Shown: one piece after another, positions 1 to 64,000 of the stretch
Position numbering within the stretch: position 1 is the first letter of the stretch
Layout: each line of letters starts with the position of its first letter
NCBI GenBank assembly: GCA_019090455.1
Contig: JAHRWA010000010.1
Span: 62,001-126,000, forward strand
Source of the DNA: Pseudomonadales bacterium
GTDB lineage: Bacteria > Pseudomonadota > Gammaproteobacteria > Pseudomonadales > DC-out160
Direction of reading: 5' to 3'
DNA length: 64,000 nucleotides
Notes under the pieces: generated by a model
Told to the model about the DNA's origin: nothing
The model's input: only the letters and a program-made list of their open reading frames with translations
Database searches by the model: none
Made by a program: the position numbers and the translations under genes

Positions 1-956
1 GGAATTCGGTACTCACTGGAAGCCACTTTTATAATTGATGACACTTTACTTTGCGCTTTCCACTGATGTCCCCTGCGATTGATCCAAGGCCGATCTACAC
101 CAATTTTTATGCGTGGTCCCACGTCTGTGGCAAAACCAAAACCCGTCGAATAGCGATAGCGTGGTGAAGGGTCAAGCAAAACCACCAGTGTCACGGTATG
201 ATCACTGTTCTTTTCTCTCTCAATCTTCACGCTTGAAAAATAACGAGAATCGATTAGCTGCTGATAGAAACTCTCTACCTTCGCTCGTTCATAGGCCTCA
301 CCTTCTTTAAATGTTGTCATTTTATGCAGAAAGACGTCGTTTAAATGACCTCCTACAAATCTTAAAGGTGAGAAATAATATTGTTCACCACTCTCAAGCA
401 CCAGTACCACTCGAGCGCTAGAATTGATGACTGAAACTTCTAGGGAAGATTGGCTAAAATGGGCATCCAAATAACCATTATTAAGATAAATCGTAATTAA
501 TCGGCTTTTGATCGTCTCGTAGAATTCATGGGTCATTCTCGACCCTACGGCTGCATTAGCCGACGCTACAATCTGTTCAAATTCTTTCGCGTTAGCAATA
601 GCTCCTTGAATTTCAATTTGGGGTTTTGACCAAACTAATGACGTATAACTTTTCACGGAAATAGTTATTTTATCGGAACCAATGCGTGTATCAAACTCAA
701 TATCATACAAGCCAAGAGGTTCACTACCTTCGATCATGGCTCTTCGTATTTTTTTCTTCGTAAATGCAATTGAACTTCGTTGGCTCACGTCTAAATTATC
801 TAGCAATATGAGTATATTCTCTTTAACATCTTTGCTGACGCCCAAAATATCAATTTTTAGCCCATTTTTCGCTGCCAAATCTGGCGGCAAAATACAAATG
901 ACCAAAATAAAAAGAACATATACCGCCCTGTTCTTTTTGGCTATTACTTGCACCAT
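1..956 (-). CDS. tamA: TamA/BamA-type outer membrane assembly protein, N-terminal part (3' end outside window)
   Basis: The minus-strand frame is open from an ATG at 956 to the left edge, about 318 residues, and its stop lies outside. It opens with a signal peptide (hydrophobic run VYVLFILVICILPP, then an AA-type cleavage site). Beta-alpha POTRA-like segments follow. The last 60 or so residues carry YRYSTGFGFATDVGPR and then RPWINRRGHQWK, the hallmark entry into the TamA beta-barrel. In that family the protein sits in the outer membrane and works with the inner-membrane TamB to insert outer-membrane proteins. The usual length is near 580 residues, so over half is present. The SD is weak. A BamA paralogue is less likely because only about 250 residues precede the barrel. 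A tamB gene would be expected just beyond the left edge. Confidence 0.85.
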   Translation of the reverse strand, partial: MVQVIAKKNRAVYVLFILVICILPPDLAAKNGLKIDILGVSKDVKENILILLDNLDVSQRSSIAFTKKKIRRAMIEGSEPLGLYDIEFDTRIGSDKITISVKSYTSLVWSKPQIEIQGAIANAKEFEQIVASANAAVGSRMTHEFYETIKSRLITIYLNNGYLDAHFSQSSLEVSVINSSARVVLVLESGEQYYFSPLRFVGGHLNDVFLHKMTTFKEGEAYERAKVESFYQQLIDSRYFSSVKIEREKNSDHTVTLVVLLDPSPRYRYSTGFGFATDVGPRIKIGVDRPWINRRGHQWKAQSKVSSIIKVASSEYRI

Positions 957-1013
957 AATATATAAACTCAAATAATCTCAATGAGGTAATCTCGACGCCA
1001 CCTGTACCTTACT

Positions 1014-1115
1014 CAGTCCAACATTTAACTTTTCCGAACATTTAATTCGGTCCAATATTTAACTCGGTCCAACATTTAATTCGGTCCACAATACAATTCA
1101 GCCCTTCATTTAAAA
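1014..1115. repeat. 17-bp tandem repeat array, about 5-6 units
   Basis: Consecutive 17-base units start at 1014, 1031, 1048, 1065, 1082 and 1099. The core unit is CGGTCCAACATTTAATT; units 3 and 4 are nearly identical, units 1 and 2 slightly diverged, and units 5 and 6 degenerate. The array lies 58 bases upstream of the tamA start. Its role is unknown: binding-site cluster or simple slippage product. Confidence 0.8.
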
Positions 1116-1336
1116 TAACCGTTTCAACCCCCTATACAACACGCTTCTCTATATCGTACTGAATGGTAATCACTTATTCCTACAAATTCTAACAAGTTAC
1201 AAAATAAATTATAGGGAAGGCGAAAACAAATCTAAGAATCTCGCCAAAACATTTTGATGTTACCAAGAAAACATCTCAAATATTAACGTTAAGAGCCGCC
1301 CGTTTTATATTCATCTAATCTAAACTGTGAACATGC

Positions 1337-1368
1337 AGATCAATCTATAGCTTGCTATAGATTGATCT
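1337..1368. repeat. Perfect inverted repeat, 14-bp arms, 4-base loop
   Basis: Left arm AGATCAATCTATAG (1337-1350), loop CTTG, right arm CTATAGATTGATCT (1355-1368), with every base paired. There is no long T-tract on either side, so it is not a typical intrinsic terminator. It lies about 150 bases upstream of the REC-EAL start. It could be an operator or a leader hairpin. Confidence 0.8.
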
Positions 1369-1520
1369 TAAGCAGTAGGATAGTTAAATAAGGACAAGGA
1401 TTAGTTCTCTAGCGAATCAAGCATGTTTTAGAAATTAGCTTTCTGTGAGCCCATTAATTTGAATATCTGATAAAAAAAACCTATCAATGATTCGCTTACG
1501 CAAAACTATAGGGACTTTAC

Positions 1521-2705
1521 ATGGTGACGAAAACAATTTATTTAATAGATGACGAGCCTGGGCAACTCAATTTGTTATGCGAAATAGTCGCTTTAACGGA
1601 ATTGAAGCCACGCAAATTTACTCAGGCAGGGCGTTTTTTCGAAGAAGTAACGGTATTCGAACCCAATTCCATTTTAGTGTTAGACCTCAATATGCCAGAG
1701 ATGGACGGTATCGAGGTCATGCGACGATTATCTACCCTTGATTCACCTCCTGCATTAATACTGGTCAGCGGCCATGACGTCGGCGTGCTACATGCTGCGG
1801 AAAAGTTAGGTTACGCACACAATCTAGAAATTATTGCCACTTTAAGTAAACCCATTTCTCTTAAGTACTTTCACCGCCTTCTTCTCACTCATTTAACAAC
1901 CACACACTATGACCGCCCTAAAGACGTTCTACCCAAAGAAGAACGTTTCACTGTCTCTGATCTAAAACATGCCATCTTTGAAAATCAGCTCATTCTTTAT
2001 TATCAGCCTCAGTACAATATTGAAAACGGTGAGCTTCTCGGCGCAGAAGCACTAGTAAGATGGCAACATCCTGAATACGGACTTCTTTGCCCTGATAAGT
2101 TCATCCCTTTTGCTGAGAAAAATGCTCTCATTGGTGATTTAACGCGGTGGGTAATCAACAATTCTGTACAACAGGAACAAAAATGGCAACAGGCGGGACT
2201 AGAACTCGTTGTATCCGTCAATATTTCAGCCAAAGATATCACTAGCCTCACTCTTCCCGAACAATTAGCTGATTTATTGGCTGAAAACAAATTGGACCCC
2301 GCACGACTAACCCTTGAGGTCACTGAAAGTTCCTTAATGGATGAATTAGCCACGTCACTCGATATTCTTACGCGCCTTAGATTGAAAGGTATCGGATTAT
2401 CCATCGATGACTTTGGCACAGGCTACTCATCGCTGCTGCAATTACACCGAGTGCCTTTCAGTGAACTGAAAATAGATAGACAGTTTGTCTCCAATATGGG
2501 GACAGATGAGGAAGCCAGGGCCATTGTAAAAACTTGTATTATTTTGGGCCACGAATTGAAGATGAAGGTTCTGGCAGAAGGTGTAGAAACCGCGGAACAG
2601 TTACATATGCTTAATGAACTGGGGTGTGATATTGCACAAGGCTATTACTGTGGTGAACCCACCTTGCCCGAAAAAATCATCCACAAACACTCCGACCTTG
2701 TTTGA
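1521..2705 (+). CDS. Response regulator with EAL c-di-GMP phosphodiesterase domain
   Basis: 394 residues. Receiver domain (about 5-125): acidic pair D10/D11, phospho-acceptor D55 in LVLDLNMPEMDG, S83 and K110. EAL domain (about 145-385): EALVRW with E176, SVNIS near 233, LEVTES near 266, the IDDFGTGYSS loop (295-304), LKIDR near 318 and LAEGVET near 352. All metal- and catalytic-type residues I can check are present, so hydrolysis of c-di-GMP to pGpG is expected, gated by phosphorylation. The architecture matches the RocR/PvrR type of Pseudomonas. No sensor kinase is adjacent. Start ATG at 1521 with AGGGA six bases upstream. A GTG directly follows the ATG. Confidence 0.92.
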   Translation: MVTKTIYLIDDEPGQLNLLCEIVALTELKPRKFTQAGRFFEEVTVFEPNSILVLDLNMPEMDGIEVMRRLSTLDSPPALILVSGHDVGVLHAAEKLGYAHNLEIIATLSKPISLKYFHRLLLTHLTTTHYDRPKDVLPKEERFTVSDLKHAIFENQLILYYQPQYNIENGELLGAEALVRWQHPEYGLLCPDKFIPFAEKNALIGDLTRWVINNSVQQEQKWQQAGLELVVSVNISAKDITSLTLPEQLADLLAENKLDPARLTLEVTESSLMDELATSLDILTRLRLKGIGLSIDDFGTGYSSLLQLHRVPFSELKIDRQFVSNMGTDEEARAIVKTCIILGHELKMKVLAEGVETAEQLHMLNELGCDIAQGYYCGEPTLPEKIIHKHSDLV

Positions 2706-2775
2706 AATGATTTTGCCCTTAAGAAATTAACACTCCACACTCTAATTCACCGGTTCAACTTGGCAGATATAAACG

Positions 2776-3588
2776 CTACTCAACCAATTCATAGCTGCTG
2801 GCAAATATCCAAGCATCACGACCATTTGCCATGCTGATTTTAGCCCAAGGATCTCTGACATCCAATATTTCGACTTCCGTTCCCGCAGGTAAGGGTTGCG
2901 AAAAACGCATAGGCGAATTCACCGAATCCGCTGCTCGCGCGATACTTTCATTTGCGACAAGAACCCCTTGCGGTCTATTCCCTCCAGTAAGTTGAATTAA
3001 AACTGATATCAATAAACCACCCCAGAGTAACAGTGGAAAAAATGATAAATTCCTAATCATCCCTGATCGCCAATGAATCGCAAAAGCAAACCCCAATGCC
3101 GCCAAGACAAAAAATAAGGCAGCGAGGCCCGCCTGAGAATCCACCTTCATCGAACTATGCCAGGAAAAGAAACTATCTAATACGCCATCATCACCTGGCG
3201 TAGGTACCGTACTCGGTAATAAAGCTCTCGCATGAATGAGGTTTTGACGCGCTTGATCATAATTGGGATTAATGAGTAAGGCTTTTCGATAAGCCAATAT
3301 GGCATATCCAAGGTCTTCCGCTTGTAATGCCGCTGTTCCAATATTTGTCCACAACGGCGCATTGGGTTCAACTTCAGATTCCACGTTGGAGAATAGATGT
3401 TGAGCACGCCTAAATTTATCCATCCTTATTTCGCGCTGCGTCGCTGCTTGTGCCTCGCCATAAACTTTAAATGCTGCGTTTAGGTATTCATTAGTACTGT
3501 CAATAGACGTACCTTCATCCAAGGCCAACGACACCTCGCAGAACCCGTAGAAAAAACACAACAGCGTTAAAAGAATTTTTCTCATCAT
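2776..3588 (-). CDS. batE: BatE-like TPR / SH3 membrane protein, last gene of the Bat operon
   Basis: 270 residues: signal peptide (1-22), tetratricopeptide-like helices (about 35-122, with WTNIGTAALQAEDLGYAILAY typical of a TPR), two membrane helices (about 154-172 and 182-200), and a C-terminal bacterial SH3-like domain (206-268, ending GRDAWIFASSYELV). The TPR-TM-SH3 layout is that of BatE proteins in Bacteroides aerotolerance-type operons. The product is inferred to sit in the inner membrane with a periplasmic SH3. Its start ATG ATG overlaps the batD stop (ATGA), so translation is coupled. It is the seventh and last gene of the operon. Exact function is unproven in any family member I know. 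Confidence 0.75.
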   Translation of the reverse strand: MMRKILLTLLCFFYGFCEVSLALDEGTSIDSTNEYLNAAFKVYGEAQAATQREIRMDKFRRAQHLFSNVESEVEPNAPLWTNIGTAALQAEDLGYAILAYRKALLINPNYDQARQNLIHARALLPSTVPTPGDDGVLDSFFSWHSSMKVDSQAGLAALFFVLAALGFAFAIHWRSGMIRNLSFFPLLLWGGLLISVLIQLTGGNRPQGVLVANESIARAADSVNSPMRFSQPLPAGTEVEILDVRDPWAKISMANGRDAWIFASSYELVE

Positions 3589-5435
3589 TTCACTCCCGTA
3601 GTAGTAGGAGTCATTTTTTCCGCTAGAGATAACGCTCGCTTCTTTAAATTCTCATCTACTCCTACAGCCTCCCCCCCTGGGGCAAACACAAGTGAATCAC
3701 ACTCAGAGAGAAACAAATCTATCTCATCTCGCGGTACTGACGCCGCTCCGGCCGCAATCCTGCGTACCGCATCACTAATCTCACTCAACGTATCTCCATT
3801 CTTTATCCGTTGCCGCTGATCTTTGTGCTCTTTTTGACGAGCAAGCATTTCAGGATCCAAATCCGAACGACGCCGAGTAAACAGAGCAACTGCCATCAGT
3901 GAAAATGCGAAACTATAGCAAATGATTTGCTGTACTATCCCTCCGAGCCACGACTCTTGCTGTCCCAACAAAAGGCCCTTATCTTTGTTAATCGACAAAT
4001 CGGCACCGCTTAGGCTAAAGGCTTTTCGCTTTTCTCCGCTATCCACATTGACACTGCTCTTTGCATCTTCAATTCCAACATCCGAATGGGAACCGTTTAT
4101 TTCTGACTCATCACCCTTTGACCGTATGACATCACTTGCAGACACCATCTTGGCTGGTCGCACCGACAAAGCAATGGGACGAGATTGGGTTGTTTGGTAC
4201 GTCTGTAATTTCGTATCAAACCAAGAAAAGGAAAGAGGGGGAATTTCCCGAACGGATTCATTCAATACACGAATACTCATTTCAAACTGTTTTGTTTCGC
4301 CATCATAGACTCCTGCTATTTTTCCGGAAGGTACTCGAAAATCATTAGCGGGTAAGTCATTAGACAATAAAGGTAGTGAAGTATTGGCAACTTCCACATC
4401 CCCTTTTAAAGTCAAAACCAATTTAATGGGGTCACCGACTTGGACCACAGAACGATCAGCTGACACTTCAAACGCAAAGCCTTGGCCCACTGCTCCAGAA
4501 TAACTTTCTGGCCGACCCTTAATAGGTAAATCTATAATCGTCAAAACTCTTTCTTGGTCTACTGCTCTTAATTTTCGAACCTGTGAAGGCGTCCTTCTTC
4601 CAAAAAAATCTCTTTTCCAACGTACCGCTTCATCAACACTTAAACTCGCTGGCGTAATATTATAGTTGCCTGGCCTGAGTGGCACCATCAGTCTCTCTAC
4701 GGTCCATACGGCATAAGTACCTTTTTGAGTATTTCTTTTTTCTACCGTTGCAGGAAAAACATGATCCGCAATGGTAAGCTGATTATCCGCGCTAGCATTA
4801 TCTTGATCATAGAACTGAAAAACTCCGTCCAAATCAAATAAAGGTACAGTCGCTAGAGGGTTCATTAGATTTTCAACGCGATCCAATTTCACCCACCACT
4901 CTACCTTCACCGGCAGGCGCTGTCCGACATAGATGTTGCCTTCAGGCAACACGACTTTTATTTCTTGATCTCCTGCTTGCGGGATAGAACCTATCTCTAT
5001 CGTAGCCGCGCCGACTTGTACTTCGGTCACGCCTTGGGTCACCGTAAATGGCCCTACAGTGAAATTTCCTGGCTTTGGCGCGGTAAATCGAAGGTGATAG
5101 TTGAACAGTACTGTCTTAGAGCGCGACATTTTTCCATTGATAATTTGAATGCTCGAACTGATATTCGGACTCACTCCAGCCAGTGTCATTTTACCTTGTT
5201 TTGGGTCGACAAAAGTCAAAACGGGCTGAGGACTTTCGCTAAAACCCTCAGCACTGAGAACAAGTTCAACTGGAACATTGGCATAATACGGTGGACTCTG
5301 ATTCGCTCGTAGTTCCGCAGATGCAGCCCACGACATATTGCACCAGCCAGTATGAATCAGAAGCAACACAGCCACTACGCTTAACTTATTGCTAAAGGCA
5401 TCCGTCCACCACCATTGATCAACCTTAAATATCAC
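3585..5435 (-). CDS. batD: BatD family protein (oxygen-tolerance type)
   Basis: 616 residues from a GTG at 5435. This start overlaps the batB stop as GTGA and has GGAGA about nine bases upstream; the longer frame begins with TTG one codon earlier. It has a signal/anchor segment (LSVVAVLLLIHTGW), several Ig-like beta domains typical of BatD (VYVGQRLPVKVEWWV near residue 170; a second module beginning VVQVGDPIKLVLTLKG), a membrane helix near 507-523 (SFAFSLMAVALF), and a cytoplasmic helical tail. BatD proteins are periplasmic, membrane-anchored partners of the vWA proteins BatA/BatB. Family annotation is firm; the biochemical role is not known. Confidence 0.85.
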   Translation of the reverse strand: MIFKVDQWWWTDAFSNKLSVVAVLLLIHTGWCNMSWAASAELRANQSPPYYANVPVELVLSAEGFSESPQPVLTFVDPKQGKMTLAGVSPNISSSIQIINGKMSRSKTVLFNYHLRFTAPKPGNFTVGPFTVTQGVTEVQVGAATIEIGSIPQAGDQEIKVVLPEGNIYVGQRLPVKVEWWVKLDRVENLMNPLATVPLFDLDGVFQFYDQDNASADNQLTIADHVFPATVEKRNTQKGTYAVWTVERLMVPLRPGNYNITPASLSVDEAVRWKRDFFGRRTPSQVRKLRAVDQERVLTIIDLPIKGRPESYSGAVGQGFAFEVSADRSVVQVGDPIKLVLTLKGDVEVANTSLPLLSNDLPANDFRVPSGKIAGVYDGETKQFEMSIRVLNESVREIPPLSFSWFDTKLQTYQTTQSRPIALSVRPAKMVSASDVIRSKGDESEINGSHSDVGIEDAKSSVNVDSGEKRKAFSLSGADLSINKDKGLLLGQQESWLGGIVQQIICYSFAFSLMAVALFTRRRSDLDPEMLARQKEHKDQRQRIKNGDTLSEISDAVRRIAAGAASVPRDEIDLFLSECDSLVFAPGGEAVGVDENLKKRALSLAEKMTPTTTGVK

Positions 5436-8400
5436 CAATCTTTCTCCACAGGTTCATATCCATGCTGTTGCGCTTTCTCTTGCTCTTCGCGGCGTTGCTT
5501 TTCTCTATCCCGAACACCCTGCAACATTTGTTCGTAATCCCCTCTTTCCTGCGGTTTCTCTTGGCTTTCTTTGTCGCCCTGCCCCTGTGGCTCCTGCTCG
5601 CCTTGCTGTTCCTGGTCTTCTTGATGATCTTGCTGCTGGTCTTGCTTATCTTGATCTTGCTGTTCGTCTGGATCTTGTTTAGGGGGTTCCAATAAAGCAA
5701 TAGCCTGTAATAAATGTTCAGTTGCCACAGCCTGCTTAGGAGCAATCTTAGGCAATTCCTCTTGAGAGGCTATCGTTACGTCAATGTTCATTATCTCCAC
5801 AGCTGCATTCATTTCAGATTGCGCTTCGAATACTAATCCTGAGGCCTGCTTATACTTTTCAATCATTTCTTGCATTTGCTCTGGATCGGGGCTTTGTGTG
5901 TTACCCGTAGGCGCAGATGAAGCGTCTGCCGCCATCGATTCAGCTTGTTTCGCTAACGCATCCGCTATCGCTCCGCTAGTGATGGATAACCGTTGTTGTT
6001 CGGAATTAATGGGCCCCATCTTAGAGGTAGTCACTTCGACGCTGCTGGTTTCGGATAAAGTAACGATATCATTAGTTTCATCACTTAATTCAATTTGATT
6101 CCGGGTCGCTTCCTTTAGATGTTCTACCACCGAGAAGAAAAGCCGCCGTAAATTTTCTACGTTTTCTGTCGCTGTATTAACTGAAATTTGCGCTTGGTTC
6201 AAAGTTGCCTCTTGATCACCCGCACTGGACATACCGGCAGTTTGTATATCATTCCTCGCAACTCGAAATGATTTTTGAATTTGCAATTGCAATTCATCCG
6301 CCTGTTGGTATCTCTTTTCTTCCGACTCCAACTGTTCGAGGGTCAATTCGCCTTCCGCTTCCTGCTCTTTTTCATCCTGCTTACCTTCTTCCTCCTTACT
6401 TTCTCCTTGCTGAGCCGAATCCTTCGCTAACAGTATTTCTCCTATTTTGCTCGCTACCATTTCGCCAATACGAGGAACTCGCTGTAAATTCTTATCTTGC
6501 ATTTCAGCCGTTAACGGTAGGTATTCCACAATTTCGCTTGCCTGCGTTGCTTCATCACCCGTTACAAATCCGCGAATTTGCAATTCATCCTGGTAAACCA
6601 ATTCTATTAATTGGCGAAGATCTAAAAACCGTTCTCGTGCATCAGACAGGTAAGTAATACCTTGCTTTTGCATCTCTAATGCCGAATATAATCGCGCGCT
6701 TTCCAGCTCCATAACGGCATTGCCAAACTCTTGTCTTGCTTGACCTAGAAAGGGTACTGCGACACGTAGTTTTGCTATCAACTTCGCCTGTTCTGGATCT
6801 TCAGCCGATCCCTGCATACGCTCATTGGAATTTGATTGAGACTCCGCATGCTCTAAGCCTGCATTTAAACCTTGATGCAATGTTTCCGTTCTCTCATCTA
6901 GGCTTTGTTGCGACTCCGTTAGAAACTCATCCGTTAACCATGCGGGAATTGGGTTTTTAACTTGCATTTCAAGCCCTCCTTGCTCCGCCGATACTCTCAC
7001 TCCTGTTAAGCGCATGAGCTCCATACCATCAGTTAACAAAACATCTATTCTCGTTACCGGATCCAACAAAAGGTCTCGTCCCTTCTTCAATTCAGTCAGG
7101 CCAGCCGCGGCGCGACGATAAGCTCTTTCCACTTGTAGAGTTCTCATTCGTCGTCTAGCTTGCCCCATCTTTTCTTGACTCGTATGCAGATATCCCAGTA
7201 GCCCCTCTAATTGCGACAACTTCATTTTGTCTTCTGCTGTTTGTTCTTCCTCGCCTTTCCCTTTGAGGACATCCATTTCTCTGCCCGCAAATTCAGTCAA
7301 CTGCTGACTTTCTGAGAGCACTTCTAACTGTTGCGTGGCCATGCTACGCATATTACGACGAACTGATTCTGTCGCATTAGATTCAGTCGCCGCGACTTTG
7401 AGATTGACACCGTCTCTTAATATATTCAAAAATGCCCTTTGGCTATCGATAGTTTTATTCACTTGTTTCAATAAATCACCCGGCTCTTGCTTATTGATAT
7501 CATCCGCTAAAATAAGCGCGCGAGACAATACCACTTCCAAATTGTGACGGGCATCGCCATCACTGCGTAAAGCAATGGCTTCGCGAAACCAATCCGCAGC
7601 AACATATAACGACGCAAGCGCCTTTTTTGGCTCAGCTTCCAGTAGTGAATCTGCTCGTTTAACGGCGACCCAAGCCAAGTTATAGGTTGCACTAAAGCGT
7701 AAATCTCCATCTGTAGCCGCCAGGGAACGCGCCTTTTGGAATATTTTTTCTGCAGCATCCCACTGACCCAAATCAAATTCGGACAGTCCTTCGTTATACA
7801 TTAGCCGTGGATCGACACTCTCTTCGTCAAGATCAGAACTCTCTTTATCAGGCTCAACACTGGGCACACCTTCGACATTTTGCTCTCCACTATTATTGAT
7901 CTTTGATTCTTCCGAGAAAGGATCATTAACCTCTTCGTTTTCAATTGCGCTAAGTGAGGGAGATAATAGAACACTACAAACGAGACTCAATATAAAAACC
8001 ATACTGACAAAATAGGGATTTCCATTACCGCTATTTCGGTTTTTCAGACCACCAGCTGGTGCACCACCTACGGTACTAACGACAGCTGCAAGCAGCATTA
8101 GTAGTGCTAACATCAAGGTAAATTGAAACGCATCATTACGTACCGTGTGGCCCTGGCCGTCGAGCTTACCTCGTGTTAACCCAGCAATGTGTGCATCATA
8201 GATAGAGTGTAAATCCAAAACTCCCGTGCCTGCAGGTATATAAGCTCCCTCTGTAATAAGCGAGATTTCACGAAGCATATCGCCATCAAGCCGACTCCGT
8301 ACGACAAATCCGTCACTATCTCGCAGTACTTGACGCGCCCCGGTCTTCGGGTCAGTCATCACTATTTCACTACCATTCTCGTCGCCAAAGCCGATGGACA

Positions 8401-9067
8401 AAATTCGAATACCGCGTTCGGCAGCCGCTTTCGCAGCTTCCAGAGGGAATGAATCATGGTCCTCCCCATCGGTAATTAACAAAATTGACCTCGATACATC
8501 AGCCGTATCACCGAACCCTTCAATGGCCTTACGGATCGGTTCCTCCAACCGTGTACCGCCACGCGTTACGCTATGCGCACCGGCTCCATCAAGAACCAAT
8601 CGTAGGAATCCAAAATCAGGGGTGAGTGGCGACAGGACTGTCGCTCGACCTGCAAATGCGATGAGTCCCACTTGATCGCCATTGAGATAGTTAAGTAGAT
8701 CGCCTAAATCTGCCTTAGCTCGACCTAAGCGGTTTGGGGCAACATCTTCCGCTAGCATGGATTTTGATACATCCAGACAAATCATAATCTCCGCGCCCAC
8801 TTTCGGTGTGGAGACAAACTGCAATCCCCATTGTGGTCTCATCAGAGAAATCACGAGGAAGACACCGGACAGGGATAAGAACAGCACTCTAATCATTCTT
8901 CTGCTGTAGGAAGCACTGCGTACGAGGCGTGGCTGTAGCACCTTCGATACAAACTGGGACAAATCACCGCCACTACGTCGTTCTAGCCAAATCATTATTA
9001 ACAAAAAAGCCAGCACAGCCCAAAGCCCATGTATCCACTGAGGCTCTGCAAAATATAAATCAGTCAT
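5432..9067 (-). CDS. batB: BatB-BatC fusion: vWA protein with TPR and very long helical, Q/E-rich tail
   Basis: 1211 residues, far longer than a stand-alone BatB (about 330). The N-terminus has membrane helices (12-28 and 59-77). The von Willebrand A domain (90-295) has MIDAS residues DVSKS (99-103), T172 and D200. A closing membrane helix lies at 313-333. A second hydrophobic stretch (352-371, MVFILSLVCSVLLSPSLSA) looks like a former BatC signal peptide retained inside the protein. TPR-like helices (420-520) follow, then about 600 residues of charged, probably coiled-coil helix, ending in a Q/D/E-rich low-complexity tail (about 1127-1211). Both ends overlap neighbours by 4 bp. Expected topology: vWA outside, membrane-tethered; placement of the long tail depends on whether helix 352-371 is cleaved. 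Confidence 0.85.
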   Translation of the reverse strand: MTDLYFAEPQWIHGLWAVLAFLLIMIWLERRSGGDLSQFVSKVLQPRLVRSASYSRRMIRVLFLSLSGVFLVISLMRPQWGLQFVSTPKVGAEIMICLDVSKSMLAEDVAPNRLGRAKADLGDLLNYLNGDQVGLIAFAGRATVLSPLTPDFGFLRLVLDGAGAHSVTRGGTRLEEPIRKAIEGFGDTADVSRSILLITDGEDHDSFPLEAAKAAAERGIRILSIGFGDENGSEIVMTDPKTGARQVLRDSDGFVVRSRLDGDMLREISLITEGAYIPAGTGVLDLHSIYDAHIAGLTRGKLDGQGHTVRNDAFQFTLMLALLMLLAAVVSTVGGAPAGGLKNRNSGNGNPYFVSMVFILSLVCSVLLSPSLSAIENEEVNDPFSEESKINNSGEQNVEGVPSVEPDKESSDLDEESVDPRLMYNEGLSEFDLGQWDAAEKIFQKARSLAATDGDLRFSATYNLAWVAVKRADSLLEAEPKKALASLYVAADWFREAIALRSDGDARHNLEVVLSRALILADDINKQEPGDLLKQVNKTIDSQRAFLNILRDGVNLKVAATESNATESVRRNMRSMATQQLEVLSESQQLTEFAGREMDVLKGKGEEEQTAEDKMKLSQLEGLLGYLHTSQEKMGQARRRMRTLQVERAYRRAAAGLTELKKGRDLLLDPVTRIDVLLTDGMELMRLTGVRVSAEQGGLEMQVKNPIPAWLTDEFLTESQQSLDERTETLHQGLNAGLEHAESQSNSNERMQGSAEDPEQAKLIAKLRVAVPFLGQARQEFGNAVMELESARLYSALEMQKQGITYLSDARERFLDLRQLIELVYQDELQIRGFVTGDEATQASEIVEYLPLTAEMQDKNLQRVPRIGEMVASKIGEILLAKDSAQQGESKEEEGKQDEKEQEAEGELTLEQLESEEKRYQQADELQLQIQKSFRVARNDIQTAGMSSAGDQEATLNQAQISVNTATENVENLRRLFFSVVEHLKEATRNQIELSDETNDIVTLSETSSVEVTTSKMGPINSEQQRLSITSGAIADALAKQAESMAADASSAPTGNTQSPDPEQMQEMIEKYKQASGLVFEAQSEMNAAVEIMNIDVTIASQEELPKIAPKQAVATEHLLQAIALLEPPKQDPDEQQDQDKQDQQQDHQEDQEQQGEQEPQGQGDKESQEKPQERGDYEQMLQGVRDREKQRREEQEKAQQHGYEPVEKDW

Positions 9068-10095
9068 GGTAAGCGCCTCAGTAGCGTCCCACCAGAGATG
9101 CTTGCCACCAATATCAGAGTCAGCGCTATCAATACAAATAGAGCGTAATGTTCCCGGTATTGCATGTATCTAATTTCAGTAATTTCACTTTTTTCCAAAG
9201 AATCAATTTCCTTGTAAACTGCTTTCAAACCTTCTGCGTCTCGGGCGTGGAAATAGCTTCCTCCGGTCCTGGCGGCGATTTCTTTTAAAGTCACTTCATC
9301 TATCTCCACCATTGAGCGTTGCAATTTAGTTCGGCCATCGGGTAATTGCACAGGAATAGGGGCATAACCGGTGATGCCAGCAGCAATGGTATAGACTTTA
9401 ATATCGTTCGCAGCGGCTAGATCTGCTGCATGCAAAGGATCAATAGCGCCCGCGTTATTCACGCCATCGGTCAACAAGATTATCACCTTCGATTCCGCTG
9501 TTTGTTGAATTAACCTTTCCACCGCAAGTGCCAGCCCCTCTCCCACCGCTGTCGCCGCTTCAGTTCTCATCGTCGCCACTTGCAACTGATCCAATATCGC
9601 TATCAAGTTTTTGTGATCAAGTGTCAATGGACACACCCCATCCGCGTAAGTACCAAATGCAACAATACCGATTAAATCATTGGGCCTACCGTTGCCAGCT
9701 TCGCCTCCCAATACAAACTGCTTAAATACACTTTTCAATGCTGCTAAGCGTGAAACGCTATAATCGTCTTCGACAAAGTCTCGTGCATTCATCGAACCCG
9801 ACCTATCCATCACCATGATTAATGCAATCCCATCCCGTTTCACGCGAGTGGTAGCATCACCCGTTCTTGGGCCTGCTAACGCAACGGCCATTGCAAACGC
9901 AGCAAAAGCCAGTAGGAGTGCGGGCAATTTAGCCAAGTAAACTCGCGGCGAACGCTGAGCAGCATTCGGCAATGACAAACTCGAATACGTCACTGACGAA
10001 GGTATTCTGACAGCCAACCAATACACCAGCGGTGCCAACAATATTGCGAATAAAAAAAGTGGGTCCCTGAACTCCCAGCCGATGGAACTAACCAT
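9064..10095 (-). CDS. batA: BatA-type von Willebrand A membrane protein
   Basis: 343 residues. Two N-terminal membrane helices (about 12-28 and 55-75), a vWA domain with intact MIDAS motif DRSGS (97-101, inside LIMVMDRSGSMNARDF), the later LLTDGVNNAGAIDP motif, and a C-terminal membrane helix (about 315-335). It matches BatA in length and order. Such proteins bind metal ions through the MIDAS site and are thought to be assembled or remodelled by the MoxR ATPase of the same operon. It overlaps batB by 4 bp (ATGA) and the upstream gene by 8 bp. Confidence in family is high; substrate is unknown. Confidence 0.9.
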   Translation of the reverse strand: MVSSIGWEFRDPLFLFAILLAPLVYWLAVRIPSSVTYSSLSLPNAAQRSPRVYLAKLPALLLAFAAFAMAVALAGPRTGDATTRVKRDGIALIMVMDRSGSMNARDFVEDDYSVSRLAALKSVFKQFVLGGEAGNGRPNDLIGIVAFGTYADGVCPLTLDHKNLIAILDQLQVATMRTEAATAVGEGLALAVERLIQQTAESKVIILLTDGVNNAGAIDPLHAADLAAANDIKVYTIAAGITGYAPIPVQLPDGRTKLQRSMVEIDEVTLKEIAARTGGSYFHARDAEGLKAVYKEIDSLEKSEITEIRYMQYREHYALFVLIALTLILVASISGGTLLRRLP

Positions 10096-11137
10096 TCTCG
10101 CCTCCAGCTGTGCTTATCTTATTTTGATTGGTAGAATCACTTTGGATAACGGTAGATTCTTGCTTCGTCTGCTCAACAAAATCAGCCGCTGCCGATAACG
10201 CTATCTGCATGGTTTGACTATCGGGAATATGACGGGCAAATTTCACTTTATCCGCGCTACGAAGAAAACCTTGCAAGAAACTCTTTTGATCGCTGCTCAA
10301 ATCAGGTGAACTAGCAGCGACATCCAAAAATTCTTCCGTTGTTAATTCCGGTGCATGTAAATTAAAACGGTCTTCCAGGTAATGTCTCACGATATCTGAC
10401 AGCTCAACAAAAAACGCCTGTACCGCTTCAGCATCTAGGTCATCAGTTTTTGTTAATTGTGACAAGCGACTGTGAGCAATATCATAAGCACTTCTTTGCC
10501 GAGCCTGAATCAGCCATCGTTGCCAGGCTTTCCATACAAAGGGGCTAGCCGCCAAAATCGCTGCCACAACAGCTATTAGCCAAATCCAAACATTTGAATC
10601 CCCGGTCTCTCTTGGCCCCAACTCCCTTAAAGGGGGTTTCAAATCAACACTGGCTCCTTGAGGCAACACTGATTCAATTTCAAAAATAATCCTTTCTGTT
10701 AATAGCTCGTATGCGTCCTCACCCTCTGGTGCAGTCCGGTTTCCAGGACGGCGATCGACAAATTCGATCATGAGTGGTGGAATAATTTGCTGCCCAGAAC
10801 TGGGAGATTGTAAGCGATATCGATGACTTGCGACATTTCGACCCTTCTCGTCAACACTCTCTTTTGGCACGAAGTCGATTATTGAAAAGCGATCTAGAGA
10901 TTGTCCAAACTCCGGCATAAGTAACTCCACGCCTTCATCAGCAATGACTTCTAGCGTTAGGGTAATCACATCACCAATCACGGGGGCTGTTGGCTCTATA
11001 CTGACTGAGGCTTTTACCGGCCCTCTTTGCACCACCAAAGGTTCCGCAAGTGTAGATTGTTTGTCATCATTTTCGGCGGACACGGGATTGATGGATAACA
11101 AGGAGGCCATCAAAACAAATAACAGGTTCCACTTCAT
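10088..11137 (-). CDS. BatD-like Ig-domain protein with cytoplasmic DUF4381-like tail
   Basis: 349 residues. Cleavable signal peptide (1-21, ending NPVSA), an Ig-like periplasmic domain (about 38-165; opening VKASVSIEPTAPVIGDVITL, as in BatD N-domains), one membrane helix (about 183-200, WIWLIAVVAAILAASP), and a cytoplasmic helical part containing RHYLEDRFNLHAPELTTEEFL, typical of the small Bat-operon proteins annotated DUF4381. It sits between the DUF58 gene and batA, with ATGA coupling to the former. With the later batD gene, the operon encodes two BatD-like periplasmic partners. Function is inferred only from context. Confidence 0.75.
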   Translation of the reverse strand: MKWNLLFVLMASLLSINPVSAENDDKQSTLAEPLVVQRGPVKASVSIEPTAPVIGDVITLTLEVIADEGVELLMPEFGQSLDRFSIIDFVPKESVDEKGRNVASHRYRLQSPSSGQQIIPPLMIEFVDRRPGNRTAPEGEDAYELLTERIIFEIESVLPQGASVDLKPPLRELGPRETGDSNVWIWLIAVVAAILAASPFVWKAWQRWLIQARQRSAYDIAHSRLSQLTKTDDLDAEAVQAFFVELSDIVRHYLEDRFNLHAPELTTEEFLDVAASSPDLSSDQKSFLQGFLRSADKVKFARHIPDSQTMQIALSAAADFVEQTKQESTVIQSDSTNQNKISTAGGENG

Positions 11138-12129
11138 CGGCGAGACCTCTTTTCACGCATTCTGAAAAACTTCACTAATGGATCTACGACTGAACCTGAC
11201 GCATCTATGTGGATAAAATCGATACCTCGTTTTCGTAAACTCTTTTCCAAGTCTTCTATCCGCTTTTGCCCCGCTTTCCGCAGACTATCACGGAAGGATT
11301 TTGAGCTCGTATCATAAAGCTGAGTCGAACCGTTTTCAGCATCTTGCAAAGCAATAAGCCCAACCCCCGGCATCTCCATCTCTCTTGGATCGGTTATAAG
11401 AACGGCCACAACATCATGTTTTCGGTTTGCTGTCATGAGAGCTTGTTCATAACCATCATCAAGAAAATCACTCACCAAAAAACAAACTGATTTTCTTTTG
11501 GTGACCGATAATAAAAACTGAACTGCTTGCCCTATATCGGTTGTTTGATCGGCGGAGCGTAATGTCTTATCCCGATTGAACTTAAATCGGCTTTTCACTC
11601 TATTCCAAAAATCACTGTCATTCGGCGTTGGGTTAGATTGTTGCAACAATTCTGATTCAGGCGTTTCTTCCCCATGTGCCAACACTTCCCTCACAACTCT
11701 CAAAGCATGCTTTTGTCCTTTACGAGGCGGAATATATTGCTCAACACCTCCATGAAAAAGAACCAGTCCCACTTTGTCATCATTTTGATTCGCTGAAAAT
11801 GCTAATAGGGCACAGAATTCAGCAGTGGCCTCTCGCTTAGATCGGCTACCTGAACCGAATTCCTGAGAAAGAGATACATCTGCCATTAACATCAAAGTCA
11901 ACTGACGCTCTTCAACAAAGCGCTTTACGTAAGGTTCGCCCACACGAGCTGTCACATTCCAATCAATAGAACGGATATCATCGCCCGGAATATAGGGACG
12001 AACTTCATCAAACTCGATGCCGCCGCCTTTAAACACAGAAATATATTCACCGGCCAACACATCCGCCACCTGACGACCGGTGCGGACTTGAATCTCTTTG
12101 ACGCGCTTAATGATTTCACTGGCTAGCAT
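11134..12129 (-). CDS. DUF58 domain protein of the MoxR/Bat operon
   Basis: 331 residues, no signal peptide or membrane helix seen, so cytoplasmic. It carries the DUF58 signature (FDEVRPYIPGDDIRSIDWNV near residue 40, then GEPYVKRFVEERQL) followed by a degenerate vWA-like fold with ADVSLS near 91. DUF58 proteins almost always sit next to moxR and are presumed adaptors between the ATPase and the membrane vWA proteins. The start ATG at 12129 has GGGAGAG six bases upstream. It overlaps the next gene as ATGA and lies 110 bases after moxR. Confidence 0.9.
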   Translation of the reverse strand: MLASEIIKRVKEIQVRTGRQVADVLAGEYISVFKGGGIEFDEVRPYIPGDDIRSIDWNVTARVGEPYVKRFVEERQLTLMLMADVSLSQEFGSGSRSKREATAEFCALLAFSANQNDDKVGLVLFHGGVEQYIPPRKGQKHALRVVREVLAHGEETPESELLQQSNPTPNDSDFWNRVKSRFKFNRDKTLRSADQTTDIGQAVQFLLSVTKRKSVCFLVSDFLDDGYEQALMTANRKHDVVAVLITDPREMEMPGVGLIALQDAENGSTQLYDTSSKSFRDSLRKAGQKRIEDLEKSLRKRGIDFIHIDASGSVVDPLVKFFRMREKRSRR

Positions 12130-12239
12130 TCATGCTCTCCCGCATCGACCCTAAATCTGAAATTCATACTTATTCGCTTACCGCTGAGATTTGACCCAGA
12201 AGAACTAATCTATGAGATTTAGTTAATGGCTTTTATTGT

Positions 12240-13226
12240 CTAAGGAACCAAAACAGTATCAAGAATTTTTTGGATTAAATCCTCTGCTGTTTTGCCTTCG
12301 GCTTCGGCCTCATAAGTGAGCATAATTCGATGTCGCAATACATCGGGGACGAGGGTTTTAACGTCATGGGGTGTAACGTAATTGCGACCTTGCAAGAAGG
12401 CATGCGCTTTGGCACCCAACATCAACCAGATAGACGCTCTAGGGCTCGCGCCATTTTCAATCATACCTTCGACTTCGGGAATACCCGATCCAGCCGCGAC
12501 TCGAGTCGCTTGTACAACATCCACAATATAATCGCGCACTTTATCATCAACAAAGACTGCCGCAACCAGCTTGCGAGCGGCAAATATATCTTCTGGAGTG
12601 GCCACTTGATTGACCTTTGGAAATGGCTGACCACTGGCCATGCGATCTAATACTTTACGCTCCTCCTCTCGAGTGGGATAGCTCACCTTTATTTTCAACA
12701 TAAATCGATCGAGTTGCGCTTCCGGCAAGGGATACGTACCGTCTTGTTCGATGGGATTTTGAGTGGCGAGCAGCATGAAAGGTTGTGGTAGCCGATGGGT
12801 TTCGCCTCCTATAGTAACCTGCAATTCTTGCATCGTTTCCAATAGAGCCGCTTGTACTTTTGCGGGCGCGCGGTTTATTTCATCCGCTAAGACTAAATTC
12901 GAAAAAATCGGCCCTTTCTTTATACTGTAGGTCCCCTCTTTCGGATTAAATATTTCTGTTCCTATGACATCGGCGGGCAACATATCGGGCGTAAATTGTA
13001 TCCTTGAAAAGCCGGTATCAATCGCTTCTGACATCGTTTTTACGGCCAACGTTTTCGCTAATCCAGGCATCCCCTCAATTAACACATGCCCTCCCGCCAG
13101 CAAACCGGTTAACAACCGACTGACTAAGGCCTCCTGACCCACGAGGACTTTGCTAATTTCATTAATTAAATTCGGACCAAATTGGTCAAACTGCGTGTTA
13201 ATTTGATCTGTATTTTCTGTACTCAT
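12240..13226 (-). CDS. moxR: MoxR family AAA+ ATPase, first gene of the Bat operon
   Basis: 328 residues from ATG 13226; the frame extends 11 codons further to a TTG but without better support. Walker A GMPGLAKT (52-59), Walker B LVLADE (111-116), sensor-1 ATQNPIEQDGTYPLPEAQ (155-171) and the C-terminal lid are all typical of MoxR. The family acts as a chaperone-like ATPase for insertion of metal or maturation of vWA-domain partners; here the partners would be the BatA/BatB proteins downstream. It probably starts the seven-gene operon. A small hairpin (13272-13286) lies in its leader. MoxR assignment is secure; the client is an inference. Confidence 0.92.
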   Translation of the reverse strand: MSTENTDQINTQFDQFGPNLINEISKVLVGQEALVSRLLTGLLAGGHVLIEGMPGLAKTLAVKTMSEAIDTGFSRIQFTPDMLPADVIGTEIFNPKEGTYSIKKGPIFSNLVLADEINRAPAKVQAALLETMQELQVTIGGETHRLPQPFMLLATQNPIEQDGTYPLPEAQLDRFMLKIKVSYPTREEERKVLDRMASGQPFPKVNQVATPEDIFAARKLVAAVFVDDKVRDYIVDVVQATRVAAGSGIPEVEGMIENGASPRASIWLMLGAKAHAFLQGRNYVTPHDVKTLVPDVLRHRIMLTYEAEAEGKTAEDLIQKILDTVLVP

Positions 13227-13670
13227 GGCGTAGTTAGTACCTGTCCTAATATGTTTCAAAAAATAAATTACGAGCGAATAACGCTCAAAAGAAAGACCTC
13301 ATTTGTTGCCACTAAGTTCCCTATGCTCGTGTATTTAGATACGTTTTAAATACTTAGGGTTTAAGCTCTCGGCACCCTTAGCATGGAACGCGAGTTCATA
13401 GGCTAAAGTAGTCTATTTATCTTCCTGTATTAAAAGCAAAATCAGCCTTCCACCATTGTAGAAGCAAACACATAATTTGCCTCATTTATAGAAAAACTGG
13501 GAGATAGAAAAACGACAAAATAAAGTCAGTCTAGCGGTATTATTATTGTGGACTGAAATACACGATGGCCAAAATTCGAGACCATCGTGTAGGCTAGCTA
13601 TGATGAATATCACCATTCACTAACGCTATTTGTAACCACAGCACTACCGTGCGGTTACAGATTCAAGCTA
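13227..13670. other. Intergenic region upstream of moxR and downstream of the enoyl-CoA hydratase
   Basis: About 440 bases without a gene. It should contain the promoter of the moxR/Bat operon. I could see three hairpins: GAGCG/CGCTC (13272-13286) in the moxR leader, CACGATGG/CCATCGTG (13561-13589) and the terminator-like 13631-13659. No promoter could be placed with confidence. Confidence 0.6.
13631..13659 (-). terminator. Hairpin downstream of the enoyl-CoA hydratase gene
   Basis: TGTAACC (13631-13637) and GCAC pair with GTGC and GGTTACA (13653-13659) around a TACC loop, with a three-base bulge. It lies 11 bases past the stop codon at 13671. The T-tract is poor, so termination efficiency is uncertain. 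A second stem, 13561-13589, lies further downstream. Confidence 0.5.
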
Positions 13671-14480
13671 TTACTTACCGCCCACTTTAGATGACGGGAA
13701 GTTAGGAGTTCGCTTTTCATTAACCGCAGCGACACCTTCCGCTGCATCTTCGCCAAGAAAGCAAAGCATTTCCATTCGTAAAGAATTATCAAAGATAGGT
13801 GATGCCATTTGCATCCAACCATTTAATGTAGATTTAGTACCACGAATGGCGTGCTGGCTTCCTGCAGCTAGATTATTTGCAATTTCCATCGCCTTAGGTA
13901 ATACCTCATCCTTCGGTAAGCTCATGCTCACCAATCCAACACGATCCGCTTCTTTACCGTCAATAAACTCTGCTGTCATGAGATAATATTTGGCTTTAGC
14001 CATACCACACAATATAGGCCAAACTATTGCCGCGTGATCACCCGCTCCAACACCAAGCTTGACGTGACCGTCAGTGAACTTTGCAGTTTCTGACATAACA
14101 CTGATGTCAGCCATTAGTGCTACCGCTAAACCTGCACCCACGGCAACGCCGTTGATCGCAGAGATAACAGGCTTTTCAAGTGCCAGTAAGTTATAAACCA
14201 AATCCGCAGCTTCTTTTTGGATCATTCGAATGCCTTCTGGCTGACCCACTATCCCTTTCACCCAGTTCAAATCACCACCAGCAGAGAACGCTTTTCCCGC
14301 TCCAGTGACGACAACGACATTCGTATCATCGTCTTCAGCAACAGTGCCCCAAACTTGAGTGAGCTCCCAGTGCATACGTCCATTTGTTGCATTCATAACA
14401 TCAGGTCGGTTTAAAGTAATAACAAGCACACCATTGTCATGATGTTCGAATAACAAATGTTCATAATCAGAATAGTTCAT
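13671..14480 (-). CDS. Enoyl-CoA hydratase/isomerase (crotonase) family protein
   Basis: 269 residues from ATG 14480 (GAGA SD about nine bases upstream); the frame reaches back 18 codons to a TTG that looks unused. The crotonase fold is shown by LNRPDVMNATN near 24, the oxyanion-hole segment GKAFSAGGDL near 62 and NGVAVGAGLAVALMADI near 109. The position that carries the second catalytic glutamate in classical enoyl-CoA hydratase reads LGVGAGDHAA here, so this may be an isomerase, hydrolase or hydratase on a non-standard acyl-CoA. No other beta-oxidation gene is adjacent. Family is certain; substrate is unknown. Confidence 0.85.
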   Translation of the reverse strand: MNYSDYEHLLFEHHDNGVLVITLNRPDVMNATNGRMHWELTQVWGTVAEDDDTNVVVVTGAGKAFSAGGDLNWVKGIVGQPEGIRMIQKEAADLVYNLLALEKPVISAINGVAVGAGLAVALMADISVMSETAKFTDGHVKLGVGAGDHAAIVWPILCGMAKAKYYLMTAEFIDGKEADRVGLVSMSLPKDEVLPKAMEIANNLAAGSQHAIRGTKSTLNGWMQMASPIFDNSLRMEMLCFLGEDAAEGVAAVNEKRTPNFPSSKVGGK

Positions 14481-14627
14481 TTTATGTTCTCGTTTTTTGA
14501 TACATAGAAATAGCTGGCAATGATTGAAAGCCAACCGTTGATAATTAAAGGGGGCTGAGTATAACGAGAAATTGAGAATCTTGCACTTGCAGACGATTTC
14601 GGTGATTTCAATTCTTTCTCTGTCGTC

Positions 14628-15386
14628 TTAATTCCTTCTGTACAGCTGTATACAGATCAGCAGCAACGTAATGATGCCAAAACTAATAACAATCCCTAAC
14701 TCGCTCACAAAGCCTTTTCCACCGGTAAAAAAGTACCCAGACTTTCCTGGGATACCCGAAATCACACCACTACCTTTGCCAACAGTCAGCATCCCTTTCA
14801 TACCTTTTTGCATATGTTGAGAAATATCGCAGTGAACAAGATAGGTTTTATCGTCGAGTGGTACGATAAATGTGCCCACCACTGTCTTGCCACCATATGC
14901 CTCCAAATGAAACATACCTCCGTCATACATAAACCGCGGTAACCCGTGAACCATCCACTGATGCCGGACGCTATCCTTATTTTCAAAAGTGACAGTCAGC
15001 TTAGTACAAGGCTTTACTTTGAATTCTCGAGGAAAAAAAGAGAACGTGGTACCTGGGATTTTTTCGGCAGCTTGGCTGTTAGCAATCACATGAAAATTCT
15101 GAGATTCAACAAGACCATCACACCCCAATGGAATGTTATTGGTATTTTCATTCATAACCATACCATTAGAGTCCATCGTCATCCCGTGATGGGCATGACC
15201 TTCCATGTCCATGTGATTATGGTGGTGCTCATGTTTCTGGTCATTACTACTATTATCTTGGTTACTTTGATCTTGGTTACTACTATAAGCAGGCTTAACT
15301 ACCGTCAACATTAATAACCCACAACAAAAGAGCACACTTAAAAAAGATAAAAAATAGTTAGAATAATCACTTCTCATGGTTTTCAT
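14628..15386 (-). CDS. Membrane-anchored cupredoxin with His/Met-rich N-terminal segment
   Basis: 252 residues. Signal peptide (about 10-35), then a short metal-binding-like stretch rich in His and Met (52-78, with KHEHHHNHMDMEGHAHHG). The cupredoxin domain (about 95-203) has candidate type-1 copper ligands H142, C186, H191 and M196 in NKDSVRHQW and LVHCDISQHMQKGM. A C-terminal membrane helix (230-248) probably anchors it facing the periplasm. The start ATG at 15386 has AGGGG upstream and overlaps the stop of the multicopper oxidase gene (ATGA), so the two are co-translated. It is probably the electron or copper partner of that oxidase; direct function is inferred. Confidence 0.85.
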   Translation of the reverse strand: MKTMRSDYSNYFLSFLSVLFCCGLLMLTVVKPAYSSNQDQSNQDNSSNDQKHEHHHNHMDMEGHAHHGMTMDSNGMVMNENTNNIPLGCDGLVESQNFHVIANSQAAEKIPGTTFSFFPREFKVKPCTKLTVTFENKDSVRHQWMVHGLPRFMYDGGMFHLEAYGGKTVVGTFIVPLDDKTYLVHCDISQHMQKGMKGMLTVGKGSGVISGIPGKSGYFFTGGKGFVSELGIVISFGIITLLLICIQLYRRN

Positions 15387-17062
15387 CGGCGTCCCCTTCT
15401 GTAAAACCCAACAACGAGAACAAAAACAGAAAAAACACCGAAGAAACCCATTATTGTTCGCTCCTGCTCATCAAATATCGATTTAAAGAAATCCAGCGCA
15501 TCACTATTTAAGGGGATTTTATTTTCGTTTTGATAGTATTTTGGATCAAAGTACTTATTCCATCCCAATCCAAAAGTAATGGGCCAATTCTTCTCATCTA
15601 AATAATCTTCATAAACGATGGCAGAAAGATTACCACCAGGGGAAACACCTCCTGTGGTTACACCTCTCTCAAAATGATCATGAAAAATCCATGTCCCAGA
15701 ACCATAGCTCCGTAATCCATCATTGGTAGAGTCCAGTTCCAAATCGATGCGCTGAGCTGGCGCAATATGGTGAACATCACGAAATTGTTGAAGTGGCTCC
15801 ACCAATGAGACGCCATCAGCTGCAATTATTTTGGTTTTGTGTCCATGAGTATGGATGGCAATACTCTCAGATCCACCATTTAACACACGCAACAATACTA
15901 GTTCATTTTCAGCGATAAAGACTATTGATTCACGAAAGGTATAGGGAAATGATTTACCGTTTAGGAGGAAATAATCCATTTTTGAATTAGCAACATCATA
16001 ATCAATATTAACGGATTTCAATATTTTTTCGGGATCATTGGAGAATCGCATACGTTCAGATAGTTCTCTGTCCATATCTTGGTAATGTAAATCAAATTCG
16101 TTATCGAAGCGTTCTTTGACTGAGACAGAAGGATATCGCACGTGACCTCCTCCTACATTCAATGACTGAACTCGATTATTTGGTGCTTGCTCCTCGACAA
16201 TTATCATACCTTGCAGGCCAGCCACAATATGTGCATCAGGATGAACATGACAATGATAAAAATAGGTACCTGGCTGGCGAGGTTTAAAGCTGTAGGTTCT
16301 TTTACTTGTCGGCTGAACTGGTTTTTCACTCGTTAAGGGTACACCATCATTGCCCGTACCATCTTCTTTCAAGAAAGGATGATCAACACCGTGAAAATGG
16401 ATGGTATGCGGTAAGAAATGCGTATTCTCTAGGGTTATGTTAACCACATCACCCTGCTCTACTCGTATGACTGGAGCCGGTAATCTCATCAACGGTATGG
16501 CTTTATCTGAATCAAAAGATTCGGTAGACATACCCAATGTCTTAGGAGCAAAAATCCAAGCGGTGGGACTCACTCCTGGTGCGATATCATAAGTCACTGT
16601 TGTCGACCCAGTATCCGAATTAAAACCATTCAATTCGATAACTTCTAGCACAATGTCAATTTCATCTGGATCACCATCATTATCTAGATCCCGCCCCTTG
16701 ACGACAGCATCGGACGATAGTCCACTACTCATTAATGTTGCATGGGAAACGAGATTAGTGCCCACTACCGAGGCTGCTACTAGCTCTGGAGAATCTGGTT
16801 CACAGACTCTGGATCGAGACACGGTGATGCCTTCTAACGTGCGTTCCGCCCTATCCTCTTTTTGGGTTATATCACAAACAGGAAATAAACCTTCCTCGTT
16901 TTGCTCAACATTAGCAACGGTTTTTGCTTTCTTCCAGGACGGTGGCCCTAACAAATCGACTCGAATCTTACGTAATTCCGGATTCAGCCACTCATAAGGC
17001 AGTGCAAATAGACCGACCCCAATTACCAACGCCGCTATCAGTATTGAAATCAAATATCTCAT
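15383..17062 (-). CDS. Two-domain multicopper oxidase, membrane-anchored
   Basis: 559 residues from ATG 17062; a longer frame starts at GTG 17137 without an SD. N-terminal signal/anchor (3-20) and a C-terminal membrane helix (about 539-554). Four HxH motifs that build the trinuclear copper site are present: HFH (222-224), HCH (270-272), HTHGH (404-408) and HDH (461-463). The type-1 copper cysteine occurs only in the first domain (YHCHVHPDAHIVAG). In the second domain Asp replaces it (FHDHFERG), so this resembles the type-C two-domain oxidases. The likely reaction is four-electron O2 reduction coupled to oxidation of Cu(I), Fe(II) or another donor. A calcium-binding-like DLDNDGDPDE segment lies at 125-134. 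Confidence 0.85.
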   Translation of the reverse strand: MRYLISILIAALVIGVGLFALPYEWLNPELRKIRVDLLGPPSWKKAKTVANVEQNEEGLFPVCDITQKEDRAERTLEGITVSRSRVCEPDSPELVAASVVGTNLVSHATLMSSGLSSDAVVKGRDLDNDGDPDEIDIVLEVIELNGFNSDTGSTTVTYDIAPGVSPTAWIFAPKTLGMSTESFDSDKAIPLMRLPAPVIRVEQGDVVNITLENTHFLPHTIHFHGVDHPFLKEDGTGNDGVPLTSEKPVQPTSKRTYSFKPRQPGTYFYHCHVHPDAHIVAGLQGMIIVEEQAPNNRVQSLNVGGGHVRYPSVSVKERFDNEFDLHYQDMDRELSERMRFSNDPEKILKSVNIDYDVANSKMDYFLLNGKSFPYTFRESIVFIAENELVLLRVLNGGSESIAIHTHGHKTKIIAADGVSLVEPLQQFRDVHHIAPAQRIDLELDSTNDGLRSYGSGTWIFHDHFERGVTTGGVSPGGNLSAIVYEDYLDEKNWPITFGLGWNKYFDPKYYQNENKIPLNSDALDFFKSIFDEQERTIMGFFGVFSVFVLVVGFYRRGRR

Positions 17063-17331
17063 ATAGTTGTCTCTAAAATACCGCTTGAATAAAACTGAAA
17101 AATAAAACCGTCTAGGTATAGGACCAGTAAAACGCACCCTACAATCAACAGGTATACATAATCTATCACTTTCATATATTCGGTCAACCGCTATACTTTG
17201 CGCTTTGACGAAAACGACAATACGCCTAAAGGCGAACCTCTTAATCTAACTTACAATCAGGTATATCTAATCAATGATAGATTGAAGCCCAATTAAGGCT
17301 ATATATACTTAGGATATTAAAGCCAACGAAA

Positions 17332-18129
17332 ATGCAAAACAAAGCATACATACACCTGATTTTTTTAATATTGCTTAGCGCAACTCAAAATGCCATGGCA
17401 ACAAAACTTTCCCCCTCTTTGGAAGGAGATGCAGCACCCACCACAATCAGCGTAGCCGTCGCATCAAATTTTACTGTACCCATGAAATTAATAGTCCAAA
17501 ACTTTAAGAAAAAGACTCGACTTAAGGTGAAACTATCTTTTAGCTCTTCAGGCAAGCTGTATGCTCAAATTAGAAACCATGCTCCGTATCATCTATTTCT
17601 ATCAGCAGACACCACTAAACCTATCGCTCTAGAGGAACAATTTTTAACGGTGAAGGCTAGTCGTTTTACATATGCTATTGGTACCCTAGCTCTATGGTCT
17701 CCTAACCCAGAGTTTAAGATCGATGATCTTGCAACATTTCATAATCTGAAAAATAATTACATTGCCATTGCCAACCCCAAAATCGCCCCCTACGGCGCAG
17801 CTGCGGTTCAAGTATTGAAATCTCTAAAATTGTACGACGCCCTAAATCCAAAATTAATTCGCGCCGATAATGTGGCCCAAGCATTTCAATTCGTTTCGAC
17901 GCACAGCGCATTTGCTGGATTTGTCTCTCTATCACAACTACGGGTAAATAACCGTTTTCGAAAAGGATTTATATGGGTAGTACCGCAAAATAAACACTCT
18001 CCAATTCGTCAAGATGCAGTACTTCTATTACCGGGGAAAAGCCATAAGGGAGCTATTCAACTAATGAGGTATCTACAAAGTGTAGAAGCCAAAAAAATCA
18101 TGGGTGGCTACGGATACAGACTGCCTTAA
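17332..18129 (+). CDS. modA: ModA-like periplasmic molybdate-binding protein, orphan
   Basis: 265 residues. Signal peptide (1-23, ending AMA). ModA-type opening TISVAVASNFTVPMKLI (38-54), SFSSSGKLYAQI near 70, and NPKIAPYGAAAVQVLKSL near 150, all conserved in the molybdate/tungstate solute-binding family. No modB or modC permease/ATPase gene is beside it, so it either works with a distant transporter or binds another oxyanion. It is transcribed away from the copper oxidase pair and converges on the isocitrate dehydrogenase gene with only 7 bases between the stops. Confidence 0.8.
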   Translation: MQNKAYIHLIFLILLSATQNAMATKLSPSLEGDAAPTTISVAVASNFTVPMKLIVQNFKKKTRLKVKLSFSSSGKLYAQIRNHAPYHLFLSADTTKPIALEEQFLTVKASRFTYAIGTLALWSPNPEFKIDDLATFHNLKNNYIAIANPKIAPYGAAAVQVLKSLKLYDALNPKLIRADNVAQAFQFVSTHSAFAGFVSLSQLRVNNRFRKGFIWVVPQNKHSPIRQDAVLLLPGKSHKGAIQLMRYLQSVEAKKIMGGYGYRLP

Positions 18130-18136
18130 TCACTCA

Positions 18137-19894
18137 TCAATTATTATTCGAAATACAACTCAATAAATTACGCTCAACAGCATCTAAGAAACCAAACATA
18201 TTCACAACGGTTTCGTTACTGGGATCAGACGTCTTTCCCTTTAAATCCCCTGTAATCGTACCCTGCCCTACGGTATCAATCAACGCGGTTTTGAGCGCTT
18301 CCGAATAGGCAACGAGATCTTTATTGTCATCCCGTAACCCCATCGTTTCCAAAGAATTGGCAACGGCAAACAATAGCGCCGAAGAATTAAAGTGAGCATC
18401 TTTACCATCAGATTCAATAAATTTCAAATAGAGGTCATGCGCTGTGCCATGGGGCGCTTCATACAGCATTGTTCCATCTTTACTTTCAATAATAGAACTC
18501 GCTGTCGCTAAACTACCGCCCAACGCGGCTGCGATATCAGAAAAAATATCACCATCCAGATTCAGAGCAGGATAAATTCCTTTTCGAGGGGGGTCGGTGA
18601 TCATCTTTTTAAGCTGACTGGATGGCCTCATCACCATAAAGGATGGAGGTTGAGTGTTATCCGCCACTAACTCTTGCCTAACTTCACGAATGACGGCACT
18701 GAACACATCATCATATTCCATGTATTCTCGCTTTAGGCCAAAATAGATTTCTTTGTCATTGTATGCCGCATCTCTAAAAACTTGACTTACCCAATCCTTT
18801 ATCGCTTCTCGGGAATTGGCCATAAATATGATAGGGTCGTTCTTTCGTATTTTTCGAGCGCACTTTTCCTCCCCATCCAAAACCACCTTTAATATGCCAT
18901 CTTCTACCGCTGGCATATTAAAACTGCCATATTGATCTCCACCTCCTGCACTCATGCGCGAGATAGAGACACTAAACTTTCGATCAGGGATGCCATATTT
19001 TTTCAGAGTCCGCACTAGCTTAAATAATTTTCTACCCGAAGTATTTTCTGGCACTCCCCATAAAGCTCGTTTTGGCGGATTAGAGATAATTCTCGCAGCT
19101 TGTGCATCGATGAGTTCGTAATGATAATCAATACCTGTTTTCTTAAATTTTTCTTTATACTCCTGCTCAAAAATATCTTCTATTACCTTTCTCATCACTC
19201 CGTCATATCCAGGAATAACGGTGTCTTTCAAACCCAAATAGGCATCTCGATTTTCAGAAATCGCTCTTTGGAAAAAATTATGGGCCCACTCTTCTACTTT
19301 AGAAATATCATTAGATGCCAATAACCAGGGATCTCCTTTTTCGATTTCACGTCGATGCAATTCAACAGGATCGCCGTTCTTGCCAACAAAAAGAACCTTA
19401 ATAATACCGGTCACTTTGGATAGCTCATTGTGACTATGTTTATTACCCCCTCCAGACATAGTCTCCACTTCAATGTCCCGACCAATCCAATCAGGGGTGA
19501 GTCGCTTGATATTATAGAAAGGGATATCTTCTCTCCTAATATTTCCACCGATCCCTTTACGAATAGCACCGTTCGGCGATTTAGTCGCAAGAGGGTCCAT
19601 CATTTTTCTGTCAATGGAGGGATGCTTTGCTAACAGGCCATCTAATTGCTCTCGATTTACGGTCATGCCAGCATTTTTAATACCGACACCATGCTGGATA
19701 AGCGCATCAATAGACTCATGTATAACTTTCCCGTTTGTCAGCACTCTGTTTTCCGCGGACAAATCGATTTCAATCAACTTAATGTCTAATTTGGACGATA
19801 TAAATTGCTCCACTACTCGCTCGAATGCCACTTGCGCCATTTCATCTCCGTGTAAAAGAACAAGAGGACTATTGACCTTAATTTTATTTTCCAT
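18137..19894 (-). CDS. Isocitrate dehydrogenase-like protein with duplicated clasp/small domain
   Basis: 585 residues against about 410 for the eukaryotic-type NADP isocitrate dehydrogenase it resembles. The large-domain start (LVLLHGDEMAQVAFERV) and the substrate loop KSPNGAIRKGIGGNIRRE (S106, N108, R112, R121) plus R131 fit the family. The central clasp/small-domain segment then appears twice: about 137-280 (GGGNKHSH, catalytic-type lysine K223 in GLKDT, aspartate D263 in LID) and about 303-442 (GGGDQYGS, K388 in GLKRE, but no matching LID aspartate). After the second copy the large domain resumes with metal ligands D447, D449 and D453 (LDGDIFSD), then EAPHGTAHD. Start ATG 19894 with AGGTG upstream. 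Oxidative decarboxylation of isocitrate or a related 2-hydroxy acid is likely; actual substrate is unproven. Confidence 0.8.
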   Translation of the reverse strand: MENKIKVNSPLVLLHGDEMAQVAFERVVEQFISSKLDIKLIEIDLSAENRVLTNGKVIHESIDALIQHGVGIKNAGMTVNREQLDGLLAKHPSIDRKMMDPLATKSPNGAIRKGIGGNIRREDIPFYNIKRLTPDWIGRDIEVETMSGGGNKHSHNELSKVTGIIKVLFVGKNGDPVELHRREIEKGDPWLLASNDISKVEEWAHNFFQRAISENRDAYLGLKDTVIPGYDGVMRKVIEDIFEQEYKEKFKKTGIDYHYELIDAQAARIISNPPKRALWGVPENTSGRKLFKLVRTLKKYGIPDRKFSVSISRMSAGGGDQYGSFNMPAVEDGILKVVLDGEEKCARKIRKNDPIIFMANSREAIKDWVSQVFRDAAYNDKEIYFGLKREYMEYDDVFSAVIREVRQELVADNTQPPSFMVMRPSSQLKKMITDPPRKGIYPALNLDGDIFSDIAAALGGSLATASSIIESKDGTMLYEAPHGTAHDLYLKFIESDGKDAHFNSSALLFAVANSLETMGLRDDNKDLVAYSEALKTALIDTVGQGTITGDLKGKTSDPSNETVVNMFGFLDAVERNLLSCISNNN

Positions 19895-20175
19895 AGAGAC
19901 ACCTAGTAACTCAAATTCATTTACAATTCGCTAATATATTAGATCAAAGATTCAACCTCTCTATTAGTTTAGTAGGCTATTTTGTAAATTCGAATCTAGG
20001 TGCCGAAGTAGCTATAGCCAACCGCAATGGCGATACGCCTTTACATAAATTCATTGAAGAAAAAGGAATATTTGATTCGTCCCTATATCTGTTTTTTGTT
20101 TGGACAAACATCGATTTAATTCTTACCATAACAAAATCACATTAATTGTTTCCATTTAGCCGAGAAGAGCTACTC

Positions 20176-20742
20176 ATGCGATCCTTAAGAAATCACTTTG
20201 CAGTTCTGGTTTTTATAATGAGCATTCTATGGGGAGTTCATCTTTTAAATTATTTTCTAGGATATTCACTCTCTAATTATGGGTTAATACCTAGAAATGT
20301 AGGACATCTATACGGAATTATCACTTCACCATTTTTGCATGCGGACTTCACCCACATCGTGAGTAATTCGATACCTCTTTGTTTTTTATCTCTACTTTGT
20401 CTGACACGAGGAAAAATTTTTTTCTTTGCCAATAGTCTATTTATCATTGTAATTGGCGGTGCTTCAGTATGGCTATTTGCTCGTTCGGCAAATCATATAG
20501 GTGCCAGTGGCTGGATATTCGGTTTATGGGGTCTTTGTATCGCTTCCGCTTGGTTTCAACGCAATTTACTTTCTATTACTGTTGCAACGATCGTCATCGT
20601 TTTATACGGCGGAATGATTTGGGGAGTTCTACCTTCGCATCCTAGCGTGTCTTTTGAAGGGCATTTCTTTGGAATGATAGCGGGTGTAATTGCGGCTTGG
20701 ATTGGTAAAAAGCAAAAAAAATCGAACGTGCAGAACGACTAA
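20176..20742 (+). CDS. Rhomboid family intramembrane serine protease
   Basis: 188 residues from ATG 20176 (GAAGAG seven bases upstream); a TTG ten codons earlier is less likely. About six membrane helices. Catalytic dyad: S111 in HIGASGWIFG and H163 in EGHFFGMIAG. HADFTHIVSNS (55-65) supplies the His/Asn oxyanion residues seen in GlpG. It cleaves membrane proteins within the bilayer; the substrate is unknown. It stands alone, diverging from the isocitrate dehydrogenase gene. Confidence 0.9.
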   Translation: MRSLRNHFAVLVFIMSILWGVHLLNYFLGYSLSNYGLIPRNVGHLYGIITSPFLHADFTHIVSNSIPLCFLSLLCLTRGKIFFFANSLFIIVIGGASVWLFARSANHIGASGWIFGLWGLCIASAWFQRNLLSITVATIVIVLYGGMIWGVLPSHPSVSFEGHFFGMIAGVIAAWIGKKQKKSNVQND

Positions 20743-20858
20743 CCACAAATTAGAAACTCGGCTTTTATTTATTTCACAAAGTTTGAATTATCTTGAATTA
20801 ACTAGTCTTTACCGGTTTTATGTTGCAATACACTACGGCTTTGTAGCGTGACTATGCA

Positions 20859-21212
20859 CTACGTCATCACACCAGGCCGAAACGGTCGATTTCCATTTCC
20901 ATTTCGTTGACCATAACCACCATTATTTCCAGCGTTTCTATTATTGTGATTATTTCCTTGTTTATTATAATTATTTTGATTATTTTGATTATTTTGATTA
21001 TTTTGGTTGTTTCGCGTACTAGATAATTTTACTTTTTTAGCAACCAGCCCCGATTTTTCGGCACCTACTTCAAACTCAACTCCTACACCAACCCTTAGAT
21101 ACTGGCAATTTAATAAATCTGCTTTTCGAACCATTATATCTGGTCCTTCACCATTATCTAAAAAGCCATAATTTTTATCTCGAAACCATTTTTTAACAGT
21201 TGTCTTCAACAC
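20859..21212 (-). CDS. Cold-shock-domain protein with Asn/Gln repeat tail
   Basis: 117 residues. Residues 3-65 form a CspA-like nucleic-acid-binding fold: VKKWFRDKNYGFL contains the RNP-1-like KNYGFL, followed by GPDIMVRKADL. The rest is low complexity: NNQ units, then NNHNNRN and a GGYGQRNGNG stretch like an RGG/RNA-binding tail. Likely an RNA chaperone. Start: GTG at 21212 with AAAGGT eight bases upstream; TTG is the next codon. A 9-bp tandem repeat encodes the tail. Normal CspA proteins are about 70 residues, so this is an extended form. Confidence 0.8.
   Translation of the reverse strand: MLKTTVKKWFRDKNYGFLDNGEGPDIMVRKADLLNCQYLRVGVGVEFEVGAEKSGLVAKKVKLSSTRNNQNNQNNQNNQNNYNKQGNNHNNRNAGNNGGYGQRNGNGNRPFRPGVMT
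20971..21006. repeat. 9-bp tandem repeat (4 copies) encoding NNQ units
   Basis: TTATTTTGA is repeated head to tail at 20971, 20980, 20989 and 20998 (last copy ends GG). It is in frame and a multiple of three, so copy-number change would lengthen or shorten the protein tail without a frameshift. Confidence 0.85.
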
Positions 21213-22117
21213 TATGTATTACCTTTACTTGTTTAAAAAACCAGCTATAACTGGCTTGCAACGACACTCCAGTTAAACCGAACTTGCCCAACACCATTGA
21301 GCCTAATGAATTTTGTAATCGGATAATGCAGAGAAATCTCTGAATTTCAATTTATGCCACATCTTTGTAATAGAACAACGCTCTAATACCATATGTATGT
21401 CTAAATACAATATTGCCGTCTCCTAAAACATAGAGATGCTACCGTTTATAGTTTAGACATAATCATTCTGCTTTGCCCTTCATAATCTAAAGTAACGAGA
21501 CCAATACCCTGCAAATGAGAGTGCATCTAATAACTAAATCATACAGAGTTCAGGTACCCTTCACCTAATCGCGAGTAATGTAATTCATTCAACATTGAAA
21601 TAACCCTCTTTTAATAACAATGTTTAATTTAGGGAATATGAAGAATGCTCACGCGACTAATTTTTTTAAAAATCTCAAGCGCCGTACGGTTTATATGGAA
21701 CCGTCAAAAAACAATGAATTGGCAAAATAGCTAACATTATTAGCAATTTCGTACATTGAGAGCAAGTTATCATACGTAAGACCTTTATGATAATTACCGC
21801 AATGTAGGCAAGAGCAACACGGATAAGATGCACAAGACAAAACTCGAGTCTTGTTATTGGGACTCTTTACCTAGGCAGTGAAAATGCACAATAAAATTTT
21901 TTCGTCTTAACAACCAAACTTTGAATAACTAAACTTGTAACGCATAAATTAAAACATATCCAAAGAATATCTGAGCAAAGTTCACTATTCAAGCACTGTC
22001 TCTGCTGCCTCCTACTAGCCCCTATTCATAAATATACTTATAATCAAATATCACAATCAACAAGATATTGTATTTTAAACTAAAAACAGCCCCTATCCGT
22101 ATCTAGATTAACGCTAA
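21213..22117. other. 900-base divergent intergenic region, csp-like / pbpG-like
   Basis: The longest gene-free stretch of the window. It contains the leaders of two divergent genes. I see a possible 30-codon frame at 21638-21730 and small stems (CCAG/CTGG at 21241-21254; AGAGAAATCTCT near 21330). No tRNA, repeat array or riboswitch was recognised. Long leaders are common for cold-shock genes. Confidence 0.5.
21638..21730 (+). CDS. Possible small ORF, 30 residues, unproven
   Basis: ATG at 21638 preceded by AGGGAAT, stop TAG at 21728-21730. The peptide is basic (contains FFKNLKRRTVY) and matches no family I know. It lies inside a long intergenic region and may be chance. The ribosome-binding-like sequence is only three to four bases from the ATG, closer than usual. 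Confidence 0.15.
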   Translation: MKNAHATNFFKNLKRRTVYMEPSKNNELAK

Positions 22118-23092
22118 ATGAGGTTACCCACTATTTTTGTCTTTCATGCTACCCTGCAATCAATTTCCAACAGTACCATAAAGTCATTTGTTCTTTTACT
22201 TTGTTTGTCTTCAATATTCTACTCCTTGCACACACAAGCTCAGATTCCTAGCGTAACTAAACAAAGCTTTAACGCAAAACTCGATAGGTCTAAAATTCAA
22301 CTTGGATCGGTACATGCAGCTGTGGTCGACATAGAGCAGCAAGGGACTTTATATTCAAAAAATGCAGACATTACTGTTCCTATTGCGTCCATCACTAAAC
22401 TCATGACAGCCGTTGTCGTCCTAGAATCAAATCAACCACTTAATGAATACATCGTAGTAAATAAACGGCAAAATCAAAGTAATAAAAATGCGTATTCAAG
22501 AATACGTCTTGAATCTAAGCTATCCCGTGGCAACCTATTACGCCTCGCCCTCATGTCATCAGAAAACTTGTCTGCAACCGTTTTAGCCTCAAATTATTCA
22601 GGAGGCCACAAGCAATTCATTAAAGCGATGAATCAAAAAGCAAAAGAACTCGAGATGCACAACACCCAATTTGTAGATGCTAATGGCTTATCACCCAAAA
22701 ATATATCTACCGCTGCTGATTTGGCTCGTCTAGCCACTGCTGCTTCCACATATCAACAAATTAGAATGTATTCCACTACGCCAACATATACAGCTAACTT
22801 TAAAAACCCCCGATACCGGCTGGGATACAGCAATACCAATCCACTTGTTCATAGAGATAACTGGAATATCCTGATAACAAAAACGGGATACATTCACGAA
22901 GCTGGTCGGTGCTTAGTAATGGTCGCAAACATTGAAGGCCGCTCGATCGCCTTTGTGTTGTTAAACTCTTTCGGAAAGAGAACTCCTATCGGAGATGCCG
23001 GCAGAGTGAAACGATGGCTGACTACGGGCTCCAGTGGTCCAATTATAGGAGCAGCCTTAAAATATGAACAAGAGAAATTGAAACAACTCTAA
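22118..23092 (+). CDS. pbpG: D-alanyl-D-alanine endopeptidase (PBP7/PbpG type)
   Basis: 324 residues with an N-terminal signal/anchor (about 22-41). The three penicillin-binding motifs are intact: SITK (91-94, nucleophile S91), SEN (148-150) and KTG near 249 (TKTGYIHEAGRCLVM). Family members cleave D-Ala-meso-DAP cross-links in peptidoglycan in the periplasm. Length fits PBP7/8 (about 310) rather than DacA (about 400), as there is no C-terminal amphipathic anchor domain. It is monocistronic as far as can be seen. Confidence 0.88.
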   Translation: MRLPTIFVFHATLQSISNSTIKSFVLLLCLSSIFYSLHTQAQIPSVTKQSFNAKLDRSKIQLGSVHAAVVDIEQQGTLYSKNADITVPIASITKLMTAVVVLESNQPLNEYIVVNKRQNQSNKNAYSRIRLESKLSRGNLLRLALMSSENLSATVLASNYSGGHKQFIKAMNQKAKELEMHNTQFVDANGLSPKNISTAADLARLATAASTYQQIRMYSTTPTYTANFKNPRYRLGYSNTNPLVHRDNWNILITKTGYIHEAGRCLVMVANIEGRSIAFVLLNSFGKRTPIGDAGRVKRWLTTGSSGPIIGAALKYEQEKLKQL

Positions 23093-23539
23093 ATATCAAC
23101 GGTACATTACATTGCTCATTGAAAGCGAAACATTCAATAAATCCTGTCAATTTAGATATAAAGACGCCCGTTTGCCCAAAACTAACGAACCCAAAGGAAT
23201 ACATTGCACCAGTTTCAGTATACCAAAAACATCCTACATCTTATTATATACCGTTCTTTTTTAAAGAAACCGCTACAACCAAACTCCCACGAATCAACAT
23301 CAAGCACACCAGCATCTTGGCTAGATTGATATTTAGTTATTTCATACGCCCAAACTAACACTTATATCCAAATTGTAATCTAAAAAGCCCTCCTAAAGAC
23401 TTGCTCCTTTCACTCTAAATACTTATTCTTCTGATCTCGATAATTTGGCCTATGACTTCAGCTCCTAACGATCTATAAAAACACCGTTTGGCATGGTCTC
23501 CAAATATTGCCGTTTAATAAAAAAAGGGGTTTGTAATTA
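23093..23539. other. Intergenic region, pbpG-like / TRAP permease
   Basis: About 450 AT-rich bases. A 79-codon frame at 23119-23358 starts with TTG, has no SD and an unusual composition, so I do not call it. AAAAGGGG about ten bases before 23540 serves the TRAP permease. No terminator hairpin was seen after pbpG. Confidence 0.5.
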
Positions 23540-25597
23540 ATGTCTAATGATGCAGTTTCTGAAAGCGGGGCCAGTAAAATATTACCTTCGCTTTGTATCC
23601 TATCATTACTAATTTTTGTTATTTTCGCTACCACGGCTGAAAATTTCCATTCGCAACTATTAAAAAGCGGTGTGAAGATATGGCCCAACTATGGAATTTT
23701 GAGGACAGATATTCCGACCCCATCTTGTGACCCGAATTTGGATATAGGCTCCCAACTCGTCATTTTGGAGGCTGCAAGTAAAGCATCAGCAGAAGATGAT
23801 CTATTTGCCGAGGAATTCAATCGAGAAGCCACATCCAGATCTTTAGCCAACCAAAAAGATCTTTGTAAAGAAAAGCATTTGGTCGCCGAGAAAAATCAAT
23901 CTCAAGTAACTTCCGCGGTAAAAATATACCGTTCTATTGAAACCTCAGTCGCAAAGCTAGTGTTATTTTCTCTAAACAGCCAACGCATTATTCTAGCCTT
24001 ACTTATCTTTGGCGGTGGCATGATCACAACATACCGGGTACACCACCTTGCTTTTCGTGCCGTAGAAACTGCACGGGATTATCGAACATCTACCGTCGCT
24101 CAACTAGGCAGCAATATCTTTTGCACTCTTTCCACCCTAACCTACCTAAAAAGCGTTCAAGCTGCCAATGTAGAAATGCCCAATATTGAAATCATTTACA
24201 TGATTATTATCGGTTTTGGGTCTATTGCACTACTGAATATATATCAGCTTTTCAAAATGCCCGCAAAATACGATAAAGAAGGTGGATCGATTTCTCATGC
24301 TTTGCTCACTGTACCCCTATTTGTCTACATGGTTATTGGATCAGGCTCCTACTTTATCATTTCAGAAAACCACCTAGCAGCGGTGGCGATATATTTTAGC
24401 CAGGTATTTGAATTTGCTGGAATTCCCGTCAGTGTCGCCTTATATATCTGGGTCGGAATTCTCTTGAAGCAAACAAGAATTGGTGAGCTCGTTTTCAATG
24501 TATTTAAACCCTGGAAATTACCCCCTGAATTATTGGCATTTGTAGCTATATTAATAATGGCCGTTCCAACAGCATACACTGGCGGCTCCGGTATCATAGT
24601 CCTAGCGATGGGAGTTGTAGTCTACGAAGAGTTACGTAGAGTCGGCACTAGGCGTCAGCTAGCGCTCGCCGCTACTGCTATGTCTGGCAGCTCGGGCGTA
24701 GTATTAAGACCCTGCATTTTAGTTCTTTTGATTGCGATGCTAAATAAGGAAGTGACCACGGACGAATTATACGGCTGGGGAATTAAAGTCTTTTTACTCA
24801 CTTTAGCTACCTTCTTCTTTTATGCCTTTATTACAAAAAAAGATCCGCTAAAAATTGCTTCGCCTAGTGAAGCATTAGGTCCAATGGGGCAGGCATTAAA
24901 GCTTTTGTTCCCCTACGTAGCGACAATCGGATTCGTAGTCATCACTTATGCTTTTTTGCTTGATGCATACATTGATGAGTTTACCGCCCCAATAATATTA
25001 CCGGTACTTCTAGTCGCAGTGATAATTTACGAAAGGACTAAAGGACTAAAAAATTATGCTTTTGAAAATGACGAACGTGCGAGCGATGTAAAGGGAGCGC
25101 TCGGTATGTCAATTAATGAGGCTGTAGTACATATTGGAGCGATTCTCTTTGTAATTGCCGGTGGCTTAGCAGCAGGCGGTGGAATTGAGCGATCAGGTAT
25201 TTACGATAATGTACCAGAACTTTTTAGTAACATATGGGTCGCCATGTCCTTTATAGTCGTCCTGCTAGTCATAATTGGAATGACAATGGATGCGATGGCC
25301 GCAGTTATTATGATAACAGGAACACTTGCCGCCATTGCATATCGGAACGGTATTGACCCCATCCACTTTTGGATGACAGTGCTAGTGGCTCTTGAGCTGG
25401 GCTTTTTAACCCCACCTGTTGCTTTAAATCATATTATGGTGAGACAAGTAGTTGGGGAAAAAGAAGCCGCATTGGCCGCCCTGGAAGGCGACACGTTTTA
25501 CTATCGCCACGAAAAAATACTTCTACCGCTACTTGTGATGGGAACGGCTGTATTAATAGTCGCTTTTGGCCCTCTCATTGTAGGCTACTCAAACTAG
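23540..25597 (+). CDS. Fused TRAP transporter permease (DctQM-like) with periplasmic insertion
   Basis: 685 residues, about 16 membrane helices. The C-terminal two-thirds is a TRAP large permease: TAYTGGSGIIVLAMGVVVYEEL near 350, AATAMSGSSGVVLRP near 380, and the final LGFLTPPVALNHIMVRQVVG. The N-terminal part supplies the small-permease helices. Between helix 1 (14-31) and helix 2 there is a hydrophilic, charged insertion (about 35-138) with two cysteines (C63, C109). TRAP carriers use the ion gradient and a DctP binding protein; none is encoded nearby. Expected substrates are organic acids, but the sequence does not tell which. Confidence 0.82.
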   Translation: MSNDAVSESGASKILPSLCILSLLIFVIFATTAENFHSQLLKSGVKIWPNYGILRTDIPTPSCDPNLDIGSQLVILEAASKASAEDDLFAEEFNREATSRSLANQKDLCKEKHLVAEKNQSQVTSAVKIYRSIETSVAKLVLFSLNSQRIILALLIFGGGMITTYRVHHLAFRAVETARDYRTSTVAQLGSNIFCTLSTLTYLKSVQAANVEMPNIEIIYMIIIGFGSIALLNIYQLFKMPAKYDKEGGSISHALLTVPLFVYMVIGSGSYFIISENHLAAVAIYFSQVFEFAGIPVSVALYIWVGILLKQTRIGELVFNVFKPWKLPPELLAFVAILIMAVPTAYTGGSGIIVLAMGVVVYEELRRVGTRRQLALAATAMSGSSGVVLRPCILVLLIAMLNKEVTTDELYGWGIKVFLLTLATFFFYAFITKKDPLKIASPSEALGPMGQALKLLFPYVATIGFVVITYAFLLDAYIDEFTAPIILPVLLVAVIIYERTKGLKNYAFENDERASDVKGALGMSINEAVVHIGAILFVIAGGLAAGGGIERSGIYDNVPELFSNIWVAMSFIVVLLVIIGMTMDAMAAVIMITGTLAAIAYRNGIDPIHFWMTVLVALELGFLTPPVALNHIMVRQVVGEKEAALAALEGDTFYYRHEKILLPLLVMGTAVLIVAFGPLIVGYSN

Positions 25598-25609
25598 CTA
25601 TTAACATGC

Positions 25610-25647
25610 AATACGGTTCTACTCATATATTAGGGTAGAACCGTATT
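25610..25647. terminator. Bidirectional hairpin between convergent genes
   Basis: Perfect 13-bp arms AATACGGTTCTAC (25610-25622) and GTAGAACCGTATT (25635-25647) around a 12-base loop. It lies between the TRAP permease stop (25597) and the stop of the convergent lipoprotein gene (25651). It lacks a clear T-tract, but location and perfect pairing make a shared terminator the best reading. Confidence 0.7.
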
Positions 25648-25650
25648 CCA

Positions 25651-28539
25651 TCACTCCGCTATTTCACAACTATCAAACCCAGATATCTCAATACTCTCAT
25701 CATTAATCGCAGCAGCTAAACCCGTTAACTCTAGGCAAGCTATTCTCGGATTCTGATCTGACAGATCAACCTCTTTCAACTCCTCAAGTCCATACAAGGG
25801 CTCTATCGAACTGATGCTATTTCCTGACAAATAGACACTTTCAACATTGATAAGATTAGACAAAAAACCAACATCGCTCAGCGCGCAATTATGTGCACTC
25901 AAATTTGTTAATTTTATCAATTGCCCAATCAGGTTAGAATCTGCATGGCTTATATCCATATTATCTACGGTTAACTGCTCAAGCGCAGTTAACCTATCCA
26001 AACCCTCTAGATCAACAATCTCCGTGTCACTTATATTTAAGAAACGCAAAGTTGAAAGCTCACTTAAAGTATCAAAATCGCTGACATTCGTATTCGACAA
26101 ATTAACATTAATCAACACCTCATTAAATTGAAGACTGCTAATATTTGACAGTAACGGGTTTCCACTCGCGTTTAGGTCACTTAAAGAACTGCCTAGGCCT
26201 TGTAACGTAGCTAAAGATTCAATTTGATTATTACTTATATCTAAAATTGTGATATTTGCGGTACTGGAAGACCGGCCTAACCCCACCAAATTTTCCACGA
26301 CATTGCCAGACAAGCTAACCTCACGCAAATTACTTAAATTTGAAAGTGGCGAAAGATCCACAACATTATTCTCTTGGGCAGATAAAATAACCAAAGACGT
26401 CAGATTAGTCAGTGGTATGAAACTAGTTATGTTATTTAAAAACATCCTTAATGTGACTAGTTTCACCATTTTTTGAATACCGTCTAAGGACGTTAAGTCA
26501 TTTTCGTCCACTCCTAAATTTTCAAGATTAACAAGTTTTGACAACGCTTCTAAACTAGTAATCCCATTGATACCAAGATAAAGAGACTTCAATTTTATCA
26601 AATTGGAAATCTCTGTAACACTGGATATTTTATTGTTAGTAATATTCAATATAGATAAATCGACTAATTCAGATAGATTGCCAAGATCTGTAATATTGTT
26701 GGCTCCCAATGATAGGGTTTCTAGAAGAACCAAATCTTTTATCTTCTCCAATTCGCTACTTACAATACTATTTGAATTCAAATTCAATACCTTTAAATTA
26801 ATTAGGTTTTGCAGCCCGTCTAAGCTTACTAGTGCAGCTCTATTAGAATAGAGAGAAAGCTCTTGAAGACTCACTAATCCCCTCAATGGGGTCAAATCTG
26901 AAATTTCATTTAAATCCAAATTAAGAATTTCCAAATTTGGAAAACTTTCAATACCTGATATTGATTTCAATTCCTCTCCATAATTTGACGCATCTATCTG
27001 AGTATAACTTTCAAGCTCTTCAATAGTGAACTCGTGGTCGGAATTTAAAGTCGTGCCATCTAAACCTTTCAATATCAGTCTAACTTTTGAGTATAGGTCC
27101 GGCGACGTTAACGGGGTATTTATTTCGTCCCTATAGATAGACACAACTTTTGTATCATTAACTATCACCCTACCGTTTTGTATTACCCTTAATCGAAAAA
27201 TTAAATCCAAATTACCTGCAGGAGCAATAAAACTAGCAACAGACGAATGAGCATCGAATATTTCAATTGAGTCATTACCTTCAATCGACCATTCATAGTC
27301 TAAACCTTCTATCTCAGTTTCTGGAAAATCCCCTTCTAAATCAACTGATCTGTTTTGGAACACTTTAATATCCGGACCTGCCCCTACGTTTACTCCCCCA
27401 AAGTCTGCAACATTAACTCTCAATTCACCATGACCAACACCTCCTTCAAGATCTTTTACTGTCACTCGAAGTCGAAGCACTTGAGTGGCATTAGGAGCGA
27501 CAAAGCTAAGCTGAGCAGTGGAAGCGCTGGTAAGGATTAATGGCCCGTCATCTAGCACTTCCCAAAATATTTCCTGAATCTCGTCTCGAACATACTCAAC
27601 ATTAGCAAGGACATTTACTAAGTCGCCACTCAAAACCCATAGATCCGGACCCGCAGAAACAATTGGTAAATTCCTTTCATCATAAAAAGGATCTGTTTGT
27701 TCTTCTAGCTCCAACACATTCGATCTGCTATCCCCGTCGTTATCAACAAATTGATAAGACTCTTCGGTAAGCTGAAACCCTAGATTACCCCTTGAATAAT
27801 CAACTTCTCTTACACCTGACGCCAACAACAGCTTTACTCCCGCCTCATCCTCCCAATAGTGCCTTACTTCAAAAGAATAGACCTTTCTCTTTAAATCTCG
27901 TAATACTATTGAATAATCCGGAAATTCAGCATTACGAATCATCTCTCTAATTTCGCCATCAAACTCAATAACCGAAGTTACATTTTCATTAGAAAATCTT
28001 GGGTCCAAACCTAAAACCCCTTGAGCTGTAATTACCACGTCCGAATCAAGCATTGCACTTTCATCAACTAAAGGGTTCCTACCTTCTGCAATTTCTTGAA
28101 GAGTCGTTACACCATCAGCATCAACATCGTCATAGATGTATTCATCTGCTCCCAATGAAATAGGACTTGTACCATTTGAAAAATCGTATTCACCGCTGAC
28201 ACTCGCCACTAGAAAACCGTTTTCCAAATCATAGAATTTCACCTCAATTGTATGAACGTTTCTTGTTAAACCCTCATCAAAGGTATAGAAAACCCTACTA
28301 CCGTCGTCACTAAATGCCATGGGATAAGTCACGTCATCAATCACTATATCCGCTCTAAATCCGGTATCACTAACACTTAACTGACCAATCGAATCCGGAA
28401 CTTCGATCAAATGAGTAGCTCTGCCCAAAGATTTAACGGGGTAATCTTCCTCCACACTGTCAATACCGCCACAACCAATTAACCCGACAATTGTCAAACT
28501 CAGTAGAACCGCTTTGCCTTTCGATTTGAATAACTTCAC
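25651..28539 (-). CDS. Surface lipoprotein with PKD-like domains and leucine-rich repeats
   Basis: About 962 residues from GTG 28539 (GTGAG about ten bases upstream); a TTG three codons earlier has no SD spacing. Lipobox LIGC with lipidated C23. Two calcium-type segments (DDVDADGVTTLQE and DNDGDSRSNVLELE), two PKD/Ig-like domains opening with SAGPDLWV and GAGPDIKV, then about 18-20 leucine-rich repeats of the SDS22/internalin type (units such as LENLGVDENDLTSLDGIQ) to the C-terminus. Family knowledge suggests a cell-surface binding or adhesion role. The +2 residue is Gly, so outer-membrane sorting is plausible. It follows the Ig-like gene after 38 bases and is probably co-transcribed. Confidence 0.85.
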   Translation of the reverse strand: MKLFKSKGKAVLLSLTIVGLIGCGGIDSVEEDYPVKSLGRATHLIEVPDSIGQLSVSDTGFRADIVIDDVTYPMAFSDDGSRVFYTFDEGLTRNVHTIEVKFYDLENGFLVASVSGEYDFSNGTSPISLGADEYIYDDVDADGVTTLQEIAEGRNPLVDESAMLDSDVVITAQGVLGLDPRFSNENVTSVIEFDGEIREMIRNAEFPDYSIVLRDLKRKVYSFEVRHYWEDEAGVKLLLASGVREVDYSRGNLGFQLTEESYQFVDNDGDSRSNVLELEEQTDPFYDERNLPIVSAGPDLWVLSGDLVNVLANVEYVRDEIQEIFWEVLDDGPLILTSASTAQLSFVAPNATQVLRLRVTVKDLEGGVGHGELRVNVADFGGVNVGAGPDIKVFQNRSVDLEGDFPETEIEGLDYEWSIEGNDSIEIFDAHSSVASFIAPAGNLDLIFRLRVIQNGRVIVNDTKVVSIYRDEINTPLTSPDLYSKVRLILKGLDGTTLNSDHEFTIEELESYTQIDASNYGEELKSISGIESFPNLEILNLDLNEISDLTPLRGLVSLQELSLYSNRAALVSLDGLQNLINLKVLNLNSNSIVSSELEKIKDLVLLETLSLGANNITDLGNLSELVDLSILNITNNKISSVTEISNLIKLKSLYLGINGITSLEALSKLVNLENLGVDENDLTSLDGIQKMVKLVTLRMFLNNITSFIPLTNLTSLVILSAQENNVVDLSPLSNLSNLREVSLSGNVVENLVGLGRSSSTANITILDISNNQIESLATLQGLGSSLSDLNASGNPLLSNISSLQFNEVLINVNLSNTNVSDFDTLSELSTLRFLNISDTEIVDLEGLDRLTALEQLTVDNMDISHADSNLIGQLIKLTNLSAHNCALSDVGFLSNLINVESVYLSGNSISSIEPLYGLEELKEVDLSDQNPRIACLELTGLAAAINDESIEISGFDSCEIAE

Positions 28540-28577
28540 AACTGACAACTCACTCTAAAATTGATATTTAAAAACAT

Positions 28578-29267
28578 TCACAAACTATCCGGAACTTCAG
28601 CCGTCAATGTAAAAGGATCACTGAGACCTGCGTCAACTCCATTAACGCCTGCACCTTGATCCTGTGCCGCATCTGCCGTAGCCGCTATCCCCACAGCAAG
28701 AACGGTTAGACCTATCCAAACCCACTTACGTTTGGATTTCTTTTTGGGTTTAAACTGTGACTTAGCTGAAATCAAAGACACCGCAGAATTAGCTATTGAT
28801 AACCTTAAAGGTGCCAAGTTATATCCACGCATTACTACATTCCCAATCAAATCCTCTGCCACGATATAGTAATCGACCCACAGCGTATTATGCTGTTTGT
28901 CATTATTTGTGAAGTAAATACCCGGTATCGCCACTTCATAACGATCTAGTATTCCAACCAAAGCCATTGATTGGCTTTCATATTTTTTCGTGCCAGTTGA
29001 TTTGTAAAATAACGTTACCGATTTAATACCCACGTTATCAGTGACCGTAGAAGAAATTCTGACTTCCTCTCCTGATGCAAATGGGGCGACAATTTCATCG
29101 TGAAATATCATCGGTGCAAGGATATCCATATCTTCTGCATGGACCTGACTGTGCCCGACCAAAGACAATATAAATGCTGCACACACCATACTGCTAACTC
29201 TAAACGCTAATGAAAAAGCAGACTTTGCCCAATTGAAAACCCAACAGCGTGACATTTTAATTCTCAT
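28578..29267 (-). CDS. Exported Ig-like domain protein with C-terminal membrane anchor
   Basis: 229 residues from ATG 29267 (AGG about seven bases upstream; a TTG 14 codons earlier is unlikely). Signal peptide ends near VHAED. One bacterial Ig-like domain (about 50-150) with VTDNVGIKSVTLFYKS and VDYYIVAEDLIGNV, often seen in surface and filament proteins. A basic cluster (KPKKKSKRKW) and one membrane helix follow, then about 30 residues ending DSL. The basic-side rule would put the C-terminal tail outside. The gene precedes the leucine-rich-repeat lipoprotein gene in one unit. Function is not known. Confidence 0.7.
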   Translation of the reverse strand: MRIKMSRCWVFNWAKSAFSLAFRVSSMVCAAFILSLVGHSQVHAEDMDILAPMIFHDEIVAPFASGEEVRISSTVTDNVGIKSVTLFYKSTGTKKYESQSMALVGILDRYEVAIPGIYFTNNDKQHNTLWVDYYIVAEDLIGNVVMRGYNLAPLRLSIANSAVSLISAKSQFKPKKKSKRKWVWIGLTVLAVGIAATADAAQDQGAGVNGVDAGLSDPFTLTAEVPDSL

Positions 29268-29718
29268 GTGAAAACCTATGTTAAATAAATTAGCTAAACC
29301 TACCTTCAACTAAAAGAAAAAATATTCTTAAATCTCATAAATTTAACCCGTTACCGATAGTGTATTTACAGTTTTAAAACAAGATCATCTATCGCCAATT
29401 AGGTATCAATGAAATTCGAGACATAAAACTAAAACTCATTCTTCTAAATTAGCCAAAACTTTCACAGGTAAAATCAGTCTTTGTAGTTTTAGATTGCATA
29501 GATAATCAAATGAATTCAGACACTTAGAATATTATCTGACGGAGACGGAAAACAGACTATCGATATCATCTTAAGGAAACCTGTTTTTTGGAGGCCATTC
29601 TATCCTATGCATGATTTGAACACCACGCGAGCAGCATCGATTGTAACTAGCACTGCATTTCCCCCATTTTTTTCTATACTTAAGTCATCGTTACACTTTC
29701 AATTTAGGTCTCTGGCCG
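29268..29718. other. Divergent intergenic region, Ig-like / HDOD
   Basis: About 450 AT-rich bases with no gene. A TATACT at 29675-29680 could be a -10 element for the HDOD gene, but no good -35 box is at the right distance. Nothing else recognisable. Confidence 0.4.
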
Positions 29719-30576
29719 ATGGCAATCGACAAACAAAAACTCCTGGCTTCTCTTGACTCCGTACCGGCATTTCCTTCGAGTGTTCACAAAATACTTGAAC
29801 TAACCTCTAAGACAGATTGCCAGCCAAAAGAGTTAGTTGGCGTTATTGAACACGACCCAATTCTGACGATTAAAGTTCTCAAACTGGTGAATTCTGCCTA
29901 TTTTGGCTTATCTCGAGAAGTTGTATCAATAGGACATGCTGTAGTTTATGTAGGTTTAAACACAATAAAAAATGTCGCCATTAGCGTTGCAGCAAAGGGG
30001 GTTTTACCAAAAAACAACAAAGCCGGTCTTGACATGGACGAGTTTTGGCTGCACTCACTAACGGTTGGTGTGATTGGCAGAATGTTAGCGCGAATCAAAG
30101 GATTACCTGAAACTGAAGTAGCCAATTTTTTTGTAGCAGGCCTGCTGCACGATATAGGAAAAATATTTCTTGCTCATTTTCACCCAACTGACTATCAGGC
30201 AGTAATAAATGAGTACAGTCATACCCATAAAGCTATCGCCGATATCGAAGAAACTCAACTTGGCATATCACACGCAACCTTAGGCGGCAAGCTATCCGAG
30301 AAATGGGAGTTACCTTCTGACCTTATCCGAGCCATTTCCCATCATCACGACATCCAGGATTTAACTGATGCAGGGGATCTAGAAATCGGCTTGGCTTGCG
30401 CAAATAGCATTGCCAATCACATGTATCATGAATCAGGTGATAACAATGAAAATCCACCACCCGTTCTCAACAAAATTGAACAGGACTGGTTGGGTATGTC
30501 ATTGGAGGATACTCTTGCCTCTATGGCTGATCTAGATAGTGAAATATCCAAAGCCAAAATGTTCATTGAAAATTAG
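29719..30576 (+). CDS. HDOD domain signalling protein
   Basis: 285 residues. The HDOD fold covers about 8-210: PAFPSSVHKILELTSK, VIEHDPILTIKVLKLVNSAYFG near 43, and GLLHDIGKIFLAHFHP near 142. It has an HD-like pair, but HDOD domains are generally non-catalytic binders in regulation. No membrane segment, so cytoplasmic. It is followed after 13 bases by a metallo-beta-lactamase-fold gene with its own SD, suggesting one operon. HDOD proteins occur in motility, c-di-GMP and stress signalling; which applies here cannot be read from sequence. Confidence 0.88.
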   Translation: MAIDKQKLLASLDSVPAFPSSVHKILELTSKTDCQPKELVGVIEHDPILTIKVLKLVNSAYFGLSREVVSIGHAVVYVGLNTIKNVAISVAAKGVLPKNNKAGLDMDEFWLHSLTVGVIGRMLARIKGLPETEVANFFVAGLLHDIGKIFLAHFHPTDYQAVINEYSHTHKAIADIEETQLGISHATLGGKLSEKWELPSDLIRAISHHHDIQDLTDAGDLEIGLACANSIANHMYHESGDNNENPPPVLNKIEQDWLGMSLEDTLASMADLDSEISKAKMFIEN

Positions 30577-30589
30577 AGGAAAACATTGA

Positions 30590-31471
30590 ATGAAAATTCG
30601 ATTAAGAGGCTGTCGAGGATCAATACCTGTTCCTGGCCCTACAACCGTTAAGTATGGCGGCAACACCACCTGCCATGAGATTATCACGGATGAAGGCGAA
30701 CTTATTATCATTGATGGCGGTAGTGGAATACGGCAACTTGGTTTAGAACAAATGGCGCATCTACCTCTTAACGTGACCATATTGATAACGCATACTCATT
30801 GGGATCATATACAAGGCATACCTTTTTACACACCTCTATTTGTACCAGGCAATAAAATAAACATATGCGGTACGTTTGATCCCGTATATGGAAAAGAGTT
30901 ACGTGAAATTCTAGCAGGCCAAATGGAATACTGTTATTTTCCCGTTTGTGAAAGCGAATTAAATGCCGAAATCAAGTATACGAATTTACAAGAGAATGGC
31001 GAAATCACGATAGGTTCTACCAGGATAACACCGATAATAATGTCACACCCTGTCCTGAATTACGGATATCGCATTGCATCTAAAGGTAAATCCTACTTCT
31101 TCACTGGGGACTATGAACCCGCTTGGAATATCTATCAACCCAATGACGAAGGCTACGAATTTTACCAACAAATCGTCGACGAGCAAAATCAGGTTAACTG
31201 TAATTTCATGCAAGATATCGATGTAGCCGTTATGGATTCACAATATACTCTCGAAGAATACGAGACTAAGCAAGGCTGGGGGCATGGTACGTTTGACAGC
31301 AGCATCTCACTCGCAGAAAAGGCCAATGTTAAAAAGCTCTATCTCACCCATCATGACCCGACTCGAACGGATAAGCAGCTAGATATTATCTATGCTGAGC
31401 TAAAAGAAAAATATTCACATGTAAAATGTGATTTCGAAATCGCCAAAGAAGGCACTGAAATCAATCTATAA
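30590..31471 (+). CDS. Metallo-beta-lactamase-fold hydrolase (PhnP/cyclic-phosphodiesterase-like)
   Basis: 293 residues. It begins MKIRLRGCRGSIPVPG, then KYGGNTTCHEI, a start typical of the PhnP / class II phosphodiesterase branch. Metal motif THTHWDH (about 64-70, HxHxDH), later metal-ligand-like MSHP and TGDYE near 172. It may hydrolyse a phosphodiester; the substrate is unknown. The start ATG at 30590 has AGAGGA about ten bases upstream. It sits directly behind the HDOD gene, so a shared regulatory circuit is an inference. Confidence 0.8.
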   Translation: MKIRLRGCRGSIPVPGPTTVKYGGNTTCHEIITDEGELIIIDGGSGIRQLGLEQMAHLPLNVTILITHTHWDHIQGIPFYTPLFVPGNKINICGTFDPVYGKELREILAGQMEYCYFPVCESELNAEIKYTNLQENGEITIGSTRITPIIMSHPVLNYGYRIASKGKSYFFTGDYEPAWNIYQPNDEGYEFYQQIVDEQNQVNCNFMQDIDVAVMDSQYTLEEYETKQGWGHGTFDSSISLAEKANVKKLYLTHHDPTRTDKQLDIIYAELKEKYSHVKCDFEIAKEGTEINL

Positions 31472-31523
31472 TGCAGAACATCAACAAACACATAGCAAAA
31501 AAATAACATCCATCAATAGATTA

Positions 31524-33839
31524 TTATTCGCTAGCAAATAATCTTAAAATTGGTGACCTACCAACAAACACACTAATTCGTTCCATCAATATCAAACAGG
31601 CCGGCAAGAACAACAAATCTAACACTAGCGCAACGATAATAATAGGGCACAACATCTGAGCCGCTGTCACCATGGGTCCAAAGTGCGACAATAGCAATAC
31701 CCCCATTCCAATACTGATAGCAAACGTCGTAATAACCAACGCAGAACCTGCTGATTGAAACGCACTGTGAATGCCATTTTCTACTGACTCACCTCCCTTA
31801 CGTGCCTTAAGGTATTTACTCAAGAAATGCACTGTATCGTCTACGACGAGCCCAATACTAATACTAAAAGTCATAGCGGCCACCATGTTCACTTCCTTTA
31901 TAAATATCCCCCATAAGCCATAAATGATAGCTGCCGGAAATAGATTTGGAATTAGACTGAGAAAACCATATTTAAATGATCCTAGACCAACAATGAGTGC
32001 TAGCGTAATCAGAGCAAAGGCAAACGCTGAACCGCTGACCATACTCTTTGTCACCACCTCTCCTAAGCTTGTAAACATCAACGTTCGGCTTGACCCCTCT
32101 GCGTGATATTGAGGCGCATTTTGTTCAAACCAATCTAGACCGTACTCATGCAAATTCTCTAAAGTATGATTATCTGTTTTTTTCATTGAAACCATTAACC
32201 GCACAGCAGATCGATCAGTATTGATATCTTTATCGATATCAAAACCTTGAGGCAAAGATAGTTCATACATCAAAAAATATTGAGAAATGAGCGCACGATT
32301 GTCGGGTATTTTATGCCAAGCTGGGTCATCGCCATGCATAGACTGATTAATGTTCTTAATAATATCAACATAGCTAAACACATTGGTAACACCTTCCTGC
32401 TGGCGATACCAACTGGAAAAATCATCTAACGCATTAAGATACTCCGGTTCATTAATGCCGCCAGATTCTCCGCTCTTTATACTGTAAACAACATGTTGAA
32501 CACTGGAAAGGTGCTCATTTCCGAATTCAATAGCCTGACGAAATTCAACTTTTTCGTTAAAATAGCCGGCGATATTGTCATTGAATTTATTTTGAGAAAT
32601 AAACGAGACAATGATCGCAATCCCGACAAGGAAGACAACAAATATTCTATCGCTATATCGAATACTAAATGCGGCCAGTCCTTTCATCGCTCCAGACATC
32701 AGCAAGGGGCGAGGCTTTGCATTGGGTAACCAAAGCGCCAAAGCAGGAAACAATGTCATGGATAATACAAATGCTGCAACCACTCCGAATGCAGCAATAT
32801 TTCCAAACGTATGAAAAGCAGGAGATGCACTAAAATTCATCCCCAAGAACCCAATAGCAGTCGTTATACTAGTGAGAAAAATGGGGCTAACATTGGCATG
32901 TAAACTTTTAATTAGCGCCTCCTCCTTAGTCAAACCTAAGCCACGATGATTTACGAAATGAGTCAGAAGATGTATCGCATCTGCCATAGCAAGAACCATC
33001 ACCATTAAGGGTGCCATAACAGAAGTCGGTGTTAATAATACACCCACTAGTGCAGCCCCGCCCATACAAACAACAACAGATGAAACAATAATACTAATCG
33101 TAACAATAATCGCAGAGAAGGACTTCAAAAGAGCGCCAAGAATAACAAAGCAGGTCAGCAAGACTAACGGCATCAATGACTTTAAATCATGTTTGATTAT
33201 TTCAACAAAAGACTGTTCGAGAAAAACCCCTCCACTAATGTAGACTCGCGTCCCAGGATATTCGCGTTCCACGTTGTCCCTAAGTGCCCTAGCAGAAACG
33301 GCCACCTCCTCCAACAAAGCAATTCTATCGCCGTCAGGAATCACCAAACTAACCATCACAGCGGTAGCCGAACCACTCGCGTTAGTAACCAAATCTGAGA
33401 GAAATGAACTATCCGATGCATACGCTTGTAGCTCCGCTATGTCTTCGGAAGTCAAAGAGCTAGCAGATTCGATAAAGTCTTCTACGGTGAGGGAGTCTTC
33501 ATCAGAAAAAGTCCGCTGATAATTTACCAAGGAATCAACACGCATAGAATAAGGTAACTCCCATGCGAGCTTCGTCATAAATTCAATGGCTTCTAGATTT
33601 TCTACTGTATAGATCGAGTCTCCCGTAGGCTCAATGAGAAACACTAAACCATCACTTTCCAAGAACTCTTCTTCAATAGACTCTAACGTTTGTAAGTACT
33701 GATTATTTTCACTAAACAACACCTTAAAATCCCCGGTTAATCCTAACTTAGGAATTTGAAGCGCTAACACAAGACAGACGATAATAGAGACAAAAAATAG
33801 AGCAACACGATGTTGAACTAAAAAACGAGACAAATACAT
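31524..33839 (-). CDS. RND superfamily (MMPL-type) exporter
   Basis: 771 residues from ATG 33839 (GTGAGG upstream); the frame extends 17 codons to a TTG that looks unused. Twelve membrane helices in two similar halves: a single N-terminal helix, a large periplasmic loop, then helices near 220-380, and the same again in the second half. Signature segments MVLAMADAIHLLTHF and SIGLVVDDTVHFLSKYLKARKGG carry the charged residues used for proton coupling. It belongs to the MMPL-like predicted exporters, which move lipids or hydrophobic compounds. No adaptor or outer-membrane channel gene is beside it. Confidence 0.88.
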   Translation of the reverse strand: MYLSRFLVQHRVALFFVSIIVCLVLALQIPKLGLTGDFKVLFSENNQYLQTLESIEEEFLESDGLVFLIEPTGDSIYTVENLEAIEFMTKLAWELPYSMRVDSLVNYQRTFSDEDSLTVEDFIESASSLTSEDIAELQAYASDSSFLSDLVTNASGSATAVMVSLVIPDGDRIALLEEVAVSARALRDNVEREYPGTRVYISGGVFLEQSFVEIIKHDLKSLMPLVLLTCFVILGALLKSFSAIIVTISIIVSSVVVCMGGAALVGVLLTPTSVMAPLMVMVLAMADAIHLLTHFVNHRGLGLTKEEALIKSLHANVSPIFLTSITTAIGFLGMNFSASPAFHTFGNIAAFGVVAAFVLSMTLFPALALWLPNAKPRPLLMSGAMKGLAAFSIRYSDRIFVVFLVGIAIIVSFISQNKFNDNIAGYFNEKVEFRQAIEFGNEHLSSVQHVVYSIKSGESGGINEPEYLNALDDFSSWYRQQEGVTNVFSYVDIIKNINQSMHGDDPAWHKIPDNRALISQYFLMYELSLPQGFDIDKDINTDRSAVRLMVSMKKTDNHTLENLHEYGLDWFEQNAPQYHAEGSSRTLMFTSLGEVVTKSMVSGSAFAFALITLALIVGLGSFKYGFLSLIPNLFPAAIIYGLWGIFIKEVNMVAAMTFSISIGLVVDDTVHFLSKYLKARKGGESVENGIHSAFQSAGSALVITTFAISIGMGVLLLSHFGPMVTAAQMLCPIIIVALVLDLLFLPACLILMERISVFVGRSPILRLFASE

Positions 33840-33946
33840 TGGTAATCCCTCACCACTTAACAAATAAAACCAAGCATGATTGGATTCCAATTAATGGCGA
33901 CATAAACCCATTATTTTGAATACAAATTCATTCAGCAAGTACTGCT

Positions 33947-34309
33947 TTAACTTAGCAATTTTTTCAAAATAGGTAGTAACTTCTGATCACTTACGGGTTT
34001 AACGACCCAGCCAGTTGCACCAGCTTTTTTTCCTTCTTCTATTTTCCCAACAGCACTTTCTGTACTGACGACCAAAATTGGTACGCCTTTATAGGCATTA
34101 AGTTTTCGGAGCCTAACTGTCAAATCAATACCATCTAATTCAGGCATGTACAAATCAGTGATAACCAAATCATATTTCTTTTTAGTTGCCGCCGAATAAG
34201 CCTGCTTACCGTCATTAGCTAAATCAACGTCGTACCCATCAATCAGTAATATGTTTTTAAACATATTTCTCATTACGAGCTGATCATCTACAACAAGAAT
34301 GGATGCCAT
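33947..34309 (-). CDS. CheY-like single-domain response regulator
   Basis: 120 residues, all receiver domain: acidic pair in VVDDQ, phospho-acceptor in LVITDLYMPELDG, T in VVSTES and K in VVKPVSD. No output domain. It lies downstream of, and on the same strand as, the GGDEF-EAL, CheB, CheR and receptor genes, and could receive or relay phosphate in that system. Start ATG 34309 with GAAGAG close upstream. Confidence 0.9.
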   Translation of the reverse strand: MASILVVDDQLVMRNMFKNILLIDGYDVDLANDGKQAYSAATKKKYDLVITDLYMPELDGIDLTVRLRKLNAYKGVPILVVSTESAVGKIEEGKKAGATGWVVKPVSDQKLLPILKKLLS

Positions 34310-34518
34310 AATCTCTTCTTAACAATGTACAATTAGAGTGTCATCTAAAAGTATAGCGGACGCTCTCGAACAGTCATCCACTCGATGCGAATTAAATGCA
34401 TTATTTTTATGGGGTTTTTATTAGCTAGATTAGATTGAGGTGTAAATCGATACTGCACGCAGAAAAAGAAGAAGTATCTAGAGTGCATAATTGGAGCTGG
34501 CAATTAAATTTAATTACC

Positions 34519-36660
34519 TTAGCCACTATTTTTATTAGAAATAATGTTGGCGCTTTTAAATCCCAATTTCTCTTCGAGCATAAATTCGAATTTATCTCTT
34601 TCTACCGGCCTACTAAAATAGTAACCCTGGAAATAATCGCACAACATATCGGATAGTCGCAACATTTGATCTTCAGTTTCTACCCCTTCAGCCACAACTT
34701 TTAGGGACAAGCCCTTCGCTAAAGCAACTATGGCTTGTACAATTGCATTACCCTCCTTACTACTCATATCATCAATAAAACTTCTATCAATTTTTAGAAC
34801 ATTGAGGGGGATTTTTGTCAGATAACTCATTGATGAGTAGCCGGTACCAAAATCATCTAACGCAAGCCCTACACCTAAATCGTGTATATCACATAGGTAT
34901 TTAATATTATATTCCGTATATTCCAGTAGCAAGCTCTCCGTTATTTCCAACTCCAACCGAGCTGGAGATATTCCATTTTCCTTAATTTTGTTATTTAGGC
35001 ATTCGAGAAAGCTGCCGTCTTTAAACTGTTTTACTGATACGTTAACAGAAACAGTGAAGTCATCAGGCAAGTTATATTTTTCTTCCCAATCCTTTATAAC
35101 GCGGCAAGCTTCATCGATCACCCATTCCCCAATGTCCCCAATGAGATCAGTTTCTTCTGCAATGGGAATAAATTTATCTGGTGAAATCATGTCTCCACCG
35201 GGAGCCCATCTTAACAATAACTCTACACCGGTGGTGGCACCGTCAGTCATCCGAATCTGAGGTTGATAGTTAAGGAAGAAATCCATGGTTTTAACACTTT
35301 CTCTTAACTTTGATTCCGTATCGACCGCTTCTTCAATTTCCTTTGCCATTCCCATGTGAAAAACTTGGTAGCAATTTCTCCCTCTTTCTTTGGCACGATA
35401 CATTGCAGTGTCTGCTTTCTTAACGAGGTCTGCAGCGTTATCAGCCATATCTGGAAAATAAACAATTCCAATACTCGCTCCGATATACGCAACATGCCCC
35501 ATCAAATCGAACCCATCTGACAATGATCTAATAATTTTAGCTGACACACGTTCAGTAACTTGAGAGATATTGCGACTTTCAATGATAATAGTAAATTCAT
35601 CACCACCTAAGCGGCACACAACATCCGAATCTCGAACACAACTTTTCATTCTTTCCGTTGCTTCTTTTAATAGGTTATCCCCTGCTTCGTGCCCGAGAGA
35701 ATCATTAACCTGTTTAAATCTATCCAAATCAATAAACAATAATGCGAATTCCCTACCTGCACTGCCATTTCTCGAGACAGCTTGCTCTAGTGTTACGTTA
35801 AAAAGGTTTCTATTTGCTAAGCCAGTGAGGTTATCGTACTGAGCCATATAATTCAGCTCTGTCTCAATTTTTCTTCTTTCCGTTATATCTTTAAATATTA
35901 AGACAACACCCGCAAATGCACTCTCGTTTGAACTAACAGGAGTCGCCGTAAATTCAACAGGTATAATGTAATTCAGATGAGTCCGAAAAGCGCCCACGGC
36001 TGTATGATATTTCTCACCAGCAATACAGCATAAATAAATATTTGACGTACACCAATCAAACTTCTTAAAGCCCTTAGTAGACACGAGTATTTCCTTGCCC
36101 AGAGCTATCCCTTTAAGTTCCTCAGATTGATAACCAAGCACCAATTCCGCCGCGGGATTAGAGAACGTAACGACACCCTCAGCATCTACACCTAATATCC
36201 CTTCACCCACTGACTTCAACAACAATTCATTGCTAGTCTTGAGTTGATCAACTTCTCTAAGGGAATCCTCCAGCATTTTCTTTTGTCGATCAATCTCCAT
36301 AAATAGCTTAACTTTACTCACTAGTACAATGGGCTCGATCGGTTTTTGTAGAAAATCGATTCCTCCACTCTCATAGCCTCTGAACACATAAGATTGATCG
36401 TTATCAATTGCAGTTACAAAGATTATCGGTATATGGCGAGTCTTGCGTCTAGCACGCATTAATTCCGCCACTTCAAACCCATCCATATCGGGCATTTGCA
36501 CATCAAGCAGAACCAGCGACACATCAAATTCCAACAACAGTGCTAAAGCCTCCTCACCGGAATGCGCCATAAGAAGTTCAACTGACAATTCGGACAACAA
36601 GGACTCCAACGCGACCAAGTTAGCTTCTTTATCATCGACTATTAAAATACGCTGCAGCAT
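34519..36660 (-). CDS. REC-PAS-GGDEF-EAL c-di-GMP turnover protein
   Basis: 713 residues. Receiver (4-120; VLLDVQMPDMDG acceptor, VTA, LQKP), PAS (about 145-265), GGDEF (about 275-435) with intact GGDEF motif and an RDSD I-site five residues before it, so diguanylate cyclase activity with product inhibition is plausible. EAL domain (about 445-700) reads ELL instead of EAL (GVELLLRW) but keeps LDDFGTGYSSM, LKIDRSF and VVAEGVET, so phosphodiesterase activity may remain. No membrane helix. It is the next gene after cheB in the same direction (113-base gap) and probably belongs to the same signalling unit. Confidence 0.92.
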   Translation of the reverse strand: MLQRILIVDDKEANLVALESLLSELSVELLMAHSGEEALALLLEFDVSLVLLDVQMPDMDGFEVAELMRARRKTRHIPIIFVTAIDNDQSYVFRGYESGGIDFLQKPIEPIVLVSKVKLFMEIDRQKKMLEDSLREVDQLKTSNELLLKSVGEGILGVDAEGVVTFSNPAAELVLGYQSEELKGIALGKEILVSTKGFKKFDWCTSNIYLCCIAGEKYHTAVGAFRTHLNYIIPVEFTATPVSSNESAFAGVVLIFKDITERRKIETELNYMAQYDNLTGLANRNLFNVTLEQAVSRNGSAGREFALLFIDLDRFKQVNDSLGHEAGDNLLKEATERMKSCVRDSDVVCRLGGDEFTIIIESRNISQVTERVSAKIIRSLSDGFDLMGHVAYIGASIGIVYFPDMADNAADLVKKADTAMYRAKERGRNCYQVFHMGMAKEIEEAVDTESKLRESVKTMDFFLNYQPQIRMTDGATTGVELLLRWAPGGDMISPDKFIPIAEETDLIGDIGEWVIDEACRVIKDWEEKYNLPDDFTVSVNVSVKQFKDGSFLECLNNKIKENGISPARLELEITESLLLEYTEYNIKYLCDIHDLGVGLALDDFGTGYSSMSYLTKIPLNVLKIDRSFIDDMSSKEGNAIVQAIVALAKGLSLKVVAEGVETEDQMLRLSDMLCDYFQGYYFSRPVERDKFEFMLEEKLGFKSANIISNKNSG

Positions 36661-36772
36661 AGTAACCTTACGCTTTGACTATCAAATTAGTAATTCTTAC
36701 ACGAGTGCGGTGTAACTTACTGTTTTTCATTTTGGAACTCACTACCTTTCGATATAGGTTAACTGCTTTTCC

Positions 36773-37369
36773 CTAATCCGCCTTATCGATTGCATTCGCT
36801 AGCTCATTGAGCTTTTCAGCAATCATATCTAAGTCTAGAACAAAATCTGCAGTTGTTACTTCCAAGGCCGAATTAGGCATTGTAGGCATTTCAGCTTCTT
36901 CTGGGGATTGCACTATTAACCCGCCGCCTTTCTCTCGGATATAGCGAGCACCATTGGCGCCGTCGTTATTCGCACCAGTCAGCACTATACCCAACAACGC
37001 ATGACGATAAATGTCAGCAGCACTTTCAAAAAGTACATCCACTGAGGGTCGACAATAATTCACTTTCTCTGAAATACACAGAGATAGGGTTTTATTGCTT
37101 TCAACAAGCAAGTGATAATTGGGAGGTGCTAGATAGGCGAAACCAGGCAATATTTTCTGCTTTTCCTCTGCTTCGATTACCGGTAACGTTGACACGATAT
37201 TTAATATATCTATCACTCCTCCTCCCGCCGTTTTATCCTGGTGTAGCACCACTAAAATGGGGATTTTAAAAGGGTTAGTCAATTGAGAAAATATTTTTTG
37301 TAATGCATTCATCCCGCCCCAGGATGCACCTATCACTACTGCTCTGTATTTTTCTTTCTGTAGGGTCAT
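36773..37369 (-). CDS. cheB: Stand-alone CheB-type methylesterase domain
   Basis: 198 residues covering only the CheB catalytic domain, with no receiver. Serine in IGASWGGMNAL, histidine in VVLHQDK, aspartate in LTGANNDGANGARY. CheB removes methyl groups from (or deamidates) receptor glutamates or glutamines. It lies 8 bases downstream of cheR and after the receptor gene, in the order receptor-cheR-cheB-GGDEF/EAL. No CheA or CheW is encoded nearby, so the target may be the multi-receiver receptor rather than a flagellar chemoreceptor. Confidence 0.88.
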   Translation of the reverse strand: MTLQKEKYRAVVIGASWGGMNALQKIFSQLTNPFKIPILVVLHQDKTAGGGVIDILNIVSTLPVIEAEEKQKILPGFAYLAPPNYHLLVESNKTLSLCISEKVNYCRPSVDVLFESAADIYRHALLGIVLTGANNDGANGARYIREKGGGLIVQSPEEAEMPTMPNSALEVTTADFVLDLDMIAEKLNELANAIDKAD

Positions 37370-37377
37370 TTATAAGA

Positions 37378-38199
37378 CTACTTTACTAATTGATATATTT
37401 TATACGCGTCGTCAACCACTTTGAAATGGTCTCTACCCTCATAGAAATCAAGCGTTTCCTTCGCCCCTAGACAGAGAAAACCTCCCAAATCAAGACTTTC
37501 ATGAAACAGCTTAAACACTTTATTCTGCAAGTCACGATTGAAATAGATGAGAACGTTCCGACACATTACCATTTGCATTTCGCCAAATACGTAATCAGTT
37601 GCTAGATCATGTTCTGTAAATACAATATTATTCATTAAATTATTATTCATAATAAAATGATCATAAGCCTTACAATAATATAATGAGAGATCATGACTCC
37701 CACCAGAATCTATATAATTTTTTTCATATTCTCGCAAACACTGAACAGGATAAATTCCCTTCTTAGCTTTACTCAAAACCAAACGATTAATATCGGTCGC
37801 ATACATCATTGACCGATCTTTCAATTTTTCTTCTTCCAAAATAATATTCATTGAGTAGGCTTCTTCGCCCGTCGCACAACCCGCATGCCAGACTTTCAGA
37901 TGAGGATAAGAGTACAAATGGTTAATCACATTCGCTCGCACTGACCGATAGAAGCCGGGATCTCGAAACATCTCGGTCACATTAGTCGTAATTTCCTCTA
38001 TAAAACGACTAAATAATGCTTTATCGCGAACAATGTAATGAGGCAGCTCCTTCATACTTGGCGTGCCCTTCTGGCGCACGAAATAATATAGCCTACGTTT
38101 CATTGATGCCGCAGAATAACCCCTAAAGTCATAGCCCCACTTAGCATAGATGACCTCAAGTAAATCCTTTATATCGTCGTCTTCTTCTGTTGTATCCAT
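37378..38199 (-). CDS. cheR: CheR-type methyltransferase
   Basis: 273 residues from ATG 38199; a TTG five codons earlier begins almost on top of the AGGGAA, so is less likely. N-terminal helical domain (GYDFRGYSAASMKRRL near 24) and SAM-binding domain with HAGCATGEEAYSMNIILEE near 105, then VMCRNVLIYFNRDLQ near 214. It methylates glutamates of signalling proteins using S-adenosylmethionine. It lies 19 bases after the receptor gene stop and just before cheB. Confidence 0.92.
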   Translation of the reverse strand: MDTTEEDDDIKDLLEVIYAKWGYDFRGYSAASMKRRLYYFVRQKGTPSMKELPHYIVRDKALFSRFIEEITTNVTEMFRDPGFYRSVRANVINHLYSYPHLKVWHAGCATGEEAYSMNIILEEEKLKDRSMMYATDINRLVLSKAKKGIYPVQCLREYEKNYIDSGGSHDLSLYYCKAYDHFIMNNNLMNNIVFTEHDLATDYVFGEMQMVMCRNVLIYFNRDLQNKVFKLFHESLDLGGFLCLGAKETLDFYEGRDHFKVVDDAYKIYQLVK

Positions 38200-38218
38200 A
38201 TGGGGTATAAACAATTCC

Positions 38219-41107
38219 CTAGCCGGTTTTTCTCAACCAGATTTTTAAAATTCCAATCAGTTTTTCCACATCAATTGGCTTCGTCAAATAATCATTTGCA
38301 CCGACATCCAAGCATTTAACTCGATCTTCTTTCATCGCTTTTGCAGTGACTGCTATAATTGGGAGGTTTTTATACTCCACATGAGAACGAATAATTCGAA
38401 TGGCCTCATAACCGTCCATCTCAGGCATCATGATATCCATCATAATCAGATCGAAAGTACTATTCGTCTTAAGTAAAGTATCCACGGCCTCCCGCCCATT
38501 CATTGCCGTTTCTAAAATTACATTTTGATCTTCTAATATAGCCGACAGCGAATACAAATTTCTAACATCATCGTCAACCAGTAAGATTCTCTTCCCATCA
38601 AGTGGAGAGTAAGCTTTCTCGTTGGCTCCTAACACTGCATCAAAGTCATTCGAACTTTCGGGTATGTATAAATCAGACTTAGGCTTTTCAAACCCCTCTA
38701 TGACCAAATCTTCTAGTTCAACTTCCTTATTATTGATGTCCACCCAATTTAGAAATAGTGCTGCCTCGTCGTGAACTCGACGCATACCGGTTCCCGCTTT
38801 CAATATAATTCGATCCGCGTATTTCCTGAGTTTTGCTCCCAATTCAACACTTACATCCATGGCGGTATAGATGATCACAGGTACTGACTCCAACGCCTTG
38901 TTCCTTCTTAACTCCTTTAGCAAGCCAAACCCATCACAATCATTCAGATTTAAATCAAGCACTACACAATCATAGTTCCTCAATTTTACCGCTGACCTAG
39001 CGGCCTTTCCGGATAAAACGAGATCAACCACAATAGACTTATCTGCAAATTGTTCCCGTAAGGCTTCGCCTTGTACCTTGTCATCTTCAACAATCAATAA
39101 ATACTTAACATCAGTTGGGTAGTCAGACGATGGTTCAGTAGAAAGATCACTCTTGATTTGTAAAAACAGTTCATTCACCTTGTTAGCCGGAGCTGGTTTT
39201 AAAAGATAGTTCTCGACGCCAAGAGCCAACGCCTTTGAAGAAGATTGATTACCCGACAAAACGTGCACAGGAATCACCTGCATGGAGATATCAGCCTTCA
39301 AGTACTCAATAAACTCATCACCATTAATGCCCGGCAGCCCCATATCCAAAATAATGGCAGAAGGCAAAGCTGACTCCATGTAAGCCATCGCGCTTTCTGC
39401 GGAATCCAGTACCACTGAATTCAGACAAAATTCCTCCGACACCTCCTGTAATATGGAAGAAAAATGAGGATCGTCCTCCACTATCATTAACAGACCAGGC
39501 GTCAACTTTCTCTTAGTATTGGGATCAGTTTTGGCCTTTATACTAGGAGAATATGTCGTTATTTTTTTATCCTCTAACAATCTATTCTTTTCTAATATGA
39601 GTGAATTCTGTTTATCAAGCAGCCTTGAACGTTCTTCTAGTTCTTCGTTCAATACTTTCAGTTCTTCTTGCTGCGTCTGCAAGTTCCCTTCAGTAACCCG
39701 CATCACTTCTGTTTGTTTTTCTAACTCTTTATTGAGATGCAGCAATTCATTTTGCTGCTTTTCGAATTCTCTAGCTTGTTTTTGCGTATGGCGTAGCATT
39801 TCATTTAATTGGATTCTCGACTGAGCAGAATGTACTGCAATCGCAATCCCTTCAGCGCCTTTCTCTACAAACTCGATTGCCTCATCCGTAAACGGATCAA
39901 AAGCCCCCAGCTCAATGACGCCCTTTAGAACGTTGTTGTATAATAGGGGGAATAGATAAATTGATTTTGCAGCGAGTGAACCCATTCCCGTGGATATATC
40001 CGCATAGTCATCTGGAATATCATCCAATAACATTGACTTTTTATCGAAACCACATTGCCCGACTAAAGATTCTCCTAACTTAAAATGTTTTTTCTCTGAC
40101 GACGAGTGTAGCGAGCCGTAATCGGAAATCAGTTTCAGTTCATTACCGTCCCATTCATAGAATGCACCCACCAAGACATTGATTTCGTTGTTCATACTAA
40201 TCAGTACTCGATTTCCTAATTCCTGTAACGTCAGTTCTCCTCTTAACACCTCATTTAATCGAGCACTTCGATAGAGTACCAAATCCTTCAGGCTATTTTC
40301 ACGGTGTTGCTCACGCAGGTTATTCCGCATGGTTTTTAACGCTAACCCCAACAGACCTAATTCTTTATGACCTTTAGTTTCAACATCAATATCAATATCC
40401 CATCGTCCATGAGAGATATCATCCGCCATGTTAATTCCCTTTTCGATACTATCTGAAATTAAACGTGCAAACCAAAGAGACAATAAAACGATGAGCAACA
40501 ATACCCAGCTACCCACCGTAAAGTCTCGTTTCGCTATATACTCACCTCTCTGTAAAAAGTGAAAAGCGCGATCTGATATTCGTTGATTTAATAAATAGCT
40601 TAACTGTATTAGCGTTTTCTCAACTTTCCGTTTCTCTTTTAGAATATCCGCAGAGAATTGCTTCTCCATCTTCAACCCCTTATTTGATGCGCTTGTAGAT
40701 GATGAGCCTTTCATGGATGAAATAAGGTAAGCTTCAACCATGAAACGATAATCTGAAAACTCCATTTCTAGCACTATTGAATCGGAACTCAAAACAGGCT
40801 GTAAGGTAGGAACACGACGTATCTCAGATAACATACTAGCGGCGAGATCCCTCGCCTCATCGGCTATATAGAGATTATTTTCCGTTAGCGCCAGCTGATA
40901 TAGTTCATTCATTTCAATGAAATTGACTTGCAAATTACGCGTAATATTAACAAGGGGCATATCGCTCTGCTTCATACTTCCTTGTTCTTCCAAAGCACTA
41001 CCCATGAATAGATAGTTTTCGAAAAGCAATACAGAGACTGCACCACCACCTACAAAAATAATAAGAAAAACCTTCGCTTTAATTGATAATCGACTTAACC
41101 AACGCAT
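38219..41107 (-). CDS. Membrane sensor with HAMP, GAF, coiled coil and three receiver domains, lacking a kinase core
   Basis: 962 residues. Membrane helix 1 (about 11-28), periplasmic helical sensor (30-195), helix 2 (199-216), HAMP (217-270), GAF (285-425), coiled coil (430-515), then directly three receivers: 539-655 (acceptor D588), 669-785 (D718) and 838-960 (D891), each with a conserved lysine. Hybrid kinases of this layout normally have a dimerisation/histidine and ATPase core between coiled coil and receivers. Here the coiled coil runs via a short basic linker into the first receiver, and no H-box, N-box or G-box is visible. It is presumably a phosphate sink or scaffold controlled by CheR/CheB methylation and an unlinked kinase. 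Confidence 0.85.
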   Translation of the reverse strand: MRWLSRLSIKAKVFLIIFVGGGAVSVLLFENYLFMGSALEEQGSMKQSDMPLVNITRNLQVNFIEMNELYQLALTENNLYIADEARDLAASMLSEIRRVPTLQPVLSSDSIVLEMEFSDYRFMVEAYLISSMKGSSSTSASNKGLKMEKQFSADILKEKRKVEKTLIQLSYLLNQRISDRAFHFLQRGEYIAKRDFTVGSWVLLLIVLLSLWFARLISDSIEKGINMADDISHGRWDIDIDVETKGHKELGLLGLALKTMRNNLREQHRENSLKDLVLYRSARLNEVLRGELTLQELGNRVLISMNNEINVLVGAFYEWDGNELKLISDYGSLHSSSEKKHFKLGESLVGQCGFDKKSMLLDDIPDDYADISTGMGSLAAKSIYLFPLLYNNVLKGVIELGAFDPFTDEAIEFVEKGAEGIAIAVHSAQSRIQLNEMLRHTQKQAREFEKQQNELLHLNKELEKQTEVMRVTEGNLQTQQEELKVLNEELEERSRLLDKQNSLILEKNRLLEDKKITTYSPSIKAKTDPNTKRKLTPGLLMIVEDDPHFSSILQEVSEEFCLNSVVLDSAESAMAYMESALPSAIILDMGLPGINGDEFIEYLKADISMQVIPVHVLSGNQSSSKALALGVENYLLKPAPANKVNELFLQIKSDLSTEPSSDYPTDVKYLLIVEDDKVQGEALREQFADKSIVVDLVLSGKAARSAVKLRNYDCVVLDLNLNDCDGFGLLKELRRNKALESVPVIIYTAMDVSVELGAKLRKYADRIILKAGTGMRRVHDEAALFLNWVDINNKEVELEDLVIEGFEKPKSDLYIPESSNDFDAVLGANEKAYSPLDGKRILLVDDDVRNLYSLSAILEDQNVILETAMNGREAVDTLLKTNSTFDLIMMDIMMPEMDGYEAIRIIRSHVEYKNLPIIAVTAKAMKEDRVKCLDVGANDYLTKPIDVEKLIGILKIWLRKTG

Positions 41108-41212
41108 TGCAACAACAAACCTATATCAAAATCTAAAGAGTACTGTAGGTATAAGTTAAGTTCATAAAGCAAAGTGAGCAAGATTCGCTGAAAATCTAAC
41201 GCCAAGACTGAA

Positions 41213-41239
41213 TCGAAATGCCCAAATTGGGCATTTCGA
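41213..41239. promoter_or_regulatory. 27-base near-perfect palindrome upstream of the receptor gene
   Basis: Arms TCGAAATGCCCAA (41213-41225) and TTGGGCATTTCGA (41227-41239) around a single centre base. It lies 106 bases upstream of the receptor ATG and about 80 bases downstream of the hydrolase stop, both on the minus strand. It could be an operator for the signalling operon or a terminator of the hydrolase gene; there is no strong T-tract. Confidence 0.6.
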
Positions 41240-41321
41240 CCTCTGGTACATAGGGGAGGGGGGAATAGAATAGTTTAATTTTGAAATATTAAGCGACTGA
41301 TGTTAAATGTGTTGTACGTCA

Positions 41322-41966
41322 TTAACCATATGATCCTGACACGAAAGGATTGCTGCGCCTTTCCTGCCCCATGGTGGACATCGGCCCATGGCCCGAGATA
41401 AAGCTAACATCGTCTCCAAGGGTTAATAATTTTTGTTTGATGGAGTGAATCAAAGTGTCATGATTTCCGAGAGGGAAATCTGTTCGGCCAATAGAACCTT
41501 GAAACAAAACATCTCCAACAATAGCCAACTTAGCTTCTTCTTGATAAAAAACAACATGTCCCGGCGTATGTCCTGGACAATGAAATACCTTTAGGGAAAT
41601 ATTTCCAAAGCTCACACTATCCCCATCCTTAAGCCAACGATCCGGAACAAAGGGTTGTGCACCCTCTATTCCCGTCATACTACCCTGCTCTTGCAGCTTA
41701 TCTATCCAGAACTGATCCTCTTGATGAGGCCCCTCTATAGATAGCTTTTCACGTTCAGCTAAAGTGGCTGCCCCGCCGGCATGATCGATATGAGCATGGG
41801 TGATGAGTATTTTATTTAAGGAAACACCTAAAGTATTCACTAGCTCCATAATGCGATGGAGATCACCACCAGGGTCAACGACCACGGCTTGGCTGGTTTC
41901 ACTACACACTAAAATAGAGCAATTTTGTTGATAAGGAGTTACTGGAATTACATGATATTTTAACAT
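41322..41966 (-). CDS. Metallo-beta-lactamase-fold hydrolase, glyoxalase-II-like
   Basis: 214 residues. Opening MLKYHVIPVTPYQQNCSIL is typical of the YcbL/glyoxalase II branch. Metal motif THAHIDH near 57-63, then HCPGHTPGHVVFY near 130, VGDVLF near 151 and SGHGP near 192. Likely a thioester or phosphodiester hydrolase with two bound metals; hydroxyacylglutathione hydrolysis is one possibility. No glyoxalase I is adjacent. Start ATG 41966. Confidence 0.85.
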   Translation of the reverse strand: MLKYHVIPVTPYQQNCSILVCSETSQAVVVDPGGDLHRIMELVNTLGVSLNKILITHAHIDHAGGAATLAEREKLSIEGPHQEDQFWIDKLQEQGSMTGIEGAQPFVPDRWLKDGDSVSFGNISLKVFHCPGHTPGHVVFYQEEAKLAIVGDVLFQGSIGRTDFPLGNHDTLIHSIKQKLLTLGDDVSFISGHGPMSTMGQERRSNPFVSGSYG

Positions 41967-42096
41967 TTGTTATACCGACACTCACTGTGGCCAATTTGGG
42001 CTTAAAGTTTATTATCACTTTTTTCGCACATGCTATTCCAATTTCGGATTCCAATGCAACCTACACTGAATTTCAACTACTCTTTGGGTTAGGCTA

Positions 42097-43299
42097 ATGA
42101 AAAGATCCCTCCCCCTTTCAACGGTATTGCCACCGAAACAAGGTTGTAAGAGCGAAATTATGGACCCACACTACAATGCGATTCTCTTGGGCAAAGACCC
42201 CATCGAAAATGAAATTCTGGTCAATAGCTTGAACAATTACATTAGTGTTGATCAATACAATGGAGAAACTGAATATCGTCATCAAGAAGGACAAGCGGAA
42301 CCTGACCTGTTTATTATTCACAAACAATTAGCTAAAGGAGATGGCGTTACGACCTGCGAAAGCATCCGCAAAGAACTCAACTATAACAATGCTTCCATAT
42401 TAATGGTTCTGGATTCCGATTCCGTTTATCACAAAATCAAGTGTTATGAGGCGGGAGCAGATGACTATATTGTTCAACCTTACCATCCTGAAGAACTCAT
42501 TCGAAAAGTAAAGCGCCTATCCAATAGTTCGATACAAAAAAAGAACCAATCACTTTTAACCGAGACAGCCACAAACGATGCTCTCGATGCCACCAAGACG
42601 GCTTTCGAAGCGATGAGAGCGACGAGTGATCTCGGCGTTGTGATTAAGTTTATGGCAAATTGTCAAGCATCTACCTCCCTAGAAGCCATCGCGCTACAAT
42701 TGTGCATAGCAACATCCAGCCTCGATGTCACCTGTATAGTTCAAATTCACGACAATGAGGCTTTTCATACATTCAATCAGAATAACGATGTTCGCCAAAT
42801 TGAAGCTCAGCTCTTACAAGAATCAAAAAACAAAGGACGAATTGTCGAAGAGGATAACTTAATCATCATCAATTTCGAGTTACTCTCATTACTCGTAACA
42901 GATATGCCTACTGACACAAACCTGCACGGCAGAATAAAAGACACGTTGGTACACGTAACGGGAGCCGCTGAAATTAGAATACGCAGCATCATGGTGAACG
43001 AGATTTTGCACGCCCAAGGAAGGGAAACCATATCAGTCATCAACTTAATTCGACAGGTCGCGGCCGACAACCATAAACACGCGACTCAGATCATGACAAA
43101 CCTAACCGAAAAAGTAGAAGAGTCCGCAATCTCTCTTTCATTAACGGAAGAGCAAGAAGATCACTTTATTAACCTATCCCAAAACGCACATAAAGAGCTC
43201 GACACACTTTACAAGGGAAGCGAAATTCTAGAAAGTCATTTCATGCGCGTCATTCTAGGCGTACAAAAAGCAATCAAAATGCACGAAGGTAAAAACTAG
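42097..43299 (+). CDS. Pseudo-receiver protein, paralogue of the gene at 48030
   Basis: 400 residues. Residues about 25-145 have the receiver-domain pattern (NAILLGKDPIENEIL, ILMVLDSDS, YEAGADDYIVQPYHPEELI), but the phospho-acceptor aspartate is replaced by His (LFIIHKQL) and the final lysine by Gln (IVQPY), so it is unlikely to be phosphorylated. The C-terminal 240 residues (FMANCQASTSLEAI onward) match no family I know, but align with the protein at 48030-49130: both have NC.S...L, then C-V/A-I-Q-I, and a later MP...TL segment. No membrane helix. It diverges from the hydrolase gene at 41966. It is probably a cytoplasmic signalling adaptor; role unknown. Confidence 0.75.
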   Translation: MKRSLPLSTVLPPKQGCKSEIMDPHYNAILLGKDPIENEILVNSLNNYISVDQYNGETEYRHQEGQAEPDLFIIHKQLAKGDGVTTCESIRKELNYNNASILMVLDSDSVYHKIKCYEAGADDYIVQPYHPEELIRKVKRLSNSSIQKKNQSLLTETATNDALDATKTAFEAMRATSDLGVVIKFMANCQASTSLEAIALQLCIATSSLDVTCIVQIHDNEAFHTFNQNNDVRQIEAQLLQESKNKGRIVEEDNLIIINFELLSLLVTDMPTDTNLHGRIKDTLVHVTGAAEIRIRSIMVNEILHAQGRETISVINLIRQVAADNHKHATQIMTNLTEKVEESAISLSLTEEQEDHFINLSQNAHKELDTLYKGSEILESHFMRVILGVQKAIKMHEGKN

Positions 43300-43349
43300 C
43301 CACAGTTTTGTTCTTTTAAATTACCTGTTTGAGCAGCCTAACAATTAAT

Positions 43350-43374
43350 GCAAATGAGAATGCGTTGCATTAGC
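43350..43374. promoter_or_regulatory. Fur-box-like sequence upstream of the porin gene
   Basis: GCAAATGAGAATGCGTTGCATT (core between 43350 and 43374) contains the AAATGAGAAT half typical of gamma-proteobacterial Fur boxes, and ends AATGCAA / TTGCATT form an inverted repeat. It lies about 55-80 bases before the ATG at 43429. The second half deviates from the Fur consensus, so the call is moderate. Confidence 0.4.
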
Positions 43375-43428
43375 ATCATTATGCCCGTATGCTCTGTCAC
43401 GACTTTCACTACCTAAGATAATTCCATC

Positions 43429-44574
43429 ATGACAAGAAAATTTCGTTTTATACGTGCATCGGTACTCAGTACCCTATCAGTATTTGCTGGACTAGAAGCA
43501 TCACAGGCTGCGTCAGTTGACGAATTGGCTAATACATTAAAACAACAACAACAGCAAATCGATGCCTTAACAACCGCATTGGAACAACAAACAAGCTCAC
43601 CCTTCTCCAATACGAGCCTTGGTGGGTACGGAGAGCATCATTTCTCTCACAGTAAAAAAGGCGATGATGTTATTGATATACATCGTTATGTACTCTTTAT
43701 TAGTCACCAATATTCTGACTCTATTGAATTTATTTCAGAGTTTGAGATTGAACATGGTCTCGTAAATGACACTGCAGACGGTAGCGGCGTAGGCGAAGTC
43801 GAAATTGAGCAAGCTTATATTCAATGGCAAATCAATGCCGATCAAACGCTTAAAATCGGCCAATTTTTAGTCCCCGTTGGCACCATCAATGAAACTCATG
43901 AACCCGATACATTTTACGGTGTTGAACGTAACCCTGTTGAAGCTAAGATCATACCCACGACCTGGTGGGAAGCCGGCGTAATGAATAGCGGCATTATCTC
44001 TGACGGCCTCTCTTACGATGTGGCTTTTCAATCAGGCCTATCGACTACCAGCACGAATATAAGAAGTGGTCGTCAAAAAAATGCCAAAGCCTCTGCTGAA
44101 ACATGGGCGCTAACAGGACGTCTAAAATATACTGGAATAAAAGGTCTAGAAATCGCCTCAACCTTAAATTGGCAGCAAGATCTTAGCCAGGGAACCGCAA
44201 CTGAGTCAGCCGAAGCCTCCTTACTAGAAATCCACGCAATCTACACCTCAGGGTCCTATAGCATAAAAGCGCTACACGCCATGTGGAATGTCGACGGTGA
44301 TATCGCTGAAGCTGATGGTAAAGATGAACAAACGGGGTCCTATATTGAACCCCAATATAAAGTGACTGACAAACTCGGACTATTTGCTCGGTATTCTATT
44401 TGGGATAATGCTGCTGGCAATAACGATGACACAGAAACAACCCAGTACGATATTGGTCTTAACTATTGGTTAGCGGATAGAGTCGTTCTCAAAGCTGATT
44501 GGCAGGACCAGGACAACGCCAATTCTAGCAGCGAAAAAGATGGATTCAATATAGGTGTGGGCTGGAGCTTCTAG
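43429..44574 (+). CDS. Outer-membrane porin, phosphate-selective porin O/P-like
   Basis: 381 residues. Signal peptide (1-27, ending SQAA), a short coiled coil (28-51, with KQQQQQIDAL), then a beta-barrel from SLGGYGEHHFSH to the C-terminal phenylalanine (GVGWSF), the standard BAM signal. Segments QAYIQWQINADQTLKIGQFLVPVG and TTWWEAGVM are typical of OprO/OprP-like porins. It leads a three-gene set with an FMN-binding protein (1-bp overlap) and a PepSY protein. The preceding Fur-like sequence and those partners suggest a metal or reductive uptake role; phosphate is the alternative. Confidence 0.8.
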   Translation: MTRKFRFIRASVLSTLSVFAGLEASQAASVDELANTLKQQQQQIDALTTALEQQTSSPFSNTSLGGYGEHHFSHSKKGDDVIDIHRYVLFISHQYSDSIEFISEFEIEHGLVNDTADGSGVGEVEIEQAYIQWQINADQTLKIGQFLVPVGTINETHEPDTFYGVERNPVEAKIIPTTWWEAGVMNSGIISDGLSYDVAFQSGLSTTSTNIRSGRQKNAKASAETWALTGRLKYTGIKGLEIASTLNWQQDLSQGTATESAEASLLEIHAIYTSGSYSIKALHAMWNVDGDIAEADGKDEQTGSYIEPQYKVTDKLGLFARYSIWDNAAGNNDDTETTQYDIGLNYWLADRVVLKADWQDQDNANSSSEKDGFNIGVGWSF

Positions 44575-45110
44575 TGAGAGCTGCATCTCTCCTTCCAATG
44601 CTATTTCTACTATTGTCATTTTCAGGTGCGGTGCTGGCCAATCAAGGCCAATACAAAACCCGAGATCAGCTGTTAGAAATAGCATTCCCTACCGTTAACG
44701 GCGTTCCCATTGAATATAAAATGGAAACGCTTTGGTTAACGAAAGAAATCAAACAAACTGCAGAGAATATTCTGGGGCACCCTCTCAACATTCTCCGTGT
44801 GCGTTATTGGAAACATGCCAATCGAACCGTATGGATACTGGATGAGATAGGAAAAATAAAACCGATCACCACCGGCGTTATCATCGAGAATGCAAGCATT
44901 CTCTCTTTACATATTTTAGCGTTTAGAGAGTCGAGAGGCTGGGAAGTAAAGTATCCTTTTTTTACAGACCAATTTCTAAATATTGCACTTAATAAAAAAA
45001 GTCGACTTGATAAAAATATTGACGGCATTACGGGTGCTACACTATCCGTTAGAGCCGTATCTAATGTTGCCAGATTGGCCTTGTACTTTCACACTCAAAC
45101 TGATTTATAA
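44574..45110 (+). CDS. Periplasmic FMN-binding domain protein
   Basis: 178 residues from a GTG at 44574 that shares one base with the porin TAG stop and has GGAG six bases upstream; a later ATG at 44598 would still leave a signal peptide. Signal peptide 1-22. The FMN-binding signature DGITGATLS near 150-158 gives T156 as the threonine to which FMN would be linked by a flavin transferase (ApbE family; none in the window). These domains pass electrons in the periplasm. With the PepSY membrane protein next door, a small electron-transfer module, for example for ferric reduction, is a reasonable inference. Confidence 0.8.
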   Translation: MRAASLLPMLFLLLSFSGAVLANQGQYKTRDQLLEIAFPTVNGVPIEYKMETLWLTKEIKQTAENILGHPLNILRVRYWKHANRTVWILDEIGKIKPITTGVIIENASILSLHILAFRESRGWEVKYPFFTDQFLNIALNKKSRLDKNIDGITGATLSVRAVSNVARLALYFHTQTDL

Positions 45111-45113
45111 ACT

Positions 45114-45923
45114 ATGACCCAAGCCCGACGGCCCAAGAGTGTTCGCTATATTATTCTCAATTGGCACCACAGAGTCGGCGCAATTATATCGCTCTTCATT
45201 ATTCTTATTGCCTCCACAGGGATCGCCCTAAATCATACTGACGATCTGACCCTTGATTCAAAGCACATGACCAACCCGCTTATATTGAGTCTTTATGGCA
45301 TTACCTTCCCTAACAGCTCTCTACATTTTCGCACCCAGGATCATTGGCTGACTCTTGTTGGAAGTCGCCTCTATTTTGATTCCCACCCCCTATCTAGCTG
45401 CACTGCCTTAATTGGGTTTAGCTATATCGATTCACAATATGTAGCCGCCTGTCAAAACCAGTTATTGCTTCTAACCGAATCGGGGGACGTGATTGAGTCA
45501 ATCACTGAAACACAGGGGCTACCTATTCCCTTAACATTTATGGGTGTCACCTCTGATACCACCTCTGACAAGACATACCTAAAATTGGCAACACAAGAAG
45601 GACATTATCTTTTCGATCCAGCCCAATTTTCGTGGATACCCCTATCGACAAACAATATGAGCACAGACAAGAAGAACCCCGACAACGGGTGGTCACAACC
45701 CACTCAAGTAACAAACCCCAATTTAGAAGCAATCGAATCAACCTATATCGGCGAGGGCATCAGTTTAGAAAGATTTTTGTTAGACATTCACAGCGGGAGA
45801 CTATTTGGATTCACCGGCGTTATTTTTAATGACTTGTTGGCAATACTATTAATCTTCCTTGCTTTATCTGGGTTCTGGGCTTGGAATACACGCCGGCTCA
45901 GACTGAAGCGAATTCAAAGGTGA
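45114..45923 (+). CDS. PepSY-associated membrane protein
   Basis: 269 residues. Membrane helix near 20-40 (WHHRVGAIISLFIILIASTG, the typical histidine-bearing first helix of the PepSY-TM family), a large periplasmic part, and a C-terminal helix near 232-255 (FNDLLAILLIFLALSGFW). It starts 3 bases after the FMN-protein stop without its own SD, so translation is coupled. The pair of histidines in the first helix could coordinate heme. With the FMN protein it would carry electrons across the inner membrane. Function is inferred. Confidence 0.75.
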   Translation: MTQARRPKSVRYIILNWHHRVGAIISLFIILIASTGIALNHTDDLTLDSKHMTNPLILSLYGITFPNSSLHFRTQDHWLTLVGSRLYFDSHPLSSCTALIGFSYIDSQYVAACQNQLLLLTESGDVIESITETQGLPIPLTFMGVTSDTTSDKTYLKLATQEGHYLFDPAQFSWIPLSTNNMSTDKKNPDNGWSQPTQVTNPNLEAIESTYIGEGISLERFLLDIHSGRLFGFTGVIFNDLLAILLIFLALSGFWAWNTRRLRLKRIQR

Positions 45924-45977
45924 GACGGCCTCTGAATTTTACTAGTGACGACTTTTAGCTTGCTATAGTTACTGCCT

Positions 45978-47282
45978 TTAGCCGGCATTACCAGGCTCCA
46001 TGGCCCATCGAAAAGTGACGTCATATTCCTGTAGTAGCCCGCCAACTGTAATCAGAACTCGCGCCATAGAAATAAACGAGTCGGGTATCACCACTCTGTT
46101 CTTTCTCAATCTTTCTATTACATTCGTTAAGCTATCAGATAAACTTAATTCGTATTTTCTGTCTTTCTGAATATAATTTGAGAGATTTTCCAACGCACTG
46201 GGATCAGCCCCGGAAAACCCTGCCTTTGAAAATAATCCATGCATGCTTGCTCCATCGCCATGTCCCAGCAGTCCCATCAATAACGCCGCATAATTTTTTC
46301 TTTCACTCTCAGACAAAATAGCTAACGCACCGTAATCCAATATAGTGACGCCCTGATTCTCATCGACGACAAAATTTCCAGGGTGGGCATCCGCATGAAA
46401 AACACCAAATTCCATCACCTGCTGCATGTAACTATCCAGAATATACCCCAATACCGTTTTCGCTTGATCTGGATGAGTTTGTAAATATTCAGCTAACGGT
46501 TTGCCTCCTCGCCATTCGGTAACCAGAATTTTATCGGTAGATAATTGATCGTAAAAGCACGGAACCGATATGGAATGGATATGCTTCAATTTAGCGAATT
46601 GAAGCATATTCTTCGCTTCCATCTCAAAATCCAATTCCTCCAAGGTCATTGAAATTAATTGATCAGTCACATGCTTAATATCAATTCCACGAATCAGCGG
46701 GCTAACCAAAATCGCAATGGAACGAAATGCCAAGGCATCTTGCCTAAATCGGTCAACCACTTGCGGAATACGTATTTTCACCGCAACATTTTCGCCCGTT
46801 GCCAAACGTGCTTGATGTACCTGTGCCACCGAAGCTGTCGCCTTGGGTACCTGATTAAATTCAGAAAATCGAGTTTCCCAATTTGCACCCCAAGCCTCCT
46901 CTAAGGTTGGCCTTAATTCTTCAAATAAAATAGGGTCTGCAGAATTTTGTAAGCCTTGCAGCGCAGCAATATATTCAGGAGGCAAGATGTCGGGCCTACA
47001 ACTCAGAAACTGAGCAAACTTAATCCATGTTGCGCCATTTTTTCGGCATACAGCACAGACAATTTCAGCGTTTTTTCGGTGCAGCGTGGATAGATGTTGG
47101 GCTTTCGCCTCCTGGTTCGCATTCACTATTTTCCGCCGGTATCGTCGGTAGCCTCGCTCAACAGCAAGAGCCGCTTTCACCGCTTTCAGGTAACGGTCTC
47201 CACCGTAAACTAGCCCTTTAGCATCTCGCAAAGTCGCTGGAATCGTACCGAGAGTACTGATATGTTTCCGTAATTTAATCAT
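45978..47282 (-). CDS. ABC1/UbiB family atypical kinase
   Basis: 434 residues from ATG 47282; a GTG at 47297 also fits and neither has a clear SD. UbiB-type motifs: WIKFAQFLSCRPDILP (the KxGQ helix, here KFAQ), Ala-rich loop KATASVAQVHQA, VAVKIRIP with the lysine, LEELDFEMEAKNM, FHADAHPGNFVVD and ILDYGAL. UbiB-like proteins are ATPases that support ubiquinone biosynthesis or isoprenoid-lipid handling. No ubi gene flanks it, and the variant KFAQ motif and absence of C-terminal membrane helices separate it from canonical UbiB, so I leave the symbol blank. Confidence 0.85.
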   Translation of the reverse strand: MIKLRKHISTLGTIPATLRDAKGLVYGGDRYLKAVKAALAVERGYRRYRRKIVNANQEAKAQHLSTLHRKNAEIVCAVCRKNGATWIKFAQFLSCRPDILPPEYIAALQGLQNSADPILFEELRPTLEEAWGANWETRFSEFNQVPKATASVAQVHQARLATGENVAVKIRIPQVVDRFRQDALAFRSIAILVSPLIRGIDIKHVTDQLISMTLEELDFEMEAKNMLQFAKLKHIHSISVPCFYDQLSTDKILVTEWRGGKPLAEYLQTHPDQAKTVLGYILDSYMQQVMEFGVFHADAHPGNFVVDENQGVTILDYGALAILSESERKNYAALLMGLLGHGDGASMHGLFSKAGFSGADPSALENLSNYIQKDRKYELSLSDSLTNVIERLRKNRVVIPDSFISMARVLITVGGLLQEYDVTFRWAMEPGNAG

Positions 47283-47376
47283 TTTGATCGGTGCCACGAT
47301 TTTAACGATGCCCCACTGCTCCAGCTAAGAAAGAATGCCCATATTCATTTTAGTCATAATTTGCTCACTAAGCAGC

Positions 47377-47796
47377 CTACGCAATGAATTTTAGTAATTC
47401 ATTTAGAAATCCAAGTTCCCCCTTTCTCATCTGACTCAGTGGGGATTTCCCCTCAAAGAGGGATTCAGTGTTAGGACGCCGAATCCACACTAGACTCGAC
47501 ATTTCGTTCGGTAGGTAGGTTTTTAACGCGTTGAAAATGGCGAGTAGGTATGAAATACGCTTAATCTGTATATTATCGAGCATCACATTTTCACGGTGGG
47601 TGAACCATTGCGCGAACAAATGTCGGGGCGGACTTCCCATTAAATCACTGGCTTCATCGATTGAAAGTTGCCATTTATCACAAATAGCACAAAAGGCCTT
47701 TAAACTAGGCAAACTGAGCTTTTTAGCTAACTGCTGTTGTTGTTGATGCTGTTGATCTTGTTGATCCAAAGACACATTTTGTTTCTGAACAGCCAT
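47377..47796 (-). CDS. Xre/MbcA/ParS-like toxin-binding-domain protein, orphan
   Basis: 139 residues. A Gln-rich N-terminus (10-25, many CAA/CAG codons), a helical middle resembling an Xre-type HTH (FCAICDKWQLSIDEASDLMGS), and a C-terminal block WIRRPNTESLFEGKSPLSQMRKGELGFL that matches the DUF2384 antitoxin/toxin-binding pattern. In type II systems such a protein pairs with a RES-domain toxin. No RES gene lies either side, so it is probably a chromosomal solo regulator. It is read toward the UbiB-family kinase gene, 95 bases before that start. Confidence 0.65.
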   Translation of the reverse strand: MAVQKQNVSLDQQDQQHQQQQQLAKKLSLPSLKAFCAICDKWQLSIDEASDLMGSPPRHLFAQWFTHRENVMLDNIQIKRISYLLAIFNALKTYLPNEMSSLVWIRRPNTESLFEGKSPLSQMRKGELGFLNELLKFIA

Positions 47797-48029
47797 TCAC
47801 TAACCCGTGACAATCATATCTATCATACAAAATCTACTTGTAGACCTATTTGGTAGCCTCATTCATTGCGGTACCGGTGAATTTCACCGAAATCGTCTAT
47901 AAACAAGCACTACTCCTTCAGCTTAGAAGCTTTTTAATAACTACGTAGCTTCTTGGCCTTGCGTCTTCCAAACTGTGAACTAAACATAGGTTACGGAAGT
48001 ATCAGTTTGATGACAAAGACAAGGATAAA

Positions 48030-49130
48030 ATGGGCAAACGTTATAGCGTAGTTTTTCTCAGCGAAGACATCAGCTTGCTAAAGAAAACAGAGGACCAACT
48101 ATCACAAGAAGTCGATTATTACCCCGCTCAATTCTCAGCAGAGGCCGAAAGCAAAGCGCTTAATCACAATGCAGATTTGATTGCGATTGACAGTCGTATT
48201 GCAGGTAATAGGGGTTATGATATTTGTGAAGAGTTCAAAACCCAAAAAGAAACCAGCCATATTGCCATCATGTTACTCGGACATGAAAAGGGCGTCGGTG
48301 AAAAAATTCGAGCACTGGCAAAAGGGTGCGATCAAGCTATATATTACCCGGACTGCAAAGATAACGTATTAGAAAAAGTCGCTAAGACCATTCAGTATCA
48401 TGAAAAACAACAACGAGTTCGAGTCCAACAAATCAATGGCGATGCGATACACGCATTCAATTACAATCAGTTCTATGACGCTTGTTTCAATTGTGAGTCT
48501 GGAGACGACTTAGCTGATCTATTCATATCCGGCGCACAACAACTTAAAATTGAATGTGCCATTCAAATTCGAATGAAAGATAAAACGGTCAATGTAGAAC
48601 TATCAGGATTACCCAATGACATCGACTCATTACTCCTAGCAAACCTGAAGCCCAACACCGAAACAATACCACTGGGTACCAGTATCGTCATCAACCGCCC
48701 TAAAGTCGGGGCCATCGGTAAGAATATGCCGATCACTAGTTATAAACACTACGACTTCATTCAAGAAACATTGGAAGCCATGCTGGATACGATCAATACA
48801 CAAGTCGAGAATCTCGATTTTGAACCGGACGAAACAGCTAACGTCAATCCAGCAAAAGATTTAGTCCAAGTCGCCGGTATCGTTTATTCTTTTTTCTCAA
48901 ATTTTCAGTTAAATGAAAAACCAGAACTGAAGACTGGCGAATTACTAGCGTTGGTGACTAAATCATTAAGTAAATCGCCCTTTACAACCGAGGTTCAACA
49001 TAAAATAAGGGAGCATGTTAAAATCTATATCACTAAGACCATTGATAATTGCAAAAATGACTGCGTCTATGGTGACAATGAACTCGGTAATCTGATGGAA
49101 ATGCTGCGTGCCGCTATCAAATCGGACTAA
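48030..49130 (+). CDS. Pseudo-receiver protein, paralogue of the gene at 42097
   Basis: 366 residues. Receiver-like domain (about 4-115): acidic pair in LSEDIS, aspartate in DLIAIDSRIAGNRGYD, but the conserved Ser/Thr reads LLGH and the conserved lysine is tyrosine (AIYYPD), so signalling by phosphorylation is doubtful. The C-terminal region (FYDACFNCESGDDLADLF onward) aligns with that of the protein at 42097 and matches no named domain I know. Cytoplasmic. Start ATG 48030 with AAGGA upstream. It precedes the transglycosylase gene on the same strand, 33 bases away. Confidence 0.75.
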   Translation: MGKRYSVVFLSEDISLLKKTEDQLSQEVDYYPAQFSAEAESKALNHNADLIAIDSRIAGNRGYDICEEFKTQKETSHIAIMLLGHEKGVGEKIRALAKGCDQAIYYPDCKDNVLEKVAKTIQYHEKQQRVRVQQINGDAIHAFNYNQFYDACFNCESGDDLADLFISGAQQLKIECAIQIRMKDKTVNVELSGLPNDIDSLLLANLKPNTETIPLGTSIVINRPKVGAIGKNMPITSYKHYDFIQETLEAMLDTINTQVENLDFEPDETANVNPAKDLVQVAGIVYSFFSNFQLNEKPELKTGELLALVTKSLSKSPFTTEVQHKIREHVKIYITKTIDNCKNDCVYGDNELGNLMEMLRAAIKSD

Positions 49131-49163
49131 TGAATAAAATTAAAGTAAAATAATAGGTCAGTC

Positions 49164-49820
49164 ATGCAATTTTCACTACTAACTCTCACGCTACCCTCTC
49201 TCGCACTTCTTTCTCTCACACTTTTTGGTGGATTGATTCTCTTTCCCTACAACGCCACTGCAGCAACAATTTACGTTTACAAAGATGCTAAAGGATCTTT
49301 GACTTTTACCGATTCTCCTATCCGTAAAAGAGATTACAAACTGATTTCCACACAATATAAAAATAGCTCACCACAAAATAAATGGAATGGAACAAAACCA
49401 TCAACAAAAAACATAACCAGTCAATACGACCATTACATTAGCGTTGCCGCAAATTCTCACAGCCTAGACCCATCCTTAATTAAAGCGGTTATACATACAG
49501 AGTCGTACTTTAATACCCATGCTCGGTCAACAGCTGGCGCACTAGGCCTCATGCAGCTAATGCCCGCTACTGCAGGCATTTATGATGTAAACGACCCCTA
49601 TAATCCGAAGCAGAATATATTGGCCGGTAGCGAACATTTAAGTTTATTACTCAGAAAATATAATGGCGATTTAGATTTTGCTCTTGCGGCTTACAATGCA
49701 GGAGAAGGAACCGTAAACCGTTACAATGGTATCCCACCCTATAAAGAAACCCGAGACTACGTTGCGAAAGTTAAACGATTGCATCAACGATACAAACTAG
49801 ATCTTTCAGCTATACGCTAA
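49164..49820 (+). CDS. Lytic transglycosylase with DUF4124 N-domain
   Basis: 218 residues. Signal/anchor segment (1-33), a DUF4124-like module (IYVYKDAKGSLTFTDSP near 36-52), then an SLT/Slt70-type domain with catalytic glutamate in VIHTESYFN (about 110-118), STAGALGLMQLMPATA, and ALAAYNAGEGTVNRY. It cleaves peptidoglycan glycan strands, giving 1,6-anhydro ends. It stands convergent with ppsA, with 5 bases between the stops. No secretion or conjugation genes are nearby, so a housekeeping role is likely. Confidence 0.88.
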   Translation: MQFSLLTLTLPSLALLSLTLFGGLILFPYNATAATIYVYKDAKGSLTFTDSPIRKRDYKLISTQYKNSSPQNKWNGTKPSTKNITSQYDHYISVAANSHSLDPSLIKAVIHTESYFNTHARSTAGALGLMQLMPATAGIYDVNDPYNPKQNILAGSEHLSLLLRKYNGDLDFALAAYNAGEGTVNRYNGIPPYKETRDYVAKVKRLHQRYKLDLSAIR

Positions 49821-49825
49821 AATTT

Positions 49826-52213
49826 TCAGCCATCCGCTAACCCTTTCTTCGCTAAAAAGAACCACGTTTCCAAAACTGAATCGGGATTGAGAGACACTGA
49901 ACTAATCCCTTTTTCCATTAACCATTTGGCAAAATCGGGGTAATCAGAAGGACCTTGCCCACAGATGCCAACGTATTTGTCAGCCTTCTGACAGGCGTCA
50001 ATCGCATTGCTCAAAAGTATTTTTATCGCTGGATCGCGTTCATCAAATAAATGCGAAATGATGCCTGAATCACGATCCAAGCCCAAAGTTAGTTGAGTCA
50101 GGTCATTAGAACCAATGGAGAAACCATCAAAATGCTCGAGGAACTGATCTGCCAATAGTGCGTTGGACGGAATCTCACACATCATGATAACCCGTAAACC
50201 GTTTTCTCCGCGCTTTAGACCATTTTCTGACAACAGCTGAATAACCTGCTCGGCTTCTCCCACGGTTCGAACGAAGGGCACCATGATTTCTACATTATTC
50301 AACCCCATTTCTTCCCGAACAAATTTTAATGCCCGGCACTCCAGTTCAAAGCAATCTCGAAAACTATCTGATATGTAGCGAGATGCCCCTCTAAAACCCA
50401 ACATAGGATTTTCCTCATCGGGCTCATGAAGTCGCCCGCCTATTAGATTGGCATATTCATTAGATTTAAAATCAGACAACCTCACAATCACTTTCTTCGG
50501 TGCAAAAGCCGCTGCCAGCGTCGAGATACCTTCAACCAGTTTATCAACATAAAACTCCACCGGCCCCGCATAACCCGCTATCCGGCGATCAACAGATTTT
50601 TTCACATCACTCGGTAACGAACTATAATTTAGTAACGCCTTAGGATGCACGCCTATCATCCGGTTAATGATAAATTCCAGTCTGGCTAGCCCTACGCCTT
50701 GGTTAGGTAACGATTGGAAATCAAAAGCACGATCTGGATTACCTACATTCATCATGATATCGAATGGAATCGCTGGCATGGAATCAACACTATTTCTTTG
50801 TATATCAAACCCGAGACAACCTTCGTAAATAATGCCGGTATCCCCTTCTGCACAGGAAATAGTGACATCCAAGCCATCCTCTAGAACATCAGTGGCATCA
50901 CCACAACCGACAACCGCTGGAATTCCCAGTTCGCGAGCAATAATGGCAGCATGGCAAGTGCGCCCCCCTCGATTCGTCACGATAGCAGAGGCCCTTTTCA
51001 TGATGGGTTCCCAATCGGGATCTGTCATATCCGTCACTAAGACGTCCCCCGGCTGAATCAAATCCATTTCTCGAACACTCATGATTTTCTTTACACTACC
51101 GGAACTAATTTTCTGACCTATGGCTCGACCCTCTAGAATCACCTTGCCCTTTTCTTGCAGTAAATAGCGCTCCATCACGTTTCCACTTCGACTCTTTACG
51201 GTTTCTGGCCGTGCTTGCACAATATAAAGCTTACCGCTATCACCGTCTTTCGCCCATTCGATATCCATGGCCATACCGTAATGAGTCTCTATAACCACCG
51301 CTTGTTTGGCCAATTCAATAATGTCATCGTCAGTAATGGAATAATTTAGTCGATCAATCTCTTCAACATCCACCACTTTCACGGAAACGCCCGTATGGCC
51401 TTTTTCGCCATAAACCATTTTGATGGCTTTACCACCCATATTGCGCCTTAGGATTGCATGCCTATTGTTAGCGAGTGTGGGCTTATGCACGTAAAATTCA
51501 TCGGGATTAACCGCACCTTGCACAATGGTCTCCCCAAGACCATAAGATGAAGTAATGAAAACCACATCCTCAAAACCCGATTCCGTATCGATCGTGAACA
51601 TGACACCCGCCGACCCCGTCTCGCTACGCACCATATGTTGTATGCCCGCAGATAACGCCACAGACTGGTGCTCAAAACCCTGGTGTTCTCGGTAAGAAAT
51701 TGCGCGGTCATTGTAGAGAGAAGCAAACACCTCCTTGATAGAGGTAATAACGTGTTCGATACCACGAATATTCAGAAAGGTTTCTTGCTGCCCCGCAAAG
51801 GACGCCTCAGGCAAATCTTCCGCGGTAGCCGAGGACCGTACAGCCACAGCGACGGCATCGCTACCGGAATTATTTTGAGACGATAGCTTAAGATAAGCAT
51901 CACTTATGGAAAGCTCTAATGACTCAGGTAACGGTGCATCCACCACCCACTGCCGTATCTTTTTGCCCGTCTTTGCCAACGCTTCTAAATCTCGGACATC
52001 TAATTCATCCAACTCCCGATGAATTTTAATACCGAGTCCATCGCTCGCTAAAAAGTCTCTGTAAGCTTGTGCGGTTGTCGCAAATCCATTAGGGACGCTC
52101 ACCCCTAGATTGGTCAGGTTTGATATCATTTCACCAAGAGAGGCATTCTTACCGCCAACTTTTTCAACATCCCCTTTCCCTACATCTTGAAACCAAACAA
52201 CGTAATCTTCCAA
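49826..52213 (-). CDS. ppsA: Phosphoenolpyruvate synthase
   Basis: 795 residues from a TTG at 52213. The family N-terminus (here [15 protein letters not shown]) begins just there, and AGGAGAG sits six bases upstream; the frame runs 20 codons further to another TTG with no support. N-terminal ATP-grasp part ([33 protein letters not shown]), phospho-histidine in [22 protein letters not shown], and the C-terminal PEP/pyruvate barrel ([17 protein letters not shown], then GICGQGPSD). It makes PEP from pyruvate and ATP with release of AMP and phosphate, for gluconeogenesis. Divergent from its regulator ppsR. Confidence 0.95.
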
Positions 52214-52521
52214 GAAATCTCTCCTAACGGTTAAACAAGTAAAAACAAAACGAGTTACCCTAATACGACGCAAACTATATCGAATCTCTCAAGATATTGT
52301 AATCGGAAAGACACACAAGAATCGTTGGCGCACAGTAATCAACCACCCCAAAGCATTTCACAAGTGTTTTCTAAGGGAACCCATGCATTTAGGTCAATAC
52401 CTATATTTACTCCAATACCCATATTTAACCCTATGCAGACATTTAGCAGCAAGATAGACTCGTCGATTACACCTAACCTCCCATAACGCTTTCCCGTCAA
52501 ACAACAACAGGTTGAATCATT
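52214..52521. other. Divergent promoter region ppsA / ppsR with 18-bp repeats
   Basis: 308 bases containing both promoters. Three 18-base units end in ATTTA (52392-52409, 52410-52427 and 52428-52445; for example CTCCAATACCCATATTTA). Their TCCAA and ATTTA elements resemble the repeats upstream of tamA. No clear operator was recognised. Confidence 0.5.
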
Positions 52522-53349
52522 TTGAGTCCTAAACGCAGAGTTTTTTTCCTCTCAGATGGAACCGGTATAACAGCAGAAACCATGGGTAATAGTCTTCTCT
52601 CCCAGTTTGATGACATTGAGTTCGAAAAGGATACGGTGCCATTTATAGACACGGTAGAAAAAGCAGAAAAACAAGTGGAGATCATCAATAAAATAGCCGA
52701 GGAAGATGGCGTTAAGCCCTTGGTTTTCGATACGATGGTCAATCGGGAAGTACGTGACACATTACTGCAATGTAAAGGTTTCACTATCGATATTTTTGGT
52801 GCATTCATTAAGCCTCTGGAAGATGAACTCGAAATTCGATCCTCCCATAGTGTCGGCAAGACTCACTCTATCATCAATTCTGAAAGCTATAAAATCAGAA
52901 TTGAAGCTGTTCATTTTGCATTAGACAATGATGATGGTGCACGCACACGCCATTATGATCAAGCCGACATTATCATCATTGGAGTTTCCAGAAGCGGCAA
53001 AACACCCTCTTGCCTCTACCTTGCAATGCAATTCGGAATTAGAGCTGCTAATTATCCACTAACTGAAGATGACCTTGACGATTTACACATTCCAAAAACA
53101 CTTAAAATCCACAGGAACAAACTATTTGGTTTAAGCATCGACACTGATCGCCTCGTCGCGATTCGTAATGAACGCAAACCTAACAGCAAATATTCATCAT
53201 TCAGACAAGTCGACATGGAGGTTAGGGGTGCGGAGGCGTTGTATGCAAAAGAGCGTATTCCCAGCATTAATACCACACACTACTCGGTGGAAGAGATTTC
53301 TACCCGTATCTTAGCAACAACGGGGTTAGAGCGGCGCATCATTACTTAG
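52522..53349 (+). CDS. ppsR: PEP synthase regulatory protein (bifunctional kinase/phosphorylase, DUF299)
   Basis: 275 residues. Start TTG 52522: the family N-terminus ([19 protein letters not shown]) begins there and no in-frame ATG precedes it; AGG lies about ten bases upstream. P-loop [15 protein letters not shown] near 154-168 and [21 protein letters not shown] near 202. The family inactivates PEP synthase by ADP-dependent phosphorylation of a threonine beside the catalytic histidine and reactivates it by phosphorolysis. That target threonine is visible in ppsA ([10 protein letters not shown]). Divergent from ppsA. A terminator hairpin follows at 53381. Confidence 0.95.
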
Positions 53350-53976
53350 CCGACTCTTGATATACTCGCTCATAAAGTAAAAAGCCCACCTCAGTAAGAG
53401 GCGGGCTTAATGTAAAAACAAAATCATATTCTCATTATTTTCGTGTGCTACATTTATTATTATTTTTATCGTACTATTTTTATTTGATTATTATTATCAG
53501 CGTTGTCTTACTTTATTATTATCGACATTGCTATTGATTATTATTGACGTAGTGATAGCTAAGCTATGATTTAACTCTATTGGTACTTAGGTTTCCTCCA
53601 ATTGCAAAGACAAGTTGTAATTGAGCGGATAACGATGGGCAGATTCAATTTTTATTCTTCTTCTTTTTTATTCTTCTAGTTTTTACTGATATCTGCCTCG
53701 CTACCGATGACCCTAATTTGTCACAATCACTATCCATGAACAAGTATCAGTTTGTTATCGAATTGTTATTAAACGCAACCGGTGTTTTGGGAAGAAAATC
53801 CATAGTACTAAATATATAAAAAAGACCGAGAACGACCCTATCTACCTTTTACTATTTTATGAAAGCCTCCTCATTTACCACCTAAACCACTCAGATGACT
53901 AAATTTTTTCTTGTCTCTCCTGTCTGGCGATATACAATCCCCTCCATCATCACCAATGCGCAATCGGCCACTATTC
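53350..53976. other. Gene-free region between ppsR and pabB
   Basis: About 600 bases. After the hairpin at 53381 comes a stretch rich in TTATTATT (53450-53530), then CAATTGCAAAGACAAGTTG and further AT-rich DNA. A 12-base match to the core of the lac operator (53622-53633) looks coincidental. No RNA gene recognised. The pabB start region, with several candidate codons, lies at the right end. Confidence 0.5.
53381..53409. terminator. Hairpin downstream of ppsR
   Basis: AAGCCC-A-CCTC pairs with GAGG-C-GGGCTT around AGTAA, with one mismatch. On the plus strand no run of T follows. On the minus strand the stem is followed by TTTTTACTTT, so termination may be stronger in that direction, although no minus-strand gene ends here. 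Confidence 0.65.
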
Positions 53977-55383
53977 ATGTCTACTGTTACAGTCAACCCT
54001 ATTCCATACGATCAAAATAGCGCTCTGCTTTTTGATAAAATCCAACACCTCGACTGGGCAATATTCTTAGACTCAGCCAACAGTCACCACCCCAAATCAC
54101 GTTATGACATACTCACTGCTCTACCCGATATTAAAATCAGCACCTTAGAGAACACTACGCAGGTTCAAGAGGCCAAAAACTCCATCCGCGCTGAAGTTCG
54201 TGACTACAAAACCCTTTATGAAAGCACAATTGATCCCTTATCCATTGTTGAGACCGAATTCCAACGCTGGAAATTGAGCAAAGATACAAATTCAATACTC
54301 AGCAAGCTCACCGACTTCGGGGTCTTACCTGGACTTTATGGCTATTTCGGATATGACTTAGGCCGCCGTTTCGAATCCATACCAGAGACATCAGAGCGAG
54401 ATATTGCCTTACCGGAGCTATCCTGTGGCATCTACAGTTGGATCATATTAGTGGATCACAAAAGTCAGCGTTCGCACCTCATTAGCTTATCATCATCGCC
54501 TAACTGCCAATGGATACTCCGTCTACTCAATAAAAAGCACGCATCTGTAAATTCATTTCAGTTAACAAAAGACTGGAAATCCAATTTACCAAAAGATCAC
54601 TATCAAAGTGCATTTCAAAAAATAAAAAGTCATATACAAAAGGGAAATTGTTATCAAATAAATCTCACCCATCGCTTAAGCAATCATTTTCAGGGCAGTC
54701 CTTGGCTTGCTTACAAGGCATTGAGACAGCGCAACCCCAATCCTTTTTCCGCCTTCTTAAATTTAGGCAACCACCAAATATTGAGTTTTTCTCCGGAACA
54801 ATTCATCCAAGTCAGAGACGGCATTGCCCAAACCCGCCCGATCAAAGGCACTAGTCCCAGAGATGAGAACCCATCGATTGACGCTCATCTAGCCGAGCAG
54901 TTAACTCGCAGTGAAAAAAATCGCGCAGAAAATCTTATGATTGTCGATCTACTCCGAAACGATTTTAGCAAACGCTGTATTCCTCATTCAGTGAAAGTAC
55001 CGGCCCTTTTCGATTTAGAAAGCTTTCCAACGGTACATCATCTAGTCAGTACCGTAGTCGGTGAGCTACCACCTTCTCTATCGCCATTGAAACTAATGAA
55101 ATCCTGTTTTCCTGGAGGATCGATTACTGGCGCTCCCAAAATAAAAGCAATGCAAATCATAGAAGAAACCGAACCCCAAAGAAGATCTATTTATTGCGGT
55201 TCTATTCTATATCTAGATATTGCAGGACGCTTAGACAGCAGCATTACGATTCGAACTATGTTATGTGAACTAAATAGAATTTACTGCTGGGCAGGTGGAG
55301 GAATTGTGGCGGACTCAATTAGCGAAGAGGAGTATCAAGAGACCTTCGATAAAATCAAAGGTCTCTTGGATGGTTTGAACTAA
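53977..55383 (+). CDS. pabB: Aminodeoxychorismate synthase component I
   Basis: 468 residues if started at ATG 53977 (opening MSTVTVNPIPYDQNSALLF, as in pseudomonad PabB). ATG 53956 and TTG 53911 are also open, and none has a good SD. Chorismate-binding-enzyme motifs: RPIKGTSPRDENP, SEKNRAENLMIVDLLRNDFSK, PGGSITGAPKIKAMQII and the final WAGGGIVADS. It converts chorismate and ammonia (from component II, PabA) to 4-amino-4-deoxychorismate for folate. I prefer PabB over anthranilate synthase component I because of length and the PIKGT segment, and because thrH and cysH follow as I recall from Pseudomonas. Confidence 0.9.
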   Translation: MSTVTVNPIPYDQNSALLFDKIQHLDWAIFLDSANSHHPKSRYDILTALPDIKISTLENTTQVQEAKNSIRAEVRDYKTLYESTIDPLSIVETEFQRWKLSKDTNSILSKLTDFGVLPGLYGYFGYDLGRRFESIPETSERDIALPELSCGIYSWIILVDHKSQRSHLISLSSSPNCQWILRLLNKKHASVNSFQLTKDWKSNLPKDHYQSAFQKIKSHIQKGNCYQINLTHRLSNHFQGSPWLAYKALRQRNPNPFSAFLNLGNHQILSFSPEQFIQVRDGIAQTRPIKGTSPRDENPSIDAHLAEQLTRSEKNRAENLMIVDLLRNDFSKRCIPHSVKVPALFDLESFPTVHHLVSTVVGELPPSLSPLKLMKSCFPGGSITGAPKIKAMQIIEETEPQRRSIYCGSILYLDIAGRLDSSITIRTMLCELNRIYCWAGGGIVADSISEEEYQETFDKIKGLLDGLN

Positions 55384-55419
55384 TATAACTTAATCTAAAA
55401 TGCAGGCAGTGCCTACCCC

Positions 55420-56037
55420 TTAGATTTTGATATCTCGGATGCTGGCTTTCGCAAACTCCGCTTTAAGCTCATCATAATTGTTCGCAACGGGGAATTGTGG
55501 AAACTCGTCAATAACATTCTGCGGAGGACAAAACAATATTCCCGCTTCCGCTTCACTCAGCATCGTAGTGTCATTGTATGAATCGCCGGTCGCGATACAA
55601 CGATATTTCAAACTATGGAACGCCTTCACCGATTCCCTTTTAGGGTCTTTTTGCCGAAGAATATAGTCTTCGATTTTACCGTCTTCTGAAACCTTCAGTT
55701 TATGGCAAAATAGTGTAGGCCAACCCAATTGACGCATAAAAGGCTCAGCAAATTCGTAGAAAGTATCCGACAGAATAACGACCTGAAATCGTTGATTCAA
55801 CCAGTCGACCATCTCAAGCGCGCCTTCCATTGGCGTTAATTCCGAAATGACTTCTTGAATTTCTTTTAATCCCAGCTTGTGCTTTTCAAGTACACTCAAC
55901 CGCATACGCATTAACTCGTCATAAACGGGTATGTCACGAGTGGTGGCCCTTAATTCATCAATACCGGTTTTTTCCGAGAATTTAATCCACACTTCAGGGA
56001 TCAAAACCCCCTCCAAATCTAAGCAGGCAATTTCCAC
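55420..56037 (-). CDS. thrH: Phosphoserine phosphatase / homoserine phosphotransferase ThrH
   Basis: 205 residues, start GTG 56037 with AAGGAG eight bases upstream. HAD-superfamily motifs: CLDLEGVLIPEVW (motif I; DLE instead of the common DxD, as in ThrH), VILSDTFYEF (motif II) and ATGDSYNDTTML (motif III). In Pseudomonas, ThrH transfers phosphate from phosphoserine to homoserine or hydrolyses phosphoserine. It is convergent with pabB. Length and the ELTPMEGALEMVDWL segment fit ThrH rather than SerB. Confidence 0.92.
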   Translation of the reverse strand: MEIACLDLEGVLIPEVWIKFSEKTGIDELRATTRDIPVYDELMRMRLSVLEKHKLGLKEIQEVISELTPMEGALEMVDWLNQRFQVVILSDTFYEFAEPFMRQLGWPTLFCHKLKVSEDGKIEDYILRQKDPKRESVKAFHSLKYRCIATGDSYNDTTMLSEAEAGILFCPPQNVIDEFPQFPVANNYDELKAEFAKASIRDIKI

Positions 56038-56435
56038 TTTCAGACTCCTTCTAAATTAATTCACACCCTGAAACATTCAACCCGCTGACTCTCGACTGCT
56101 AGATTCAATACAGAATGCGTACAATGCTAATAAAAACGCACGAACTTTACGCATTTCAATAGGGTAATGCAATCCTTAGAGTTTCGAGCTCGGAAAGCCG
56201 TTAATTCTGACGCATCGAAACATATAGCCAGATGATATATAAGTATAATTAGGTAATCTTTTTGAGTATATCCAAAACCTGGTACACTACGCCCCAAACC
56301 ACAAGGCCGATCAAATAACACACTGTATTTGCAATCTGTATATATTGAACAATAACCTTTGTTAAAGCCGCTAAACCAGCTTCAATCGTTAGCCTGTTAT
56401 TTTTGATTAGCATAATTTCATTTGAGGATAAATTA
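56038..56435. other. Divergent intergenic region thrH / cysH
   Basis: About 400 AT-rich bases between divergent genes. A 64-codon minus frame (56127-56321) has no SD and no recognisable product, so it is not called. CysB-dependent control of cysH would act here, but no CysB site could be recognised by eye. Confidence 0.4.
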
Positions 56436-57167
56436 ATGAGTGTTACAGAAAAAGAAGTTTTGGATTGGGCCCAGGATTACGCTCAGAAAAGCCCAAGTGA
56501 AATATTGGAATTAGCCCTAGAACACTTTGATAATATAGCTATTTCTTTTAGTGGTGCTGAAGATGTTGTTCTTGTTGATATGGCAGCGAAACTCAACAAG
56601 AACATCCGAGTATTTACTCTCGATACAGGACGACTTCACGTAGAAACGTATCAATTCTTAGAAAAAGTACGGGAGAAATACGGGGTCAAAGTCGAAGTGA
56701 CCTTCCCTGAAGTTGCTGCTGTACAAAGCCTTGTGGACGAGAAAGGCCTGTTTAGTTTCTATAAAGATGATCACAAGGAATGCTGTACCATACGAAAAGT
56801 AGGCCCTTTACGTAAAAAACTTTCCACTCTTGATGCCTGGGTTACTGGCCAACGCAAAGACCAAAGCCCTGGTACGCGACTGGAAATACCAGTAGCCCAA
56901 GTTGATCACGCATTTTCCACGCCAGACAACATGCTTGTTAAATTCAACCCTATTGCAGAATGGACTTCACAAGAGGTGTGGGCTTACATTCGAGCCAACG
57001 ACGTGCCTTATAACGAGTTACATGAAAAGGGCTTCACTAGCATTGGATGCGAACCCTGCACACGAGCCATCTTACCGAATCAGCATGAACGTGAAGGTCG
57101 CTGGTGGTGGGAAGAAGCCACTCAGAAAGAGTGCGGTCTACATGCGATGAATGTAGATAACAAATAA
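56436..57167 (+). CDS. cysH: Adenylylsulfate (APS) reductase, assimilatory
   Basis: 243 residues from ATG 56436 with GAGG upstream; the frame extends 11 codons further without support. PAPS/APS reductase motifs [24 protein letters not shown] and the C-terminal GCEPCTRA with catalytic cysteine. The paired ECCTIRK and the later CxxC (GCEPC) provide the four cysteines of a 4Fe-4S cluster, so this is the APS-reducing type found in Pseudomonas rather than the cluster-free PAPS enzyme of enterics. It reduces APS to sulfite with thioredoxin. A small thioredoxin-like gene follows after 24 bases. Confidence 0.93.
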
Positions 57168-57191
57168 TTAACCTGACACATTAATGATCTT

Positions 57192-57527
57192 ATGAAAATC
57201 ACACTAGTAAAGAAAATCTTAGCTGATGGCTCACCCTGTAAGAAATGCGGTGATGTGCTGAAAAGACTAGAAGATGGCGATCAGATGAAGCACATTACAC
57301 AAGTGCTTGTGGCTGATGAACGCGACGCTGAAAGCGCAGGCATGGTACTTGCCGCCAAGTTCAAAGTCGATCGAGCACCATTTTTCATCGTCGAAGAGGC
57401 AAACAAGGAACCTGTCATATACACGGTGTACTTCAAGTTTGTGAAAGAAGTGCTAAATCAGAAAATGAACGAAGCAGACGAACTGAAAGAAATTTTAGAG
57501 CAAAACCCAGATCTAGATTTCTTGTAG
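57192..57527 (+). CDS. Small thioredoxin/glutaredoxin-like protein next to cysH
   Basis: 111 residues. N-terminal beta strand MKITLVKKIL, then a CxxC (GSPCKKCGDV, about 14-22), and a central VLAAKFKVDRAPFFIVEE segment that is thioredoxin-like (the P after RA matches the cis-proline position). It is likely a redox protein. Its position between cysH and cysB suggests a role with APS reductase, but whether it is the electron donor is not shown. A strong terminator follows at 57544. Confidence 0.75.
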   Translation: MKITLVKKILADGSPCKKCGDVLKRLEDGDQMKHITQVLVADERDAESAGMVLAAKFKVDRAPFFIVEEANKEPVIYTVYFKFVKEVLNQKMNEADELKEILEQNPDLDFL

Positions 57528-57543
57528 CACAATCCCAAAAAGC

Positions 57544-57581
57544 AAAAAAGGGCCCTTTCTTTAACGTAGGGCCCTTTTTTT
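57544..57581. terminator. Strong bidirectional intrinsic terminator
   Basis: AAAAAAGGGCCC pairs with GGGCCCTTTTTTT across a loop of about 13 bases. T-tracts follow the stem on both strands. It ends the cysH operon (plus) and serves cysB (minus), whose stop is at 57628. Confidence 0.92.
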
Positions 57582-57627
57582 GTACCTCAACATCTCTAGC
57601 CAACACCGTCTTTAGCCAACAAGCAGC

Positions 57628-58940
<1,313 letters not shown>

Positions 58941-59723
58941 ATGGATTTATTTTATTACATTTTAGCGGGAGCCGGCGTAGGCTTGGCGATTGGCTTAACA
59001 GGTGTTGGCGGCGGCTCTCTAATGACGCCTCTACTTTTACTGTTTGGTTTCCCTCCGGCCACTGCGGTTGGCACGGATTTACTTTATGCCGCGATTACCA
59101 AGTCGGGCGGCGTGTTTATGCACCATCGCCAAGGCACGATCAATTGGCGAATTGTTTCGGTAATGCTGCTTTCCAGCCTCCCTGCGTCTATCGGCACCTC
59201 GTATTTTCTTCACCTGTATTTTGATAGTAATGAGCAATACACCGATTTACTCACAACGAGTTTAGGGGTCATGTTAATTTTGACCTCAACGGTATTGCTA
59301 TTTAAATCCAAATTACTTTCACCCTCCGAAAAAAACACCCCTCGTTTTTTACAAAGTGCGCGACGTAATGCATTACCTTGGTCATTTTTTGCAGGGTTTG
59401 TTCTCGGGGTCTTCGTCACACTATCATCGGTGGGAGCAGGTGCATTCGGTACTGCGGTCTTACTCATTCTGTACCCGCGCCTACCCTCAATCAATATTAT
59501 AGGAACGGATCTCTCACATGCGGTACCGCTAACCCTAACAGCTGGATTTGGGCATTTGTTATTGGGGAATGTGGATTTTCTACTGTTGGGATCACTACTA
59601 ATAGGCTCTTTACCGGCTATCTACGTGGGCACTAAACTCGGCTCACGCTTGCCAGATAACATATTGCAACCGGTGCTCGCCAGTGCACTCCTAGCACTGG
59701 GCATCAAATATGTCTTTTTTTAA
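58941..59723 (+). CDS. TauE/SafE family sulfite (anion) exporter
   Basis: 260 residues, about eight membrane helices in two repeats. The family motif GLTGVGGGSLMTPLL (about 19-33) and its echo TLSSVGAGAFGTAVLLILYPRLP near 158 mark the two halves. TauE/SafE proteins export sulfite, sulfoacetate or related anions through the inner membrane. Its position next to cysB and cysH makes a sulfur-compound exporter likely here, but substrate is an inference. Start ATG 58941. Confidence 0.9.
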   Translation: MDLFYYILAGAGVGLAIGLTGVGGGSLMTPLLLLFGFPPATAVGTDLLYAAITKSGGVFMHHRQGTINWRIVSVMLLSSLPASIGTSYFLHLYFDSNEQYTDLLTTSLGVMLILTSTVLLFKSKLLSPSEKNTPRFLQSARRNALPWSFFAGFVLGVFVTLSSVGAGAFGTAVLLILYPRLPSINIIGTDLSHAVPLTLTAGFGHLLLGNVDFLLLGSLLIGSLPAIYVGTKLGSRLPDNILQPVLASALLALGIKYVFF

Positions 59724-59737
59724 TTGTAAGACAATTA
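59721..59737. terminator. Short hairpin between convergent genes
   Basis: TAATTGT (59721-59727), loop AAG, ACAATTA (59731-59737), overlapping the TauE-like stop codon and next to the stop of the universal stress gene at 59740. Low GC; efficiency is doubtful. Confidence 0.35.
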
Positions 59738-59739
59738 GA

Positions 59740-60261
59740 TTACAGGCTGGCACGTTTTTCTAGATTCACTTGAGGAAGTCGAAGTTGAGCCATCGGTATC
59801 ATCATCACTGGAACCTGAGATAACTGAAGGACCTTTGATACAACAGAGCCCAGCATGGCGTTGTGCCCCGAATCATGTCCATGGGACCCCATCACCACAA
59901 CGTCGCACCCCGACACTTCAATTTCTTCCAAAATTACATCAGCAGATGTTCCTCGTATGACTCGAATATCCGCTATTCGAGTCATACCCTCCGCAGTATC
60001 AATAAACTCGTCTTCAAATGCGTCATAGACTTGCTGGCGAATCGCATCCATAACAGCAGGCATCCCGTGAATCCTCAAATCACCAATCATGTCCACAGGA
60101 ACATAAGTTTCGAGAACAGCATCAGCAAAGACCCCAAGAGGCTCCACCGCATGCACCACATGCACATCAGCATCATACCCTTCCGCCATTTGAATGACGT
60201 GCTGTAACAGGAAAGGACTGTACATCCCTAGGTCGGTTGGAAAAAGAATGGTTCGAATCAT
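59740..60261 (-). CDS. Universal stress protein, UspA family
   Basis: 173 residues from ATG 60261 (the longer frame starts with GTG 60285). UspA fold: MIRTILFPTDLG, HVVHAVEPLG, VIRGTSADVILEEIE, VVMGSHGH, then the ATP-binding G-2x-G-9x-G-(S/T) pattern in GSHGHDSGHNAMLGSVVSKVL, and VPVMMIP. Nucleotide-binding stress protein in the cytoplasm; no operon partner. Convergent with the TauE-like gene. Confidence 0.9.
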   Translation of the reverse strand: MIRTILFPTDLGMYSPFLLQHVIQMAEGYDADVHVVHAVEPLGVFADAVLETYVPVDMIGDLRIHGMPAVMDAIRQQVYDAFEDEFIDTAEGMTRIADIRVIRGTSADVILEEIEVSGCDVVVMGSHGHDSGHNAMLGSVVSKVLQLSQVPVMMIPMAQLRLPQVNLEKRASL

Positions 60262-60574
60262 ACACTCGCTCGTTGGCACCGCCACTTTACTCTAAGATAC
60301 CCAATCCTTCGTATCCAAAGACTTTTTATCTCTTCGCGATATTTCCGTTATCTCGAAAGGGGGTAAAACCCGTTGACCTCAAAATGCGTTAACGAAGCCT
60401 CAATCCCACTATTAAAAGCATAGCATTACCGATCACTTAATCACCAATAAAAAGAGAAAAACGGCGGTTAATTGCCGCTATTTTTGTAACAACAGTGATG
60501 AATAAATGACACTATTTAAATCAGTATAAGAAAGACAGCAGGAGATTCAGTAGGCATATCAACATAATGTAGGC
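60262..60574. other. Intergenic region, universal stress gene / 5'-nucleotidase
   Basis: About 310 bases between two minus-strand genes. It contains the terminator hairpin 60460-60479. Nothing else recognised. Confidence 0.4.
60460..60479 (-). terminator. Intrinsic terminator after the 5'-nucleotidase gene
   Basis: On the minus strand AGCGGC pairs with GCCGTT (one G-T pair), and TTTTTCTCTTTTT follows. It lies about 95 bases downstream of the stop at 60575. Confidence 0.55.
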
Positions 60575-61483
60575 TCACACGCCCTTTTCGTTAGTCACCC
60601 CACTCAGCACATGGCCAGTCGCTACATGCTCCCGAGCCGATTCACAATGACCACTTTGATCATCGAAAAAAACATCAGCCCCAAAAGATTTCAAGAAATA
60701 GGCTTTTTCCAACCCCCCTAAAAACAAAGACTCATCGATGCGAATTCCCCAATCCCTTAACGTTCTCACCACGCGCTCATGCGCTGGTGCCGATCTCGCC
60801 GTGACGAGCGCAGTTCTAATCGGACAGTCGGCTTGAGGGAATTCTTTTTGTAACTGATGAAGCGCCTCTAAAAACCCTTTAAATGGACCACCTTGTAGTG
60901 GAGTCTTTGCCTCTTTTTTTTCCTTTTCGGTGAACGCACTCAAACCTTCAGCCTGAAAGACTCGCTCCGAATCGTCCGAGAATAAAACCGCATCGCCGTC
61001 GAATGCAAATCGCAGCACCTCATCATCGTGGGTTGTCATTTTACTGGGCAAGATACTCGCCGCAGCATAGCCCATTTCTATCGCATGACGAACATCATTA
61101 TTATTAGTAGAGAGAAACAAATGTGCACCAAATGCAGACACATAACGATAAGGGCTTTGCCCGCCACAAAATGCAGCTCGAGTAATGGGCAACTTCCAAT
61201 GTTCTATAGAATTAAACACGCGCAGGCCTGTATCAGAACTATTTCTAGACAGTAGAATCACCTCTACACGCGGTACACCCGGAATTTTGTCATTAATCTT
61301 CAGCAGCTTTTGAACCAATGTGAATGCATCACCGGGTTGAAGAATTTTGTCTTCATTTAAAATCTGATACTCCCGATACGCATCCAACCCTTGCTCCGTA
61401 TAAACTTGATCACTTTCATTCAGATTGAACAAAGCACTTGATGAAATAGCGACGACCAACTTCCCTTCAAATGAAACCGGCAT
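60575..61483 (-). CDS. 5'-nucleotidase, cytosolic cN-I-like
   Basis: 302 residues from ATG 61483 (AAAGGA seven bases upstream, opening MPVSFEGKLVVAISSSALF). The longer frame to ATG 61552 overlaps the neighbouring gene and lacks this context. Segments VEVILLSRNSSDTGLRVFNSI, AFCGGQSPYRYVSAFGAHLFLS, LRFAFDGDAVLFSDDSE (HAD-like DGDAV) and FLGGLEKAYFLKSFGADVFFDDQ are those of the bacterial family annotated as 5'-nucleotidase, related to animal cytosolic 5'-nucleotidase I. It should dephosphorylate nucleoside monophosphates. The upstream helicase gene ends 28 bases before it, so the two may be co-transcribed. Confidence 0.85.
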   Translation of the reverse strand: MPVSFEGKLVVAISSSALFNLNESDQVYTEQGLDAYREYQILNEDKILQPGDAFTLVQKLLKINDKIPGVPRVEVILLSRNSSDTGLRVFNSIEHWKLPITRAAFCGGQSPYRYVSAFGAHLFLSTNNNDVRHAIEMGYAAASILPSKMTTHDDEVLRFAFDGDAVLFSDDSERVFQAEGLSAFTEKEKKEAKTPLQGGPFKGFLEALHQLQKEFPQADCPIRTALVTARSAPAHERVVRTLRDWGIRIDESLFLGGLEKAYFLKSFGADVFFDDQSGHCESAREHVATGHVLSGVTNEKGV

Positions 61484-61511
61484 GTTTTTTCCTTTTAATC
61501 CTATGGTGTAG

Positions 61512-64000
61512 TTAAACCTTTTCCGAACTGATCGAGGTGTATTTCCACTCATGCCAGTAATCTGTCACTGGAAAATACAACACACAAGTGATGGAACGAT
61601 CTTTTTGACTTTCTTGCCGAGCTCTCCCTTGCTGTGACGAAACTAGTTGAGCATAGTCTTCCAGCTGAGGCCGATAAGTTTTAATCGCCTCTTTAATTTT
61701 AGATTCATCTACAATAACTTTGTAATCCAAAACCCACTGATTGCCGTTATCATCAACAAATAGACAGTCTAATATTGCTTTACGCACTAGCCCTTTTAGC
61801 CCCCTCTCTTTAGACAGTTCACCTCGAGACAGTTCACCTCGAGACAAGCTAGACAATTCATATTCACAGTATAGAGCACCCCTACTGTGACTAGCCTGCG
61901 CGATCAGACGATTTAATTCACCATTTCCAGCCCAATTTTCAATAGCCTTTATTGCGACGGGCAGCGCCAATTCCGCTTGTTGCGATGTCATGCCCATGTT
62001 TTTCATCTGTGCTAACCAACGCCATTGCGTCTTTTCAGTCAAAGAGAATACGGACTCTTGCGATGTGTGATTGAAATTGTCTTGAGGCTGACTCAATCGC
62101 AGTTCGCTTGATTGCATTAATCTATGCCGCCTAAGCATGTGCTGTTCAAATAGTTGATGTACAAAGGTGCCTAATAAACGCAGCGTTTCCTGTTCCATTC
62201 CTACGGATTCATTAACCGACGTCTGAACTTCCTTATTGATCTCTCTGCGCTGTCCAATCATTTGTGTCGCTTCAGCCTTATTCCCGCTGAACTGACCAAC
62301 ATTTCGCTTTTGTTTTAAATAAGAATTCACATCATACAAAGCACCAAACTTCACCCCCAGGGCCAACCGCCGTCCTGAACGATGTCCTTCAGAACCCTTA
62401 TCTCGTTGATCATCATTTGGGTCTCCTGTTCCATTTTCCAAAAGGCTCAACTGCTGTTCTTGATCTGCCCTATCATTGCTTAGAGCCTTGACTGAAGCAT
62501 TTACTAAGGGCTGCGCTAATTCCAAAACAGGCTCTTCCACAAACTTATGAAGACTGCCCGATGCCGCCGCTTTGAACTCCTGCTTTACATCATCAAACTT
62601 AACTGTGGTAAACAAACCCAAACGCTTCTTAGCCCGTGTGGCTGCAACATAGAATAATCTGACTAATTCCCATTTTGCTTTTTCTGATTCTAAGTGCCGT
62701 ATGTACTGATAAATAGGCTCGTCTTCACCACCCGCTTGTTTAATGGGTGACAATAACAACCAATCCTCATTCGCGATATCTTGACGACACCAAGCCATCA
62801 AAGCGGGATCATCTCCTCTGCCCTTTTTTTCCATAGCGGGAAGTACCACCGTATCGAATTCCAAACCTTTCGATTTATGGATAGTCATGATCTGAACAGG
62901 ATTGTTCTCCATAGGTTGAACACCGGCAAATAGACTCGCCATTTTTCGTTCCAGTAATGCCAGGTCAGCGATAGTCCCACCCTCCTCCGCATTTTCTATC
63001 AAAACAAGAAACTGCTCCACATCATCAAGCTGGGCTTCATCCACAAAAGCCAGTCCCCCAAAGGCAATCCAAATCGACTCAATCCAATCGCGCAGATAAC
63101 CGCGACCGCGGTGGGAAAAGGCATGAGACAATATCGTAACTAGCCTTTGTACACGTTGCTGACCATCATGACTTAATGAAGGTTCCGGCGCCCCCTCATC
63201 AGAAACCAAACAATTCAAACTATCCCACACAGTCATTCCCAACTGCGTATCCGATGCGACCAACAAATCACTGAGATCAATACCACAGAACGGCCCACGT
63301 AGCAGAGACAACCATGCAATCCGATCTCCCAGATGCAGCATGGCTTTGGTCAGAGACAATAGATCCAAAATAAAAGGAGCCTGCCCCAGACTTTCAATTT
63401 CCACCGCATGATAAGGAATACCCCGTGCCCTGAATAATTCGGCAATGGGCATCACATGGGTTTTCGCTCGCACTAGCAGTGCAATACTCTCATCAGGCGC
63501 CGCTAGCCTTTGTTTTTCCACATAAGCAACTAGCTGCTCTACCTGCAAGCCACTATCCAACGTCACATCATAATGCACCGCCTCCTCTATCGCCTCTTCA
63601 GATCTTGCTGCAATAGAAGGGGAATAGGTGACAGCACCAGTAGACAAATTTTCGTTCGTAGGAAAGGCATTTTGAAAAATGGCATTAACCCAACCCACAA
63701 CACTCTGGTTAGACCGGAAATTGGATTGCAGCACCAAAGACTCTAATGGCGTATCACCAATTCCAAACTGCCTTGCTCTCAGAAACAAACTCACATCTGC
63801 CTCTCTAAACCGATAAATGGATTGCATGGGATCGCCGACAATAAACAATGTTCGGCCATCTCCCGCCTGCCAACCCGCTGTCAATTTTTCTAACAATCCA
63901 AACTGAGACACTGACGTATCCTGAAATTCATCCACCAACACATGACGTATTTGATAATCCAATTTCAACGCCAATTCACTGGGATCATCGCAGGCGCCCA
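61512..64000 (-). CDS. UvrD/RecB-type helicase-nuclease (AddA-like), N-terminus outside window
   Basis: At least 829 residues; the frame stays open to the right edge, so the start lies outside. The first codons read DDPSELALKLDYQIRHVLVDEFQDTS (shown in part: Walker B VDEFQDTS). Helicase motifs then follow: VGDPMQSIYRFREAD (III), NFRSN (IV), IMTIHKSKGLEFD (V), LFYVAATRAKKRLGL (VI). The C-terminal region carries a RecB-family nuclease signature, ILDCLFVDDNGNQWVLDYKV, with D-x(n)-DYK. It is therefore an ATP-dependent exonuclease subunit for double-strand break repair; an addB-like partner would lie to the right. A 15-bp tandem duplication (61812-61841) gives LSRGE twice. Confidence 0.88.
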   Translation of the reverse strand, partial: GACDDPSELALKLDYQIRHVLVDEFQDTSVSQFGLLEKLTAGWQAGDGRTLFIVGDPMQSIYRFREADVSLFLRARQFGIGDTPLESLVLQSNFRSNQSVVGWVNAIFQNAFPTNENLSTGAVTYSPSIAARSEEAIEEAVHYDVTLDSGLQVEQLVAYVEKQRLAAPDESIALLVRAKTHVMPIAELFRARGIPYHAVEIESLGQAPFILDLLSLTKAMLHLGDRIAWLSLLRGPFCGIDLSDLLVASDTQLGMTVWDSLNCLVSDEGAPEPSLSHDGQQRVQRLVTILSHAFSHRGRGYLRDWIESIWIAFGGLAFVDEAQLDDVEQFLVLIENAEEGGTIADLALLERKMASLFAGVQPMENNPVQIMTIHKSKGLEFDTVVLPAMEKKGRGDDPALMAWCRQDIANEDWLLLSPIKQAGGEDEPIYQYIRHLESEKAKWELVRLFYVAATRAKKRLGLFTTVKFDDVKQEFKAAASGSLHKFVEEPVLELAQPLVNASVKALSNDRADQEQQLSLLENGTGDPNDDQRDKGSEGHRSGRRLALGVKFGALYDVNSYLKQKRNVGQFSGNKAEATQMIGQRREINKEVQTSVNESVGMEQETLRLLGTFVHQLFEQHMLRRHRLMQSSELRLSQPQDNFNHTSQESVFSLTEKTQWRWLAQMKNMGMTSQQAELALPVAIKAIENWAGNGELNRLIAQASHSRGALYCEYELSSLSRGELSRGELSKERGLKGLVRKAILDCLFVDDNGNQWVLDYKVIVDESKIKEAIKTYRPQLEDYAQLVSSQQGRARQESQKDRSITCVLYFPVTDYWHEWKYTSISSEKV
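61812..61841. repeat. Perfect 15-bp tandem duplication inside the helicase-nuclease gene
   Basis: AGACAGTTCACCTCG at 61812-61826 and again at 61827-61841. It adds five residues in frame (LSRGE twice) close to the nuclease domain and looks recent, as the two copies are identical. Confidence 0.85.

Follow-up and report, generated by a model that had tools for sequence, protein, structure and literature searches.

The locus described here raises the question of why an isocitrate dehydrogenase (IDH) should carry its small (clasp) domain twice in a single chain, and what each copy would contribute to the active site. The window, i.e., the whole 64,000-nucleotide stretch of DNA that was analysed, contains on its minus strand an open reading frame (18137..19894) of 585 codons with no internal stop, which, judging from the frame and its family matches, encodes a 585-residue NAD-type IDH of the ClIDH family. 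The small domain is present twice, as copy 1 (approximately residues 137–281) and copy 2 (approximately residues 309–443). Residues 141–279 and 309–441 share 24% identity and 48% positives (BLAST E 1e-13), and the Smith–Waterman score of copy against copy is 123, whereas none of 2000 shuffles scored above 55. In an AlphaFold2 model of the single chain, the order of strands and helices in residues 140–281 is repeated in residues 310–443, giving two like domains. The family was examined in 53 rows (52 distinct), in each of which the copy–copy score exceeds the best of 200 shuffles of its own second copy. Thus, the doubling of the central segment that the sequence-only reading had claimed is real. 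A frameshift, assembly or fusion artefact was rejected because the same architecture is common to all 53 rows.

The Halomonas and Marinobacter relatives of the window protein are 70–71% identical to it, no full-length match at 35%–69% identity was found in the three genome samples, and the short stretches of 36–41% identity come from other superfamily genes; besides the gene studied here, leuB is the sole PF00180 gene in this genome. The host of this doubled-clasp IDH is a marine bacterium. By its size, residue numbering and coenzyme residues, the window protein appears to be a member of an already known family, that of ClIDH from Congregibacter litoralis KT71 (EAQ96042), which the available text of a 2015 paper (PMC4420465) describes as an NAD-specific type II homohexamer of 580 residues, with identities to ClIDH of 67–89% within the family and with Halomonas and Marinobacter likewise among the relatives. 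N272, M314, SAGG 315–318, G319, D487 and L488 carry the same numbers in both proteins, and as far as the published description goes there is no difference of kind between them. The copy-2 region is called there a "163-residue insertion" (272–314 plus 319–438) that is absent in ordinary type II IDHs (PMC4420465, available text). The window protein carries this extra segment at the same numbers, and its matches to solved IDHs cover residues 3–271 and 443–579 with a gap between. No member of the ClIDH family turned up among solved structures, where the closest relatives are ordinary type II IDHs. The sequence-only reading had known of no described IDH with this arrangement, a statement that does not survive the 2015 description of ClIDH, although that description does not present the insertion as a duplication: no word beginning with "duplicat", "repeat" or "pseudo" occurs in the available text of PMC4420465, and no such description was found in the accessible part of the open-licence PubMed Central literature, including PMC5979607, PMC7460673, PMC10574006, PMC8287583, PMC4360740 and PMC10380307.

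The coenzyme site lies at D487-L488 (18431..18436, minus strand), where Asp and Leu are present in 53/53 family rows and Arg and His in 28/28 type II rows. PMC4420465 gives Asp at position 487 as a hallmark of NAD specificity and reports that the D487R/L488H exchange switched ClIDH to NADP, suggesting that the NADP type first assigned to the window protein is probably wrong. NAD specificity, like the hexamer and the loss of activity without copy 2 discussed below, is taken from ClIDH and would hold for the window protein by analogy with this published relative.

In ordinary (type II) dimeric IDHs, the active site is shared across two chains. Along the chain of the window protein, the residues of this site are distributed as follows (all coordinates on the minus strand). 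Residues 1–136 (19487..19894) align with the first part of the large domain of solved type II IDHs and contain the substrate residues T78, S106, N108, R112 and R121, each invariant in 53/53 rows. Copy 1 (residues 137–281, 19052..19486) is type II-like and keeps K223 (19226..19228), which aligns with K212 of 1lwd, the Lys that a dimer partner contributes, and D263 (19106..19108), which aligns with the partner-donated metal Asp (D252 in the 1lwd chain), both in 53/53 rows; at the places of the substrate Arg and Tyr it has T145 (53/53) and K152 (51/53, with Arg in the other 2). A linker (residues 282–308, 18971..19051), with a helix at 284–300 in the model, leads to copy 2 (residues 309–443, 18566..18970), which is monomeric-IDH-like and keeps D320 as well as the putative substrate residues R313 (18956..18958), equivalent to human IDH1 R132 in the repeat alignment, and Y322 (18929..18931), equivalent to the Tyr of EEYGSH in monomeric IDH, each in 53/53 rows. 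The counterpart of Y322 in human IDH1 we take to be Y139. Copy 2 also keeps K388 (18731..18733, 53/53), the equivalent of K223, and has S425 (53/53) at the place of the Asp. Residues 444–585 (18140..18565) complete the large domain as its second part and contain the coenzyme site together with the metal ligands D449 and D453 (and D447).

The residues named in the sequence-only reading, i.e., K223 and D263 in copy 1, K388 without an aspartate in copy 2, and D447/D449/D453 after copy 2, are all where it had placed them, but its list was incomplete, since only copy 2 has equivalents of the two within-subunit substrate residues that ordinary IDHs carry in their GRHA-GDQY motif, an Arg and a Tyr. 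The division found here, with the partner-donated Lys/Asp in copy 1 and the within-subunit Arg/Tyr in copy 2, is seen in 53/53 family rows, whereas all four corresponding residues lie in the single small domain of the type II IDHs (28/28). Two points stand against this picture. According to PMC4420465, the substrate residues of ClIDH are completely conserved relative to type II IDHs. K388 is invariant, yet stands outside this simple division of roles; its position in monomeric IDH is held by Asp in 17/18 rows and by Ser in 1/18.

Compared with the type II NADP-IDHs (human IDH1/2, yeast Idp1, Thermotoga IDH), the window protein is 28–34% identical over its N-terminal half including copy 1 and has the same substrate and metal residues, whereas those enzymes have one small domain and a different coenzyme pair. 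The full-length match of ~400–420 residues expected of a type II enzyme falls into two stretches with ~170 residues between them, and the model NF006156 gives 235.7 bits against a cut-off of 335. The arrangement that does fit is that of monomeric (type III) IDH (Azotobacter vinelandii 1itw, Campylobacter corcagiensis 7y1u, and L005, which is encoded in this same genome), in which a large domain is likewise split around two tandem small-domain copies, with K256 and D351 in repeat 1 and Y421 in repeat 2 (18/18 rows). A domain duplication in monomeric IDH was reportedly described by Yasutake in 2002, so that the arrangement had a precedent in this enzyme too. The monomeric enzymes are longer (~740 residues; 739–749 among the 18 extracted), with insertions and roughly 60 last residues that have no counterpart in the window protein, and structural alignments to them show 13–18% identity.

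The AlphaFold2 model of the window protein (mean pLDDT 79, pTM 0.72) has low confidence at the active-site loops 225–228, 314–323, 445–447, 460–464 and 482–487. Among the best 50 Foldseek rows, the TM-score per query length is 0.62–0.70 for monomeric IDHs and 0.38–0.42 for dimeric subunits. VIA aligned 548–554 of the 585 residues with eight monomeric-IDH-family entries at 4.4–6.6 Å and two dimeric subunits over 386–396 residues at 4.2–4.5 Å, the Z-scores of monomeric and dimeric IDHs being tied (27.5–29.5 in the rows shown). For a member of the family from Halomonas, a second model (pTM 0.67) gave Foldseek values of 0.62–0.67 for monomeric and 0.39–0.42 for dimeric IDHs, with dimeric IDHs first by E-value. 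The predicted architecture of the window protein in the present analysis is thus that of the 740-residue monomeric IDH.

We consider it probable that the ClIDH family consists of NAD-dependent IDHs with a tandem small-domain duplication, in which a single chain acts as a pseudo-dimer containing one active site and the chains form a hexamer. In such a metal-dependent enzyme, NAD would be bound by the large domain, as would the greater part of the substrate; copy 2 would take the place of the subunit's own small domain and supply R313/Y322, copy 1 would take the place of the partner subunit's small domain and supply K223/D263, and each copy would have lost most of the half it did not need. The active site would then be closed within one chain, and the pseudo-dimers would assemble into the hexamer. 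That one chain could replace the dimer partner had been suggested from the sequence alone, and this part agrees with the invariant division of residues and the monomeric-IDH-like models. The free monomer suggested with it is unlikely by analogy with ClIDH, because the recombinant protein ran at ~390 kDa in gel filtration and ~350 kDa in ultracentrifugation, which was read as a homohexamer (PMC4420465, available text); monomeric IDHs are reported as monomers, dimers or tetramers, not hexamers.

An alternative with the same division of residues is a swapped hexamer, in which each chain lends its copy-1 Lys/Asp to the active site of a neighbour and no chain is self-sufficient. Sharing of sites across chains in ordinary IDHs speaks for it, as do the ClIDH homohexamer without a detected dimeric fraction and the loss of both assembly and activity when residues 272–314 and 319–438 of ClIDH were deleted, which left an inactive protein of ~50 kDa (accessible part of PMC4420465). 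However, the single-chain models of two members show the monomeric-IDH arrangement, and in monomeric IDH this division of residues is functional inside one chain, so that this alternative is judged unlikely. Far less probable is a reading close to that of the ClIDH authors, in which copy 1 would be the ordinary small domain, with the additional 163 residues serving just to hold the hexamer together. The greater similarity of copy 1 than of copy 2 to ordinary IDHs and the abolished hexamer would agree with it, but the inserted segment is itself a small-domain copy, and the chain has no counterparts of the substrate Arg and Tyr outside it. Mapped on the window protein, the deletion removes the linker and copy 2, including R313, Y322 and K388, and the copy 1 left behind is without the Arg/Tyr; correspondingly, the shortened ClIDH was inactive despite its kept copy 1 (PMC4420465, available text). 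It is also very improbable that the substrate is another 3-hydroxy acid (homoisocitrate, isopropylmalate, tartrate or malate), as the superfamily and weak partial matches to models of such enzymes might suggest, since between them the two copies contain every type II isocitrate residue that was checked, the closest curated model for the window protein is an isocitrate dehydrogenase matched by 41/41 members, and ClIDH was assayed as an IDH (PMC4420465, available text).

The likeness to monomeric IDH extends to the sequence. The monomeric-IDH family PF03971 (cut-off 25 bits) matches 37/41 members at E<=10 with a best E of 1.8e-8, and in 10 members scanned in detail 9 matched at E<=0.1 and 2 above 25 bits, whereas the window protein has no match and the type II IDHs have 0/28; since unrelated Pfam families reach E ~1e-3 by chance in the same scans, weight is placed on the matches well below that value and on the 0/28 control. 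The NCBIfam monomeric-IDH model TIGR00178 matched 1/41 members at E<=0.001. In profile comparisons, copy 2 scored 40.9 (E 5e-6) against monomeric repeat 2, which in turn is closest to copy 2 (44.2 with the 7y1u piece, vs. 22.5 for copy 1, 22.9 for its own repeat 1 and 16.6 for the type II domain; with the 7y1u piece alone, copy 1 scored 30.7 over 36 columns vs. 35.9 for copy 2). The match of the ClIDH family to monomeric IDH extends beyond copy 2, across the linker and into the domain after it, the two halves of the large domain taken separately matching weakly for family and type II alike (E 0.04–0.7). The linker aligns with the corresponding position of monomeric IDH but is not significant by itself (6/60 shuffles reach its score), and it was dropped as a separate proof of a single duplication. 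These matches, which form the homology bridge found here, show that copy 2 and the following domain are detectably homologous to monomeric IDH, and that copy 1 and the N-terminus are of type II.

One duplication shared by the ClIDH family and monomeric IDH is favoured, although not proven. We lean, by little, towards the ClIDH family being a surviving intermediate of one ancient tandem duplication in a type II IDH, which would have made a one-chain pseudo-dimer out of the dimer and after which one branch would have stayed compact and hexameric while the other gained insertions and became the monomeric IDHs, by now so diverged as to be hardly recognisable. In the best repeat tree, copy 2 and monomeric repeat 2 group together (94/82; 98/94 without repeat 1), as they do in a quick tree from a second repeat alignment (75). 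The main competitor, somewhat less probable but a serious one, is that the two families doubled independently and converged under the same division of roles. Copies 1 and 2 are nearer to each other (98.0, E 6e-16) than either is to monomeric IDH; for copy 1, the match to monomeric IDH is not significant (E 0.11, best stretch in repeat 2). Monomeric repeat 1 is nearer to the type II domain (38.9) than to copy 1 (19.4). Type II IDH is itself not devoid of likeness to monomeric IDH, as its small domain matches repeat 1 in a profile comparison (40.3, E 3e-4, 108 columns). Omission of monomeric repeat 2 brings copies 1 and 2 together as a pair (89/80, with a lead of 0.44 log units), and the AU test rejects no alternative repeat tree (p 0.15–0.49), with long branches meeting. 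Against independent doubling stand the preference of monomeric repeat 2 for copy 2, the best tree, and the extension of the match through the linker and following domain. Recent papers treat monomeric IDHs as independently evolved, one of them recalling an earlier idea of duplication. A chimera, in which copy 2 was acquired from the cell's own monomeric IDH gene (such a gene is present in 9/21 genomes carrying the window-type gene) and entered a type II IDH, would explain the mixed matches of the two copies but is hardly credible, because copy 2 is far closer to its own copy 1.

Gene context was tried as a clue to function and dropped as uninformative, because conserved neighbours are absent across the 42 loci compared (the window region and L035–L075), with recurring neighbours only lineage-specific and in at most 5 of the 42. 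Of the 21 genomes that carry a window-type gene, 20 also encode another IDH, which belongs to the monomeric or the type I NADP family, and the enzyme may act in the cell as an NADH-making IDH beside this separate one. The pseudo-dimer reading would explain why truncated ClIDH was inactive and monomeric. It also opens the path from dimer to single chain to tests by mutation, in which two residues per copy should be enough to tell own-chain from partner roles. The ClIDH family would then provide a sequence link between the dimeric and monomeric IDHs and a compact stage of the process that may connect them.

The isocitrate dehydrogenase (IDH) gene lies at 18137-19894 on the minus strand of the window, an open reading frame of 585 codons uninterrupted by a stop. 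The top curated models for its product are type II (dimeric, eukaryotic-like) IDHs, and solved type II chains cover it in two stretches, 3-271 and approximately 443-579, leaving about 170 residues between them. The sequence-only reading had proposed an internal duplication of the small (clasp) domain, which was borne out: when residues 131-292 were compared with 293-450, 141 aligned columns showed 24% identity, the BLAST E-value was 1e-13 and the local score was 123, with a maximum of 55 in 2000 shuffles. Copy 1 spans approximately 137-281 and copy 2 approximately 309-443. The copy-versus-copy score exceeded the best of 200 shuffles in all 53 aligned members (52 distinct) of the family formed by the NAD-dependent IDH of Congregibacter litoralis (ClIDH) and its relatives, and an AlphaFold2 model of the window protein (mean pLDDT 79, pTM 0.72) has the identical strand-helix order at 140-281 and 310-443. 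Thus, the duplication of the clasp domain is real and conserved.

K223 and D263 of copy 1 align with K212 and D252 of the porcine IDH structure 1lwd, two positions that the partner subunit supplies in a dimeric IDH. The GRHA-GDQY motif contains an Arg and a Tyr, which are R132/Y139 in human IDH1 and R133/Y140 in 1lwd; at these two places copy 1 carries T145 and K152, and copy 2 carries R313 and Y322. All 53 family members keep K223, D263 and T145 in copy 1 (K152 in 51, Arg in two), R313, D320, Y322, K388 and S425 (replacing Asp) in copy 2, and D447, D449, D453, D487 and L488. Type II IDHs hold all four residues (Lys, Asp, Arg and Tyr) within a single small domain (28 of 28), and monomeric (type III) IDHs, which have a tandem repeat of their own, keep K256 and D351 in their first repeat and Y421 in their second (18 of 18). 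This division, across the copies and in monomeric IDH, suggests that copy 1 stands in for the partner subunit and copy 2 for the subunit's own domain, the same roles as those of monomeric repeats 1 and 2, respectively. K388 (window positions 18731-18733), which corresponds in copy 2 to the catalytic Lys, is followed by R389, E390, Y391, Y394 and D395, all invariant in the same 53 rows, whereas the K388 position is occupied by Asp or Ser in monomeric IDH; these residues may have a role in contacts with the substrate, with the coenzyme or within the hexamer.

Among the 50 best Foldseek matches of the window-protein model, the best whole-length Protein Data Bank matches are monomeric IDHs, with TM-scores per query length of 0.62-0.70 over about 700 alignment columns, and dimeric subunits reach 0.38-0.42 at 16-18 Å. 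In VIA, alignments with monomeric IDHs cover 548-554 of the 585 residues at 4.4-6.6 Å; among the dimeric matches listed, some span 232-239 residues at 2.1-2.8 Å, some 268-345 at 3.2-5.2 Å, and the remainder 368-403, mostly at 16-18 Å with three at 4.2, 4.5 and 7.8 Å (1lwd, 396 residues at 4.2 Å). The VIA Z-scores of monomeric and dimeric IDHs are tied at 27.5-29.5 among the matches listed. The Halomonas ventosae member was also modelled (pLDDT 76, pTM 0.67), and this model gave Foldseek TM-scores of 0.62-0.67 for monomeric versus 0.39-0.42 for dimeric IDHs, with dimeric IDHs first by E-value, and both models are weak at the active-site loops. According to a 2004 structure mapping, residues 164-397 of monomeric IDH are an insertion relative to a dimeric superfamily member, and therefore the second repeat occupies the subunit's own place (PMC544345). 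Copy 2 is assigned to the place held by that repeat, i.e., to the subunit's own domain.

A Pfam scan of 41 family loci (E up to 10) found the dimeric-family model PF00180 in all 41 and the monomeric-IDH model PF03971 in 37 (best E = 1.8e-8). In a closer scan of ten members, nine matched PF03971 at E up to 0.1, two of them scoring above the cut-off (290-545 and 292-542); the window protein itself gave no match. Each copy was also scanned by itself: of 20 copy-2 segments (277-445), 17 matched PF03971 and none PF00180, and of 20 copy-1 segments, 11 matched PF00180 and none PF03971. In the controls, PF03971 was found in 0 of 28 type II and 18 of 18 monomeric IDHs, one of the 18 also matching PF00180 (E = 0.12). 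Against the Protein Data Bank, the family profile reached monomeric IDH 7y1u over 277-523 (E = 1.1e-5); the top two chains for the copy-2 profile were the monomeric IDHs 7y1u and 6g3u, both weak (E = 0.0042 and 0.022), and the best for the copy-1 profile were type II (5e-16). A further model, derived from the second repeats of 18 monomeric IDHs together with one 7y1u piece, matched all 53 family rows and none of the 28 type II rows; the family matches listed, the strongest and the weakest, all fall in copy 2, with the window protein the weakest of those listed (i-E 9.9e-4). In profile comparison, 503 columns of the whole family align co-linearly with monomeric IDH (E = 7.5e-5, probability 62%), scoring 46.4 against 27.0 for the best of 60 column shuffles. 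Counting against such a bridge are the lack of a PF03971 match in the window protein and its bottom rank among the rows listed, the NCBIfam monomeric-IDH model, which matched one of 41 members, and a profile match of type II IDH to monomeric repeat 1 (score 40.3, E = 3e-4).

From these sequence comparisons, we lean slightly towards a single duplication shared by the family and monomeric IDH. Monomeric repeat 2 scores 40.9 against copy 2, more than against any other domain compared (17.1 for copy 1, 21.5 for its own repeat 1 and 16.6 for the type II domain), and the best repeat tree pairs it with copy 2 (94/82; 98/94 when repeat 1 is omitted). Two separate duplications, one in each lineage, are favoured by copies 1 and 2 being each other's closest (score 98.0) and pairing in a tree without monomeric repeat 2, by monomeric repeat 1 having its closest match in the type II domain and not in copy 1, and by the lack of a significant match for copy 1 in monomeric IDH (E = 0.11); none of the alternative trees was rejected (AU p 0.15-0.49).

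The best reading is that a single chain would be a pseudo-dimer with one complete active site, in which copy 1 would supply the partner-type Lys and Asp (K223, D263) and copy 2 the own-subunit Arg and Tyr (R313, Y322), such chains then assembling into hexamers. The family is already known, as ClIDH: the enzyme of C. litoralis KT71 is an NAD-specific homohexamer of 580-residue chains with coenzyme residues Asp487/Leu488, and its authors reported 38 relatives sharing 67-89% identity, among them those of Halomonas and Marinobacter (PMC4420465). Its 163 extra residues (Asn272-Met314 and Gly319-Trp438) were termed an insertion that both polymerisation and activity require (PMC4420465), and N272, M314, S315-G318, G319, D487 and L488 have identical numbers in the window protein. 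Deletion of 272-314 and 319-438 yielded a protein of about 50 kDa that had no activity (PMC4420465), which fits the pseudo-dimer because this deletion takes away the linker as well as copy 2 and the sole Arg/Tyr in it, whereas a mere insertion would be expected to leave a remainder behaving like an ordinary dimeric IDH. The earlier statement that no described IDH has such an arrangement is thus not supported, although the published account calls the segment an insertion. Words starting with "duplicat", "repeat" or "pseudo" are absent from the text of PMC4420465, and the accessible parts of PMC5979607, PMC7460673, PMC10574006, PMC8287583 and PMC4360740, all but one of which cite the ClIDH paper, describe no duplication in ClIDH. 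In the accessible parts of the open-licence PubMed Central texts searched, the "insertion" is nowhere described as a further copy of the clasp domain, one that splits the active site between the copies and links type II with monomeric IDH.

A protein of at least 70% identity occurs in 15 of 95 genomes of the relatives' sample (two partial, L017 and L019), 7 of 369 of the class sample and 4 of 398 of the phylum sample; the samples overlap, each including the window's own genome. No full-length match at 35%-69% identity was seen in these three samples, and the remaining strong matches at E up to 1e-20, of which the class sample has 2 and the phylum sample 121, show 28-34% identity and are confined to the N-terminal half; those extracted, 28 in number, are ordinary type II IDHs of 403-410 residues. 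The contig scan gave 41 family loci (40 full, one partial), including Halomonas, Marinobacter, Motiliproteus and Hahella. Two class-sample loci, L079 (genome G205) and L080 (G144), have one stop codon each inside the match (TAA and TGA, respectively), possibly the ordinary protein end near the C-terminus. No conserved gene neighbours were found among the loci compared. In the window, the gene is flanked by genes for a multicopper oxidase (15383-17137, minus), an extracellular solute-binding protein (17332-18129, plus), a rhomboid protease (20146-20742, plus) and a 117-residue protein (20859-21212, minus) that weakly matches the cold-shock domain (PF00313, E = 1.4e-4, below cut-off) and has a tail rich in Asn, Gln and Gly with NNQ repeats; of the loci compared, only L035 shares the order cold-shock protein, rhomboid, IDH.

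The window's own genome also encodes a monomeric IDH of 740 residues (contig C40:44079-46280) with His and Arg at positions 590 and 601, NADP-type by the rule in PMC4360740, so that one cell holds two duplicated IDHs of different size (585 and 740 residues). This genome gave no match to the type I NADP IDH model TIGR00183, and its only other PF00180 gene is leuB. Among the 21 genomes carrying the family gene, monomeric IDH occurs in nine, type I NADP IDH in 13, both in two and neither in one, which is 88% complete. Because a second IDH co-occurs in most of these genomes, the family enzyme is likely the NADH-making IDH of the cell.
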